47,067 bases of DNA from Candidatus Fimenecus excrementavium (GTDB lineage: Bacteria; Bacillota; Clostridia; Oscillospirales; Acutalibacteraceae). The position numbers and the translations under genes are program-made. Below, one piece after another: positions 1 through 47,067 of this stretch (within the stretch, counting starts at the first letter, position 1; each line of letters begins with the position of its first letter). The DNA is taken from NCBI GenBank assembly GCA_018712805.1, contig DVGI01000046.1:1-47067 (forward strand), in the 5' to 3' direction. The notes under the pieces are model-generated. The model saw only the letters and a list, made by a program, of their open reading frames with translations. It was not told the origin of the DNA and ran no database searches.

Positions 1-25
1 TGATTGCGTTCGGTTCTGGAAATAG

Positions 26-68
26 AAAAAGCCGCCACTTCTTTCGTTAAAAAGAGTGACGGCTTTTT
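26..68 (-). terminator. Rho-independent terminator-like hairpin
   Basis: Arms 26-39 and 55-68 pair over 14 positions; the single mismatch becomes a G-U wobble in the minus-strand RNA. The minus strand ends in a run of five T. It is probably a second terminator behind the rplM-rpsI transcript, or belongs to a gene left of the window. Confidence 0.55.
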
Positions 69-101
69 CTGATCCCGGAACATCAATCCCCGGAAATGCA
101 A

Positions 102-131
102 AAAGCGCCCAGCAGGAACACTGAGCGCTTT
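102..131 (-). terminator. Rho-independent terminator-like hairpin
   Basis: Arms AAAGCGCCCAG (102-112) and CTGAGCGCTTT (121-131) pair with one G-U wobble in the minus-strand RNA around an 8-nt loop. The minus strand continues into TTTT. Confidence 0.5.
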
Positions 132-252
132 CGCAATAAAATCATATTCATTTGTTCAGATTTGGTCAAACTTTGCCAAACCGATTTTGCATAAAAATGC
201 GGAGGGCTTAAAAGGCAAAAATGACCTTGGGGGAGAGGGAAAGGCCAAAAAA

Positions 253-314
253 GTTGTCCTATAATTTAACCCATTAGCCCTCATTTTAGGGGTGGTTGTC
301 CTTTATTTAACCCA
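253..314. repeat. Pair of near-identical direct repeats, about 20 bp
   Basis: GTTGTCCTATAATTTAACCC begins at 253 and GTTGTCCTTTATTTAACCC at 295. The copies start 42 bp apart and differ only in the short A/T core. They are separated by a GC-rich spacer ending in GGGGTG. Nothing nearby explains them; they could be the remnant of a dispersed non-coding repeat. Confidence 0.5.
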
Positions 315-373
315 TAAAAATCGGTTCAAAACAGGTCAGACCATGCCAAAACAGGCCAAACAATCTGAAAAGG

Positions 374-408
374 AAAAACCCCGAAAACCGCATGGTTTCG
401 GGGTTTTT
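374..408 (-). terminator. Terminator of rplM-rpsI
   Basis: Arms 374-389 and 394-408 (AAAAACCCCGAAA pairing with TTTCGGGGTTTTT) form a strong stem with one bulged base and a GCAT loop. Either strand gives a T-run. It lies 20 bp past the rpsI stop codon, so it most likely ends that operon. Confidence 0.85.
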
Positions 409-427
409 GAGCTGTTTTGAACTGAAA

Positions 428-826
428 TTAGCGCTTGCTGAACTGCGGAGCGCGACGGGCAGCCTTGAGGCCGTATTTCTTTCTTTCTTTCATTCTCGGG
501 TCGCGTGTTAAGAAGCCTGCTTTCTTGAGAACCGGGCGCAGGCTTTCGTCATACTGCAGAAGTGCACGGGAAAGACCGTGACGGATTGCACCGGCCTGGC
601 CGGTAACGCCGCCGCCGGCAACTTTGCAGACGATGTCGAATTTGCCTTCGGTGCCAGTCAGAGTGAGAGGCTGACGCACGATGAGTTTCAGGGTTTCAAG
701 GCCGAAATAATCGTCGAAATCACGATCGTTGATGGTGATTTTACCGGTGCCGGCATAAACGCGGACACGCGCAACGGATTTCTTTCTTCTGCCTGTGCCG
801 TAAAAATAAGGATTGGTTTCGTACAT
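428..826 (-). CDS. rpsI: Small-subunit ribosomal protein S9
   Basis: 132 residues, the normal length for bacterial S9. It has the N-terminal [14 protein letters not shown] motif, a central [14 protein letters not shown] segment and the basic C-terminal tail ending in SKR, which reaches the P-site tRNA in the 30S subunit. The ATG is preceded by GGGAGG at 7-8 nt spacing. The gene follows rplM by 19 bp in the conserved rplM-rpsI order and ends just before the hairpin at 374-408. Nothing about the protein is unusual. Confidence 0.98.
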
Positions 827-845
827 ATTCTTTTGCCTCCCTTTC

Positions 846-1274
846 TTAGAATTCTCTTACTTGCGGCTTCTGCGCTTCATGCGGGTGCGCAGCGCCTTGG
901 TAAACGTGCAGTCTGGTGAGCGCCTTTCTGCCGATGGAGTTGGCGGGAAGCATACCTTTTACTGCTTTTTCCATAACGAATTCGGGTTTATCGGCCATCA
1001 AAGTTTTGTATTTGATTTTCTTCATGTTGCCGATATAACCGGTGTGATGATAATACATTTTCTGTTCGAGCTTGTTGCCGGTGAGAACAACTTTTTCAGC
1101 GTTAATCACGATAACGTTGTCGCCGCAGTCCGCATGAGGTGCGAAGGTGGGTTTGTGTTTCCCGCGAAGAAGCGTTGCCGCTTCCGCTGCGACTTCGCCG
1201 AGCGTTCTGCCGTCAGCATCAAGAACATACCATGCGCGGCTGATGTCGCCGGCCTTAGGCATATAAGTTGACAT
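846..1274 (-). CDS. rplM: Large-subunit ribosomal protein L13
   Basis: 142 residues from ATG 1274, exactly the usual length of L13, an early-assembly 50S protein that binds 23S rRNA. Recognisable segments are [17 protein letters not shown], the middle [11 protein letters not shown] and the C-terminal [14 protein letters not shown] chose ATG 1274 because GGAGG lies 9 nt upstream. An in-frame start at 1352 would run straight through the promoter (1324-1352) and encode sequence not found in L13. It is the first gene of the rplM-rpsI operon. The leader is only about 43 nt, too short for a structured autoregulatory element. Confidence 0.97.
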
Positions 1275-1323
1275 AAGACATAACCTCCAAAATCTAAACT
1301 TCTTTTTTCTGAATTGCTCGAAT

Positions 1324-1352
1324 ATATTACCACTTAAAATCGGATTCGTCAA
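1324..1352 (-). promoter_or_regulatory. Sigma-A promoter of rplM-rpsI
   Basis: On the minus strand TTGACG (1347-1352) and TAATAT (1324-1329) are separated by 17 bp. Transcription should begin near 1317, about 43 nt before the rplM ATG. Confidence 0.8.
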
Positions 1353-1456
1353 CCTATTTTTTCAAATTTTTAACGGACTATATAATTTTCTCTTATTTTC
1401 TTCTGTTTTCTCTTAATTTTATATTATTTGCTCACAGATTATTTTTGAAAATTTTG

Positions 1457-1485
1457 TTTACTTTCAGCTTATTTTGCGGTAAAAT
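1457..1485 (+). promoter_or_regulatory. Sigma-A promoter of the TtcA-like gene
   Basis: TTTACT (1457-1462), 17-bp spacer, TAAAAT (1480-1485). The expected start near 1492 leaves a leader of about 27 nt containing TTGGAGG before the ATG at 1519. It diverges from the rplM promoter across an AT-rich spacer. Confidence 0.7.
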
Positions 1486-1518
1486 GCAACGGTAACAAGC
1501 ACTTTTTGGAGGCATACC

Positions 1519-2229
1519 ATGAAAAAGCTTTTAAGCCTGACGCGCGCGGCGGTGGACAAATACAATATGATTGAAGCCGGCGATAAAATCGCGGTCGGCG
1601 TTTCAGGCGGCAAGGATTCTTTGGCGCTCCTGTATGCACTCGCCAAACTGCGGGACTTTTACCCGAAGCCTTTTTCTCTAGTCGCGATTACGCTCGACTA
1701 TCAGTTTAACGGCATTGCTGAAGATTACACAGCCATTGAAGCGCTTTGCAAAAAATTGCAAGTGGAATACATCGTGCGGCGCACCAATCTTTGGGAGGTC
1801 ATTTTTGAAACCCGAAAAGAAAAGAACCCGTGCAGTCTGTGTGCAAAAATGCGCCGGGGGCTTTTGCACGACACAGCGGTCGCAAACGGCTGCAACAAAG
1901 TGGCACTCGGGCACCATTTGGACGACGCGGCGGAAACTTTTTTGATGAACCTTTTAAACGGCGGAAAAATCGGCTGCTTCTCCCCCGTTTCTTATCTTTC
2001 GAACAAAAAGCTTTATCTCATTCGCCCGTTGATTTTTGCCTACGAAAAAGATGTCGCCGCGGCAGCGCGCAGAGCAAATTTGCCGGTTGTAAAAAGCCGC
2101 TGCCCGATGGACAAAGTCTCAAATCGACAGAACACGAAAGAGCTTTTAAAAGCCCTCGAAAAAGATAACCCTGCCGTGCGCAAAAAAATTATCGGTGCAC
2201 TTGAAAGAAGCCACATCGACAACTGGTAA
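1519..2229 (+). CDS. ttcA: TtcA-like tRNA 2-thiocytidine biosynthesis protein
   Basis: 236-residue ATP pyrophosphatase of the TtcA/TilS superfamily. The PP-loop SGGKDS is at residues 29-34. A CSLC pair (Cys105, Cys108) and a third Cys in RCPMD (Cys195) match the three ligands that hold the [4Fe-4S] cluster in TtcA proteins. GHHLDDAAETFLMN (131-144) is the second family signature. Known members thiolate C32 of certain tRNAs using ATP and an activated sulfur. The ATG follows TTGGAGG. It is monocistronic, with its own promoter and a terminator about 180 bp downstream. TtcA is a better fit than TilS because of the cysteines and the missing TilS C-terminal domain; exact tRNA targets in this organism are unknown. 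Confidence 0.85.
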   Translation: MKKLLSLTRAAVDKYNMIEAGDKIAVGVSGGKDSLALLYALAKLRDFYPKPFSLVAITLDYQFNGIAEDYTAIEALCKKLQVEYIVRRTNLWEVIFETRKEKNPCSLCAKMRRGLLHDTAVANGCNKVALGHHLDDAAETFLMNLLNGGKIGCFSPVSYLSNKKLYLIRPLIFAYEKDVAAAARRANLPVVKSRCPMDKVSNRQNTKELLKALEKDNPAVRKKIIGALERSHIDNW

Positions 2230-2343
2230 AAAGCGTTTGAAAGTTAAATTTAAGAAAAATGCAAAAATTTGACGAAAAATGCATAGCAAAAAATCAAAAT
2301 ATGCAGGATTTCCAATTTTTCCCAGTTCATTTTTCAACGTAGA

Positions 2344-2395
2344 TAATGTTCAAAACTCTGTTCATAATGTTAAAAACTCCGGTTTTTGAACATTT
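2344..2395. repeat. Imperfect inverted/direct repeat of a GTTCAAAAACT unit
   Basis: GTTCAAAACTC (about 2348) and GTTAAAAACTCC (about 2369) are direct copies, and GGTTTTTGAAC (about 2381-2391) is their inverse complement. The second copy and the inverse can form a hairpin with one bulge. It lies between the TtcA-like stop and the terminator at 2403; no function is evident. Confidence 0.35.
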
Positions 2396-2402
2396 TTAGA
2401 CC

Positions 2403-2439
2403 AATCGCCTTGTAAAGTTTTCGACTTTACAAGGCGATT
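2403..2439 (+). terminator. Terminator between the convergent TtcA-like and fucosidase genes
   Basis: Perfect 15-bp arms 2403-2417 and 2425-2439 around TTTTCGA, followed on the plus strand by TTTTTTCG. It ends the TtcA-like transcript and may work less well for the fucosidase transcript in the other direction. Confidence 0.85.
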
Positions 2440-2496
2440 TTTTCGTTGCAAGTATTCTGCTTTACACTGTATATTTTTTGCAGGCGGGGTTGCAAT

Positions 2497-3963
2497 TTAA
2501 GACAAATCTTGAGTATTGTCCGTCGGGGTGTCAAGCTCTTCACGTTTATAGGCGAGCGCACACAAAATTGTCACCTTTCCGCGGTTCTGGTTAAACACAA
2601 TTCGAATTTTTCTTGCTTTATGGGCTTTCTTAAAATAACAGATTTTTTTGTAGCCGATCACCGTGTATTTTCCGATGCGTTTCCAGTGGTTTTTGTGCTC
2701 GATATAAACCGAAAACGCCTCAATTTGCTGGCCGGTCGCGATATTTTCCTGTAAAAAAAGACTGTCAAACCGCGTTTCTTGCCCGAAATCCAAAATCAGC
2801 TCCGGTTTTGGATCATCGCTTGCCGCCTGCCAATAGGCGGTTTCGTCTTCAGACAGCACGTTTTGCGCCCCGTGCGCTTCGTCAAGCTCACTTGTCGCAT
2901 CAGCGCGTGCATGCTCCCCGAACAGGTTTTCGGGGAATTCACGCCGCAAAAGCCGCCCGAAAGAATCCAACGTCAATTCGTCCATTTTGCTGATATGTCC
3001 GGTTTTATCCGGCGGAACATTCAAAAGAAGCGAAGCGTTGCCGCCAACGGAACTCAAATAGATTTTAAACAGTTTGTCAAGCGATTTGATTTTATAGTCC
3101 TGCTCCGGGTGGTAAAACCAGCCGGGACGAATGGAAGTGTCCACCTCCGCCGGATACCAAATCAGTTCGTTTTCCTTGCGGATTGCCTTCCGGGAGCCGA
3201 GGTCCAACAACATAGCATTGTGGGACTTGGCAAATTTTTTGTCATCCTCTTTTTGCGAGCGTTCCGCGGTAAATTCGTTGATGGAAAGCCACGACGGCAC
3301 AACGCTCCACTCCGATTTACGGCACACGCCTGCTTCATTGCCGATCCAGCGGACGTCCGGCCCGCAGATGCTGATTACGGCATTCGGCTGTAATTCGCGC
3401 ACGACGGCGTAGTAGCTTTGCCAGTCGTATTTTTGCACCTTGCCGTTTTTCCCCTCCCCGCAGGCGCCGTCCAGCCAAACGGTGAAAATTTCGCCGTAAT
3501 TGGTGAGCAGCTCGCGCAGTTGGTTTTTGTAAAAGGTGTTGTAGGCCTCCCCTTGCCCGTAGGTTTCTTCGTGGCGGTCCCACGGGGAAAGATAGACGCC
3601 GAATTTGATATTGTGTTTCCGGCAAGCGTCGGCGACTTCGCGCACAACGTCGCCTTTTCCGTCGCGGAACGGGCTGTTTTTCACGGAATATTCAGTGTAG
3701 GCGCTCGGCCACAGGCAAAAGCCGTCGTGGTGCTTACAGGTTAAAATAATTCCGCGCATACCGGCGGACTTAATCGCCTTGACCCACTGTTCGGCGTCGA
3801 GGTCTGTCGGGTTAAAAACTTCCGGCGGCGTTTGGCCATCGCCCCACTCTTTGCCTGTAAATGTATTCATGCCAAAATGGCAGAAAGCGTAAAACTCCAT
3901 TTTCTGCCACGCGAGCTGGCGCTCAGACGGCACAATCTCGGCGGCGCGTTGATAGCTTTCCAT
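2497..3963 (-). CDS. GH29 alpha-L-fucosidase
   Basis: 488 residues. The N-terminal two thirds is a GH29 barrel with WQKMEFYAFCHFGMNTF near the start, KHHDGFCLWPS (77-87), a YLSPWDRHE segment, and VWLDGACGEG, in which Asp165 corresponds to the family nucleophile. The last 120 or so residues (from about 370) resemble the discoidin-like carbohydrate-binding module often attached to these enzymes. The enzyme should remove terminal alpha-L-fucose from host or plant glycans. There is no signal peptide, so it probably acts on imported oligosaccharides in the cytoplasm. The ATG follows GAAGGAGA. It is monocistronic, with no transporter or fucose catabolic genes nearby. Linkage preference cannot be read from the sequence. 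Confidence 0.9.
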   Translation of the reverse strand: MESYQRAAEIVPSERQLAWQKMEFYAFCHFGMNTFTGKEWGDGQTPPEVFNPTDLDAEQWVKAIKSAGMRGIILTCKHHDGFCLWPSAYTEYSVKNSPFRDGKGDVVREVADACRKHNIKFGVYLSPWDRHEETYGQGEAYNTFYKNQLRELLTNYGEIFTVWLDGACGEGKNGKVQKYDWQSYYAVVRELQPNAVISICGPDVRWIGNEAGVCRKSEWSVVPSWLSINEFTAERSQKEDDKKFAKSHNAMLLDLGSRKAIRKENELIWYPAEVDTSIRPGWFYHPEQDYKIKSLDKLFKIYLSSVGGNASLLLNVPPDKTGHISKMDELTLDSFGRLLRREFPENLFGEHARADATSELDEAHGAQNVLSEDETAYWQAASDDPKPELILDFGQETRFDSLFLQENIATGQQIEAFSVYIEHKNHWKRIGKYTVIGYKKICYFKKAHKARKIRIVFNQNRGKVTILCALAYKREELDTPTDNTQDLS

Positions 3964-3993
3964 ACGATTTCTCCTTCAATGCTTCTTACGGTA

Positions 3994-4022
3994 ATTTTAG
4001 CACAGTTTCAGAGATTCCGCAA
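3994..4022 (-). promoter_or_regulatory. Possible promoter of the fucosidase gene
   Basis: Minus-strand TTGCGG (4017-4022), 17-bp spacer and TAAAAT (3994-3999). The -35 is weak, as expected of an activated or repressed catabolic promoter. No clear operator was seen. Confidence 0.5.
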
Positions 4023-4042
4023 GAAACAGCACTATACAGAAA

Positions 4043-4069
4043 AAAGCACGCTCCGAAAGAGCGTGCTTT
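4043..4069 (-). terminator. Terminator of the GlpA-like/oxidoreductase/DUF1667 operon
   Basis: AAAGCACGCTC (4043-4053) pairs perfectly with GAGCGTGCTTT (4059-4069) around a 5-nt loop. The minus strand ends in TTTTTT. It is 13 bp past the DUF1667 stop. Confidence 0.9.
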
Positions 4070-4081
4070 CTTATAAAACAA

Positions 4082-4441
4082 TTACACTTCGTTGGTTGCT
4101 ACAATATCTACGCCGGTATCGAGAATATTCGAAAGTACGACGTCGCCGATATGAACAGGCGCTTTTACGGTGACCTTGTTGATTTCTTTCATGCAGTCGA
4201 ACAGCATTTCTTTCGGCACCGGGACGCTGGATTTAACCGGCACAACCGGCAATCTTCCGCCCTCGACTTTCACAGTAGACGTAAGCATGCGCTCCGGGTG
4301 GGTGCACTCCTGCCGCGCATAGCTGTCGCCGCGTTTGCAGGTGTTCCCGGTAACAGACAAAACCTCGCCGTTGTCGTCAAGCTCCACCGTAATGGCGCAG
4401 CCAATGGGGCAGGACACGCAAATCAGTTCTCTTTTTTCCAT
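4082..4441 (-). CDS. DUF1667 protein (small Cys-rich redox partner)
   Basis: 119 residues with CVSCPIGC near the N-terminus (9-16) and two further cysteines in GNTCKRGDSYARQEC, a four-Cys pattern suited to a metal or Fe-S centre. This family is almost always encoded next to a GlpA-like flavoprotein and a second FAD/NAD oxidoreductase, as here. It is thought to be an electron-transfer or stabilising subunit of that complex, but its biochemistry is not settled. It starts 3 bp after the upstream oxidoreductase and is the last gene before the terminator at 4043. Confidence 0.85.
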   Translation of the reverse strand: MEKRELICVSCPIGCAITVELDDNGEVLSVTGNTCKRGDSYARQECTHPERMLTSTVKVEGGRLPVVPVKSSVPVPKEMLFDCMKEINKVTVKAPVHIGDVVLSNILDTGVDIVATNEV

Positions 4442-4444
4442 GTC

Positions 4445-5704
4445 TTACGCCTCCTTTGTCTCCACGACCAGCGTGCTGTTTTCGGGCAGGTCGTGAATGG
4501 TATCCGCTTTAATCGTGACATATTCCATTTCACCGGGCGTCATTTTTCGCTTTTTCTTGGAAAGCAGGACTTTATCGCCGCAGGTAACCGTCAGCATGAC
4601 GTTTTCAAGCACTTTACCGACGCGGAAATACAGTTTCACGTCTTTGTCGGTCGCGCGGTTAATCCGTTGGGGAACAATATAACGAACGCCGTTCTGCCCT
4701 TTGGTTTCGACCACGCCGTTGTCTTTCTTTTCGCCTTTGATATATTTTGCCGCACCGGCGCCCGCAAGCTTGCTTTCTTCGGTAACAAAGTCCACAAGGT
4801 CGTGCACTTGCAAAACATTGCCGCAGGCAAACACGCCTTTGTGCAGCGTTTCGCGGTATTCGTCTACAACCGGTCCGTTGGTCACGCGGTCAAGCTCAAT
4901 TCCGGCATTTTTGGAAAGCTCATTTTCGGGAATCAGACCGACGGAAAGCATCAACGTGTCACAGGGTATGTATTCTTCCGTTCCCGGAATCGGCTGTAAG
5001 TGCTCGTCCACATTTGCAACCGTTACACCCTCCAGACGGTCTTTGCCGTGTGTGGCAATGACGGTGCAGGAAAGACGAAGCGGAATCCCGAAATCTTCAA
5101 GGCACTGCACGATATTCCGCGTTAAACCGCCGGAATAAGGCATCAATTCACAAACGGCTTTTACCTTGGCGCCTTCCAAAGTCATACGGCGCGCCATAAT
5201 AAGGCCGATGTCACCGGAGCCTAAAATGACAACCGTTTTGCCGGGCATATAGCCGTCGATGTTTACATATTTCTGCGCAGTTCCTGCGGTCATAATACCC
5301 GAAGCGCGGCAACCCGCAATCGAAAGTGCGCCGCGCGGACGTTCACGGCAGCCCATTGCCAAAACAACGGCTTTCGCTTGAATCGTCAAAAGCCCGTCAA
5401 AATTATTGACCGCCGTGACGATGTTTTCCGGAGAAATATCCAACACCATGGTATCGACTTTTACGTCAATATCCGTTTTGTAAACCTGTTCAATAAATCT
5501 GCCGGCATATTCCGGCCCCGAAAGCTCTTCGCCGAAATAATGCAGCCCGAAGCCGGTGTGAATACACTGCTCCAGAATACCGCCGAGCGTATCCGCACGC
5601 TCTAAAATCAGGATTTTCTCGATTCCGTCTTCGTACGCCTGCAACGCCGCCGCCATACCGGCAGGGCCGCCGCCGACCACGACCAAATCATAGTTGAGCA
5701 TCAT
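4445..5704 (-). CDS. NAD(P)/FAD-dependent oxidoreductase of a GlpA-DUF1667 operon
   Basis: 419 residues. An FAD-binding GGGPAGMAAAL motif lies near the N-terminus (11-21), and a second dinucleotide fold starts at VVILGSGDIGLIMARR in the middle. The CGNVLQVHDLVD segment corresponds to the conserved late FAD contact of pyridine-nucleotide disulfide oxidoreductase-type proteins, but no redox-active CxxC disulfide is present. It probably passes electrons between NAD(H) and the neighbouring GlpA-like protein, comparable to GlpB or HcnB-type subunits. The first two codons are both ATG; GAGGTGTGA just upstream allows either. It follows the GlpA-like gene by 7 bp. Confidence 0.85.
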   Translation of the reverse strand: MMLNYDLVVVGGGPAGMAAALQAYEDGIEKILILERADTLGGILEQCIHTGFGLHYFGEELSGPEYAGRFIEQVYKTDIDVKVDTMVLDISPENIVTAVNNFDGLLTIQAKAVVLAMGCRERPRGALSIAGCRASGIMTAGTAQKYVNIDGYMPGKTVVILGSGDIGLIMARRMTLEGAKVKAVCELMPYSGGLTRNIVQCLEDFGIPLRLSCTVIATHGKDRLEGVTVANVDEHLQPIPGTEEYIPCDTLMLSVGLIPENELSKNAGIELDRVTNGPVVDEYRETLHKGVFACGNVLQVHDLVDFVTEESKLAGAGAAKYIKGEKKDNGVVETKGQNGVRYIVPQRINRATDKDVKLYFRVGKVLENVMLTVTCGDKVLLSKKKRKMTPGEMEYVTIKADTIHDLPENSTLVVETKEA

Positions 5705-5711
5705 TCACACC

Positions 5712-7142
5712 TCACTTCGTTTTGTCAAACAGAATTTTAGACGCGCCGCCGAATTTCGTGATTTCGTTCATCGGCACGTTTAATTCGCGGGCAAGGATTT
5801 CCACAACTTTTGAACCGCAGAAACCACCCTGGCAACGACCCATTCCGGCGCGGGTACGGCGTTTTACACCGTCCACGTCACGAGCTCCGGCGGGCGCATG
5901 AATCGCGTCTAAAATTTCGCCTTCGGTAATCGTCTCGCAACGGCAAATCACACGGCCGTACGCTTTGTTTTTCGCTATGAGCGCTTCGCGTTCCGATTTT
6001 GTCATATGACGGAAGCGAACCGGCGGTGTGCGTTTGGTCTTATATTGCGCTTTTTCAGTAAGACCTGCTTTTTCGGTTAAAAGGTCGCGCACCATTTCCG
6101 CAATCGCGGGCGCGGCGGAAAGGCCGGGCGACTCGATACCTGCAACATTTAAGAAGCGGTCGTTTTTCTCGGAAAAACCGATAATAAAATCATCGGTCAC
6201 CGGGTGGGCACGCATACCGGCAAACGAAGTGATTGCGCCGCGGGTGTTCAGCTCCGGTACCGTCTTTTTCGCTTTTTCCAAAATGAACGAAAGACCTTCG
6301 GCGGTTGTGTCGACATCGTCTTTATCTTCGACGTCTAACGCGGACGGGCCGATTAAAAGGTTACCGTCCACGGTGGGCGTCACCAAAACGCCTTTGCCCA
6401 TTTTCGTCGGGCACTGGAACAGCGTGTGGTCGGCGATATAGCCGTAAGACTTGTCCAAAAGGTAATATTCACCTTTGCGCGCGATAATCGAAATGCTGTC
6501 GTCGCCAATCATCCGCGCGACATCATCGGCGTGTACACCAGCCGCGTTGATAACATAGGCAGCTTCAATTTCACCGCAGGTGGTCGAAAGCACAAAGCCG
6601 TCATTATTAGCTTGAATGCTTTCCACGGCGCAGTTGCGCAAAAATTCCACGCCGTTGGTCACCGCAACTTCCGTTGCAGCAATGGTCAGTTCATACGGAC
6701 AGACAATGCCGGCGGTTTCCGAAAGAAGCGCGCCGACAACCTCGTCGCTGACGTGCGGCTCCATTGCTTTTACCGCAGCCTTATCAATCACGGAAAGACG
6801 CGGCACACCGTTTTTCTGCCCTCTTTCATAGAGCGTGTGGACGTGCTCCATTTCCTCCTCGGAAAAGGCAAGCACCAAAGAACCGTTATTTCGGTAAGGG
6901 ACAGCCAAGTCCGCGCAAAGCTGCGGCATTAACGCCGTGCCGCGCACATTGAGCTTGGCTTTCAGCGTACCGTTGGCGGCGTCAAACCCGCCGTGAACGA
7001 TTGCGCTGTTTGCTTTTGTGGTACCCATGGCAACATCGTTGCACTTGTCGAGGATGGCGACGCGGATATCCTTTTTGGAAAGCTCCAGGGAAATCAGCGC
7101 ACCGACCACGCCGGCACCGATGACTACGACATCATACTGCAT
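5712..7142 (-). CDS. GlpA-like FAD-dependent dehydrogenase with C-terminal BFD [2Fe-2S] domain
   Basis: 476 residues from ATG 7142. It has an N-terminal FAD site VVVIGAGVVGALISLEL, a DAO-type flavoprotein body, and a C-terminal BFD-like domain (about 385-455) with CRCETITEGEI and GMGRCQGGFCG, giving four Fe-S cysteines. This architecture matches the anaerobic glycerol-3-phosphate dehydrogenase-like proteins of Clostridia and L-2-hydroxyglutarate oxidase relatives. I prefer ATG 7142 over an in-frame GTG at 7151 because that GTG lies inside the apparent ribosome binding site GGGGTG. The gene heads the redox operon. No glycerol kinase or GlpF is adjacent, so the substrate is not certain. Confidence 0.85.
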   Translation of the reverse strand: MQYDVVVIGAGVVGALISLELSKKDIRVAILDKCNDVAMGTTKANSAIVHGGFDAANGTLKAKLNVRGTALMPQLCADLAVPYRNNGSLVLAFSEEEMEHVHTLYERGQKNGVPRLSVIDKAAVKAMEPHVSDEVVGALLSETAGIVCPYELTIAATEVAVTNGVEFLRNCAVESIQANNDGFVLSTTCGEIEAAYVINAAGVHADDVARMIGDDSISIIARKGEYYLLDKSYGYIADHTLFQCPTKMGKGVLVTPTVDGNLLIGPSALDVEDKDDVDTTAEGLSFILEKAKKTVPELNTRGAITSFAGMRAHPVTDDFIIGFSEKNDRFLNVAGIESPGLSAAPAIAEMVRDLLTEKAGLTEKAQYKTKRTPPVRFRHMTKSEREALIAKNKAYGRVICRCETITEGEILDAIHAPAGARDVDGVKRRTRAGMGRCQGGFCGSKVVEILARELNVPMNEITKFGGASKILFDKTK

Positions 7143-7165
7143 AAGTTTCACCCCATCTGCATTTT

Positions 7166-7582
7166 TTACTCGTCATATGTAATATCCTGGCCGGCAAAAT
7201 CGTCTTTGTCCTGCTTTTCCACTAAGACAACATCGTCCTTGCTGCGTGTGCCTGTGAAAAAGGCAGACAGCTTTTGATTGACTGCCAGAAAGGTATCGCG
7301 GAAAGGAAAAGTATCGGTGTAATAGGTTTCAAAATCTTTCATAAAACTGCCGTCAAAAATGGCGGAAGCCGTCACTTTAGGTCTTGTTGCCAAAGCGCGG
7401 TTCTCGGTTTCGGAAACGGTTTTATCTGTGTCGAAAGCGCTGTAAAAAAAGAAAAAGAACAATGACAGACAAAAAAGGAATACAATCAGAAACGCCGCCG
7501 GCTTATAAAGTAAATACGGCGCCTTTTTTCGTCTTTCACGGCGGTGAAATTTTTGAATTTGTGAAGAAGTTAAAGCATGCAT
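7166..7582 (-). CDS. Short DHHW/AlgX-like membrane-anchored protein, apparently lacking the catalytic domain
   Basis: 138 residues. A basic cytoplasmic start and one strong membrane segment (about 27-48, very Phe-rich) are followed by SETENRALATRP and a SFMKDFETYYTDTFPFRD segment. These are the N-terminal hallmark of DHHW-family proteins, which partner MBOAT acyltransferases in polysaccharide acetylation. Normal members have about 230 more residues carrying the SGNH-like DHHW catalytic part. This one stops (TAA) just where that part should begin, and the GlpA-like gene starts 23 bp later. It is either a truncated gene or a short accessory form. It follows the MBOAT gene by 12 bp, so co-transcription is likely. 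Confidence 0.7.
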   Translation of the reverse strand: MHALTSSQIQKFHRRERRKKAPYLLYKPAAFLIVFLFCLSLFFFFFYSAFDTDKTVSETENRALATRPKVTASAIFDGSFMKDFETYYTDTFPFRDTFLAVNQKLSAFFTGTRSKDDVVLVEKQDKDDFAGQDITYDE

Positions 7583-7594
7583 AACGAAGAACCT

Positions 7595-9010
7595 TTAAAA
7601 ACGGAAATATAAAAACGGATTATAACTGGAACCGACAAGTGCCGCAGTGGAAATCGCGAAAGCGGCGACCGTGCACACACACGCGCACACATTTACGAAA
7701 ATCTTACCGCCGTGGGATTTACACAAATTGCCGGCAATGCGCTTGCAGAACGGAATCACCGGCAAACACAAAACCGCGCCAACCAAAAGCGTCAAAATAT
7801 AATTGACAATCACGGTTTTTTCGGTGATCTGAAAAAAGCCGTTTGCGCCGAACGCGGCGGCGAAAAACGCTTTGATTTCGGAAAGTGAGCCGAAATAGAA
7901 AAATACCCAACCGACCAAAATCACAATTACGGCGTAAAGGTGTTGTATGACCGCCGGCGCTTTGTTCAGGTATTTTGCGAGGTACATTTTTTCGAGCATC
8001 AGGAAGAAGAAATAATAAAGTCCCCACAAAACAAAGTTCCATTCGGCACCGTGCCAAAGTCCTGTAAGCAGCCAAACAATCAGCATATTCAGCGCCCAGC
8101 GTTTACGGTTGCCGCCGAGCGGTATGTAAAGATAGTCGCGGAAAAAGGAGCTTAACGTCATATGCCAGCGGCTCCAAAAATCCTGAATGGATTTGGCGAT
8201 ATAAGGGTAGCGGAAATTTTCGGGAAAATCAAAGCCGAAAATTCGCCCGAGACCGATCGCCATATCGGAATAGCCGGAAAAATCAAAGTAGATTTGCAAA
8301 GCATAGGCGAAAATACCGACCCACGCACCTACAAAAGACAGCGTCGAAAGGTCTTCGCCGAGCAGTTTTTCAGTAAGCGCCCCTGCAAAATTGGCAAGAA
8401 CCGCTTTTTTGAAAAGACCGACACAAAACCGCATGGTGCCGCGCGCCGCTTTTTGCACGGAGCAGGTACGCTCGTCAATTTGTTTACAAACGTCGCTGTA
8501 ACGGACAATCGGGCCGGCAATGAGCTGCGGGAACATCGACACATACAAAAGCATTTTGTAAAACTGCGTTTGCACCTGCACCTTGCCGCGGTACACGTCA
8601 ACCACATAAGTGAGCGCCTGGAAGGTATAAAACGAAATGCCAATCGGCAAAGAAAGCCCCAAAAGCGGAACGGAAATGTGGAAAAAGCTGTTGGCGTTGG
8701 AGGCAAAAAAGTCAAAATATTTAAACAGCCCCAAAGACGACAGCGTCAGCACAACGGCCAGCGTCAAAAACAGGCGGGCTTTACGCGTACCGCGATATTT
8801 TTCAATGAAGAGCCCGGCGAAGAAGTCGACCGCCGTGGTTAAAATCATCAAAAAGATATATTTCGGCTCCCCCCAGGCGTAAAACACGAGAGAAAAAACC
8901 AAAAGCACAACGTTGCGCACTCGAATATTTTTTGTAATAAAATAAGCCGCTAAACACAGCGGTAGGAAAATGTATAGAAAAACAAGGCTTGAAAAGACCA
9001 AAAATATCAC
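7595..9010 (-). CDS. MBOAT-family O-acyltransferase (AlgI/DltB-like)
   Basis: 471 residues with about ten to twelve membrane helices. Hallmarks are FPQLIAGPIVRY, YFDFSGYSDMAIGLG, FWSRWHMTLSSFFRDYLYIP and LTGLWHGAEWNF, which contains the conserved catalytic His. These proteins move acetyl groups across the membrane onto exopolysaccharide or cell-wall polymers. The first codon could be GTG 9010, or TTG 9001, which would give the more typical beginning xVFSSLVFLYIFLPL and sits better behind GTGAGTG. The downstream gene is a DHHW-like partner lacking its enzyme domain, so the final acceptor step may depend on another protein. Confidence 0.9.
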   Translation of the reverse strand: MIFLVFSSLVFLYIFLPLCLAAYFITKNIRVRNVVLLVFSLVFYAWGEPKYIFLMILTTAVDFFAGLFIEKYRGTRKARLFLTLAVVLTLSSLGLFKYFDFFASNANSFFHISVPLLGLSLPIGISFYTFQALTYVVDVYRGKVQVQTQFYKMLLYVSMFPQLIAGPIVRYSDVCKQIDERTCSVQKAARGTMRFCVGLFKKAVLANFAGALTEKLLGEDLSTLSFVGAWVGIFAYALQIYFDFSGYSDMAIGLGRIFGFDFPENFRYPYIAKSIQDFWSRWHMTLSSFFRDYLYIPLGGNRKRWALNMLIVWLLTGLWHGAEWNFVLWGLYYFFFLMLEKMYLAKYLNKAPAVIQHLYAVIVILVGWVFFYFGSLSEIKAFFAAAFGANGFFQITEKTVIVNYILTLLVGAVLCLPVIPFCKRIAGNLCKSHGGKIFVNVCACVCTVAAFAISTAALVGSSYNPFLYFRF

Positions 9011-9038
9011 TCACAAAAAAGATTACTTAACATTTGTC

Positions 9039-9047
9039 ATTTTACCA
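9039..9047 (-). promoter_or_regulatory. Possible extended -10 promoter of the MBOAT gene
   Basis: Minus-strand TGGTAAAAT (an extended -10) lies about 30 nt upstream of the MBOAT start. No convincing -35 was found. The gene could also be read through from sigE, whose stop is 96 bp upstream. Confidence 0.35.
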
Positions 9048-9106
9048 TATTTTTTAGCAAAGTGGTAGTCTTTTTGTTAAAAAAAACACAATTTTTTCAA
9101 CACTTG

Positions 9107-9820
9107 TCAACCGGCCGCTTCCATAGATTTTTTTAACTGTCCTAAGATTCTTTTTTCCAGTCTGGATATATAGCTTTGCGAAATACCGAGCAGGTCGGCG
9201 ACTTCCTTTTGGGTGTGTTCGCCTTCCCCGTCTAAACCAAAGCGCATATTCATAATCATACGTTCTCTGGAAGGTAACGTGCGCACACATTTTAAAAGCA
9301 ACTTTTTTTCGTCGTCATATTCCAAATTTTCGTGAATGGAGTCCGGTTCGCTGCCGAGAATGTCAGAAAGCAGCAGTTCGTTGCCGTCCCAATCCACATT
9401 GAGCGGTTCGTCAATCGAAACATCTGCTTTGTGGGTGCTTGTTTTGCGAAGATACATTAAAATTTCATTTTCGATACAGCGCGAGGCGTAAGTGGCAAGC
9501 TTGATATTTTTTTCAGGACGGAACGTGTTGACGGCTTTAATTAGCCCGATTGTACCAATCGAAATCAAATCTTCGACAAACACGCCGGAAGTTTCAAATT
9601 TTTTCGCGATATAAACGACAAGCCGCAAGTTGTGGACAATCAGCTCTTCGCGAACGGCGCTCTCCCCGCTTTGCAAGCGCGCAAGGAGCGCCTCTTCCTT
9701 CTCTTTGGATAGCGGCTCCGGAAGCGCTTGCGAGCCGTTGATATAATGAATCTTTCGCCTGAAAAGAAAGAATTTAATTCTTTGTAATAAGCTTTGCATC
9801 TTTTCGAGTATTGTGTTCAT
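9107..9820 (-). CDS. sigE: Sporulation sigma factor SigE (mother cell, early)
   Basis: 237 residues. Region 2 contains [36 protein letters not shown] and [18 protein letters not shown]. Region 4 ends in [15 protein letters not shown]. The extra basic and hydrophobic N-terminus (about 1-28) is the pro-sequence cut by SpoIIGA in the known pathway. ATG 9820 is preceded by GGAAAGGGG. The start lies 47 nt inside the end of spoIIGA in another frame, pointing to translational coupling with its own activating protease. SigE directs RNA polymerase to early mother-cell sporulation genes. Confidence 0.95.
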
Positions 9821-10676
9821 AAGTACCCCTTTCCAAAAAATTATTGCTTAATAAAACCGAATATTCGTCGGAGAGGTTTTTCTCCTTACTTTGAGCTAAT
9901 AACACATGCTGCACTATTAAGCCTAATTTCGCCACACGGACTTTGTCAATCAAAACCGCTTTTAAAACGCCGTTGTCACCGACCGTAGAAAACGGAATCA
10001 GCCGGATACGCTCCGTAGATTCCGTTTCAAAGTCCTTTTTGATTAAAAACAAGCTGTCTAAATCCGTGCCGAGCAATGCTTTAATGACGCTTGGCGCTGC
10101 AACCAAAACCGGCGTGTCGGAAAAGCCGTCGGAAAGCGCGTTGCCGGTATCTAAAAGTGCTTTTGCAGAGACCGTTTTGTCGTTGTGACAAAGCTCTATT
10201 TCATAAATTTTGTTATCAGGCGTTCGGCGTTTCAAAAGGAATCCGGCAAAACTTAAAATACCGTAACAGGCAAGGGTTGAAAGGACAAGCACTTTCATAT
10301 CAATATTAAAATAGACCGCGCCGTTGTTATAAACCATACCTTTCGGGTGTAACGACAGCCAAAGCGCCAACATCAGCCCGGCAAACGCAAAATTCACGAC
10401 CAAAAACGCCCAGAAAGCTTTTAAAAATTCGCGAAAAGTATGTACGGGAATCGCCGCGAGCACAATAAGGCAGCAGGCGGCTATGTTGAGAAGTACAGAA
10501 AGAATATCCGATAGCTCCGGCACAAAAATGATAAGCGAATAAAGTCCGCCGAGCACAGCACCGAAGGCTAACCGCCTGCGCTTTACGGTTTTGCGCAAGA
10601 GACCTCTTGTGCAAAGCAGCAAAAAGTAAGTTACAAAAATATTGAGTGCGACCAAGACATCCACATATACGACCAT
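9774..10676 (-). CDS. spoIIGA: Pro-SigE processing aspartic protease SpoIIGA
   Basis: 300 residues. Five hydrophobic membrane segments fill the first 155 residues, followed by a cytoplasmic protease half with [10 protein letters not shown] (catalytic Asp176) and [18 protein letters not shown]. In the B. subtilis system this half dimerises into a retropepsin-like enzyme that cleaves pro-SigE after a signal from the forespore. I start it at ATG 10676 because GGGGG lies 7 nt before it. An earlier in-frame ATG at 10694 lies directly behind the T-run of a terminator and has no ribosome binding site. The gene is followed by the overlapping sigE. Confidence 0.93.
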
Positions 10677-10699
10677 AGAAACGCCCCCAAACATAAAAA

Positions 10700-10736
10700 A
10701 AGAACCGATACCGTTATTATATCGGTATCGGTTCTT
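10700..10736 (-). terminator. Terminator of the pbp-pyr-ruvX operon
   Basis: Perfect 14-bp arms AAGAACCGATACCG (10700-10713) and CGGTATCGGTTCTT (10723-10736) with a 9-nt loop. The minus strand continues as TTTTTTTATG. It is 30 bp past the ruvX stop and should end the long pyrimidine transcript before spoIIGA. Confidence 0.9.
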
Positions 10737-10749
10737 ATAATTTGTCGTA
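10716..10749 (-). promoter_or_regulatory. Candidate Spo0A-dependent promoter of spoIIGA-sigE, inside the terminator
   Basis: A perfect TATAAT (minus strand, 10716-10721) lies in the loop and inner arm of the terminator hairpin. There is no good -35 at 17 bp. Instead TGTCGTA (10743-10749), one base off the 0A-box core TGNCGAA, lies 21 bp upstream, similar to the spacing in the Spo0A-activated spoIIG promoter of B. subtilis. Transcription would begin near 10709, inside the second arm, giving a leader of about 33 nt that carries GGGGG. Confidence 0.5.
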
Positions 10750-10765
10750 TTGTGGGCAAGAAAAA

Positions 10766-11176
10766 TTATTTCGTGCGCCGCAGGTAATCTTCTAAAATAA
10801 TCACGGCGGAAACGGCGTCAACGACCGCTTTTCGTTTCTTGCCGCGCGTATTGGTAAGGTTTAACGCGTTGTGCGCGCTGACGGTGGTCAGTCGTTCGTC
10901 CTGAAAATCGACCGGAAGCCCGGATTTTTCCGAAAGCAGAGCCGCAAACTCCCGACAAGCCTGCGCACGAAAGCCCTCGGAGCCGTCCATATTTTTCGGA
11001 AGCCCCAAAACCAGCTTTTGCGCTTTTTTCTCGGCTGCTATACGGCAAATTTCGTCGGCTAACGGTTCTTTTTCGGATTGATGAATCACCGTGACCGGCG
11101 ACGCGAGCATTTGCAGCGCGTCACAGGCGGCAATCCCCGTTCGCGCATCGCCGTAATCCACAGATAAAATTACCAT
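10766..11176 (-). CDS. ruvX: RuvX/YqgF-type nuclease (pre-16S rRNA processing, Holliday junction resolvase-like)
   Basis: 136 residues in an RNase H-like fold. LSVDYGDARTGIAA at the start carries the first catalytic Asp; LVLGLPKNMDGSEG, DFQDERLTT (Glu) and VDAVSAVIIL (last Asp) follow in the expected order. Members mature the 5' end of 16S rRNA, and related proteins resolve junctions. ATG 11176 overlaps the pyrD stop by 7 nt (ATGGTAA). Longer in-frame extension upstream is only pyrD read in another frame. It is the last gene before the terminator at 10700. Confidence 0.93.
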   Translation of the reverse strand: MVILSVDYGDARTGIAACDALQMLASPVTVIHQSEKEPLADEICRIAAEKKAQKLVLGLPKNMDGSEGFRAQACREFAALLSEKSGLPVDFQDERLTTVSAHNALNLTNTRGKKRKAVVDAVSAVIILEDYLRRTK

Positions 11177-12081
11177 GGCTGCACCTTGCCGATAATATCG
11201 GTGACGGATTTTTCGCCGTTCGCATCTAAATAATCGTTTAAGCCCTGAATCACTTTTAAGGGCGTGTAAGCGTCGGTAAAATTCGCGGTGCCGATTTGAA
11301 TGGCGGTGGCACCTGCCAACAGCATTTCCACAGCGTCTTCCCACTTTGAAATGCCGCCCATGCCGACCACAGGGATTTTCACGCGGTTCGCGACCTGCCA
11401 AACCATGCGCAGCGCGACCGGGAACACAGCGGGACCGGACATACCGCCGGTGTTGTTCTTGAGCAGCGGACGGCGGGTGCGAATATCAATTTTCATGCCG
11501 GTAAGTGTGTTAATCAGCGAAACAGCGTCTGCGCCGCCGGCTTCCGCCGCGGCCGCCATTTCCGTAATGTCGGTGACATTCGGCGTAAGTTTCACCATCA
11601 GCGGCTGTTCGGCAACAGCTTTCACCTGTTTCGTAATGTTTTCCACACTTTTTGCAGACGTGCCGAAAGAAGCACCGCCCTCTTTGACATTCGGGCAGGA
11701 AATATTTAATTCAATCATATCGACTTTGCTGCCCTGCAACCGGCGGACGGATTCCACATAGTCCTCGACCTGACTGCCGGCAATGTTGGCGATAACCTCC
11801 AAATCTTTTTGTGCTAAAAACGGCAGGTCATCTTTTAAAAAGGCATCGACACCGGGGTTTTGCAGCCCGACGCTGTTTAAAATCCCGCTGGGGGTTTCGG
11901 CAATACGCGGCGGGAGATTTCCCGGGCGCTCGTGGAGCGTTGTGCCTTTACAGGAAATGCCGCCGAGTTTGGAAATATCATAAAGACGTGCGTATTCCTG
12001 GCCGAAGCCGAAAGTACCGCTTGCGGTAATCACCGGGTTTTTAAACTGCACACCGGCAATATTGACGCGTAGATCAGCCAT
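11170..12081 (-). CDS. pyrD: Dihydroorotate dehydrogenase class 1B, catalytic subunit
   Basis: 303 residues, normal for PyrDB. It has ITASGTFGFGQEY near the N-terminus, the active-site loop NISCPNVKEGG with the catalytic Cys of class 1B enzymes, and a C-terminal FMN phosphate site GMGGISKWEDAVEMLLAGA. With PyrK it oxidises dihydroorotate to orotate and passes electrons to NAD+. I chose ATG 12081, preceded by GGGAGG at 9 nt. It overlaps the pyrK stop by 8 nt, so the two subunits are translationally coupled. Confidence 0.96.
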   Translation of the reverse strand: MADLRVNIAGVQFKNPVITASGTFGFGQEYARLYDISKLGGISCKGTTLHERPGNLPPRIAETPSGILNSVGLQNPGVDAFLKDDLPFLAQKDLEVIANIAGSQVEDYVESVRRLQGSKVDMIELNISCPNVKEGGASFGTSAKSVENITKQVKAVAEQPLMVKLTPNVTDITEMAAAAEAGGADAVSLINTLTGMKIDIRTRRPLLKNNTGGMSGPAVFPVALRMVWQVANRVKIPVVGMGGISKWEDAVEMLLAGATAIQIGTANFTDAYTPLKVIQGLNDYLDANGEKSVTDIIGKVQPW

Positions 12082-12841
12082 TGAAATCAACCTCCCTTGC
12101 ATCAAACACAGGTCCGTTTTTGCAGACGTGGCGCATATGCTCGCCGTCTTTTTCGTGGGTCTTGCAGGCACACGCCAAGCAAGCGCCGATGCCGCAGCCC
12201 ATGCGCTGTTCCAAAGAAACATAGCACAAGACGTTTTTTTCGTTGCAAAGCTCCGCAACGCCTTTTAACATCGGCATAGGTCCGCAGGCATAAACCACAC
12301 AGTCGGTGTCGCTTTCAAGTTTTTCACGCAAAACGTCGGTCACAAAGCCTTTTGTGCCGAACGAACCGTCATTGGTCGTGACGCTGACGCTTTGGCAGCA
12401 TTTTTCAAATTTATCGAGCAAAATGACTTGCGCTTTCGAACGGAAGCCCAAAATCGCCTCGGCTTTTTCGCCGTAATCCTGCGCTGCACCGAGCATGGGC
12501 GGGCAGCCGATGCCGCCGCCGATGAAAATGGCACGTTTCCCTTTATCCGGGAAAAAGCCGTTGCCCAAAGGTCCTAAAATGTTGATTTCGTCGCCTGCTT
12601 TTCGCTGTGCAAGCCAGGCAGTCCCCTCGCCGCGCACCTCGAAAACAAGCGTGATTGTACCCATTTCCTGGTCGATTTCGCTAATTGAAATCGGGCGGCG
12701 CAAGGTTTTTTCGCCGCACTGAATGTTGACAAATCGGCCGCACCAACTCTCAGAAGCTAAATTCTTGCAATCGACCACAAAGCTAAACGTGGTCGGGTTG
12801 AGCTGTTCCACGGACTGGATTTTGTAAAAAGACTGAAACAT
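12074..12841 (-). CDS. pyrK: Dihydroorotate dehydrogenase electron-transfer subunit
   Basis: 255 residues. A ferredoxin-reductase-type FAD domain contains RRPISISEID; the NAD domain starts at FIGGGIGCPPML and includes YACGPMPML. The C-terminal segment EQRMGCGIGACLACAC followed by a later HVC supplies the four [2Fe-2S] ligands. ATG 12841 follows AAAGGAG. PyrK feeds electrons from the FMN of PyrD to NAD+. It lies 16 bp after carB. Confidence 0.96.
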   Translation of the reverse strand: MFQSFYKIQSVEQLNPTTFSFVVDCKNLASESWCGRFVNIQCGEKTLRRPISISEIDQEMGTITLVFEVRGEGTAWLAQRKAGDEINILGPLGNGFFPDKGKRAIFIGGGIGCPPMLGAAQDYGEKAEAILGFRSKAQVILLDKFEKCCQSVSVTTNDGSFGTKGFVTDVLREKLESDTDCVVYACGPMPMLKGVAELCNEKNVLCYVSLEQRMGCGIGACLACACKTHEKDGEHMRHVCKNGPVFDAREVDFNG

Positions 12842-12857
12842 TGGTTTCTCCTTTACA

Positions 12858-15854
12858 TTAAAGCGGTTGTACGCGGATTTCTTCCACGACGTCATTTTTG
12901 GCAAGGCAGTTTGCAAAGGCTGTTGCCATTTCCACAGACGGCAGAACCGGAATTCGGCGAAGCAGTGCAGTTCGGCGAATCCGGACGTCGTCGGAATTTT
13001 GCTTCGGACCGGATTCGGCGGTGGAAACCAAATAAGAAAGCCGGTTTTTCATAATCAAAGTCATCGTATTCGGCGCGCCCTCGTGAATTTTGCGCACAGC
13101 ATTTGCCGCCACATGGTTCGCATTGAGCAATTTCGCCGTGTTGGACGTTGCATAAATTTTGAAATCCTGTTTTAAAAATTCGTCTGCCAGCGCAACACTC
13201 GCCTGTTTGTCGGAATCCGCAACAGAAATCAGCACGCCGCCGGTGCGCTTGATGCGCATGCCGGAAGCGACAAAGCCTTTTAAGAGCGCTTCTTCAAACG
13301 TGTCGGCTACGCCCATCACCTCGCCGGTGGATTTCATTTCACCGCCGAGCTGGACATCGGTGCCCTCAAGCTGTTCAAAGCTGAACACCGGCACGCGGAC
13401 ATATGACCGGTCGGGTTCTTTATAAAGCCCGGTGCCGATGCCGATGTCGCGCAGAGTTTCACCGAGCATCAGACGTGTTGCGAACTCGATAATCGGCAGG
13501 GCGGTTGCTTTCGTCAAAAACGGAATATTGCGCGTTGCAACCGCGCTCGCTTCGGTGACATAGACTTCGTTGTCATACACCACGAACTGCAAGTTCAAAA
13601 GCCCTTTGATTCTCAGCCGGCGCACCAAACGCGCGGTGTACTCGACGATTTCATCTTTGACCGCGGGCGTGAGCGTCACGGTCGGATACACGCTGACGGA
13701 GTCGCCGGAGTGCACCTGCGCTTTTTCAATGTGTTCGCAAATGCCGGGGATTAAGAAATCCTCGCCGTCGGTCAAAACATCCACCTGGGCCCCTTTACCG
13801 ACCAAAACGCGGCGGTTGTTGGTGTGGCGAATATTTAAGCTGTCTAAAATATCGAAAAACTCGATTTTGTTTTTAAGCATGCGGTGCGTTTCCGCGTCGG
13901 CGCCGTAAATCTGCACACCCATTTCGCGCAGCGCTTCGGATTTTCGAAGTGCGTTGCCGCCGCCGAAAATCAAAATCGCACCGTCAGGTTTTTCCGTCGC
14001 TGCAACATGGCAAATATCCTCTTCGGTAATCGGGTCGGCATAAAGCTTATCCGCCGCGGCAAAATCGGTGGTGTTGGCCGCCGGATTGTTGTTGAGCATC
14101 ACGGTTTCATAGCCGAAATCGGAAAGCGTACGCAGCGCCTGAAAAGCGGCATAATCGCGGTCGGTGCCAAGACCGATAGAAGTCGGACCCGCGCCGACAA
14201 CCAAAATTTTCTTTTTCTTCTGCGGGTGCATATCAAGATACATTGCCGCCTCGTTGTCTTCATCCCAGGCGGAATAGAAATAAGGCTTCTGCACGTCAAA
14301 TTCCGCCGCGCAGGTATCCACGGTGTTGTAAGTCGCGTGCGCGGAAAACGGCAATTTTTCAAGGTCGGCAAGCTTCATAATCACGCTGTCTAAGAAACCG
14401 AGCGCTTTTGCACGATAGTAAATTTCTTCGGTAAGACCGGACGCGATCAGCGCTTCCATATCGGCAATATTTTTAAACTTCGAAAGGAAGAAATTGTCGA
14501 TTTGCGTGAGCTTATGGATTTCGTCTAACGGCATATTGCGGCGCACCGCTTCATACACGGTGAAAATCCGCTCGTCGTCGTGAACGCAAAGCAATTCTTT
14601 GATTTCTTCGTCGGATTTCAGCCGCAGTTTTGGCAACGCCAAGTGCTCGGTTTTGGGGTTGATGGAACGAATGGCTTTTAAGAGCGCCAGTTCAAAGCCC
14701 GTGCCGATAGCAAACGCTTCGCCGGTGGATTTCATGGTGTCACCAAGCACACGGTCGGCATCACCAAAATTTTCAAACGACCATTTCGGTACACGCACCG
14801 CGCAATAGTCAATTGCCGGTTCATTTGCCGCCGTGGTCACGCCGGTAATCTCATTCGGAATTTCAAATAATTTATAGCCGAGCGCTATTTTGGCGCAGAC
14901 CACCGCAATCGGGTAGCCGGTCACTTTGGAAATCAGCGCCGTGGTGCGGTTGAGCTGAGGTTCGACGTCTAAAACGATATAATCCCCGGTCTGCGGGTGC
15001 AGCGCAAAGCGAACAAGACAGCTTCCGGCAATTTTTAAATACCGCGCAATTTTCCGCGCCGCGCGGCGAAGTCTGGACATTTCGTTGTCGGTCAACGTTT
15101 GCGCCGGCAAAACCACCACGCTGTCGCCGGAGTTGGTGCCGACTGCGTCCAAATTTTCCGTACTGCAAACGCTGATGCAGTTGTCATAAGCGTCGCGAAT
15201 CGCGGCAAATTCAATTTCTTTGTAGCCGCCGATGAATTTTTGTATAAGCACTTGCCCGACCAGTGATTTTTCCGCACACGCCGGGAACGCCGCTTTCAAT
15301 GCGGTTTCATCATTACAAGGAATAAACTCCCCGGCTTCCGCAGAAAATGCGGTCTTAATACAAACCGGGTAGCCTGCCTTTTCAGCAAATTCCGCGGCTT
15401 CTTCGGCGGAATTGACGATATCAGCGGGCAAATACGGCTCGCCTGCGTCACGAAGCATGGTTTGCAGCGCCTGCGCATTGCGGACACTTTTAATCACGTC
15501 CGGCTGTGCGCCCAAAAGCACCGTGTGGTGCTCATCCAAATAGCCGTTTTGCGCAAGTTCCAGACAGATTTCAAGCCCGGTTTTACCGCCTGCGGTCGCA
15601 AGCACGCCGTCCGGCTGTTCCAACTCGATGATTTTTTTCACCGTTTCCCCGTTTAACGGTTCGATATAGACCTTATCGACGAGCTGTTTGTCGGTCATCA
15701 CGGTTGCGGGGTTCGAGTTGACCACTACAACTTCGATACCCTCATTTTTCAAGGTGCGGCACATTTGCGTGCCGGCATAATCAAATTCGCTCGACTGCCC
15801 AATGACGACAGGTCCCGCGCCGATGACCAAGATTTTGCGGAATGTCGGTTTCAT
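12858..15854 (-). CDS. Degenerate CarB-like protein (carbamoyl-phosphate synthase large subunit paralogue, probably inactive)
   Basis: 998 residues versus about 1070 for CarB. Overall layout is kept: ATP-grasp half 1 (about 1-400), oligomerisation domain (400-545), ATP-grasp half 2 (545-865), allosteric MGS domain (870-990). Key residues differ by my alignment to E. coli CarB. Half 1: Arg169 is Lys167, the glycine loop is SAEAGEF (171-177), His243 is Asn241, Gln285 is Arg282, Glu299/Asn301/Arg303 are Asp296/Glu298/Gln300. Half 2: about 60 residues around the nucleotide loop are missing near residue 676, and Asn843/Arg845 are Ser770/Val772. The frame is fully open, begins with ATGA overlap to carA, and has a strong GGAGG. 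It probably cannot make carbamoyl phosphate by the normal mechanism; its real role is unknown. Confidence 0.85.
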   Translation of the reverse strand: MKPTFRKILVIGAGPVVIGQSSEFDYAGTQMCRTLKNEGIEVVVVNSNPATVMTDKQLVDKVYIEPLNGETVKKIIELEQPDGVLATAGGKTGLEICLELAQNGYLDEHHTVLLGAQPDVIKSVRNAQALQTMLRDAGEPYLPADIVNSAEEAAEFAEKAGYPVCIKTAFSAEAGEFIPCNDETALKAAFPACAEKSLVGQVLIQKFIGGYKEIEFAAIRDAYDNCISVCSTENLDAVGTNSGDSVVVLPAQTLTDNEMSRLRRAARKIARYLKIAGSCLVRFALHPQTGDYIVLDVEPQLNRTTALISKVTGYPIAVVCAKIALGYKLFEIPNEITGVTTAANEPAIDYCAVRVPKWSFENFGDADRVLGDTMKSTGEAFAIGTGFELALLKAIRSINPKTEHLALPKLRLKSDEEIKELLCVHDDERIFTVYEAVRRNMPLDEIHKLTQIDNFFLSKFKNIADMEALIASGLTEEIYYRAKALGFLDSVIMKLADLEKLPFSAHATYNTVDTCAAEFDVQKPYFYSAWDEDNEAAMYLDMHPQKKKKILVVGAGPTSIGLGTDRDYAAFQALRTLSDFGYETVMLNNNPAANTTDFAAADKLYADPITEEDICHVAATEKPDGAILIFGGGNALRKSEALREMGVQIYGADAETHRMLKNKIEFFDILDSLNIRHTNNRRVLVGKGAQVDVLTDGEDFLIPGICEHIEKAQVHSGDSVSVYPTVTLTPAVKDEIVEYTARLVRRLRIKGLLNLQFVVYDNEVYVTEASAVATRNIPFLTKATALPIIEFATRLMLGETLRDIGIGTGLYKEPDRSYVRVPVFSFEQLEGTDVQLGGEMKSTGEVMGVADTFEEALLKGFVASGMRIKRTGGVLISVADSDKQASVALADEFLKQDFKIYATSNTAKLLNANHVAANAVRKIHEGAPNTMTLIMKNRLSYLVSTAESGPKQNSDDVRIRRTALLRRIPVLPSVEMATAFANCLAKNDVVEEIRVQPL

Positions 15855-16933
15855 GCGCGCACCTCCTTCATGGTTTCCAAAAAGCTGTCAAAAATCCAAG
15901 ATGTACTGCTGTCGCGATCGCCGGACGGCGTAAACTGGACGCCGACTCCGGGGAACGCTTTATAGCGAAGCCCCTCAACGGAGCGGTCGTTGATATTGCT
16001 GAACAAAATCTCAGCCGTTTCGGGAAGAACGCTGTCGCGCGCCACGCAGTAGCCGTGATTTTGGTCGGTCACCATCAAACGGTCGGTGTTTTCAATCAAA
16101 ACCGGCTGGTTGGAACCTCTGTGCCCCTGCGGCATTTTGACAATTTTCGCGCCGACGGCAAGTGACAGCATTTGATAACCAAGCCCGATTGCCAAAACCG
16201 GAATACCGCTTTTTATAATCTCGCAGATATGCTCAATAAGCTCAGGGTTGTCATCCGGGTCCGCCGGGCCGTCGGAAAGCAAAATCCCGTCGGGTGAAAG
16301 CGCCGCGATTTGCTCGGCGGTGTAATCGGCCGGCAAAATATCCAACGAACACCCGCGCGAGGTAAAGGCGTCGAGCGTTTTACGCGGAAAGCCGTAATCC
16401 AAAACCGCTACGCGAAACTTTGCGTTTTCGGTTTCGATATGTTCGGGGGTCTTTACTGTAATCGCCTCAACGGCGCCGGAAATCGTGTATTTTTTGATGT
16501 CTTCTAACAGCGCTTCACGGTTTTGAAGGCTGTCGGTAATCGCACCTTTCATATAGCCTTTATCCCGCAACGCACGCGTTAAGCGGCGTGTGTCGATGCC
16601 GTAAATCCCGACAATTCCCTGTTCACGAAGATAGTCATCTAAAGAGAGTGCACCGTCACCCGACACGTCGCACCATTCGCGGACGATATAGCCGTTGGAC
16701 ATAATTTCGGACTCTTTGCGTTCGCGCGAAACGCCGCGGTTGCCGACCAAAGGATAAGTTTGCGCGACAATCTGGCCGTAATAGGTCGGGTCGGACAAAA
16801 GCTCTTCATAAGAAGCCGTGCAGGTATTGAAAACAACTTCCCCGATCGCCGTGCCGGACTTTCCCATAGAATAGCCCGAAAACTCGGTTCCGTCTTCTAA
16901 AAGCAAGTAGGCTTTTTTGATTTGTTGCGTCAT
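15851..16933 (-). CDS. CarA-like protein without the glutaminase triad (probably inactive)
   Basis: 360 residues with the full CarA layout: N-terminal CarA domain (EVVFNTCTASYEELL, GIYGIDTRRLTRALR) and a class I glutamine amidotransferase domain from about 172. In E. coli CarA the triad is Cys269, His353, Glu355. Here the nucleophile elbow reads AIGLGYQ, with Gly250 for Cys and Tyr253 for the next His. The His-Glu motif reads VQFTPSGD, with Thr335 and Ser337. The DNA is unambiguous (GGG at 16184-16186, ACG at 15929-15931). Glutamine hydrolysis should therefore be impossible. The substrate-binding QNHGY motif and HRGSNQPV remain. ATG 16933 follows AAGGGG; the stop overlaps the next start by 4 nt (ATGA). 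Confidence 0.88.
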   Translation of the reverse strand: MTQQIKKAYLLLEDGTEFSGYSMGKSGTAIGEVVFNTCTASYEELLSDPTYYGQIVAQTYPLVGNRGVSRERKESEIMSNGYIVREWCDVSGDGALSLDDYLREQGIVGIYGIDTRRLTRALRDKGYMKGAITDSLQNREALLEDIKKYTISGAVEAITVKTPEHIETENAKFRVAVLDYGFPRKTLDAFTSRGCSLDILPADYTAEQIAALSPDGILLSDGPADPDDNPELIEHICEIIKSGIPVLAIGLGYQMLSLAVGAKIVKMPQGHRGSNQPVLIENTDRLMVTDQNHGYCVARDSVLPETAEILFSNINDRSVEGLRYKAFPGVGVQFTPSGDRDSSTSWIFDSFLETMKEVRA

Positions 16934-16954
16934 AAGGCTTTCCCCTTTAGTTTA

Positions 16955-17869
16955 TTATAAAACGCTGCTGATTTCGTCACGCATGCGAATGGCTTCCTCG
17001 CGTGCGGCTTTTGCGTAGTCGGTTTCAGCATAATCGCCTTTTTTGTAAGCGCACATAATCCCGCGGGAAGAATTAATCACCGCGCCGCGGCCGGCTTTGT
17101 CAAACGCAGGCGCTACGTCTTTTGCGCCGCCGCCCTGCGCGCCGTAGCCGGGCACCAAGAAGAAAGTGTGGGGAAGCGCATTTCGAAGCTCGCCCAACTG
17201 CTGCGGATAAGTCGCGCCGACCACCGCGCCGACAGCCGAATAGCCGTATTTGCCGCGGGTATCTTCGCCCCATTTTTCACACATCGCGCCCATTGTTCGG
17301 TAAACGGTGTTGCCGTCAAGGATTTTGTCCTGCAACTCGCCGGAGGACGGATTGGAAGTTTTGACCAAAACAAAAATCCCCTTATCCTGTTCGCGGCAAA
17401 TCGGCAGAAGCGGTGCAACGCCGTCCGTGCCGAGATAGCCGTTGACAGTCAGTGCGTCGCTGTCAAACGGCGCATAAGTCTTTTCACCGACCGAAACTTT
17501 GCCTAAATGTGCGGCAGCGTAAGCCTCCATTGTGGAGCCGATGTCGTTGCGCTTGCCGTCGGTGATGACAAACAAGCCCTTGCTTTTTGCATAAGAAATG
17601 GTTTCATACAGCGCGCGAACGCCCTGCCAGCCATACATTTCATAATAAGCACACTGGGGTTTCACCGCCGGAACGATATCGCAAAGCGCGTCTATAAGCC
17701 CTTTGTTGAAAGTCAACAGCGCATCTGCCGCGCCCTCTAATGTAAATCCGTATTTTTCAAACGACTGTTTGCGGATATATTCCGGCACATAGTCAAGCTT
17801 CGGGTCGAGCCCCGCAACCGTCGGATTTTTCTTTTCGGCGATTGCTTCAATCAGTCTGTCAAACCCCAT
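16955..17869 (-). CDS. pyrF: Orotidine 5'-phosphate decarboxylase, long (type 2) form
   Basis: 304 residues, typical of the longer OMP decarboxylase group. NPTVAGLDPKLDYVP is at the N-terminus; the catalytic Asp-Lys-Asp set is in FVITDGKRNDIGSTMEAY; the C-terminal phosphate site is PGYGAQGGGAKD plus VINSSRG. It converts OMP to UMP, the last step of UMP synthesis. I chose ATG 17869 (after GGGAGAAAAACT) rather than an in-frame ATG at 17905. It overlaps the pyrC stop by 11 nt. Confidence 0.95.
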   Translation of the reverse strand: MGFDRLIEAIAEKKNPTVAGLDPKLDYVPEYIRKQSFEKYGFTLEGAADALLTFNKGLIDALCDIVPAVKPQCAYYEMYGWQGVRALYETISYAKSKGLFVITDGKRNDIGSTMEAYAAAHLGKVSVGEKTYAPFDSDALTVNGYLGTDGVAPLLPICREQDKGIFVLVKTSNPSSGELQDKILDGNTVYRTMGAMCEKWGEDTRGKYGYSAVGAVVGATYPQQLGELRNALPHTFFLVPGYGAQGGGAKDVAPAFDKAGRGAVINSSRGIMCAYKKGDYAETDYAKAAREEAIRMRDEISSVL

Positions 17870-19160
17870 AGTTTTTCTCCCTTTCATCTTCAAAAACAAT
17901 TTCACCGTTGTAAACGGTCATTTTAATTTTGGATTGCAGTTTCATGCCTTTGAACACCGCGTTTTTAGATTTTCCGTGCAGACGCTCCGGGTCAACGACC
18001 CATGTCTCGTGTTCGTCAATCAAAATCAAATCCGCCGGCGCACCCACGCGCAAAGTACCGAGGTCACGCCCCAAAATTTTGGCGGGCAAAGTGCTCATGC
18101 GGTAAATCAGTTCTGAAACCGTCATAAGTCCTGTTAAAACCAGCGCGGTATAAGCGGCGCAAAAGGACGTTTCCATACCGATTACACCGTTCGGCGCATT
18201 TAAGAAATCTGATTTTTCCAAAGGTGTGTGCGGTGCGTGGTCGGTGGCAATGACGTCTAAGGTGCCGTCCACAAGTGCTTTTAACACCGCTTCTTGGTCC
18301 GCTTTCGTGCGCAGCGGCGGGTTCATGCGGTAGTCGGCGTCTTTCGTGCGCAGCATTTCGTCGTTCAACATAAAATAATGCGGGCCGGTTTCGGCGGTAA
18401 CCGAAAGGCCTCGCCGTTTTGCGTCGGCAATCAGCGCGACGCTGCCCGCTGTGCTGACGTGGCAAATGTGCAGCATTGTGTTTTCGGGCGCAGTCATCAA
18501 AAGCGCTAGTTCGCGCGCGGTTCCCACGTCTTCCGCGGCGTTCGGAATTCCGGGAACGCCGAGTTCACGGGAAACTTTCCCCTCGTTGATTTTGCCGCCT
18601 TTGGAAAGCGTTTGGTCTTCCGTATGGGCAAAAATCGGTACGTTCAGTTTGGAAGCCTCGCGCATGGCTTCTGCCATTAACGCCGCCGTAGCGACCGGCA
18701 CGCCGTCATCGGAGAACGCGCAGGCACCCGCTTTTTTCAAGGCTTCCATATCGGTGAGTTCCTGACCGGCAAGGCCTTTTGTAATCGCGGCAACCGGCAA
18801 AACGCGAGCTTTCGCGTTTTTGGATTTTTCGAGAATATAAGCAATTGTTTCCGGCGTGTCGCAGGTCGGTTTAGTGTTGGGCATCGCACAAAGCGTTGTC
18901 ACGCCTCCCGCTGCCGCAGCGGCACAGCCGGTTAAAATATCTTCCTTTTCGGTAAAGCCCGGATCGCGCAAATGGGTATGCAAGTCAATGAGCCCCGGGG
19001 CTAAAATAAGCCCCGAAGCGTCAATTCTTTTTGCGCCGTCTGCAGACAGGCCCTGTCCGACGGCGGCAATTTTACCGTCGCGGCAAAGCAAATCGCAAAC
19101 AACGTCCATATTTTGCGAGGGGTCAATGACCCGCGCATTTTGAAACAGAAAAGCAGACAT
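17859..19160 (-). CDS. pyrC: Dihydroorotase (class I)
   Basis: 433 residues of the amidohydrolase superfamily. Metal ligands are visible in DLHTHLRDPGFTEKED (HxH), FSDDGVP (Asp), FAHTED (His), LHICHVST (His) and VIATDHAPHTP (Asp). NPPLRTKAD is the substrate-binding loop. It cyclises carbamoyl-aspartate to dihydroorotate. ATG 19160 follows AGAGGG. It is 18 bp behind the penicillin-binding protein gene and overlaps pyrF. The product of the missing pyrB step must come from elsewhere in the genome. Confidence 0.95.
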   Translation of the reverse strand: MSAFLFQNARVIDPSQNMDVVCDLLCRDGKIAAVGQGLSADGAKRIDASGLILAPGLIDLHTHLRDPGFTEKEDILTGCAAAAAGGVTTLCAMPNTKPTCDTPETIAYILEKSKNAKARVLPVAAITKGLAGQELTDMEALKKAGACAFSDDGVPVATAALMAEAMREASKLNVPIFAHTEDQTLSKGGKINEGKVSRELGVPGIPNAAEDVGTARELALLMTAPENTMLHICHVSTAGSVALIADAKRRGLSVTAETGPHYFMLNDEMLRTKDADYRMNPPLRTKADQEAVLKALVDGTLDVIATDHAPHTPLEKSDFLNAPNGVIGMETSFCAAYTALVLTGLMTVSELIYRMSTLPAKILGRDLGTLRVGAPADLILIDEHETWVVDPERLHGKSKNAVFKGMKLQSKIKMTVYNGEIVFEDEREKNYGV

Positions 19161-19178
19161 GAATTCCCTCTTCCCAAA

Positions 19179-21488
19179 TTACGCCGCCGGTGCAGCTGTA
19201 TTTGCCTCTGTTGCAGCCGCCGTTGTTGCGGGCGCTGCCGTTGTGCCTTCTGCCTGAGCGGCAGTTGTCGCTTCGCCGCCGCCCGCAGCATTTGTAGCAG
19301 GTTCCGCAGGCGCCGCAGCGGTACAGGAAACACAGTAGCCGGGCATATTATTTTTTGAATACCAACCCATCGCCTTGCTCGGGCAACTGTCACTTGCCAA
19401 AAGCCCGGTCGCAGTGCAATAGGCGTGTTGCTCCACAATGGGAGAATGTGTTTCAAAATCTTTTCGTTCGAGATTTTTATGAATCCGGTTCATAACCTCG
19501 TCAAAAATCTTGGCGGACGGGTTGCCGGAAACATAATTGGAAAGTGATTTCTGAATATCACAGCCGAACCAAACCGCCGCGACGTAATACGGCGTGCCGC
19601 CGATAACCCAGCGGTCATAGTCATCGGTCGTAGTACCGGTTTTCGCAAACAACACGGAATTTTTCAGCGCGTAGTTGCGCATAGTGCCCTGCCCCGCAGC
19701 GTCGGTAACAACTGTCTGGAGAAGTTTATTCATAATATCCGCAGTATCCGCGCCCATAATCTGGTCGCCGTCGGTCTTATCGTGCTGCAACAGCACTTCC
19801 GTGCCGGTGGAATTCGTCACTTTATAGTAACAATACGGCTCAAAATATTTGCCGCCGTTGCCGAATGACGCATAAGCCGCCGCCATTTGCAGCGTGGAAA
19901 CGCCCTTATAAGTACCGCCAACGGCAAGAGATGATGCGTTGATGTCGGTCGGGTCAACAAGGGTTGAAAGGCGGAATTTTTGGGTCGCGAAATCAAAGCT
20001 CTTTTGATAGCCCATCTGCCGCAAAATCTGCGCCGGAACGGTATTGTAAGACTTACAAATCGCCTTTTGCACGTTGACGTAGGAATCCGGCGAACCGGGG
20101 TCGTTGCCGTAGTTCACGGGGCCGTAGCCGCCGTTTTTCCCGTCAGTATAATAGTTCGGGATACCGTAGTTCTTAACTCTTGTGCTCCAGGTGACATATT
20201 TTTTTTCAATCGCGGGCGCATAAATTGTCAGCGGTTTAATCGAAGAACCGGGCTGACGGTAAGAGTTCGCCGCACGGTTCAGCCCGCGGTTTTCGGTCTT
20301 TTCACCGGCGCCGCCGACCATACCGACGATTCTGCCGCTGTAATCCATAATGGTCATAGCGGATTGCGCATCGTCAATTTTTTTGTTGTATTTCGGGAAC
20401 GAAATCTTATTGACGTAAACCGTTTCCATGGCTTCCTGAATATCCATATCCACAGCGGAATAGATACGCAAACCGCCGGAATAAATCATTGAAGACGCCT
20501 GAGAGCGGGTGTAGCCGTATTTGTCCATCAAATCCTGAATCACGCTTTGAATAACGTAATCCACATAATAGCTTTGAATTTTGGTTTCGGTTTGGGTCTG
20601 CTGAGAAGCAAGGTCGCCGGAGGGTACATAGTCTTCGCTGTTGGTAAAGACCATTTTATAGTTGACCGCTTCGTCGTGTTCTTCTTGGGTAATCATACCC
20701 TCTTCCAACATCATATCCAGGCAATAAAGCTGACGGGTGCGGTTTTTGTCGGGATGCAAAAGCGGGTCGTTGGAAGACGGCGCTTTCGTAATCGCGGCAA
20801 GCGACGCACATTCGGCAAGATTCAAATCCTGCACATTTTTACCGAAGTATTTTTCCGCCGCCGTCTGCACACCGTAGCAGCCGTGGCTCATATAAACGGT
20901 GTTCATATAAGCTTCCAAAACCGTTTCCTTGGAAACATTCTTTTCAAGGTTTAACGCCATCAAAATTTCGTAAAATTTACGGTTTATGGTTCTCTTGTTT
21001 TCACCCGTCAGGTTTTTAATCAGCTGTTGGGTAAGCGTTGAACCGCCGGTGGAACCGCCGTCATGGAACACAGCGGAAAAGGTTCTGAACCAGTCGACGC
21101 CGTCATGGTCCGGGAAGCGTTTGTCTTCCAGCGCGATATAAGCATTCGCCAGATTTTGCGGGATTACGCTTTCGTCTGGGTTTGTGCTGTAAGTTACCCA
21201 AACGCGGTTCTGCTCGCCGTAAAGTCGGGTAAGCTCCACGGCTTCGTTATTGGAATCATACGCATAGATAATCGTGGTTTGGTCCTGATTTTCTTTATAT
21301 TCTTCCAAATTGATTTTCGGGTCGCCGTTGACATAAGAGACCATGAACGACACTAGGTAAATGCCGACAATTAAAACGGTCAACAATGCCGTCAGGGCAA
21401 GCGCCAACAAAACCGAAATCAGCGTTCTTTTGTTCTTGCTGATCGGTTTGCGTTTGCGCACATTGGTTTTTCGCGGTTTGGATGCCAT
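19179..21488 (-). CDS. Class A penicillin-binding protein (PBP1A family)
   Basis: 769 residues. A basic cytoplasmic tail is followed by one membrane helix (about 24-50) and a GT51 glycosyltransferase domain with catalytic Glu121 in EDKRFPDHDG and GGSTLTQQLIKNL. The transpeptidase has SSIK (Ser415, Lys418), SYN (480-482) and KTG (616-618). The tail has four cysteines (YCTATG, DSCPSK, YCVSC) and a low-complexity Ala/Thr/Glu stretch of about 45 residues. It polymerises and crosslinks peptidoglycan outside the membrane. It is the first gene of the pyr operon, an uncommon neighbourhood; only 18 bp separate it from pyrC. Confidence 0.95.
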   Translation of the reverse strand: MASKPRKTNVRKRKPISKNKRTLISVLLALALTALLTVLIVGIYLVSFMVSYVNGDPKINLEEYKENQDQTTIIYAYDSNNEAVELTRLYGEQNRVWVTYSTNPDESVIPQNLANAYIALEDKRFPDHDGVDWFRTFSAVFHDGGSTGGSTLTQQLIKNLTGENKRTINRKFYEILMALNLEKNVSKETVLEAYMNTVYMSHGCYGVQTAAEKYFGKNVQDLNLAECASLAAITKAPSSNDPLLHPDKNRTRQLYCLDMMLEEGMITQEEHDEAVNYKMVFTNSEDYVPSGDLASQQTQTETKIQSYYVDYVIQSVIQDLMDKYGYTRSQASSMIYSGGLRIYSAVDMDIQEAMETVYVNKISFPKYNKKIDDAQSAMTIMDYSGRIVGMVGGAGEKTENRGLNRAANSYRQPGSSIKPLTIYAPAIEKKYVTWSTRVKNYGIPNYYTDGKNGGYGPVNYGNDPGSPDSYVNVQKAICKSYNTVPAQILRQMGYQKSFDFATQKFRLSTLVDPTDINASSLAVGGTYKGVSTLQMAAAYASFGNGGKYFEPYCYYKVTNSTGTEVLLQHDKTDGDQIMGADTADIMNKLLQTVVTDAAGQGTMRNYALKNSVLFAKTGTTTDDYDRWVIGGTPYYVAAVWFGCDIQKSLSNYVSGNPSAKIFDEVMNRIHKNLERKDFETHSPIVEQHAYCTATGLLASDSCPSKAMGWYSKNNMPGYCVSCTAAAPAEPATNAAGGGEATTAAQAEGTTAAPATTAAATEANTAAPAA

Positions 21489-21556
21489 ACAGTGCCTCCG
21501 TTTAATTTTTAAAGCTTAAAAAGCATGGTTTTTCCGAGAAAACAAATTTACAAGTT

Positions 21557-21565
21557 ATTGTATCA
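21557..21565 (-). promoter_or_regulatory. Extended -10 promoter of the pbp-pyr operon
   Basis: Minus-strand TGATACAAT is an extended -10 element 69 bp upstream of the pbp ATG. The -35 is poor. I see no terminator/antiterminator pair resembling a PyrR-controlled leader in the roughly 60 nt before pbp. Confidence 0.5.
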
Positions 21566-21662
21566 TATTTTTGCCTGTATTTCATTAAAAATTTCCAAAT
21601 TTAGCCGAAATTTAATAAAATCCAGTCATTTTGGCAAAAATAAGCATAAAGGAAGTGACAAA

Positions 21663-21983
21663 ATGCAAAAAACATTACTTCGCTGTATTCTGATTTCGCT
21701 TTGTGCACTTGTAATTTTGGGCTTGTCCGCTGTCTTTTCTTTAAACGCCGGAGAAACCCCTGCCGCGGCAAACGAGGTCACGCAAGTCTCCGTACCGAAA
21801 TACACATTTTCGCAATATCAGGGGCAGTTGGCGCTTTTTGAAAGAGGATTTGCCATGCCTGTTGAAATTTACGACGTCTATTTGGAAATGCTGCCCGCCG
21901 AAGAACAGCAAAGGGTTATCAACGGCATTCCGGCACAAACGGACGAAGAAATACAGAAAATTATTGAGGATTACACAAGCTGA
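21663..21983 (+). CDS. BofC C-terminal-domain-like secreted or anchored protein
   Basis: 106 residues. A membrane segment (about 8-28) precedes a small domain: YTFSQYQGQLALFERG, then VEIYDVYLEMLPAEEQQ and EEIQKIIEDYTS at the end. This matches small Firmicute proteins that resemble the C-terminal domain of BofC, the forespore regulator of SigK processing; the wider family is found in non-spore contexts as well. ATG 21663 follows AAAGGAAGTGA; an upstream in-frame start at 21525 would encode non-family sequence across the intergenic region. The 3' end overlaps the convergent GH63-type gene by 23 bp. Confidence 0.7.
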   Translation: MQKTLLRCILISLCALVILGLSAVFSLNAGETPAAANEVTQVSVPKYTFSQYQGQLALFERGFAMPVEIYDVYLEMLPAEEQQRVINGIPAQTDEEIQKIIEDYTS

Positions 21984-24672
21984 TTTTCACCTGTATATTT
22001 TTCTTGGATTTCGGGAGCGGAATTTCAAACATGCCCGGGAAACGCTCGTGGCAGTCACAGGGTTTACCGTCCACGGTGACGGTGTAGCGCCCGGTGTCTT
22101 TTAAAACGACCAACGCGACGCTGTCGGTTTCGCCGTAATTGTCAAAGGTGCCGACGAAAGCCGTGTTATCGCCGGAAAATTCCATATGTTCACAATAGGT
22201 GTCGAAGCCGGAATTGCAGATCCCCGGGCAGAAATATGCCGCCGCCCAAAGATTGACCGGCGCGGAAAGTCCGCCGAAGTTATGGAACCAGCCGCCGCGT
22301 CCGGTTTCGATGCTGAACATTTCAAAGGTATAGTAGGAATACTCGACTTCGCGCTTCCACGCTTTCAGCGCCGTTTCGGCAATTCGATAAGCGAAATCCG
22401 TTTCGCCGAGGTCTAACATGGTTTTCCACACAAACCACTGGTGCGAAAGCCAGACGTTGCCGTTCCAGTAGCCGTTGGGCAAATAATACCCGGCGGTGCG
22501 GTCCACGGCGCTGATGCCGACCGGCGTGAACATTTCGTCGTCACTTTTCAGGTGTGACAAAATGATTTCGCGCTGTTTTGCGGTTACGGCACCGGCAATC
22601 AGCGGGTAAATACCGTCCATGGTCTTATCGAGGTTTTCGCCGCTGTCCGAAAGGAATTTGCCGGTCGGGTTCCCGTCGTCATCATGGAGAACATAAGAGA
22701 AATAGCCGCAATTTTCGTCCCACGACCAGGTTTGCAAAGCGTTTGTTATACGGGCGATATCTGCGTCATATTGGCGCATATCGTCCGTGCGGCCTAAGTG
22801 CTCGGCGACGATTTTCAGCATTTTCGCCGTGCGAATCACCTGCGAAGAAGAAATCGCCGGCGCGCAGTATTTCTGAATTCCCTTTTGGTACATTGCCTTT
22901 TGCGGCGGGAGGTCGTCCATACCGCTGCAATTGTAGAAATAATCGAACGTGGTGGTCATGCCGCTTTTAAACTTAGCGGTCGTTGAACCGTTGATTTTGC
23001 CCGCCAAGAAATCATAAAACAACTTGGCGCGGTCGTAATAGGCGTAAAGCTCGGTTTTGTCGTTTGCGCCTTTGAGCATTTCAAAGTACTGGTACAAGTG
23101 CACCGGCACAGGCGAACCGTGCAGCAAAAACGCATAGTCCGGGTTATCCTTATCGCTTAAATACATATCGAGAATGTAGTCGGCAATTTTCGGGGCGAAC
23201 ATGACCATATCAAGCCCGATAAAGCCGGAATCCCACGTGTAGAACGAATCCCAGCGTTTGCCGGGCGTGTGGTGTACGACATATTCCCCGTGGCGGTATA
23301 GCGGATAAACCGTGTTTTGGAACATGGCAGCGCGCAGAAGCTGGTTGGAAAACGCATAAGGCTCGCCGGCTTTGGTGTATCCGAGGGATTCGAGCGACGC
23401 CGCGGCAGCTTTATAAATATTTTCATAAGCTTCCGGAGTTTTATAAGCCGTCTCGCCGTAGGAAATCACAGTATATTCCACGTGTGTGGAGTGCGGCGGC
23501 ATAAAAATGGTATGGACAACGGTATTGTGGAAAAAGCCCGGATCACTGTGTTTTTCAGAGAACGAGCCGGAAAACTGCTCGAGCATATCGCCGAAGCTTT
23601 CGTCCGGCTGGGTAATACGAGATGTGGGGCTGTCTTCGAGCGCACCGGTCGGGAAATTGCGGAAACGGGTGTCCGCGTTGAATGTACGCAGGACAAACGG
23701 TTTTTCGACGCCCTGATATTGACAGACCGCTTTTGCGCCGTCTTTATAAAGTTCTGTGGTTACTTCCGGCTCAAATTGAAGCGCTTTTTCTTCGACTTTC
23801 ACAAAAGGTGCGTCTTTTTCTTCGGTGACGGCTAAAAAGTCAAGTTCCACGCCGCCGGTACCTTTGGAAATCAACTCGATTTCAAACGCATTTTCATTTT
23901 TGTTTTCAAGCGGGAACACGGCGTTTTGCAGCTTGTCCGAAGCAGTAAAAACAACAGGTTTTCCGTTTAAAGTAAATGTTGAATCTTTATCGCTCGTGGT
24001 TCTGTAACGAACGACTAAAACAGGCTTATCAAAAGTTGTTTTTGAAGGCAGAGAATAGACGACCCTGTCCCCCGCCTCTTCGCCGAATTTCGGGTATTTC
24101 TGTAAAATATAGCGGTTGTTGTCTCGGTCGCCGAGTCCTCTGTGCCCGACGAAGGCATCGTCGAAAAACTCGCCTTTTTTCATCGCGTCCATACACTCTT
24201 CATCCCACGGACGTTTGGTGTGGTAATCGTAGGAAACATAGTCGAGCGCGTCTTTATAAAGGCACTTGTCCGGCAAAGAAAGTGTGACCGCGCTGCGGCA
24301 CGGAAATTCAAGGCTTGAAAAGAAATTGACAAGGCAATTTTGCGTCAATCCGGAGTTGTTGAAAAGCTCGGTACGAACAAGAACGCTTTCATCGTCTAAT
24401 TTCGTAAACGAAACGTCGGCGTAAATGACGTCTTTCCACTCCAAATCGCAGCGATAGGAATAATGAGAATAATCGCTTTTCGCCGTCCACGGATGGACAC
24501 CGACCGGAATGGTCACATTCGGCGGGCAGGTGTTGGTGTTCGACACCGCCGGGCTTACGACCAAGTCGAAGCGAACGCCCTTTTCTTCCTTATGATTCAC
24601 AATTCGGGAAATGCCGCTGTATTTCTTGGAATACGGACCCCAAAGCGGCATGACCTTTGCCATTTTTGTCAT
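21961..24672 (-). CDS. GH63-type / mannosylglycerate-hydrolase-like glycoside hydrolase
   Basis: 903 residues. The N-terminal beta-rich part (about 1-400) is followed by an (alpha/alpha)6 barrel. Barrel landmarks are RWDSFYTWDSGFIGLDM (Asp481 at the position of the family general acid), YWNGNVWLSHQWFVW and FSIETGRGGWFHNFGG, whose Glu is the likely base. Family members cut alpha-glucosidic or alpha-mannosidic bonds by inversion. There is no signal peptide, so it acts inside the cell. ATG 24672 follows AAAGGCG; an ATG three codons later is possible. Substrate is not deducible. It overlaps the convergent BofC-like gene by 23 bp. Confidence 0.8.
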   Translation of the reverse strand: MTKMAKVMPLWGPYSKKYSGISRIVNHKEEKGVRFDLVVSPAVSNTNTCPPNVTIPVGVHPWTAKSDYSHYSYRCDLEWKDVIYADVSFTKLDDESVLVRTELFNNSGLTQNCLVNFFSSLEFPCRSAVTLSLPDKCLYKDALDYVSYDYHTKRPWDEECMDAMKKGEFFDDAFVGHRGLGDRDNNRYILQKYPKFGEEAGDRVVYSLPSKTTFDKPVLVVRYRTTSDKDSTFTLNGKPVVFTASDKLQNAVFPLENKNENAFEIELISKGTGGVELDFLAVTEEKDAPFVKVEEKALQFEPEVTTELYKDGAKAVCQYQGVEKPFVLRTFNADTRFRNFPTGALEDSPTSRITQPDESFGDMLEQFSGSFSEKHSDPGFFHNTVVHTIFMPPHSTHVEYTVISYGETAYKTPEAYENIYKAAAASLESLGYTKAGEPYAFSNQLLRAAMFQNTVYPLYRHGEYVVHHTPGKRWDSFYTWDSGFIGLDMVMFAPKIADYILDMYLSDKDNPDYAFLLHGSPVPVHLYQYFEMLKGANDKTELYAYYDRAKLFYDFLAGKINGSTTAKFKSGMTTTFDYFYNCSGMDDLPPQKAMYQKGIQKYCAPAISSSQVIRTAKMLKIVAEHLGRTDDMRQYDADIARITNALQTWSWDENCGYFSYVLHDDDGNPTGKFLSDSGENLDKTMDGIYPLIAGAVTAKQREIILSHLKSDDEMFTPVGISAVDRTAGYYLPNGYWNGNVWLSHQWFVWKTMLDLGETDFAYRIAETALKAWKREVEYSYYTFEMFSIETGRGGWFHNFGGLSAPVNLWAAAYFCPGICNSGFDTYCEHMEFSGDNTAFVGTFDNYGETDSVALVVLKDTGRYTVTVDGKPCDCHERFPGMFEIPLPKSKKNIQVKISLCNPQ

Positions 24673-24709
24673 AACTAACGCGCCTTTCTGAATTCGGTCT
24701 AATTGTGAA

Positions 24710-24737
24710 AAAACCTCATTCTGACGAATGAGGTTTT
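24710..24737 (-). terminator. Terminator of the tRNA-Gly transcript
   Basis: AAAACCTCATT (24710-24720) pairs perfectly with AATGAGGTTTT (24727-24737) around a 6-nt loop. The minus strand ends in TTTTTT. It is 4 bp past the encoded CCA. Confidence 0.9.
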
Positions 24738-24741
24738 AAAA

Positions 24742-24816
24742 TGGAGCGGGTGATGGGAATCGAACCCACACAGCCAGCTTGGAAGGCTGGAATTCTAGCC
24801 ATTGAACTACACCCGC
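24742..24816 (-). tRNA. tRNA-Gly (anticodon TCC)
   Basis: 75 nt including an encoded CCA (24742-24744). The acceptor arm GCGGGTG pairs with CACCCGC. The anticodon loop CTTCCAA carries TCC, and the T-arm contains GGTTCGATTCC. It decodes GGA and GGG. It has its own promoter and terminator. Confidence 0.97.
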
Positions 24817-24833
24817 GTTTTGCAACGGTGATA

Positions 24834-24862
24834 ATTTTATCAAAAATCCGCTGCAATGTCAA
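24834..24862 (-). promoter_or_regulatory. Sigma-A promoter of tRNA-Gly
   Basis: Consensus TTGACA (24857-24862), 17-bp spacer and TGA-TAAAAT (24834-24839) on the minus strand, about 18 bp before the tRNA 5' end. Confidence 0.9.
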
Positions 24863-24891
24863 TATTCTTTTTGCTGAAAACCGGCGCTTTA

Positions 24892-25578
24892 TCAAGGGTC
24901 AAATCGATCACGCAAATCCTCTAAAGTCTTTTTTTCGATTCTGGAAACATATGAGCGGGAAATGTGTAATTGTTCCGCAATTTCACGCTGGGTTTTCGGG
25001 AAATTGCCGTCTAAACCGTAACGCGCAATTAAAATCTGTTTTGCACGTGTTTCGGGCATTTCATCTATAAGTTTTCGAAGACGTTCGATTTTAATTTTGG
25101 TATCTAAATCGTCGGCTATTGTATCGTCTGTAAAAATAATCTCGGAAAGTGTTAAAGGATTCCCCTGCGGGTCGGTGTCAATCGGCTCGCTCATGGAAAT
25201 ATCCTGCGCGCTCTTCTTTTGATTGCGGAAATGCATTAAAATCTCGTTTTCAATGCAACGAGACGCGTAAGTGGCAAGGTGCGTTCCTTTGTTTTCGTCA
25301 AAAGAACCGATGCCTTTGATTAGCCCAATCGTACCAATCGAAATCAAATCGTCTTGGTCGGAATAAGACGAATAATATTTCTTGATAATATGGGCGACCA
25401 GGCGTAAATTGTGCTCAATTAACAAATTGCGCGCTTCCATATCCCCCGCGTGGTATTTTGCCAGCGCCTCGCGTTCCTCTTTCGGCTTTAAGGGTTTCGG
25501 GAACGAGCCCGCGCCCTCAATATGCAAAAGCAAGTAAAGCATATGGGAACTAATGGCGGAAAGCAACTCGAAAAGCAT
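24892..25578 (-). CDS. sigK: Sporulation sigma factor SigK (mother cell, late), uninterrupted
   Basis: 228 residues. GSFPKPLKPKEE near the N-terminus, [34 protein letters not shown] and region 4 ISRSYVSRIEKKTL identify SigK rather than SigE, F or G. About 20 hydrophobic residues precede the conserved part and fit a pro-sequence. The gene is one piece, with no skin-type element. I start at ATG 25578, 7 nt behind GAAGGGG; the earlier ATG 25596 has no such site. CATATAAG (minus strand, 25603-25610) resembles a SigE -10, in keeping with mother-cell expression, but its -35 is unclear. SigK directs late spore coat and cortex genes. Confidence 0.92.
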   Translation of the reverse strand: MLFELLSAISSHMLYLLLHIEGAGSFPKPLKPKEEREALAKYHAGDMEARNLLIEHNLRLVAHIIKKYYSSYSDQDDLISIGTIGLIKGIGSFDENKGTHLATYASRCIENEILMHFRNQKKSAQDISMSEPIDTDPQGNPLTLSEIIFTDDTIADDLDTKIKIERLRKLIDEMPETRAKQILIARYGLDGNFPKTQREIAEQLHISRSYVSRIEKKTLEDLRDRFDP

Positions 25579-25653
25579 AAAAACACCCCTTCTCATGCTT
25601 TACTTATATGTGAAACCTTCCGCCGATTTGCAAGTCCCGAAAAAAACAGGAAA

Positions 25654-25675
25654 CCACCGGACAAACGCCCGGTGG
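25654..25675 (-). terminator. Terminator of the Amt-PII chimera gene
   Basis: CCACCGG (25654-25660) pairs with CCGGTGG (25669-25675); the minus strand continues TTTCCTGTTTTTTT. It lies 36 bp past the stop codon. Confidence 0.8.
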
Positions 25676-25710
25676 CCTCCCTTGCATCCAACAATATAAG
25701 AAAGTATCGG

Positions 25711-26223
25711 TCAGAATTGTTCGTCGCCCTGTAAGGCGTCGTACCCTTCTTCGCCGGTACGAACTTTGACGACATTTTCGACGTCGTAAACAAAGATTTT
25801 GCCGTCGCCGATGCTGCCGGTATAAAGTGCTTTCTTCGCAGCTTCGATAAGCGTGCGGACCGGAACCGCGGAAACCACAATATACACCTGAACCTTGGGG
25901 TTCAAATCCATGCTTTCAATTTTAACGCCGCGATAGTAGCCGGTTTTACCTTTCTGAATGCCGCAGCCGAGCACTTTCGTGACGGTCATACCGGCAATAT
26001 AATCTTCGGCAAGCATCAAGCCGCTGCCGAGGGTTACAAATACGACGAACCCGATACAAAAGTCCATCAGGTTTTTCATAATGATATTACCGGCATTTTT
26101 TGCGCGCGTAAAGCCCGCTTCCACCATTGCGAAGCCGCACTGCATGAAGAACACCATTGCCGTACCGACTAAAAACCATACGCCGAAGGTGAGGCTTGAT
26201 GCCGCTTCCATAAATTCTGCCAT
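25711..26223 (-). CDS. Amt-PII chimera: first two ammonium-transporter helices joined to a PII domain lacking its start
   Basis: 170 residues. Residues 1-78 match the N-terminus of an Amt channel: FFMQCGFAMVEAGFTRAKNA (26-45) and IIMKNLMDFCIGF with two membrane helices (about 14-34 and 54-72). From residue 78, GMTVTKVLGCGIQKG continues as PII from about its residue 25, through the T-loop (GYYRGVKIESMDLNPKV), the B-loop TGSIGDGKIFV and the C-terminal RTGEEGYDAL. The rest of Amt and the PII beta1-alphaA start are absent. The T-loop lacks the usual Tyr51. The junction is in frame and the start has a strong GGGAGGAG site. It may be a recombination product between adjacent amt and glnK genes, a real small fusion, or an assembly error. 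Confidence 0.8.
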   Translation of the reverse strand: MAEFMEAASSLTFGVWFLVGTAMVFFMQCGFAMVEAGFTRAKNAGNIIMKNLMDFCIGFVVFVTLGSGLMLAEDYIAGMTVTKVLGCGIQKGKTGYYRGVKIESMDLNPKVQVYIVVSAVPVRTLIEAAKKALYTGSIGDGKIFVYDVENVVKVRTGEEGYDALQGDEQF

Positions 26224-26247
26224 AAATCATTCTCCTCCCAAAAAATT

Positions 26248-26282
26248 CGGCGCGCAAGGGGCAGCTGTTCCCTTGCACGCCG
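26248..26282 (-). promoter_or_regulatory. Attenuator-like terminator just upstream of the Amt-PII ribosome binding site
   Basis: Arms 26248-26260 and 26270-26282 form a 13-bp stem with one G-U wobble in the minus-strand RNA, followed by AATTTTTT and then GGGAGGAG and the ATG. It is far downstream of the promoter and before the coding sequence, so it would stop transcription unless something prevents it from folding. Confidence 0.65.
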
Positions 26283-26331
26283 TTGTGCTTCAAACAACAA
26301 TTTTGCTTTCTCCGGAGCAAAAGCAAAAGGA

Positions 26332-26366
26332 AAAGGCGCTGTGAAGGTTTTCTTCACAACGCCTTT
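26332..26366 (-). promoter_or_regulatory. First leader hairpin of the Amt-PII transcript
   Basis: A 15-bp stem (26332-26346 with 26352-26366, one G-U wobble in RNA) with a 5-nt loop, starting about 6 nt from the expected transcript start and followed by TCCTTTTGCTTTTG. It could be a second terminator or a structure protecting the 5' end. A weaker TTTTGCT/AGCAAAA hairpin lies between it and 26282. Confidence 0.55.
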
Positions 26367-26380
26367 GTTGTTATGCAAAA

Positions 26381-26409
26381 ATAATACGCCTACTTACTCA
26401 ACAAGTCAA
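26381..26409 (-). promoter_or_regulatory. Sigma-A promoter of the Amt-PII gene
   Basis: Minus-strand TTGACT (26404-26409), 17-bp spacer and TATTAT (26381-26386). Expected start near 26374, giving a leader of about 150 nt with three hairpins. Confidence 0.8.
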
Positions 26410-26520
26410 TAACAAAATGGTGAAAAATTCGGATTTTGTTGCTTTATATGATTTTTTTGAAAAAAATAAATTTACAGTTTTATACAGTTTTCACAATTCC
26501 TATGCAAACGCAAATTTCTT

Positions 26521-26529
26521 TGGTATAAT
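26521..26529 (+). promoter_or_regulatory. Extended -10 promoter of the YhcC-like gene
   Basis: TGGTATAAT (26521-26529) is a consensus extended -10 about 22 bp before the ATG at 26552. The -35 is weak. The very short leader contains GGAG at 26536-26539. Confidence 0.65.
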
Positions 26530-26551
26530 ACCCATTGGAGTGATAAATTTT

Positions 26552-27472
26552 ATGCAGGAACGATATAATGCCTTTAGCGACGCCGTAACGCAGGAATTCG
26601 GCGAAAAACTTTATAAGCTTTCGCTTTCCGCGGGCTGCACCTGCCCGAATCGGGACGGAACGCTAGACACACGCGGGTGCATTTTTTGCAGCGCGGGCGG
26701 CAGCGGCGATTTTGCCGAAAGTACACAAGGCAGCATACACGAACAAATTGAGCGCGCCAAAACACAGGTACAGAAAAAGTTTAAGGGCGAGCACTATATC
26801 GCCTATTTTCAAAGCTACACGAACACCTATGGTGACGTAAAAAGGCTTTCTGAAATTTTTAACGCCTCAATACACGAAGACTGCATTCGCGCGATTTCCA
26901 TCGGAACGCGGCCGGACTGCCTTTCCGATGAAATTTTAGAAATGCTCGAAGCGCTGCAAGCAGAAAAGCCGATGTTTGTGGAGTTAGGGCTGCAAACCAT
27001 TCACGAAAGAACCGCGGAATTTATCCGGCGCGGCTATCCCCTTTCGGTCTATGACGAAGCGGTAAAAAAGCTAAACAAAATCGGTGTTCGGGTTGTGACG
27101 CACGTCATTTTAGGGCTTCCGGGCGAAACACGCGAAGAAATGCTCGAAACCGTGCGGTATGTCGGGGAAAGCGGCGCAGAGGGCATCAAACTTCAGCTTT
27201 TGCATATCTTGCGCGGCACGGATTTGGAAACGCTTTATAATAAAGGCGCATTTCAGACGATGACGTTGGAGGAATACGCTGACTTACTTTGCGACTGCAT
27301 CGAGATTTTGCCGCCGGAAATCGTTATCCACCGCCTGACCGGCGATGCGCCGAAAAAGCTGTTGGTAGCACCCCTTTGGTCAGCGGACAAGAAAAGAGTG
27401 CTCAACACAATACAACGTACTTTTAAAGACAGAGATGTCCGACAAGGTGCAAAAACGGGCTGTCTTTTATAG
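26552..27472 (+). CDS. YhcC/YtqA-family radical SAM protein (TIGR01212 type)
   Basis: 306 residues. The cluster motif is CTCPNRDGTLDTRGCIFC, giving the spaced cysteines of this subgroup. GLQTIHERTAEFIRRGY and HVILGLPGETREEM are the other family landmarks. The reaction is not well established. I place the start at ATG 26552 (after GGAGTGATAAATTTT); an open frame back to 26417 would run through the promoter. Its TAG stop lies inside the terminator hairpin at 27452. Confidence 0.85.
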   Translation: MQERYNAFSDAVTQEFGEKLYKLSLSAGCTCPNRDGTLDTRGCIFCSAGGSGDFAESTQGSIHEQIERAKTQVQKKFKGEHYIAYFQSYTNTYGDVKRLSEIFNASIHEDCIRAISIGTRPDCLSDEILEMLEALQAEKPMFVELGLQTIHERTAEFIRRGYPLSVYDEAVKKLNKIGVRVVTHVILGLPGETREEMLETVRYVGESGAEGIKLQLLHILRGTDLETLYNKGAFQTMTLEEYADLLCDCIEILPPEIVIHRLTGDAPKKLLVAPLWSADKKRVLNTIQRTFKDRDVRQGAKTGCLL

Positions 27473-27484
27473 ACAGCCCGTTTT
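27452..27484. terminator. Bidirectional terminator between the convergent YhcC-like and GH25 genes
   Basis: AAAACGGGCTGTCT (27452-27465) pairs perfectly with AGACAGCCCGTTTT (27471-27484) around TTTAT. Both strands end in T-runs. The stop codon of the YhcC-like gene is in the loop and second arm. Confidence 0.9.
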
Positions 27485-27497
27485 AATTTATGCATTA

Positions 27498-28973
27498 TTA
27501 CGCTTTGGCGGTTGTGGAAGCCGCGGCGGTTGTAGTAGCTTTCGCCGTCTCGTGAAGTTCCTCCAATTTTTCCAAAAGCGCTGATTTTACGCGCGCGTCC
27601 GGCAAAGCGGAAATCGTGGAAAACGTGTCTTTGTAAATCGCGTCTGTCGGCGTTTCCTCGTATGCTGTAAGCTTGGTTTCCGCCAAGGTGTAGCTTTGCA
27701 CGCCGGCGGCATTGGTCAGCACCACTTTGCTGCCGAGGTTTTTCATATCGCTTTTTTTGGCGTAATCATAAAGCGAAATGTTCATATCGGTATTATTGGA
27801 AATACCGCTGACGCTTCCCGTTGAAGAATACTGCCAAATTTTGTAGGAATAACGGAAGTCCGTGTTTTTAGAAGTATAGTGCGCAACCCAAATGTTGTAA
27901 GAGGACAGGCGGGAGAATTGCAACTCGTCATCATAAAACGATTTGCTTGCGTAAACACCGGGAGCATAACCGGCATTTTTGACTGCCTCACAAAATGCCA
28001 CGGCAATGTCGGTACGCTTAGCCTTGGAAAGACTGTCTGCGCGGCCGTCACGGTCAGGGTTTGAATACTCCGTATCGAAATAAATCGGATATTGAATCCC
28101 GTATTGCCGCGCGATATTGACGCACGCGCCCGCTTCTTCGAGTGCTTCATCAATACTGATTGCCTGGCTGAAGAAATAAAGCCCGACAGCTATCCCCGCC
28201 TTTTTGGCGTTGACAATATTGGTTCGGACATTTTTGTCAAGCGTGACCGGTTTAATCGGCGTGCTTGTGCCGTAGCCGCGGAAGCCGACACGGATAATTG
28301 CAAAATCAATGCCGTCCGCTTTGACTTTGCTCCAGTTGATTGTACCGTTCCACTGGGAAACGTCAATGCCGACGAGTGAAGCTTTCGCGCCGTAGGAATT
28401 GAAATAATAATTGCGATTGCCGATTTTCTGCATCCCGGTTAAAGGCTTGTGGCTGTTATTGAAATAGAACTGCGCACCGTCAATCGTTTGCCAACCGGTG
28501 AGGTTACTTGTATCAGCATAGACAAAATCTGTATATTTCGATTGAACGCCTACACCGCCCGTTGACGGCAACGGTGTCGGCTTATATTCCGGCAGGGCTT
28601 CGCCGCTTCCGGAAGAGGTCAACGACTCATCTTTTACCTTGTCGTTACCTTTGTCTTCGTCTTTCTTTTTGTCGCCGGTTGCGACTTGTGTTTTTATGTT
28701 GGTCTTCGCTTTATAAACGACCTTTTTTGTAGTCTCTTCTTCGGTTGTCGTTTCGGTCGTGGGAGCGGCCGTGGTTTCCGGGGCCTGCGTTTCCGGCTCG
28801 GTTGTCACAGCGACCGGCGCCGGCGGGATATAGCTTTCCGCCATGGTTTCGCGGAACATGGTCGGCGCAAAAGAAGTGGTAAATAATGCAATCACCAAAG
28901 ACACGGCAAACAAAGCCGACATGCTGATGCCGTGCAGAATTTTCTTACCGAATCCACTAAGCGGACGCTTCAA
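27498..28973 (-). CDS. Secreted or anchored GH25 lysozyme with cell-wall-binding-type repeats
   Basis: 491 residues. An N-terminal membrane segment (about 14-35) leads to a long low-complexity linker rich in Thr, Glu, Lys and Pro (50-145), then two glucan/choline-binding-like repeats (NLTGWQTIDGAQFYF and LTGMQKIGNRNYYF, 157-195). The GH25 domain (about 202-410) has GIDVSQWNG (Asp204) and YFDTEY (Asp300, Glu302 as catalytic acids). The C-terminus is an Ala/Thr tail. It should cut the MurNAc-GlcNAc bond of peptidoglycan. The start is TTG 28973, 7 nt behind GGGGGTG; the first internal ATG (28922) has no ribosome binding site and would cut into the signal segment. Confidence 0.88.
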   Translation of the reverse strand: MKRPLSGFGKKILHGISMSALFAVSLVIALFTTSFAPTMFRETMAESYIPPAPVAVTTEPETQAPETTAAPTTETTTEEETTKKVVYKAKTNIKTQVATGDKKKDEDKGNDKVKDESLTSSGSGEALPEYKPTPLPSTGGVGVQSKYTDFVYADTSNLTGWQTIDGAQFYFNNSHKPLTGMQKIGNRNYYFNSYGAKASLVGIDVSQWNGTINWSKVKADGIDFAIIRVGFRGYGTSTPIKPVTLDKNVRTNIVNAKKAGIAVGLYFFSQAISIDEALEEAGACVNIARQYGIQYPIYFDTEYSNPDRDGRADSLSKAKRTDIAVAFCEAVKNAGYAPGVYASKSFYDDELQFSRLSSYNIWVAHYTSKNTDFRYSYKIWQYSSTGSVSGISNNTDMNISLYDYAKKSDMKNLGSKVVLTNAAGVQSYTLAETKLTAYEETPTDAIYKDTFSTISALPDARVKSALLEKLEELHETAKATTTAAASTTAKA

Positions 28974-28980
28974 AAAAACA

Positions 28981-29002
28981 CCCCCGAACTAAAATTCGGG
29001 GG
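28981..29002 (-). terminator. Terminator of the HAD phosphatase gene, overlapping the GH25 ribosome binding site
   Basis: CCCCCGAA (28981-28988) pairs with TTCGGGGG (28995-29002); the minus strand continues TGTTTTTTTG. The second arm in the RNA holds GGGGG, the ribosome binding site of the GH25 gene. Confidence 0.75.
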
Positions 29003-29003
29003 T

Positions 29004-29033
29004 ATTATAACATACTGTTCAAAAAAATGCAAA
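29004..29033 (-). promoter_or_regulatory. Promoter of the GH25 gene, partly inside the terminator
   Basis: Minus-strand TGT-TATAAT (29004-29009, extended -10) with TTTGCA (29028-29033) 18 bp upstream. Transcription should begin near 28997, inside the first arm of the hairpin, so this transcript cannot form the full stem and leaves GGGGG free. Confidence 0.65.
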
Positions 29034-29065
29034 TTTTCCTTGATATACAGGGTATTTTTGGAAAT

Positions 29066-29875
29066 TCAGGCAAATTTTCGCAAAGCGAAACAAATGCCGT
29101 TGTCATTGTTCGAAAGCGTTATAAAGTCGGCGGCATTTTTGGCAGGCGTTTGCGCGTTTGCCATCGCAACACCGATACCGGCGGCGCGAAGCATTGTAAT
29201 ATCATTAAAGCCGTCGCCGCACGCCATCGTTTCCGAGCGGTCAATCCGCAGACGTTCGGCAAGTTCTAAAATGGCAGTGCCTTTGTCGCAGCCGATTGCG
29301 GTAATTTCTAAGAAAAACGGCTCGGAACGGAACACGCAAACCGGAAGCCCTTTCAAACGGTCGCGCAGCTTGATTTCTGCGTCACTTAAAAAGTCCGGCG
29401 TGCCGGTAATTAAAAACTTCGGTGTCGGCCACGTAAGTGTTTCCCGAAGCGAACGCACTCTTTGAATTTCCAAACGGTTTACCGTGGTTTCCATTTTGAA
29501 ATAATCGTCATTCGCCTTTTCGGTCACAGCGACATCATGGGAGGAATAGGCGGTCAAAGGTAAATTCAAATCTTCCGCCGCATCAAAAATCGCGGGGTAC
29601 ACTTCCGGCGAAATGCTTTTTTGCGAAAGCAGTTCCCCGATTCGCACGGAAAACGTCCGCGCGCCGTTATAAGAAATCACATAGCCGCCGTAACGGCGCA
29701 GTTCCAACTCTTCAATATAGCGCGCGATGCCGTGTGTCGGTCGACCGGACGCCAAAACAAAAACGCCGCCGCGTTTCATAAACAACTGCAGGTCCTGTTT
29801 TGTTTGCTCTAAAATCTCTTTTTCGTCGTTGACAAGCGTGCCGTCAATATCGGACGCAAGCAATTTAATCTTCAA
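29066..29875 (-). CDS. Cof-type HAD hydrolase (sugar or nucleotide phosphatase)
   Basis: 269 residues. HAD motif I LLASDIDGTL gives the nucleophile Asp, motif II is LASGRP, the motif III lysine is in CDKGTAI, and motif IV is CGDGFNDITML. A C2 cap domain lies between II and III. Substrates of such enzymes are usually sugar phosphates, FMN or pyridoxal phosphate; this one is not assignable. I choose TTG 29875, 6 nt behind GAGGTG; the in-frame GTG at 29884 lies inside that site. Confidence 0.85.
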   Translation of the reverse strand: MKIKLLASDIDGTLVNDEKEILEQTKQDLQLFMKRGGVFVLASGRPTHGIARYIEELELRRYGGYVISYNGARTFSVRIGELLSQKSISPEVYPAIFDAAEDLNLPLTAYSSHDVAVTEKANDDYFKMETTVNRLEIQRVRSLRETLTWPTPKFLITGTPDFLSDAEIKLRDRLKGLPVCVFRSEPFFLEITAIGCDKGTAILELAERLRIDRSETMACGDGFNDITMLRAAGIGVAMANAQTPAKNAADFITLSNNDNGICFALRKFA

Positions 29876-29900
29876 TATGATCACCTCAATGACACAATAT

Positions 29901-29930
29901 ATTGTACGCCGTAAGGCACTTTTCGGTCAA
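29901..29930 (-). promoter_or_regulatory. Sigma-A promoter of the HAD phosphatase gene
   Basis: Minus-strand TTGACC (29925-29930), 18-bp spacer and TACAAT (29901-29906). Expected start is near 29894, leaving a leader of about 20 nt. Confidence 0.75.
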
Positions 29931-30010
29931 TACCGCGAAACATAGAGATTTTTTCTAAGGATTTCAAATTTTTGTATGGTTCGACAAAATTTTTATGGAA
30001 ATAAAAAAAA

Positions 30011-30032
30011 GCAGCCGGAAAAAACCGGCTGC
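30011..30032 (-). terminator. Terminator of the double metallophosphoesterase gene
   Basis: GCAGCCGG (30011-30018) pairs with CCGGCTGC (30025-30032); the minus strand ends in TTTTTTTT. It lies 24 bp past the stop. Confidence 0.9.
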
Positions 30033-30055
30033 CCAAAAGTGATAAATTGTATAGA

Positions 30056-33000
30056 TTAAACATCTTGCTCGCGCTTGCGTTTTACTGCGCCGGCACAAAA
30101 GCCGGCGGTCAACGCCACGGGAATTAAGAATACAAAGGCGGAAGTAACTTGACGACCTGCGGTGGTCGGAATGTCGGCATCGTCCACCGAAGTATTCTCG
30201 CCGGAATCCGTCTCCCCTATCGCCGCGTCAGCTTTGGTAATGGCAAAGCTGTCGATTTTTGTTGCCCTTCCGTTTTCGACGGTGTAGGCATCAAAATACA
30301 GGTTATCGCCGTCAATCGAAATGGCGGAGAAGACAGGTGCGTTCGCATTGACAATTTTCGCCGCACGCGGGAACGCGGAATCGGTAAGCGCGGCGTCTTT
30401 GGTTTGGTAATATTTCACGCCGGCGCAGCCGTCAATCGCATACACCGTGCCGTCGGGGTTGACCATCGCGCTGTAAGACGAACCATTGTGCTGAATCGTG
30501 CGTTCGGTCACCGTGCTCACGGCGTTTGCATTCATCGGCGCCGTGCGCAGATAGACGTGGTCGTGCCCTTGCAGGACAACGTCAATATCCAACTGCGGCA
30601 TCAGCACGGAAAGCTGTTTGCGAAGCGCGGTCACATCGTCATCGGCATAGTGCGAGCCGTTCGAGTAAACCGCTTTGTGCAGCGCAACAATTTTCCACGG
30701 TTTGTCGCTTGCGGCGGCATCCGCCTGCAGCCAAGCGAGCTGGTCGGCGCTTAAGGTATTGTCGGATTTGAGGTCGTTGGTATTGAGCACCATGAAGTGC
30801 GCGTTGTTGTAGTCATAGGAATAATACACGCCCTGTGTGGTGTCCTGTTCGGGGTATTCGAGCAGGAAGTTTTCCACGGTGGCGTAGTCCATATTGGTTT
30901 CGTGGTTGCCGGTTGCCGGCATCATGGCCGTATTCAGCAAATCGGAGGAAGCGGTATTAAACACCCAGTTCCATTGTTTGAAGTTTTTGCCGCTGTCCAC
31001 CACGTCGCCGGTATGGACAATGAATTTTGCCTGCGGATATAAGTTAAATGCGGTGTCGACAACCTGCGCCCAGGTTTCATACTGGCGCTCAATCCCCGCC
31101 TGGCTGTCGCTCATATGGAAGAAGGTAAAGGCGTCGGAATTGTCCGCCATTTCCATAACGCCGACATCGCTCCACCAGCCGCGCGAAGCGTCGCCCACGC
31201 GATAGCAGTATTTTTTGCCGGGCGTAAGGCCGGAAACGCGAATCATATGGCGGTTGACGTCAAACGAATAGGAAATCACGCCGATGACGCCCAAATCCAC
31301 GCCGGGGATTTCTTTTGTCACCTTTGCGGTTTTCGAGACAATATTGCTGCCGGTTGTGGGTTTTCCCGTGAATTTCGGGTTTTCGGAATACGGCACAATT
31401 TCAATATCGGTACCGGTTACGCTGGTTTTGGTAAACCAACTGAAATTCCGAGTGGTTGCCGCGTTGCTGCCGAACGTCACAGCAATGCCGGACGGCAGGC
31501 GTAAATCTTCCGCGGTCGGCGTTACGGGGACTTTGCCGCTGTATGTAATCACCGCGTTATTGTCCATGCGCACGCCGGGGTTTGTATCGGTCGTGAAGTC
31601 TGTAATCACGCTGTAAAATTCATAGGCGATGGTCTCCATTTGGCTTTCGGTCAAATAGGCGTCCATGTAATAATTGAGCACATCGTCTAAAGACTTATAT
31701 TCCACAATGCCCGCCGCGAAGAAAATATTGATAAGCTGCATTAAGCTCGGTTGTGGGACCATGGCCGTCAGGTTGTTTTCATCGCCCGCGGCAATAATCT
31801 GGGTTAAAATTTCACCGAGCAAAAGTTTGGTGTCTTCGTCGTTGGAATTTCGCAAAATGCCGACCACGTCAATATGAATATTTTGGAGAATTTCATCTTC
31901 CAAAACATCGTGCAGCAGCACGTCAATCAGCGTATCCAAAAGGGTGTCGGCAATTTCGCCGCGTTCAAAGCGCGCAAGAACATCGTTCATAAACGGGTCG
32001 TCGCTTCTATCCTCGTCCCCGCTGTAAATATACGCAAGGCACGAAGACGCTGCGTCGGCAAATGTGCCGGGTTTCGAGGCGTCACCGAAACCGAAAGTGG
32101 AAATAAACTTCGTGCACGGCAAATCAGACACCCGCAAAGAAGTTACCTTCCGAATGGCGCTATCTAAAACCGCAATCAAATGCTCTGTGCCGTCCGCGCC
32201 GTCGAGATAGACGGACTCAATTTGGTCGCAGACATTTTTAATAAGCAGTTTCAGAGAAATTTTGGTGACGCCCGCAATCGAGCCGATGCCGGAATCCTCG
32301 GAAAGCAGGGAATCCAGCGCGCCGTCCAAATCCAAACTGTTGGAAAGGAAACGGTACAAACTCCCCGCCTCTTCAATTCCGGGCAAGAGGTTATATTCGA
32401 GCTGATAGCGCAGCATATTGATGACAAATTCGTTAATATCGCTGCCGCCGAAATTAAGCGCGAACGCGGTGTATTTATACGGCTTCGGGTAAGTGACGCC
32501 GAATGCGGTAACAGGTCGGGAATTGTCAATATCCACGGTTTCATATTGCGCGGTCACTTTTCCGGAAAGGCTTGTATTATCGAACGTGACAATGCGCAAA
32601 TAGCACGGGTAGCTTAACAGCGACGCAGACGAACAGTCGGTCAGCGTTTCGCCGTTGTCGGAGGTGTGGGAAGCGATGTCGGTCATGTGAATGTGCCCGG
32701 TAAAGGCGAAGTGCATACCGGCATCGGCAAAGCTTTCGCAGACGTTCTGCCAGTTTTCAATCGGGAACGCGGTGAACAGATTGTCTTCATATTCAAAATG
32801 CTCGACGAGATTGAAATGGGTAAGCCCGATAACGGTAAGACCTTTCGCTTTGGCGTCGGCAATTTGCTCGAGCGCCCACTCCATTAGTGCTTCGGAATAC
32901 GCGCCGCGTGTTTCGCCTTCATTTTTGCCATCGGAGTTGCTGTCAGCGGAATAGCAAGCGCCGTCGAGCGCAATCAGACGGTAGCCACCCTCGAGCGTTG

Positions 33001-33592
33001 CGGCATAAGAAAGCATACCGGCTTCTTCCCCTTCGGGCGGCGTAAAGAACGCGTCGGCAAGGTCATAGCCGAGGTCGGCGTAAAGCTCGCGGAACTCTTC
33101 GGGCTCAGTCGTGCGTGTGGTTTCAAATTTGCCGTTGTTAAACGCAGCGGCGTCAGAGATTCTGCGAATATCGTGGTTGCCGTTGATGACAAGCACCTGA
33201 ATACCGGTGCGGTCTTCAAAATCTTTCAGCTTTTGGGAAAGCGCACGATGCCCCTCATATTCACCGTTTTTGGTCAAATCCCCCGGAATTAATATGTATT
33301 TGATGTCGCGGGTTTTCGCCTGCTGTTCGTATTCATACAGCGCGTTGTCCAAAAGCGCGTCGGCAAGGTAAGAGGTAGACGCATTGAGTTTGGACGCATC
33401 GATAAACGCCTGCACGTCGGAGCCCATGAGTGACTCGGGATAATAGTGCAGGTCGCTGATCACCCCGAACGTCAGCTGATCATTACCGACGGCGACGGAG
33501 CGGATCACCGCGGACGGCACGACAGCCAAAAGGAGTGAAAAAGCCAGCAGCAAAGCGCCGAAGCTTGCCATTTTCTTTTTGAACTTTCCCAT
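30056..33592 (-). CDS. Surface-anchored protein with two metallophosphoesterase domains
   Basis: 1178 residues. A signal peptide (about 8-35) is followed by the first phosphoesterase (about 40-360): SDLHYYPE, PGDLTKNGEYEGH, INGNHD, THFN and GHIHM. A mostly helical middle of about 320 residues has no domain I recognise. A purple-acid-phosphatase-type Fn3 domain (about 710-830: GLTPGKKYCYRVGD) precedes a second phosphoesterase (about 840-1060: HMSDSQAG, HTGDVVDSG, ATGNHE, LHKAVYSNG, GHDHVYLRT). A C-terminal membrane helix followed by KRKREQD anchors it. Both metal sites look complete. It probably removes phosphate from extracellular substrates; which ones cannot be said. It is monocistronic. 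Confidence 0.88.
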   Translation of the reverse strand: MGKFKKKMASFGALLLAFSLLLAVVPSAVIRSVAVGNDQLTFGVISDLHYYPESLMGSDVQAFIDASKLNASTSYLADALLDNALYEYEQQAKTRDIKYILIPGDLTKNGEYEGHRALSQKLKDFEDRTGIQVLVINGNHDIRRISDAAAFNNGKFETTRTTEPEEFRELYADLGYDLADAFFTPPEGEEAGMLSYAATLEGGYRLIALDGACYSADSNSDGKNEGETRGAYSEALMEWALEQIADAKAKGLTVIGLTHFNLVEHFEYEDNLFTAFPIENWQNVCESFADAGMHFAFTGHIHMTDIASHTSDNGETLTDCSSASLLSYPCYLRIVTFDNTSLSGKVTAQYETVDIDNSRPVTAFGVTYPKPYKYTAFALNFGGSDINEFVINMLRYQLEYNLLPGIEEAGSLYRFLSNSLDLDGALDSLLSEDSGIGSIAGVTKISLKLLIKNVCDQIESVYLDGADGTEHLIAVLDSAIRKVTSLRVSDLPCTKFISTFGFGDASKPGTFADAASSCLAYIYSGDEDRSDDPFMNDVLARFERGEIADTLLDTLIDVLLHDVLEDEILQNIHIDVVGILRNSNDEDTKLLLGEILTQIIAAGDENNLTAMVPQPSLMQLINIFFAAGIVEYKSLDDVLNYYMDAYLTESQMETIAYEFYSVITDFTTDTNPGVRMDNNAVITYSGKVPVTPTAEDLRLPSGIAVTFGSNAATTRNFSWFTKTSVTGTDIEIVPYSENPKFTGKPTTGSNIVSKTAKVTKEIPGVDLGVIGVISYSFDVNRHMIRVSGLTPGKKYCYRVGDASRGWWSDVGVMEMADNSDAFTFFHMSDSQAGIERQYETWAQVVDTAFNLYPQAKFIVHTGDVVDSGKNFKQWNWVFNTASSDLLNTAMMPATGNHETNMDYATVENFLLEYPEQDTTQGVYYSYDYNNAHFMVLNTNDLKSDNTLSADQLAWLQADAAASDKPWKIVALHKAVYSNGSHYADDDVTALRKQLSVLMPQLDIDVVLQGHDHVYLRTAPMNANAVSTVTERTIQHNGSSYSAMVNPDGTVYAIDGCAGVKYYQTKDAALTDSAFPRAAKIVNANAPVFSAISIDGDNLYFDAYTVENGRATKIDSFAITKADAAIGETDSGENTSVDDADIPTTAGRQVTSAFVFLIPVALTAGFCAGAVKRKREQDV

Positions 33593-33634
33593 ACTTTTCC
33601 CTCGATTCTGTTTATATTTTCCCGTTATAGAATG

Positions 33635-33663
33635 AGTATAGCATAGGTGATTTTATATTTCAA
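33635..33663 (-). promoter_or_regulatory. Sigma-A promoter of the double metallophosphoesterase gene
   Basis: Minus-strand TTGAAA (33658-33663), 17-bp spacer, TGC-TATACT (33635-33640). Start near 33628, about 36 nt before the ATG, which follows GAGGGAAAAG. Confidence 0.85.
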
Positions 33664-33709
33664 CTAAAATTTTTAGGACTTTATCGCTAATTTTTAAACA
33701 ATTTCAACA

Positions 33710-34198
33710 TTAAATCTTCCCCTGTCGATTATTTTCGCGTTTTGCTTCCTGCTCCAAAAGCAAAATCACATAATCCAGCTTTTTGTGGAGGTCTTTTAAA
33801 ATGATTTCGCTTTTCAAATTGACTTTATAATCATTTTCGCTGCGAAGACGGTCTTTTTCTTCCTGGCGCTTTTGGCTCATCATAATAAGCGGCGCCTGAA
33901 TTGCCGCCACGCACGACAGCACCAAATTCAGCAAAATAAACGGATAAGGGTCAAAGGCACGTAAAGCGGCAAGATTATTAAAAACAATCCACAAAACCAA
34001 AACGCCGGTAAAGGTCAAAATAAACGTCCAGCTTCCGGCGAAAGCCGCCATTTTATCCGCCGCTTTTTGTCCGAACGTTTCTTTTCCCTCCCCTTTTTGC
34101 GACACGGTATTTTCCAAAAGCAAGTGGATAATTTCCTCGTTGCTCATATTGTCGTGCGGCGTATTCAAAATAAAGCCGAGCAGTTCTTTGTCGTTCAA
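33710..34198 (-). CDS. DUF1003 membrane protein
   Basis: 162 residues. Two membrane helices (GSWTFILTFTGVLVLWIVFN and a second in PFILLNLVLSCVAAIQAPLI) are followed by the family signature IMMSQKRQEEKDRLRSENDYKVN and a coiled-coil-like tail. The function of DUF1003 is unknown. The start is TTG 34198, 6 nt behind GAGGTG; a TTG at 34252 is open but overlaps the terminator of the preceding gene. It is separated from the DUF1648 gene by that terminator. Confidence 0.85.
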   Translation of the reverse strand: MNDKELLGFILNTPHDNMSNEEIIHLLLENTVSQKGEGKETFGQKAADKMAAFAGSWTFILTFTGVLVLWIVFNNLAALRAFDPYPFILLNLVLSCVAAIQAPLIMMSQKRQEEKDRLRSENDYKVNLKSEIILKDLHKKLDYVILLLEQEAKRENNRQGKI

Positions 34199-34256
34199 TT
34201 TGTTCACCTCGGATTTAGTATCGAAAAAATTAAGCCGTTTATGCAGAAACAAAAAA

Positions 34257-34278
34257 GCCCGCTTCCAACGAAACGGGC
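34257..34278 (-). terminator. Terminator of the NfeD-SPFH-DUF1648 operon
   Basis: GCCCGCTTC (34257-34265) pairs with GAAACGGGC (34270-34278) with one mismatch; the minus strand ends TTTTTT. It is 7 bp past the DUF1648 stop. Confidence 0.8.
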
Positions 34279-34285
34279 CTTCGGG

Positions 34286-34759
34286 TTATTTCTTATTTTT
34301 TCGATAAAGCGGAACAAGGAAATACGCCATAGAACCGAACAGCAGCAGGATAAATACCGGCAAAAACGCTTTGGGCAGGTTTTCCCCGGTTAAAGTGAAT
34401 ACAGTTAAGTAACTGAACACACCGCTTACAAGCACCATCATGGTGTCAAGCATATAGCGAAGACGCTTATACACATATTCCCGGTTTTCGTCGGTAAGTT
34501 CGAGCCCGCCGGTGTTCCAGATTTTCGGGAACCGGCTGACGACGCCTAGCAGGAGAACCAGCACCCAACCGAAGATCGGCACAATCAGCAATTCCGACTT
34601 TTTTCCGTAGCGGTCAATTTCGCCTTGGAAATTGTAATGCATCGCTACAAGTTCGGGCAGTTCTTTCCATTTTACGGCGAGCCAAATACAGGTTGCAAGC
34701 AAAAGGAAAGCGCTGATTAAATAGGTCGCCCGGTCATATTTTGTCCATTTCGGGCGCAT
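34286..34759 (-). CDS. DUF1648 (SdpI-N-like) membrane protein
   Basis: 157 residues with four membrane helices. LPELVAMHYNFQGEIDRYG is the DUF1648 signature, found in SdpI-type immunity proteins and many small membrane proteins of unknown role. ATG follows AAAAGGAG. It starts 3 bp after the SPFH gene and ends the operon. Confidence 0.8.
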   Translation of the reverse strand: MRPKWTKYDRATYLISAFLLLATCIWLAVKWKELPELVAMHYNFQGEIDRYGKKSELLIVPIFGWVLVLLLGVVSRFPKIWNTGGLELTDENREYVYKRLRYMLDTMMVLVSGVFSYLTVFTLTGENLPKAFLPVFILLLFGSMAYFLVPLYRKNKK

Positions 34760-34762
34760 GAT

Positions 34763-35698
34763 TTACTCCTTTTCGGGCTTTGTGTCGGTTACAAGTTCCT
34801 TTAAGCCGGTTGCAAGCCCCGCAAGGCTCTGGATTTCCGACGGAATGATAATCTTGGTGGCTTTGCCGTCGGCAGCTTTTGCGAAAGCGTCCAAACTCTT
34901 AATGGCAATGACGGCTTCACCGGGGTTCGCTTCGTTAATCATGCGAATGGCGTCTGCATTGGCTTTCTGCACGGCGAGAATTGCCTGCGCTTCACCCTCG
35001 GCTTCGCGGATTTTCGCTTCTTTCACAGCTTCAGCGCGCAAAATCGCCGCCTGTTTTTCCGCTTCCGCGTTGAGAATCTGCGATTCCTTATGGCCTTCGG
35101 CGACCAAAATCTTACTTGCCTTTTCGCCTTCCGCCGTCAAAATCGCTTCACGGCGCTGGCGTTCGGCTTTCATCTGTTTTTCCATCGCATCCTGAATTTC
35201 ACGCGGCGGAATAATGTTCTTCAGTTCCACGCGGTTGACCTTAATGCCCCACGGGTCAGTCGCTTCGTCCAAAATCACGCGGATTTTGGCGTTGATGGTG
35301 TCGCGCGAGGTTAAAGTGCTGTCGAGTTCCAACTCACCGATGATATTACGAAGCGTGGTTGCCGTCAGATTTTCAATCGCGGACATCGGCGCTTCGACAC
35401 CGTAGGTGTAAAGCTTCGGGTCGGTAATCTGGAAGAAAACGACCGTGTCAATCTGCATGGTGACATTGTCTTTTGTAATAACGGGCTGGGGCGCGAAGTC
35501 CACAACCTGTTCTTTTAAGGACACGATTTTTGCCACTCTTTCAAAGAACGGGATTTTGACATGAAAGCCGGTTTGCCAAGTCGTTCTGTATGCGCCGAGG
35601 CGCTCAATGACATAGGCCTTGGACTGCGGCACAATCTTGATATTGGCAACAACAATCAAAAGGATTAAAAGTACGATTCCTAATAAAATGTATAACAT
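34763..35698 (-). CDS. SPFH/band 7 membrane protein (paraslipin, QmcA-like)
   Basis: 311 residues. An N-terminal membrane segment (1-20) is followed by the band 7 domain: IVPQSKAYVIERLGAY, TGFHVKIPFF and VNRVELKNIIPPREIQDAM. A long Glu/Ala/Lys helix (about 180-255) drives oligomerisation. Such proteins form membrane microdomain cages and often work with NfeD proteins, here encoded directly upstream (12 bp gap). ATG follows GGAGGG. Confidence 0.92.
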   Translation of the reverse strand: MLYILLGIVLLILLIVVANIKIVPQSKAYVIERLGAYRTTWQTGFHVKIPFFERVAKIVSLKEQVVDFAPQPVITKDNVTMQIDTVVFFQITDPKLYTYGVEAPMSAIENLTATTLRNIIGELELDSTLTSRDTINAKIRVILDEATDPWGIKVNRVELKNIIPPREIQDAMEKQMKAERQRREAILTAEGEKASKILVAEGHKESQILNAEAEKQAAILRAEAVKEAKIREAEGEAQAILAVQKANADAIRMINEANPGEAVIAIKSLDAFAKAADGKATKIIIPSEIQSLAGLATGLKELVTDTKPEKE

Positions 35699-35710
35699 AG
35701 ATAACCCTCC

Positions 35711-36169
35711 TTATTTGGTTTCATCTTTTTTGCGGACGATGAGTTTCACACCGTCCATTTTTTCTACGGTGACAACTGTCCCTTCGGGAATAACGGCGTC
35801 TTCCGCCGCACGCGCTGTCCACACATTGCCGAGTACTTTCACCTGGCCCTGCGCTTTCAGGTTGTTAATTTCTTCCGTGACCACGGCATCGGCGCCGATG
35901 CAGCGGTCCGCGTTGGTCTTTTGCAATTTTGTCGCGGTCAATTTCTTTACGAACGGTCTTGTCGCCGCCAGGCAAACGCCGGACACGAGCACAAACAGAG
36001 CCATCTGCCAAATCTCATTAAGTCCGAACAAATGCGCTAGCAATGCCGCCAAGGCGCCAACCGCGAACCAAATCGACACAAGCTGCGTCGTTGCCGCTTC
36101 CAACACCAGAAACACACCCAGCAAAACAACCCAAAGGATAGTAAGCCCTGTATTGGAAAGTGGTAACAT
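35711..36169 (-). CDS. NfeD-like membrane protein
   Basis: 152 residues. Three or four membrane helices fill the first 90 residues. The C-terminal OB-fold domain contains DRCIGADAVVTEEI, GNVWTARAAED and PEGTVVTVEKMDGVKLIV, the NfeD pattern. It is a probable partner of the SPFH protein downstream. ATG 36169 follows GGCGGGTGAG; longer in-frame extension would cross the promoter at 36219. Confidence 0.9.
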   Translation of the reverse strand: MLPLSNTGLTILWVVLLGVFLVLEAATTQLVSIWFAVGALAALLAHLFGLNEIWQMALFVLVSGVCLAATRPFVKKLTATKLQKTNADRCIGADAVVTEEINNLKAQGQVKVLGNVWTARAAEDAVIPEGTVVTVEKMDGVKLIVRKKDETK

Positions 36170-36218
36170 TTTTCTCACCCGCCTTTCTTCATACACATAA
36201 GCCTTATGCGTTATGTGC

Positions 36219-36247
36219 ATCATAGCATAGGTCCTACCGCTTTGCAA
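36219..36247 (-). promoter_or_regulatory. Sigma-A promoter of the NfeD-SPFH-DUF1648 operon
   Basis: Minus-strand TTGCAA (36242-36247), 17-bp spacer and TGC-TATGAT (36219-36224). A short inverted repeat CACATAA/TTATGTG (36194-36217) lies at the start of the leader. Confidence 0.7.
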
Positions 36248-36401
36248 GAGGTGCAAATTTTTATAAAATTATGATTTTTTCTTAAGAAACAGAAGCTTTT
36301 TGAAAATATTTTTATAAAAAGCTTTTTCCTGAACATAAAATAAGCTTTTGTGCACCTATTTTGTGTAAAAACGCCTTCAAAAATCAAAATGCATATAAAA
36401 A

Positions 36402-36439
36402 TAGGGTCGCTTTTCAACTTTTTAAGTTCAAGTGACCCT
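36402..36439 (-). terminator. Terminator of the pentapeptide/radical SAM operon
   Basis: AGGGTC (36402-36407) pairs with GACCCT (36434-36439), with further inner pairing around AACTT/AAGTT; the minus strand continues TATTTTTATA. A second AT-rich inverted repeat (AAGCTTTTT/AAAAAGCTT, about 36293-36324) lies further on. The rest of 36257-36401 shows nothing else. Confidence 0.7.
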
Positions 36440-36461
36440 GTAAAATTTTTTCATAAAATTT

Positions 36462-38153
36462 TTAAAGTGTATCAAATGATACAAAATTTAGCTTATACTC
36501 CCCTGTGACCGGGTCGGGAACAATATAATCTACATAGACCAAACGGTTTTCACTGTATAATATCGCGACACTCCTTTTGGTATGCGCCGGCGCGCACGTG
36601 GCGGGATTGTTAAAAAGGGCGGCTCGGTAGGTTTTCAAGTTTTTGTCCGGCACGCGAAGTACTTCCGGCAACACGCCGGAGGAATTTGTGGCAAGCCGGT
36701 CGCACACCATTTTGTCGCGCAGCACGCGGGCATCAACGTTAGGAAGCGAGGCAAAATAAGAGAATAGTGCGCCGGTGAACGCGTCAAGGGATTTAATGTC
36801 GCAAGGTTCGTGCGCCTTTTTCCATTCGGCAAAGCCGGAAAACAGCGAAAACGGCGTTTTGCCACAGGTTTGCAGCACATAAGCTGTCGTGCGCCGAAAC
36901 CGACCGCTGTTATAAATGCGGTCAAAAGCGTCTTCCGTTTCGTGGAGCATCTGCAAATCTTCTTTGGAAAGCCACGGCGTGGAGGTAACTTCATAGGGCG
37001 GCGCATCGCAAAATGTGCAGGGATATTCTTCCGGCTCTTCGCGCATCGGCGCGCCGTATAAAAGCTTTAAAAAGCCGAATTGGAGCATGTCGGGTGAAAG
37101 TGCATAAGCGCGGTTAAAGCTTTCGGCAAAGGTTTTTGCGTCCTCAAACGGCAGGCCGGCAATTAAATCGATGTGAATATGGATATTCCGCGGGGCAATC
37201 AGCGCGCGGATATTGCGTTCAAGCCTTTGAAGGTCGGTTTTTCGGTGCACCGCGGCAAGCGTTTTTTCACAAAAGCTTTGCAGGCCGATTTCAAGCTGCA
37301 CCGCGCCTTTCGGGACGTTTGCAAGGCAAGAAAGGAGGCGGTCGTCTAAAATATCGCCGGCAATTTCAAAATGGAAGCAAACGCCTTGCGGGATTTCCTT
37401 GCCGTAATGCTCGGTAATAAAAGAAATCAGTTCATAAGCTCTCGCCCGGTTGGCATTAAAGGTGCGGTCCACCAGTTTTATGGTCTTAGCGCCTGAGGAA
37501 GCTAAACGCAGCAAATTGGCTTTGGTGGTCTCGAGGTCAAAAAAGCGCACTGTGCCGCACCGTCCGGACAGGCAAAACGCGCAGGAATAAGGACACCCGC
37601 GCGAGGTTTCCAAATAAGCGATTCGCCCGTGCAGGGCTTTACAATATTCTTCGCTGTAAGGCGACACCGGGTCTTCTTTCGGGAGATAAGGGGCAGCTAT
37701 GTGCACACCGTTTTCCGTGCGGAAACTTAAAGCCGGCACCTGTTCCCACGGCGTACCGGTTAAAAGAGAAAGCAAAAATGCGGCAAAGGGGTATTCCCCC
37801 TCCCCGGAAAGGACGGCGTCGGCTTCGGGGAGCGTCTGCAATACATTTTCAGGGCGGTAGCCGACTTCGGGACCGCCCAACACAATTTTCACCTGCGGCA
37901 AAGCTTTGCGCACGGCTTTTGCGAGTGCAAACACGGTGGTGACGTTCCAAATGTAGGTGGAAAAGCCAACCACTTCCGGCTGTTCTTGTAAAACGCGGTC
38001 AAACACCGCTTCTTTCGGTTCGTTGACCGTCCCCTCCACGACCACCGCCTGCACTGTCGGCGGGCAATAGGCTTTTACGCCGGCGAGCAGGCACCACGGT
38101 GCTAACGAAGAATGGATATATTGTGAATTTAAACTGCAAAGGACAACTTTCAT
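36462..38153 (-). CDS. B12-binding-domain radical SAM protein with DUF4080 tail
   Basis: 563 residues. The N-terminal Rossmann-like B12-binding fold (about 1-130) contains VVGFSTYIWNV and VLGGPEVGYRP. The radical SAM core begins with ETSRGCPYSCAFCLSG (three cluster cysteines) and continues with LQLEIGLQS-type and HIDLIAGLPFED motifs. The C-terminal 170 residues fit DUF4080. The reaction is unknown; relatives carry out methylations or anaerobic modification steps. ATG follows AAGGGG, which overlaps the stop region of the pentapeptide gene. Confidence 0.88.
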   Translation of the reverse strand: MKVVLCSLNSQYIHSSLAPWCLLAGVKAYCPPTVQAVVVEGTVNEPKEAVFDRVLQEQPEVVGFSTYIWNVTTVFALAKAVRKALPQVKIVLGGPEVGYRPENVLQTLPEADAVLSGEGEYPFAAFLLSLLTGTPWEQVPALSFRTENGVHIAAPYLPKEDPVSPYSEEYCKALHGRIAYLETSRGCPYSCAFCLSGRCGTVRFFDLETTKANLLRLASSGAKTIKLVDRTFNANRARAYELISFITEHYGKEIPQGVCFHFEIAGDILDDRLLSCLANVPKGAVQLEIGLQSFCEKTLAAVHRKTDLQRLERNIRALIAPRNIHIHIDLIAGLPFEDAKTFAESFNRAYALSPDMLQFGFLKLLYGAPMREEPEEYPCTFCDAPPYEVTSTPWLSKEDLQMLHETEDAFDRIYNSGRFRRTTAYVLQTCGKTPFSLFSGFAEWKKAHEPCDIKSLDAFTGALFSYFASLPNVDARVLRDKMVCDRLATNSSGVLPEVLRVPDKNLKTYRAALFNNPATCAPAHTKRSVAILYSENRLVYVDYIVPDPVTGEYKLNFVSFDTL

Positions 38154-38162
38154 AAAATCCCC

Positions 38163-38816
38163 TTATGTACGAACCTTGATACCGAACAGCCCGACAAGTT
38201 CGGACGCTTGAAAAGCATTCACCGTAACTCCGCGCAATTCTTTCGGCGGGTCGGAAACCGTCGGCGCTTCAAACGTACATTCCGAAAGGTCCACGCCGCC
38301 GAGGTCCGCTTGAAAAAGATTGTTTTGCGAAAATACGCTGCCCACACACTCCGGCTTTTGCCATTTCGCGCGGGAAAAGGAAGCACAGGAAAAATTGGTG
38401 TTCTCCGTTTGAAAACTACGCAAAGCGCCGCTGTCAAACACGGCGTAAGAAAAATTGCTGTCGGTCATTCGGACATTTTTAAAAAGCGAGTTTTTAAAAT
38501 TTGCGCCGACTGCCTTACAATTCAGAAATACACAGCGTTCAAAATAAGCGTCCGAGAAATTACAGCCGGAAAAATTGCAATCTTCAAACAGGACGTCGCA
38601 AAAGCTTGTATTTTCAAAAGCGCAATTTTGCGCCACAAGTCCCGAAAAAACACTGGCGCGCACTTCCAAGCGAAAAAAATCTGCTTCTAAAATACAGGCG
38701 GGTGCGGTTTTTATGCCGGAGATTGCGCGTTCCGCGTCAAGATATGGTTTTGAAAACTTTAGAAAATTATCGACCGGAGTTAAGGTTTCCGGCAGTTTCG
38801 GTGTCATAGGCTTCAT
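38163..38816 (-). CDS. Pentapeptide-repeat protein
   Basis: 217 residues. About 25 pentapeptides of the A(D/N)LXX type, mostly with Phe in the centre (CNFSGCNFSDAYFERCVFLN), run through residues 40-185 and should form a right-handed beta helix. Some relatives protect DNA gyrase, but most have no known role. Cysteine content is high. ATG follows AGGAG. It is co-transcribed with the downstream radical SAM gene (9 bp gap). Confidence 0.85.
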   Translation of the reverse strand: MKPMTPKLPETLTPVDNFLKFSKPYLDAERAISGIKTAPACILEADFFRLEVRASVFSGLVAQNCAFENTSFCDVLFEDCNFSGCNFSDAYFERCVFLNCKAVGANFKNSLFKNVRMTDSNFSYAVFDSGALRSFQTENTNFSCASFSRAKWQKPECVGSVFSQNNLFQADLGGVDLSECTFEAPTVSDPPKELRGVTVNAFQASELVGLFGIKVRT

Positions 38817-38846
38817 AAATTCTCCTAAAGGCTTACAGGCAAAAAA

Positions 38847-38867
38847 GCGGACGCAAAATGCGTCCGC
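38847..38867 (-). terminator. Terminator of the surface polysaccharide cluster
   Basis: GCGGACGCA (38847-38855) and TGCGTCCGC (38859-38867) pair perfectly around AAA; the minus strand ends TTTTTT. It lies 6 bp past the GtrA-like stop. Confidence 0.9.
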
Positions 38868-38873
38868 CGACTT

Positions 38874-39359
38874 TTAAACTTTTGGTGCTTGCTGCGCTTG
38901 GGCTTTCTGTTTTTCCTCATCTTTTTTCGCAATGCTGTTGGTGTTAATCGTATTGCGATAGACCCAAAAGCGGCAAACAAGGAATTCCGTTGTCATATTG
39001 CAAAGCATTGTGACCGCCAAAACAATATATTCGTTGATGCCCGAACTTTCCGCCAAGTTGCCGAGATACGTGGAAACCGGCGTGAAAATGCAATAATAAA
39101 TCGCGATTTTCAGCATCGCAATCGGTACATTGTTTGCCGATTTAAACGTGTAACGGCGGTTAACAGTAAAGTTGTAAAGCACGGACAGCACCAAAGCCGG
39201 CAAATAACTGAGCCAATAATGCAGATGTGCGATTTCGTTGAGCAACGTAAACGTTACAACCTGAATAATTCCGGCGCCCATGGAGAACGCGACGAACTTC
39301 ACAATCTGCACAGCCGTTTGCTTCGGCGTCAGCTTCACTTTGTTTTCTTTGTTTTCCAT
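38874..39359 (-). CDS. GtrA-family membrane protein
   Basis: 161 residues with four membrane helices and the family motif YNFTVNRRYTFKS after the second helix. GtrA proteins are thought to help move lipid-linked sugars across the membrane. The C-terminus is a charged Lys/Gln/Ala tail. ATG 39359 lies 8 nt behind TTGGAG; an in-frame GTG at 39368 overlaps that site. It is the last gene of the polysaccharide cluster. Confidence 0.85.
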   Translation of the reverse strand: MENKENKVKLTPKQTAVQIVKFVAFSMGAGIIQVVTFTLLNEIAHLHYWLSYLPALVLSVLYNFTVNRRYTFKSANNVPIAMLKIAIYYCIFTPVSTYLGNLAESSGINEYIVLAVTMLCNMTTEFLVCRFWVYRNTINTNSIAKKDEEKQKAQAQQAPKV

Positions 39360-39428
39360 AAAAACCACTCCAAAAAAATAGGCCTACGCAAAAAGCCGCA
39401 AAGCTTTTGTTACAAAAGGATAAGGATA

Positions 39429-40502
39429 TCAGTCTTCAAACATATCCCACTTCAAAATGGTATCGTCTTCAATATCCAGCGCTGCCTTTTTACCAATAAT
39501 ACCGTCAATTTCAGACGGCGCAATACCGGTTCCGGGACGTTTGTAGGTCAGCATGTCTTTGGTAATCACCGTGCCCTTGGCGATCGCCCCTTTGGAGACC
39601 ACAGAACGTCTTGCATTGGCACGTGCCACCATTTCGCTTTCCAGGCATTTCAATTCCCCGCTGCCGCGAATCATATCCAAAAAGGCAATGCCTTTCAAAA
39701 TCTCGCGCGCATCGTTCGGGTCCATTGCATGGTAATGGTCATTGCCCTTCAGCGTCTTATTTAAGGTGAAATGTTTTTCAATCACGGTTGCACCGAGCGT
39801 ATAAGCGGTTTTGATAACGTCAAAACCGGCTTTCGGCTTCGTGTGGTCGGAATAGCCGATAACCAAATCCGGATATTTTGCTTTCAGCGAAGCAATTTTA
39901 TTCAGGTTTACTTCCGTATACGGCGTGGGATATTCCAAAACGCAGTGCAGCAGCGCCAAAGGCTGGTCGTTATATTTTCGAATGGCCTGCACGGCGCGCT
40001 CGATTTCATCGACATTGGAAGCGCCGACCGACAGCAAAACCGGTTTGCCTTTTTTGGCCTGATGCTCAATAAACGGAATATTGGTAAGGTCAGAAGAAGA
40101 AATCTTATAGACATTCATCATTTTGTCGAGGTAATCCGCCGACTCAAAGTCGAATGCCGTTGAGCAAAATTCAATCCCGATTTCATCGCAATAATCGGCA
40201 AGTTCCTTATATTCTGCTTTGCCGAACGAATCAAACTTCTGAAACAGCTCGAATTGCGAACGCGTCGGCTCCTCGGTAATGTCCCAATAATACGGAGACT
40301 GTTTCGCCGCGAGCGTTTCGGCTTTATAGGTTTGAAATTTAACAGCATGGATGCCCGCGTCATGTGCTTCTTTGACCATCAATTTTGCGGCTTCCATCGG
40401 TGTGATGCCGCGTTCTTTGGCGATGTCATAATAATTGACGCCGACCTCCGCAATCAGTACGAATTTCCCCGTTTTCATACTGTTTAAAATAACCTGTTGC
40501 AT
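39429..40502 (-). CDS. Nonulosonic acid synthase (NeuB/LegI/PseI/SpsE type)
   Basis: 357 residues. The TIM barrel contains IAEVGVNYYD, AVKFQTYKAE, FCSTAFD, KISSSDLTN, HCVLEYPTP, IGYSDHT and IEKHFTLNK; a C-terminal SAF domain (about 290-350, RSVVSKGAIAKGTVITKDML) closes the active site. It condenses phosphoenolpyruvate with a six-carbon N-acyl amino sugar to make a nine-carbon acid. Which one (neuraminic, legionaminic, pseudaminic) is not decidable here. ATG follows AAAGGAG. Confidence 0.93.
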   Translation of the reverse strand: MQQVILNSMKTGKFVLIAEVGVNYYDIAKERGITPMEAAKLMVKEAHDAGIHAVKFQTYKAETLAAKQSPYYWDITEEPTRSQFELFQKFDSFGKAEYKELADYCDEIGIEFCSTAFDFESADYLDKMMNVYKISSSDLTNIPFIEHQAKKGKPVLLSVGASNVDEIERAVQAIRKYNDQPLALLHCVLEYPTPYTEVNLNKIASLKAKYPDLVIGYSDHTKPKAGFDVIKTAYTLGATVIEKHFTLNKTLKGNDHYHAMDPNDAREILKGIAFLDMIRGSGELKCLESEMVARANARRSVVSKGAIAKGTVITKDMLTYKRPGTGIAPSEIDGIIGKKAALDIEDDTILKWDMFED

Positions 40503-40532
40503 ATATTTACTCCTTTTCGCAAATTGGCATGC

Positions 40533-42161
40533 TTATTCGCCGAGAATCAGGCGAATCTGTCTTTTTACGCCGCCGGTAAAATCATGTTGTTCCATAGCTT
40601 TGCGCATTTCCTGCCGCAGCAAATCACTTTCCGCAAGCAGTTCAAATGCCTTTAACAGCGTCTGCGGCTGCACGCGGGCACCAAGCCCCAAGTTGAAGAA
40701 ACCGTTTTTCATTTGGGCAAAGGTTTGCGCGGTTTCCCGCTCATTTTGCGCCATAACAATAGACGGCACGCAAAGGCTTGCAAGCTCATAAACCGTTCGC
40801 CCTTGCGACGTGAATGCAATGTCTGCTTTTTCCATATATTCGCTGACATACTGCACATTTTCTTCGACAAAAATACGTTTATCGGGTTTTGCCACAATGC
40901 CGTTTGCGGCACAGTCGAAACCGGCACCCGGTACAAAATAAAAGGAAACGCCGTCGTATTTGTCATAAACTTGGTTTGCCAGATCATATACCTTGCGCGT
41001 AAGGCCAGACGGGTCCGTACCGCCGAACAGCACCAAAACATTTTGCACGGTCTCGGAAAACGGTTTGACTTTGGCGATGGCAAATTCATCGCGCAGGCTG
41101 ATATAATCCTCTCCGGAAAAAACATTTTTGCCGTTGATTCGATTGCCGCCGAGCGGGTTAATAACCGCGTCGGCAAACACGGCGCCGTCACCCATATCGT
41201 CCATCGTCACTACGCGGCCGCAATGCTGCTTCAGCGTTTTTACATAAGCCGCGGTGGTGTCGCCGCAGTGATGCACCAAAATATCTGCCGGATTTTCGGA
41301 AAGGTAAGCAAACAGCGCTTCGTCATCGGCAATGGTAATCAGCGGAAAATTGCTCGCCTGAATTTTTAAAAGCCCCGCCGCACAGTCGGCACGCGTCACA
41401 AAAACAATATCGTGCCCGAACAAATTATAAGCCAAAGTCAAGCAATCGTTTACACGCTCAAGCCCGGTTTGGGCAGTGCCGTCCACGCGCATCACAATTT
41501 TTTTGCGTTTCAGGAAATTTTCACAAACAAGCCAATCGCCGATGGTGTCAATATCCACAGCTTCCTGCGCCGGAATTTCATAAACCGATACCTTTTTGCC
41601 GATACGGCTGTTTTCCGTCACGTTTTCACGTCGGCTGATAAAAAATGCGCCGGCTTCGAGATAATTCGGTTCCAGCTGTTGGCGGTTCAACCGTTTTTTA
41701 TACAGCGGGAAAAAGCCGTTTTCATTTTTAGACCAAGCCAAATGCGGCTGATTGGTAGCACTGATAAAGGTATCATATTCGCTTGTAAAGAACGAACAAA
41801 TGGCTTCGTTTAACGTTCCGGCGGTCAAAAGCGGCGAAGTCGGCTGTAACGTAATGACCACGTCATAACGAATATTTTTGAGCGCTTCCATTTGCACAAC
41901 CGCATCGTAAATCACCGGGTCCAGCGTCACCGCATCCTGTGCAAGCTTTGCGCTGCGGCGCAGCGGATAGGCATTGTATTTTTTTGCAATGGTTAAAATC
42001 TCGTCATCATCACTGCTGACCACCACGTCGCTGATTGCCGCACAAGCGTTGGCGTTTTGAATGGCGTAAGCAATTAAGGGTTTGCCGTTCATCAGGCGAA
42101 CATTTTTTCTCGGAATTCCTTTCGAGCCGCCTCTGGCGGGAATAACTGCCAAAACATGCAT
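40533..42161 (-). CDS. Fusion of CMP-nonulosonate cytidylyltransferase (NeuA/SpsF-like) and PseG/SpsG-like domain
   Basis: 542 residues. Residues 1-225 are a cytidylyltransferase with VIPARGGSKGIPRKN, QPTSPLLTAGT and VDIDTIGDW. Residues 228-542 match PseG/SpsG glycosyltransferase-fold proteins: VLVLFGGTDPSGL and FTSQGRTVYELASLCVP. The PseG catalytic motif normally reads GxGHVxRCL; here it is TGLERVNDCL, with Glu in place of His, so hydrolase activity is doubtful. I start at ATG 42161, 8 nt behind GAGG, not at a TTG two codons earlier. It should supply CMP-activated acid from the NeuB product. Confidence 0.88.
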   Translation of the reverse strand: MHVLAVIPARGGSKGIPRKNVRLMNGKPLIAYAIQNANACAAISDVVVSSDDDEILTIAKKYNAYPLRRSAKLAQDAVTLDPVIYDAVVQMEALKNIRYDVVITLQPTSPLLTAGTLNEAICSFFTSEYDTFISATNQPHLAWSKNENGFFPLYKKRLNRQQLEPNYLEAGAFFISRRENVTENSRIGKKVSVYEIPAQEAVDIDTIGDWLVCENFLKRKKIVMRVDGTAQTGLERVNDCLTLAYNLFGHDIVFVTRADCAAGLLKIQASNFPLITIADDEALFAYLSENPADILVHHCGDTTAAYVKTLKQHCGRVVTMDDMGDGAVFADAVINPLGGNRINGKNVFSGEDYISLRDEFAIAKVKPFSETVQNVLVLFGGTDPSGLTRKVYDLANQVYDKYDGVSFYFVPGAGFDCAANGIVAKPDKRIFVEENVQYVSEYMEKADIAFTSQGRTVYELASLCVPSIVMAQNERETAQTFAQMKNGFFNLGLGARVQPQTLLKAFELLAESDLLRQEMRKAMEQHDFTGGVKRQIRLILGE

Positions 42162-42179
42162 ACTCAAAACCTCATTGAA

Positions 42180-43613
42180 TTAGAAAATACTTTTTTGTTT
42201 ATAGACACGCACGAGCAAATAGACACCGAGCACGGCGCCGATTCCCCAGCGAATATACCAGAAATCATAGAACAAATAGAACACACCGCACGTCACAAGC
42301 ACGGCAGCAATTCCGGGCAGGAACGTGGTGAACTTGTAATGATATTTTGCGCCTTTGATGAAATATTTCGCAATGAAATGGTGGAAAAAAAACAACAGCA
42401 CATAAGAGCCCATGGTCGCGATTGAAGCACCCGCAATGCCCCAAATCGGAATCATGAAATAGTTGGCAACGATGTTGACCAGCGCCGCAAGGCAAGTGCC
42501 CACCGCAATAATCTTGGTTTCTCGATGATAAAATTCATAATTCACCGGGAAACTGTAAAGGAAGACCATATAATAGGCCACGGTCATAATCGGAATCAGG
42601 TTGGTGCCGCTCCAGAAATCCTCGGAAGCAAACAATTTGACAACTTCCGGCGCCAACAGCATAAAGCCCATGGTCAATATGGTATAAAGAACCATGTAGT
42701 TGCGCGTCCGGCGGCGAATCGCATCCATTTCCCCGGCTTTCAAATGGTCGTAATACAGCGGCACCCAGGTGTTGTTCATCGCACTGTAAATAATATTGAT
42801 GATATGAACAAAGTTGAAGATAAAGCTGTAAATACCGACGGCGCCGTTGTCATTCATCAGCTTTTGGAGCATAATGCGGTCAGACTGCGCCAAGAGAATC
42901 TGTGAAAGATTGTGGAAAATCAACGGCAGGCACAGCGGAAGACAGAACCGCCAATAGTCTTTTCGATAGCCGGTTTTCCCTTTGGCGAAAATCTGAATGC
43001 CGAGAATAATACCGACCACCACATTGGGCACGGCGTAACCGATAATCCTGCCCCAATAGCGGTCTTCGAATGTGTCGATATTCATAATCAAAATTAAAGA
43101 AAGAAATACCGACACTAAGGTAACCACCACGGAGACCAAGAAATTTAACGAAGCCTGCTTGTGGTGGATATATTTCATCGTGACAAAGTTGATAACGTAA
43201 GCCCCGAAACTTTGCGCCACGATTAGCAGAACGACAATTTTGTTGAACTGCATGAAAGCAGCAATCGGATTGATGAAAATAACAATCAATACCGTTAAAA
43301 CGGCTGACACCAGGCAAGAAAGAGAAAGAATGCTGGAATAGAATGCATCCAACTCTTTTTTGTCAATATGAACGCGGGCGGCGGCAATCGTACCACAGGT
43401 TTGAATGCCCATAACGATTGTCAGCACCTGCACCCAAGTGGTATACAGCGAAACCACGCCGTAGTTTTCCGTGCCCAGCATTCTTGTAAACACGGGAACG
43501 GTAAAGAAATTGACGCCGTTTAAAATGATTGGCCCCAGCATATTGAAAAAGGCAAGCTGGTTGGCGCTGGTGCCGGTCAGCAGTTTTTTAAGATTGAAAC
43601 GCTTTGTATCCAT
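42180..43613 (-). CDS. Wzx-type polysaccharide flippase (MOP superfamily)
   Basis: 477 residues with about 12 to 14 membrane helices. The start LGPIILNGVNFFTVPVFTRM followed by YGVVSLYTTWVQVL is typical of oligosaccharide flippases, as is the AAALVNIVANYFMIPxWG-like segment around residue 400. It probably moves lipid-linked repeat units outward before polymerisation. ATG 43613 follows GAGGCG. It starts 10 bp after the upstream fusion gene. Confidence 0.9.
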   Translation of the reverse strand: MDTKRFNLKKLLTGTSANQLAFFNMLGPIILNGVNFFTVPVFTRMLGTENYGVVSLYTTWVQVLTIVMGIQTCGTIAAARVHIDKKELDAFYSSILSLSCLVSAVLTVLIVIFINPIAAFMQFNKIVVLLIVAQSFGAYVINFVTMKYIHHKQASLNFLVSVVVTLVSVFLSLILIMNIDTFEDRYWGRIIGYAVPNVVVGIILGIQIFAKGKTGYRKDYWRFCLPLCLPLIFHNLSQILLAQSDRIMLQKLMNDNGAVGIYSFIFNFVHIINIIYSAMNNTWVPLYYDHLKAGEMDAIRRRTRNYMVLYTILTMGFMLLAPEVVKLFASEDFWSGTNLIPIMTVAYYMVFLYSFPVNYEFYHRETKIIAVGTCLAALVNIVANYFMIPIWGIAGASIATMGSYVLLFFFHHFIAKYFIKGAKYHYKFTTFLPGIAAVLVTCGVFYLFYDFWYIRWGIGAVLGVYLLVRVYKQKSIF

Positions 43614-43623
43614 ATTAACGCCT

Positions 43624-46191
43624 CTACATTTCGTTTGCGTCACCCAAGTCGTTTAACAGCTTTTGCAACGCCTCTAAAGATTCGGGCGTATAGATTTTTT
43701 GCGGATTGCTGTATAACGCTTTAAAATCATCAATGAACTTTTTGGTCCCCTGCCAAAAAGCATCGTCCAGATTGTTAAACAAAATCGGATAGGTACAAAT
43801 AATGGTCGGCTCCACATTTTTCAAGAGTTTCGGCATAAACTGCGCTGTGGAAAACGCGCCGATCAAAATATGCTCGTCGCCAATCTGCTTTACGCACTCG
43901 AGCTCCCACAAATTTCGGAATGTATCGGGACACATATTGTCAAAAGCGGCTGCGTTGTGGCGGGGATGAATGCGCGCCACAACCTCTGTTGAAAACGAGC
44001 GGACAAGCAAATCTTCAATTTTTTTCTCGTTTTCTTTCACAAACCCGTCTTTTTCATCGAGCGGCTGTGTCAAATAGACCGCCTTGTGTTCTTTATAAAT
44101 TTGATTGGGTTTATAGTCGAAAATCTTTTCAATGACGCTGAGATTTTCCGGCTTCACCATATCCAACCGACAGACTTTAGAATCAATTCGGTTTTTGGAA
44201 AGCTGCGGATTGGACAAATAGATTTCAGTCGGCTGAATGCTTAACGTATTGCCGAAGAAGAATTTATCAATCCATTTAAATATGCCTGTGGCGTAATCGT
44301 CCACGATATTCCCGAAATACGAGCCGATTCCGTCTTCAATCAGAAGCACTTGCGCGCGTGGATACGCCATATGCAAGCCGGTTGTGAACGAGGTCGGGAA
44401 ACTGACGCCGATATATGCATAGCTTTTTTTCGACATCGGAATTTTTTGCCGCGCGGCAGAACGAATCGCGTTGGCCGGCAAGAACAGCCGGAAAATCGTG
44501 ACAAACTTGTTCAGAACAGACGGGTATTTTTTATAAACGTCTATATCATACACGTTGTTAAATACGCCGCTTTCTTTCAGTCGCGCAGAAAGTTCATCTG
44601 AGCCTTTAAACTGGTGATACACATAAAGGTCGGCTTTCCCCTTACTGCCCTTTGTGTCATTCAAAACGAAATTTACACAGTTTAGCGTCTGCAAAGGGGT
44701 GTCAACGGCAAAGGCGAATTTTTCGGTGTTCGGAGCGCCTTCTTTCGCATAATCCTTACTGTAAGTATAAAGCTCGGCCAAAAGTGCAGCTAACCCCGTG
44801 TAAAGCCAGAAAATCGCACCGTACGGATCTTGTCGTGTATATAAAATGTGCGCTTCTACCATACCGTTGGCCGCGATAGTGCCCAAGGTGACAAACAACA
44901 CAGCTAATAACGAATAAAACTGTGTATCTTTTCTCCCTCGGAGCAGTGCAAAACCGATTTTCTTCACCAACAAAAGGGCGAAAATCAGAACCAATGCAAA
45001 ACCGACGATTCCGCTGTAAGCCGCAATGTGGATATACGCATTGTGTAAATTCCCGTTCGGTTTGTAAAGCCAAACCAACTCATTTTCATCTAAAACAGAC
45101 CGGTCGAACCGAACCGTGTCCTCTTCTTCCACCCACATATCTGCATAACCGAAAAGCGGGTGCTGCAGGAGCAGTTTTAAACTGCCGGTCCAAATGGTAA
45201 TACGACCGTTCGAAACATCGTCACCGGATTCAATCCGTTCAAACTGAATTTTTTGTTCTTCTTTTTCCTTGTCCGCTTCTACCGAAGCATTTCGGTCAAT
45301 AGCCTTGTCCACAACGCTCGGGACATAAGACATGACATAGCGGGTGCCATACATCACACCGCGCACACCGGCAATCATCACAACGGCAAAAACAATTGAT
45401 AACAATACCGCGGATACCGTCCCCTTTTTCAGCTGCATTTTGGGGAAGAAATAAACTACGGCGAACAAAATTGCAAATGCGACCAAGGTCAAGAAACCGC
45501 CGTTGGACAAAGTTAAGGAAAAATAAACGATTTGAACAATCAGGTTGACAATGTAAAACCCGTTAAACTTGATTTTGCCGTGTTTGATAATAGAATTCAT
45601 CAACATCGCGGACAAAGATATAACTGAAAACAGTGCGCCTGTGTTCGGGCTTGTGTAAACGCCGAACAAACGGTTTTCTAAAAAGCCCTGCCGGAAAGTC
45701 ATATCGCCGGATTTAAAGGAAAATGAAATCCGGAACATGAACATAATAATGGAAACCAGAGAAGATATGAAAACGATGATTAAAATAATTTTGTTAATAC
45801 GATACAGCTGTTTTTTGATGTCTTCGAAACTTTTTTTGCGGTCCTGACCGTATAAGACCAAAAGGCTGATGCACAAATAAACAAAGTGCTTCACACCCAT
45901 ATACAGGTTGTACCGAATATTGAGTAAAATGGAAATAACGTAAGCCGCAATAATGCAAAGCGGCAGCGCCCAGTAAATGCTTTTAAACATGCGCCGCTTT
46001 GTAAAAAACTCCCAAGCGACTAAACCGGCGCCCCAAACGAAGCACACTTTACTCAACGGATTGATAATTTGCCCTAAAATCGGAAAGAACCACAATATAC
46101 AGATGGTGATATAAATGTAGGCATAATTATCTGCATTTAAAAAGAAAGATGTAAATTTGTTCTTCATTAAAAACTTTTCAACTTTTTCCAT
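43624..46191 (-). CDS. Fusion of Wzy-like O-antigen polymerase/ligase and sialyltransferase-like domain
   Basis: 855 residues. Residues 1-480 form a Wzy/WaaL-like protein: about 11 membrane helices and a large outer loop containing GRITIWTGSLKLLLQHPLFG and NLHNAYIHIAAYSG. Residues about 490-855 (DNA below about 44736) are soluble and show the three marks of bacterial sialyltransferases of the GT38/GT52/GT80 kind: EDG (619-621, general base), HP (742-743, nucleotide binding) and a Ser/Thr pair in GAFST (781-782). The domain should use CMP-nonulosonate made by the two genes downstream. ATG 46191 follows CGGAG; a GTG at 46209 is open but has no site. Confidence 0.85.
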   Translation of the reverse strand: MEKVEKFLMKNKFTSFFLNADNYAYIYITICILWFFPILGQIINPLSKVCFVWGAGLVAWEFFTKRRMFKSIYWALPLCIIAAYVISILLNIRYNLYMGVKHFVYLCISLLVLYGQDRKKSFEDIKKQLYRINKIILIIVFISSLVSIIMFMFRISFSFKSGDMTFRQGFLENRLFGVYTSPNTGALFSVISLSAMLMNSIIKHGKIKFNGFYIVNLIVQIVYFSLTLSNGGFLTLVAFAILFAVVYFFPKMQLKKGTVSAVLLSIVFAVVMIAGVRGVMYGTRYVMSYVPSVVDKAIDRNASVEADKEKEEQKIQFERIESGDDVSNGRITIWTGSLKLLLQHPLFGYADMWVEEEDTVRFDRSVLDENELVWLYKPNGNLHNAYIHIAAYSGIVGFALVLIFALLLVKKIGFALLRGRKDTQFYSLLAVLFVTLGTIAANGMVEAHILYTRQDPYGAIFWLYTGLAALLAELYTYSKDYAKEGAPNTEKFAFAVDTPLQTLNCVNFVLNDTKGSKGKADLYVYHQFKGSDELSARLKESGVFNNVYDIDVYKKYPSVLNKFVTIFRLFLPANAIRSAARQKIPMSKKSYAYIGVSFPTSFTTGLHMAYPRAQVLLIEDGIGSYFGNIVDDYATGIFKWIDKFFFGNTLSIQPTEIYLSNPQLSKNRIDSKVCRLDMVKPENLSVIEKIFDYKPNQIYKEHKAVYLTQPLDEKDGFVKENEKKIEDLLVRSFSTEVVARIHPRHNAAAFDNMCPDTFRNLWELECVKQIGDEHILIGAFSTAQFMPKLLKNVEPTIICTYPILFNNLDDAFWQGTKKFIDDFKALYSNPQKIYTPESLEALQKLLNDLGDANEM

Positions 46192-46219
46192 ATCTATTCT
46201 CCGTGACACTACCCCTGTG

Positions 46220-47067
46220 TTATTTGTTCCGTTTTCTCACCCAACCGGCACGCAAATATAAAAGATAAGAAACGGGAGTAATTCCCGCAACATTCCACAT
46301 CATATTGAGCAAATGGTGATAGCTTCTTGCGGAATTTGCCAAAATCAATTTATACTTTTTCAAGACCTGTAAATACGCCTTTCGCTGTTCTTTCGGAAAA
46401 GACCACGTATCAAACAGGGCCGAAACATAAAGATTAGACATGTTTGTAAGCATCATATCCCGCGTCTTATCAGACAAGCCGTTTTGCTTTGCAAAATCTT
46501 CAATAAACGTGAAAACGCCAAGTTTGCTCTTAAAATTCTTTTCTGAAAAAGTTCCGGTAATAGAGCCGGCCCGATTTCTTCTGTAAACATAAACCGGGAA
46601 ATCCAAATATCCGACTTTTTCAGCGTGCAGTAAAACACGAGGTGTCCAGCGGGCATCTTCAAAGGTTACGCCCTCTTCAAAATACAGGTTGTTCGCCTCT
46701 AAATAAGATTTTTTAACCGTCTGCAAAACGGCATACCAATCGTAAACCCTGCCTGTCATCACATATTGCAGCAATGCTTCACCGGACAGGGACTCCACTT
46801 TTTCCCGCTCCAAATGATAACCGCAGTCATATTTTTCGCCGGTGGCGTCTTCCAAATTTTCATATAAGGACACCACAACATCATAAGCGCCTTTTTCAAT
46901 TTTGGAAAGCAGTTTTTCCACCGCTTCTTCCTTCAAAAAATCGTCGCTGTCTAAAAAATAAACATACTGCCCGGTTGCCTTTTGAATCCCGAAATTTCTG
47001 GCAGCAGAGAGCCCGCCGTTTTCTTTGGAATATGCGTGGATATAAGGATATTTCTCGGCGTAACGCT
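46220..47067 (-). CDS. GT2-family glycosyltransferase, incomplete (start beyond the window)
   Basis: The frame stays open to the right end of the window, so the N-terminal part of the GT-A fold is missing; about 282 residues are visible. SKENGGLSAARNFGI and YVYFLDSDDFL (DxD-type metal site) are hallmark GT2 motifs, followed by a C-terminal half with FEEGVTFEDARWTPRVL. It transfers one sugar to a polysaccharide repeat unit; donor and acceptor are unknown. It precedes the Wzy-sialyltransferase fusion by 28 bp. Confidence 0.88.
   Translation of the reverse strand, partial: RYAEKYPYIHAYSKENGGLSAARNFGIQKATGQYVYFLDSDDFLKEEAVEKLLSKIEKGAYDVVVSLYENLEDATGEKYDCGYHLEREKVESLSGEALLQYVMTGRVYDWYAVLQTVKKSYLEANNLYFEEGVTFEDARWTPRVLLHAEKVGYLDFPVYVYRRNRAGSITGTFSEKNFKSKLGVFTFIEDFAKQNGLSDKTRDMMLTNMSNLYVSALFDTWSFPKEQRKAYLQVLKKYKLILANSARSYHHLLNMMWNVAGITPVSYLLYLRAGWVRKRNK

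Follow-up and report, generated by a model that had tools for sequence, protein, structure and literature searches.

The pyrimidine operon of Candidatus Fimenecus excrementavium encodes homologues of both subunits of carbamoyl phosphate synthetase (CPSase), CarA and CarB, which have lost residues at all three catalytic centres, are held under purifying selection, keep the nucleotide pocket of the MGS effector domain and occur together with an active CarB. Judged from its residues, the pair is very probably a pseudoenzyme. The explanation that we rank first, at roughly 45%, is that this pseudo-CPSase senses a nucleotide and controls, in trans, the cell's active CPSase, where the ligand, the partner and the direction of control are those that we infer. 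The data suggest that an enzyme may have turned regulator in some gut bacteria, as its catalytic sites look broken and its nucleotide-sensing end is preserved. CPSase is a textbook allosteric enzyme that serves arginine and pyrimidine synthesis, and an apparently fully dead CPSase that is under selection, next to an active one, opens the control of carbamoyl phosphate for two pathways to testing.

Catalytic centres of the operon-encoded CarA and CarB

In the window, the whole stretch of 47,067 nucleotides that was analysed, pseudo-carB is a stop-free frame with an ATG start, read from 15854 to 12858 within the minus-strand gene order PBP, pyrC, pyrF, carA-like, carB-like, pyrK, pyrD, ruvX, spoIIGA, sigE (Table 1). 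Its start overlaps pseudo-carA by 4 bases, an arrangement found in the window and 9 more of the 16 loci compared. An Rfam scan of the window found no known leader element, and beyond a tRNA no family reached its gathering score. In pseudo-CarB, Pfam recognised CPSase_L_D1 and D2 stretches, two of each, together with the oligomerisation domain (CPSase_L_D3) and the MGS domain. Its best solved relative is E. coli CarB (669.5 bits), and it scores 966.5 against TIGR01369, under the cut-off of 1027, and 979.6 against PRK05294, above the cut-off of 599. Domain, sequence and structure matches extend the homology with CarAB across all domains of both subunits; the predicted model of pseudo-CarB retains the CPSase fold, and that of pseudo-CarA (pLDDT 89.3) has 1jdb_F as its top PDB match (TMq 0.91). 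Curated models label both genes as active CPSase subunits, which is a hazard for annotation.

Table 1. Features of the pseudo-carAB operon in the window
Feature	Position	Strand	Details
Pseudo-CarB, homologue of CarB lacking both catalytic ATP-grasp sites	12858..15854	minus	998 aa
First ATP-grasp half (about residues 125-397)	14664..15482	minus	R129, R169, G175, G176, H243, Q285, E299, N301, R303 lost
Second ATP-grasp half (about residues 659-797)	13464..13880	minus	R675K, E761G, N843S, R845V and deletion
Deletion junction	13791..13820	minus	window residues 679-688 bridge E. coli ~691-761; ~60 residues gone
MGS effector domain (about residues 866-998), nucleotide pocket kept	12861..13259	minus	S877, K883, T903, T906, K922, H924 = E. 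coli S948, K954, T974, T977, K993, H995
Pseudo-CarA, small subunit without glutaminase triad	15851..16933	minus	360 aa; C269 = G250, H353 = T335, E355 = S337
pyrC, dihydroorotase	17859..19160	minus	
pyrF, OMP decarboxylase	16955..17905	minus	
pyrK, dihydroorotate dehydrogenase electron-transfer subunit	12074..12916	minus	longest ORF
pyrD, dihydroorotate dehydrogenase	11170..12258	minus	longest ORF; real start probably further downstream

The residue numbers of the E. coli catalytic sites are those that we take to be the accepted ones, except for C269, H353, T977, K993, S948, T1042 and H995. The first six of these follow the accessible part of PMC6245113, and H995 follows the title of a reference that appears there. 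Comparison with E. coli CarB revealed that most catalytic positions are missing in both ATP-grasp halves. The motif changes named in a preliminary description of this DNA are present in the translation, with KTAF in place of RPSF, SAEAGEF in place of the glycine loop and DVEPQLNR in place of EMNPRVSR in half 1, and EASAVATR in place of EVNPRAAR in half 2; the deletion of about 60 residues that it described was recovered by alignment. Half 1 retains E215 and R306, the latter as the sole survivor of the carboxyphosphate ATP site (R129, R169, G175/G176, Q285, E299, N301, R303, R306). Half 2 lacks R675, R715, G721, G722, D753, E761, G786, N843 and R845, owing to substitutions (R675K, E761G, G786Q, N843S, R845V) and to the deletion of R715 to D753, and retains S789, Q829, E841 and R848, so that E841 and R848 are what is left of the carbamate kinase ATP site (R675, R715, D753, E761, E841, N843, R845, R848). 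The genus-set alignment shows L756 as deleted; the alignments with other genera and across the order show it as matched. The earlier expectation that neither phosphorylation should work normally agrees well with the loss of most catalytic positions and the partial deletion of the second ATP-grasp domain.

By its residues, the glutaminase of pseudo-CarA is dead as well, like both CarB halves: all 17 adjacent CarAs of the genus have G, T and S/D/N/K in place of the triad Cys269/His353/Glu355. The preliminary description did not mention the dead CarA and was silent on the strand, on an intact carAB on another contig and on intermediate states in other genera.

Retention of the pair and its place in the operon

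Among 39 genomes sampled from the genus, pseudo-carB is full length in 18 and present as a contig-end fragment in one more (G008). All 18 full-length orthologues have an open frame, a damaged half 1 and the half-2 lesion, that is the R715-D753 deletion together with replaced E761, N843 and R845. A sequencing or assembly artefact was rejected on the basis of the intact frames and the same lesions in 18 genomes, and chance loss on the basis of the shared half-2 deletion and half-1 damage. The dN/dS comparison suggested in the preliminary description indicated purifying selection, with pairwise maximum-likelihood ω values for pseudo-CarB of 0.035, 0.071, 0.050, 0.050, 0.062, 0.035 and 0.047 in seven pairs (2ΔlnL against ω = 1 of 406-870), which are approximate because many pairs have a dS that approaches or exceeds 1, and some pairs share a species; on these values a pseudogene was rejected. 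Pseudo-CarA gave 0.034-0.075 in six pairs, the seventh being saturated. The neighbours, in five pairs, gave 0.068-0.143 (PyrC), 0.038-0.077 (PyrF), 0.054-0.097 (PyrK) and 0.045-0.085 (PyrD), and the active CarB gave 0.004-0.020 in seven pairs. Pseudo-CarB is thus constrained at the level of an ordinary operon gene and less than the active CarB. In the tree the pseudo-CarBs form one clade with subclades A (12 members) and B (6 members); their active counterparts show the same A/B split, and the pseudo-CarB branches are much longer.

The full order PBP-pyrC-pyrF-carA-carB-pyrK-pyrD-ruvX is found in 11 of the 12 A-subclade loci, the twelfth (L029) ending at a contig edge, and the full pyr operon order is shared by three other genera (L208, L209, L210, L237); in L123, L211 and L247 the pyr operon is without carA or clipped at the contig end. 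Such constancy of placement would be expected if the pseudo-CPSase were a structural scaffold that senses nothing and organises the Pyr enzymes of the operon (PyrC, PyrK and PyrD, with PyrB encoded elsewhere), and there is a precedent in the inactive Pseudomonas pseudo-dihydroorotase, which is required for ATCase activity according to the available text of PMC7053772. In the B subclade, however, pyrK and pyrD have left the locus in 6 of 6 cases and pyrC and pyrF in all 5 cases with a visible upstream side, while pseudo-CarB is retained under selection (ω of 0.035 and 0.047 in two pairs), which argues that these neighbours are not obligatory partners. Separate pyrC/K/D sets were seen elsewhere in four B-subclade genomes (L259, L260, L261, L264). 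A pure scaffold also does not predict the high conservation of the MGS domain, and we regard this explanation as unlikely.

The MGS pocket and the second CarB

The MGS domain, which the preliminary description had called comparatively well kept, has the highest ratio of identity in dead to intact proteins of all domains (0.94, from an identity of 0.564 for six dead genera represented by one protein each and of 0.600 for eight intact relatives), followed by the pre-MGS segment (0.84), the oligomerisation domain (0.69), the two domains preceding the ATP-grasp domains (0.60 and 0.55) and the ATP-grasp parts (0.38-0.64), in a comparison of sets that may differ in divergence. Within the intact set, the MGS and oligomerisation domains are the two least conserved. 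All eight scored pocket columns are invariant in the A subclade (n=12), and only 0.73% of random MGS column sets are equally conserved; the catalytic columns are no more conserved than the surrounding domain, with a mean entropy of 0.84 versus 0.75 in half 1 (4 of 11 invariant) and 0.52 versus 0.53 in half 2 (5 of 9 invariant). In the active CarBs of these genomes (read in 11 of 12), which served as a control, 7 of 8 pocket columns and 20 of 20 scored catalytic columns are invariant. Conservation of the pocket is therefore common to dead and active copies and not special to pseudo-CarB.

K954, T974, T977 and K993 are present in the window protein, in 12 of 12 A-subclade proteins and in all 7 loci from five further dead genera. 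The pocket loop K993-x-H995-E-G is kept in 12 of the 13 dead pyr-operon CarBs compared, a set without B-subclade members, and is found only in some active CarBs. In L211, K993 is R and H995 is S, and none of the six B-subclade members has kept the K993-H995 loop; the gene is still retained in both cases. The B-subclade proteins also have 9 of 11 half-1 positions fixed, several to residues foreign to active CarBs, and the combination of mostly fixed catalytic columns with a partly lost pocket speaks against a single function across the clade. T977 and K993 are crucial for UMP inhibition and binding according to the accessible part of PMC6245113, and the pyr CPSase of B. subtilis is inhibited by UMP, as stated in the available portion of PMC4403831.

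The window genome carries a carAB with all scored catalytic residues on another contig (G000:C5; L036), and the single transcarbamylase gene found in this genome lies ~4 kb from it. A second CarB could be read in 23 of the 26 genomes with a dead pyr CarB, namely 17 of 18 of the genus and 6 of 8 others (G050, G448, G607, G432, G428, G435), leaving G014 (a fragment), G600 and G605. All 23 keep every scored catalytic residue and carry D783 and P1017, and the 14 that were placed in a tree form one clade (100/100). In six family genomes whose pyr CarB is intact or altered only at R675, the second CarB is of a 1349-1366 aa type without the D783/P1017 signature. The 14 active partners compared have S or T in place of H995 and G in place of E996; H995 is also missing in many active CarBs of genomes free of pseudo-CarB. 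K993 of the active CarB is kept in 11 of 11 A-subclade genomes read and lost (P or S) in 6 of 6 B-subclade genomes, where it is missing from both the pseudo- and the active CarB. The pairing and the joint loss of K993 would fit a division of labour between the two CarBs, although each may go back to a single ancestral event.

In the trans-regulation that we favour, an ancestral CarA/CarB pair of the pyrimidine operon would have lost glutamine hydrolysis and both ATP-dependent phosphorylations while selection kept the protein. Its MGS domain would still bind the effector nucleotide of pyrimidine CPSases, UMP or possibly IMP or PRPP, and the effector-bound pseudo-complex would act in trans on the intact second CPSase, most simply through an MGS-to-MGS or oligomerisation-domain contact. 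Of the two paralogous CPSases, one would then supply catalysis and the other pyrimidine feedback, in the manner of a prozyme. Pseudo-CarB has the mark of a regulatory pseudoenzyme, loss of catalytic residues in a protein under selection. The earlier suggestion that what is left may be a regulatory protein with some ability to sense a nucleotide is likewise consistent with purifying selection and the kept pocket, and leaves room for a structural role. Contacts between regulatory domains are named as the basis of CPSase dimers in the accessible part of PMC6245113. The model is weakened by the absence of CarA in three lineages (G040, L123, L211) and the pocket loss in the B subclade, by an oligomerisation domain that is not specially kept, and reduced in L123 and L211, and by the sharing of pocket conservation with active copies. 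It is further weakened by the lack of H995 in many active CarBs of genomes without pseudo-CarB and by the report, in the same part of PMC6245113, that oligomerisation as such leaves the regulation of the E. coli enzyme unaffected. A more specific form, in which the whole dead CarA-CarB complex serves as trans-acting regulatory subunit of an active CPSase from which effector contacts have been lost, would be the first CPSase prozyme and is a tentative proposal, somewhat less probable than trans-regulation as such.

A nucleotide sensor with a target other than CPSase, such as transcription or another enzyme of pyrimidine or arginine synthesis, would draw on the same pocket conservation and could account for the persistence of pseudo-CarB after CarA loss. 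Pfam, however, finds no DNA-binding or other added domain in pseudo-CarB, and the active CarB is of one signature in all 23 dead genomes read; we consider such a target improbable, to about the degree of the scaffold.

Compared with E. coli CPSase (CarAB / PyrAA-PyrAB; 1JDB/1A9X), the pseudo-pair has full-length homology in both subunits, the same domain order and predicted fold and the same MGS pocket residues, but has lost the glutaminase triad, the two phosphorylation sites and, in the second ATP-grasp domain, ~60 residues. Human CPS1 (5DOU) and other glutaminase-less CPSases resemble it in a small-subunit part without glutaminase catalytic residues; CPS1 retains the two phosphorylation sites and works with ammonia. 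Regulatory pseudoenzymes as such are already known, as described in the available parts of PMC5201418 and PMC7053772. The AdoMetDC prozyme of T. brucei is likewise a dead paralogue beside an active one (PMC5201418), but it is an unrelated protein with a structurally demonstrated complex, whereas a regulatory role and the partner are here proposed, and the pseudo-CPSase derives from an enzyme of two subunits, neither of which is alive. The pseudo-dihydroorotase of P. aeruginosa ATCase is also a pseudoenzyme of the pyrimidine pathway, retained for what it does to an active enzyme of that pathway (PMC7053772), but it assembles a different enzyme, while the proposed target of the dead CPSase is an active CPSase. 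The literature searched, a body of text that excludes most subscription journals, yielded no account of a dead CPSase complex.

States of the operon in other genera

In the family of these genomes, which we take to be Acutalibacteraceae, the operon is found in several states. CarA is dead and CarB intact in L215, L240, L242 and L244, and also in L241, whose CarA lies in two frames; L239 has an intact CarB without CarA. In L214 and L238, CarA is dead and half 2 is altered only by R675K, a change also found in L216, where CarA is unseen. A dead CarA, a dead half 2 and a variably damaged half 1 are combined in L208, L209, L210, L237, L243 and L247, and in L123 (940 aa) and L211 (914 aa) both CarB halves are dead and CarA is gone. 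From these states we infer a loss order of CarA, half 2, half 1 and finally the CarA gene itself; in this putative order, the series resembles a natural record of the passage from enzyme to sensor.

The variable damage to half 1 bears on whether the remaining fold still binds ATP or runs a partial or different reaction. Genus g177 (L210, L237) retains 9 of 11 scored half-1 positions, some of the positions fixed in the A and B subclades are fixed to new residues, and the CPSase fold is predicted to persist. Across the 12 A-subclade proteins, however, R129 is replaced by A/E/P/T, position 299 is A/D/E/G/S, and R169 and G176 vary too, which implies that no fixed residues stand in for the phosphate and metal contacts and that no substitute metal site is evident. 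Residual or new catalysis is therefore even less probable than a scaffold. Substitute catalytic residues were looked for in this subclade and are unsupported: D296-x-E298 of the window protein might resemble a metal site, but the subclade is variable at position 299. Decay with chance retention of the gene pair, which the longer branches and the unequal loss between genera might recall, is very improbable given 18 of 18 open frames, the ω values and the retention of a dead pyr CarB in at least six genera.

Outside the family, the 19 top-ranked CarBs of an order-wide search all keep the scored catalytic residues, the twentieth locus (L228) belonging to the family genome G381. At the level of the order (394 genomes, 168 genera), the deletion type occurs, among the matches listed (down to ~173 bits, below which more degenerate copies may lie), only in the 5 sampled gene-bearing genomes of genus g1, and a search of viral contigs returned no relative. 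In the operon tree the dead genera lie close together, with deep nodes weakly supported and the fast-evolving G448 misplaced; half-2 death may have had one origin or several. At E 1e-62, a family search found the deletion type in 5 of 398 genomes, of which G842 and G607 belong to further genera. Matching contig numbers and coordinates indicate that G842/G050, G381/G461, G530/G479, G494/G435, G491/G432, G487/G428 and G518/G465 are probably the same genomes. The long CarBs of three other loci carry a C-terminal diaminopimelate epimerase domain, and an additional CarB of another type is present in G013 and G045.

CarA lacking Cys269 beside complete CarB

Loss of the glutaminase cysteine of CarA (Cys269, E. 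coli numbering) next to a CarB retaining every scored catalytic residue was observed in numerous gut lineages, and this sequence pattern suggests repeated conversion to ammonia-dependent CPSases. At another locus (L241:4293-5328), CarA appears split into two overlapping frames of 143 and 221 aa, reflecting either a frameshift or an assembly error.

Loci read in other genomes (complete, all scored CarB catalytic residues present; g1, the window's genus)
Feature	Locus	Remark
Cys269-less CarA, complete CarB	L042, L043, L099, L101	g1 B-subclade
Same	L057	
Same	L059, L226, L227	
Same	L221, L222	
Same	L236	
Same	L246	
Same	L249	
Same	L212	
Same	L127, L131, L133, L138, L141, L146, L171, L173	many labelled Gastranaerophilales
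CarB with C-terminal PF01678	L063:7419-11390	domain scan
Same	L062:8384-12610	domain scan
Same	L121:1119-5153	domain scan

CarB-DapF fusions

All three long CarB proteins scanned (1323-1408 aa) carry a diaminopimelate epimerase domain C-terminal to the MGS effector domain; these are CarB-DapF fusions of gut Clostridia.

Surroundings of the pyr operon

In four B-subclade genomes (L259, L260, L261, L264), a pyrC-pyrK-pyrD set of another kind lies at a separate site; a carB was seen next to it in none of the four, and their pseudo-carB still adjoins ruvX. In the window, the genes that immediately follow ruvX and the pyr operon on their 3' side encode a sporulation sigma factor and a SpoIIGA-like protease (9107-10694); they occupy the same position in many loci of the genus.
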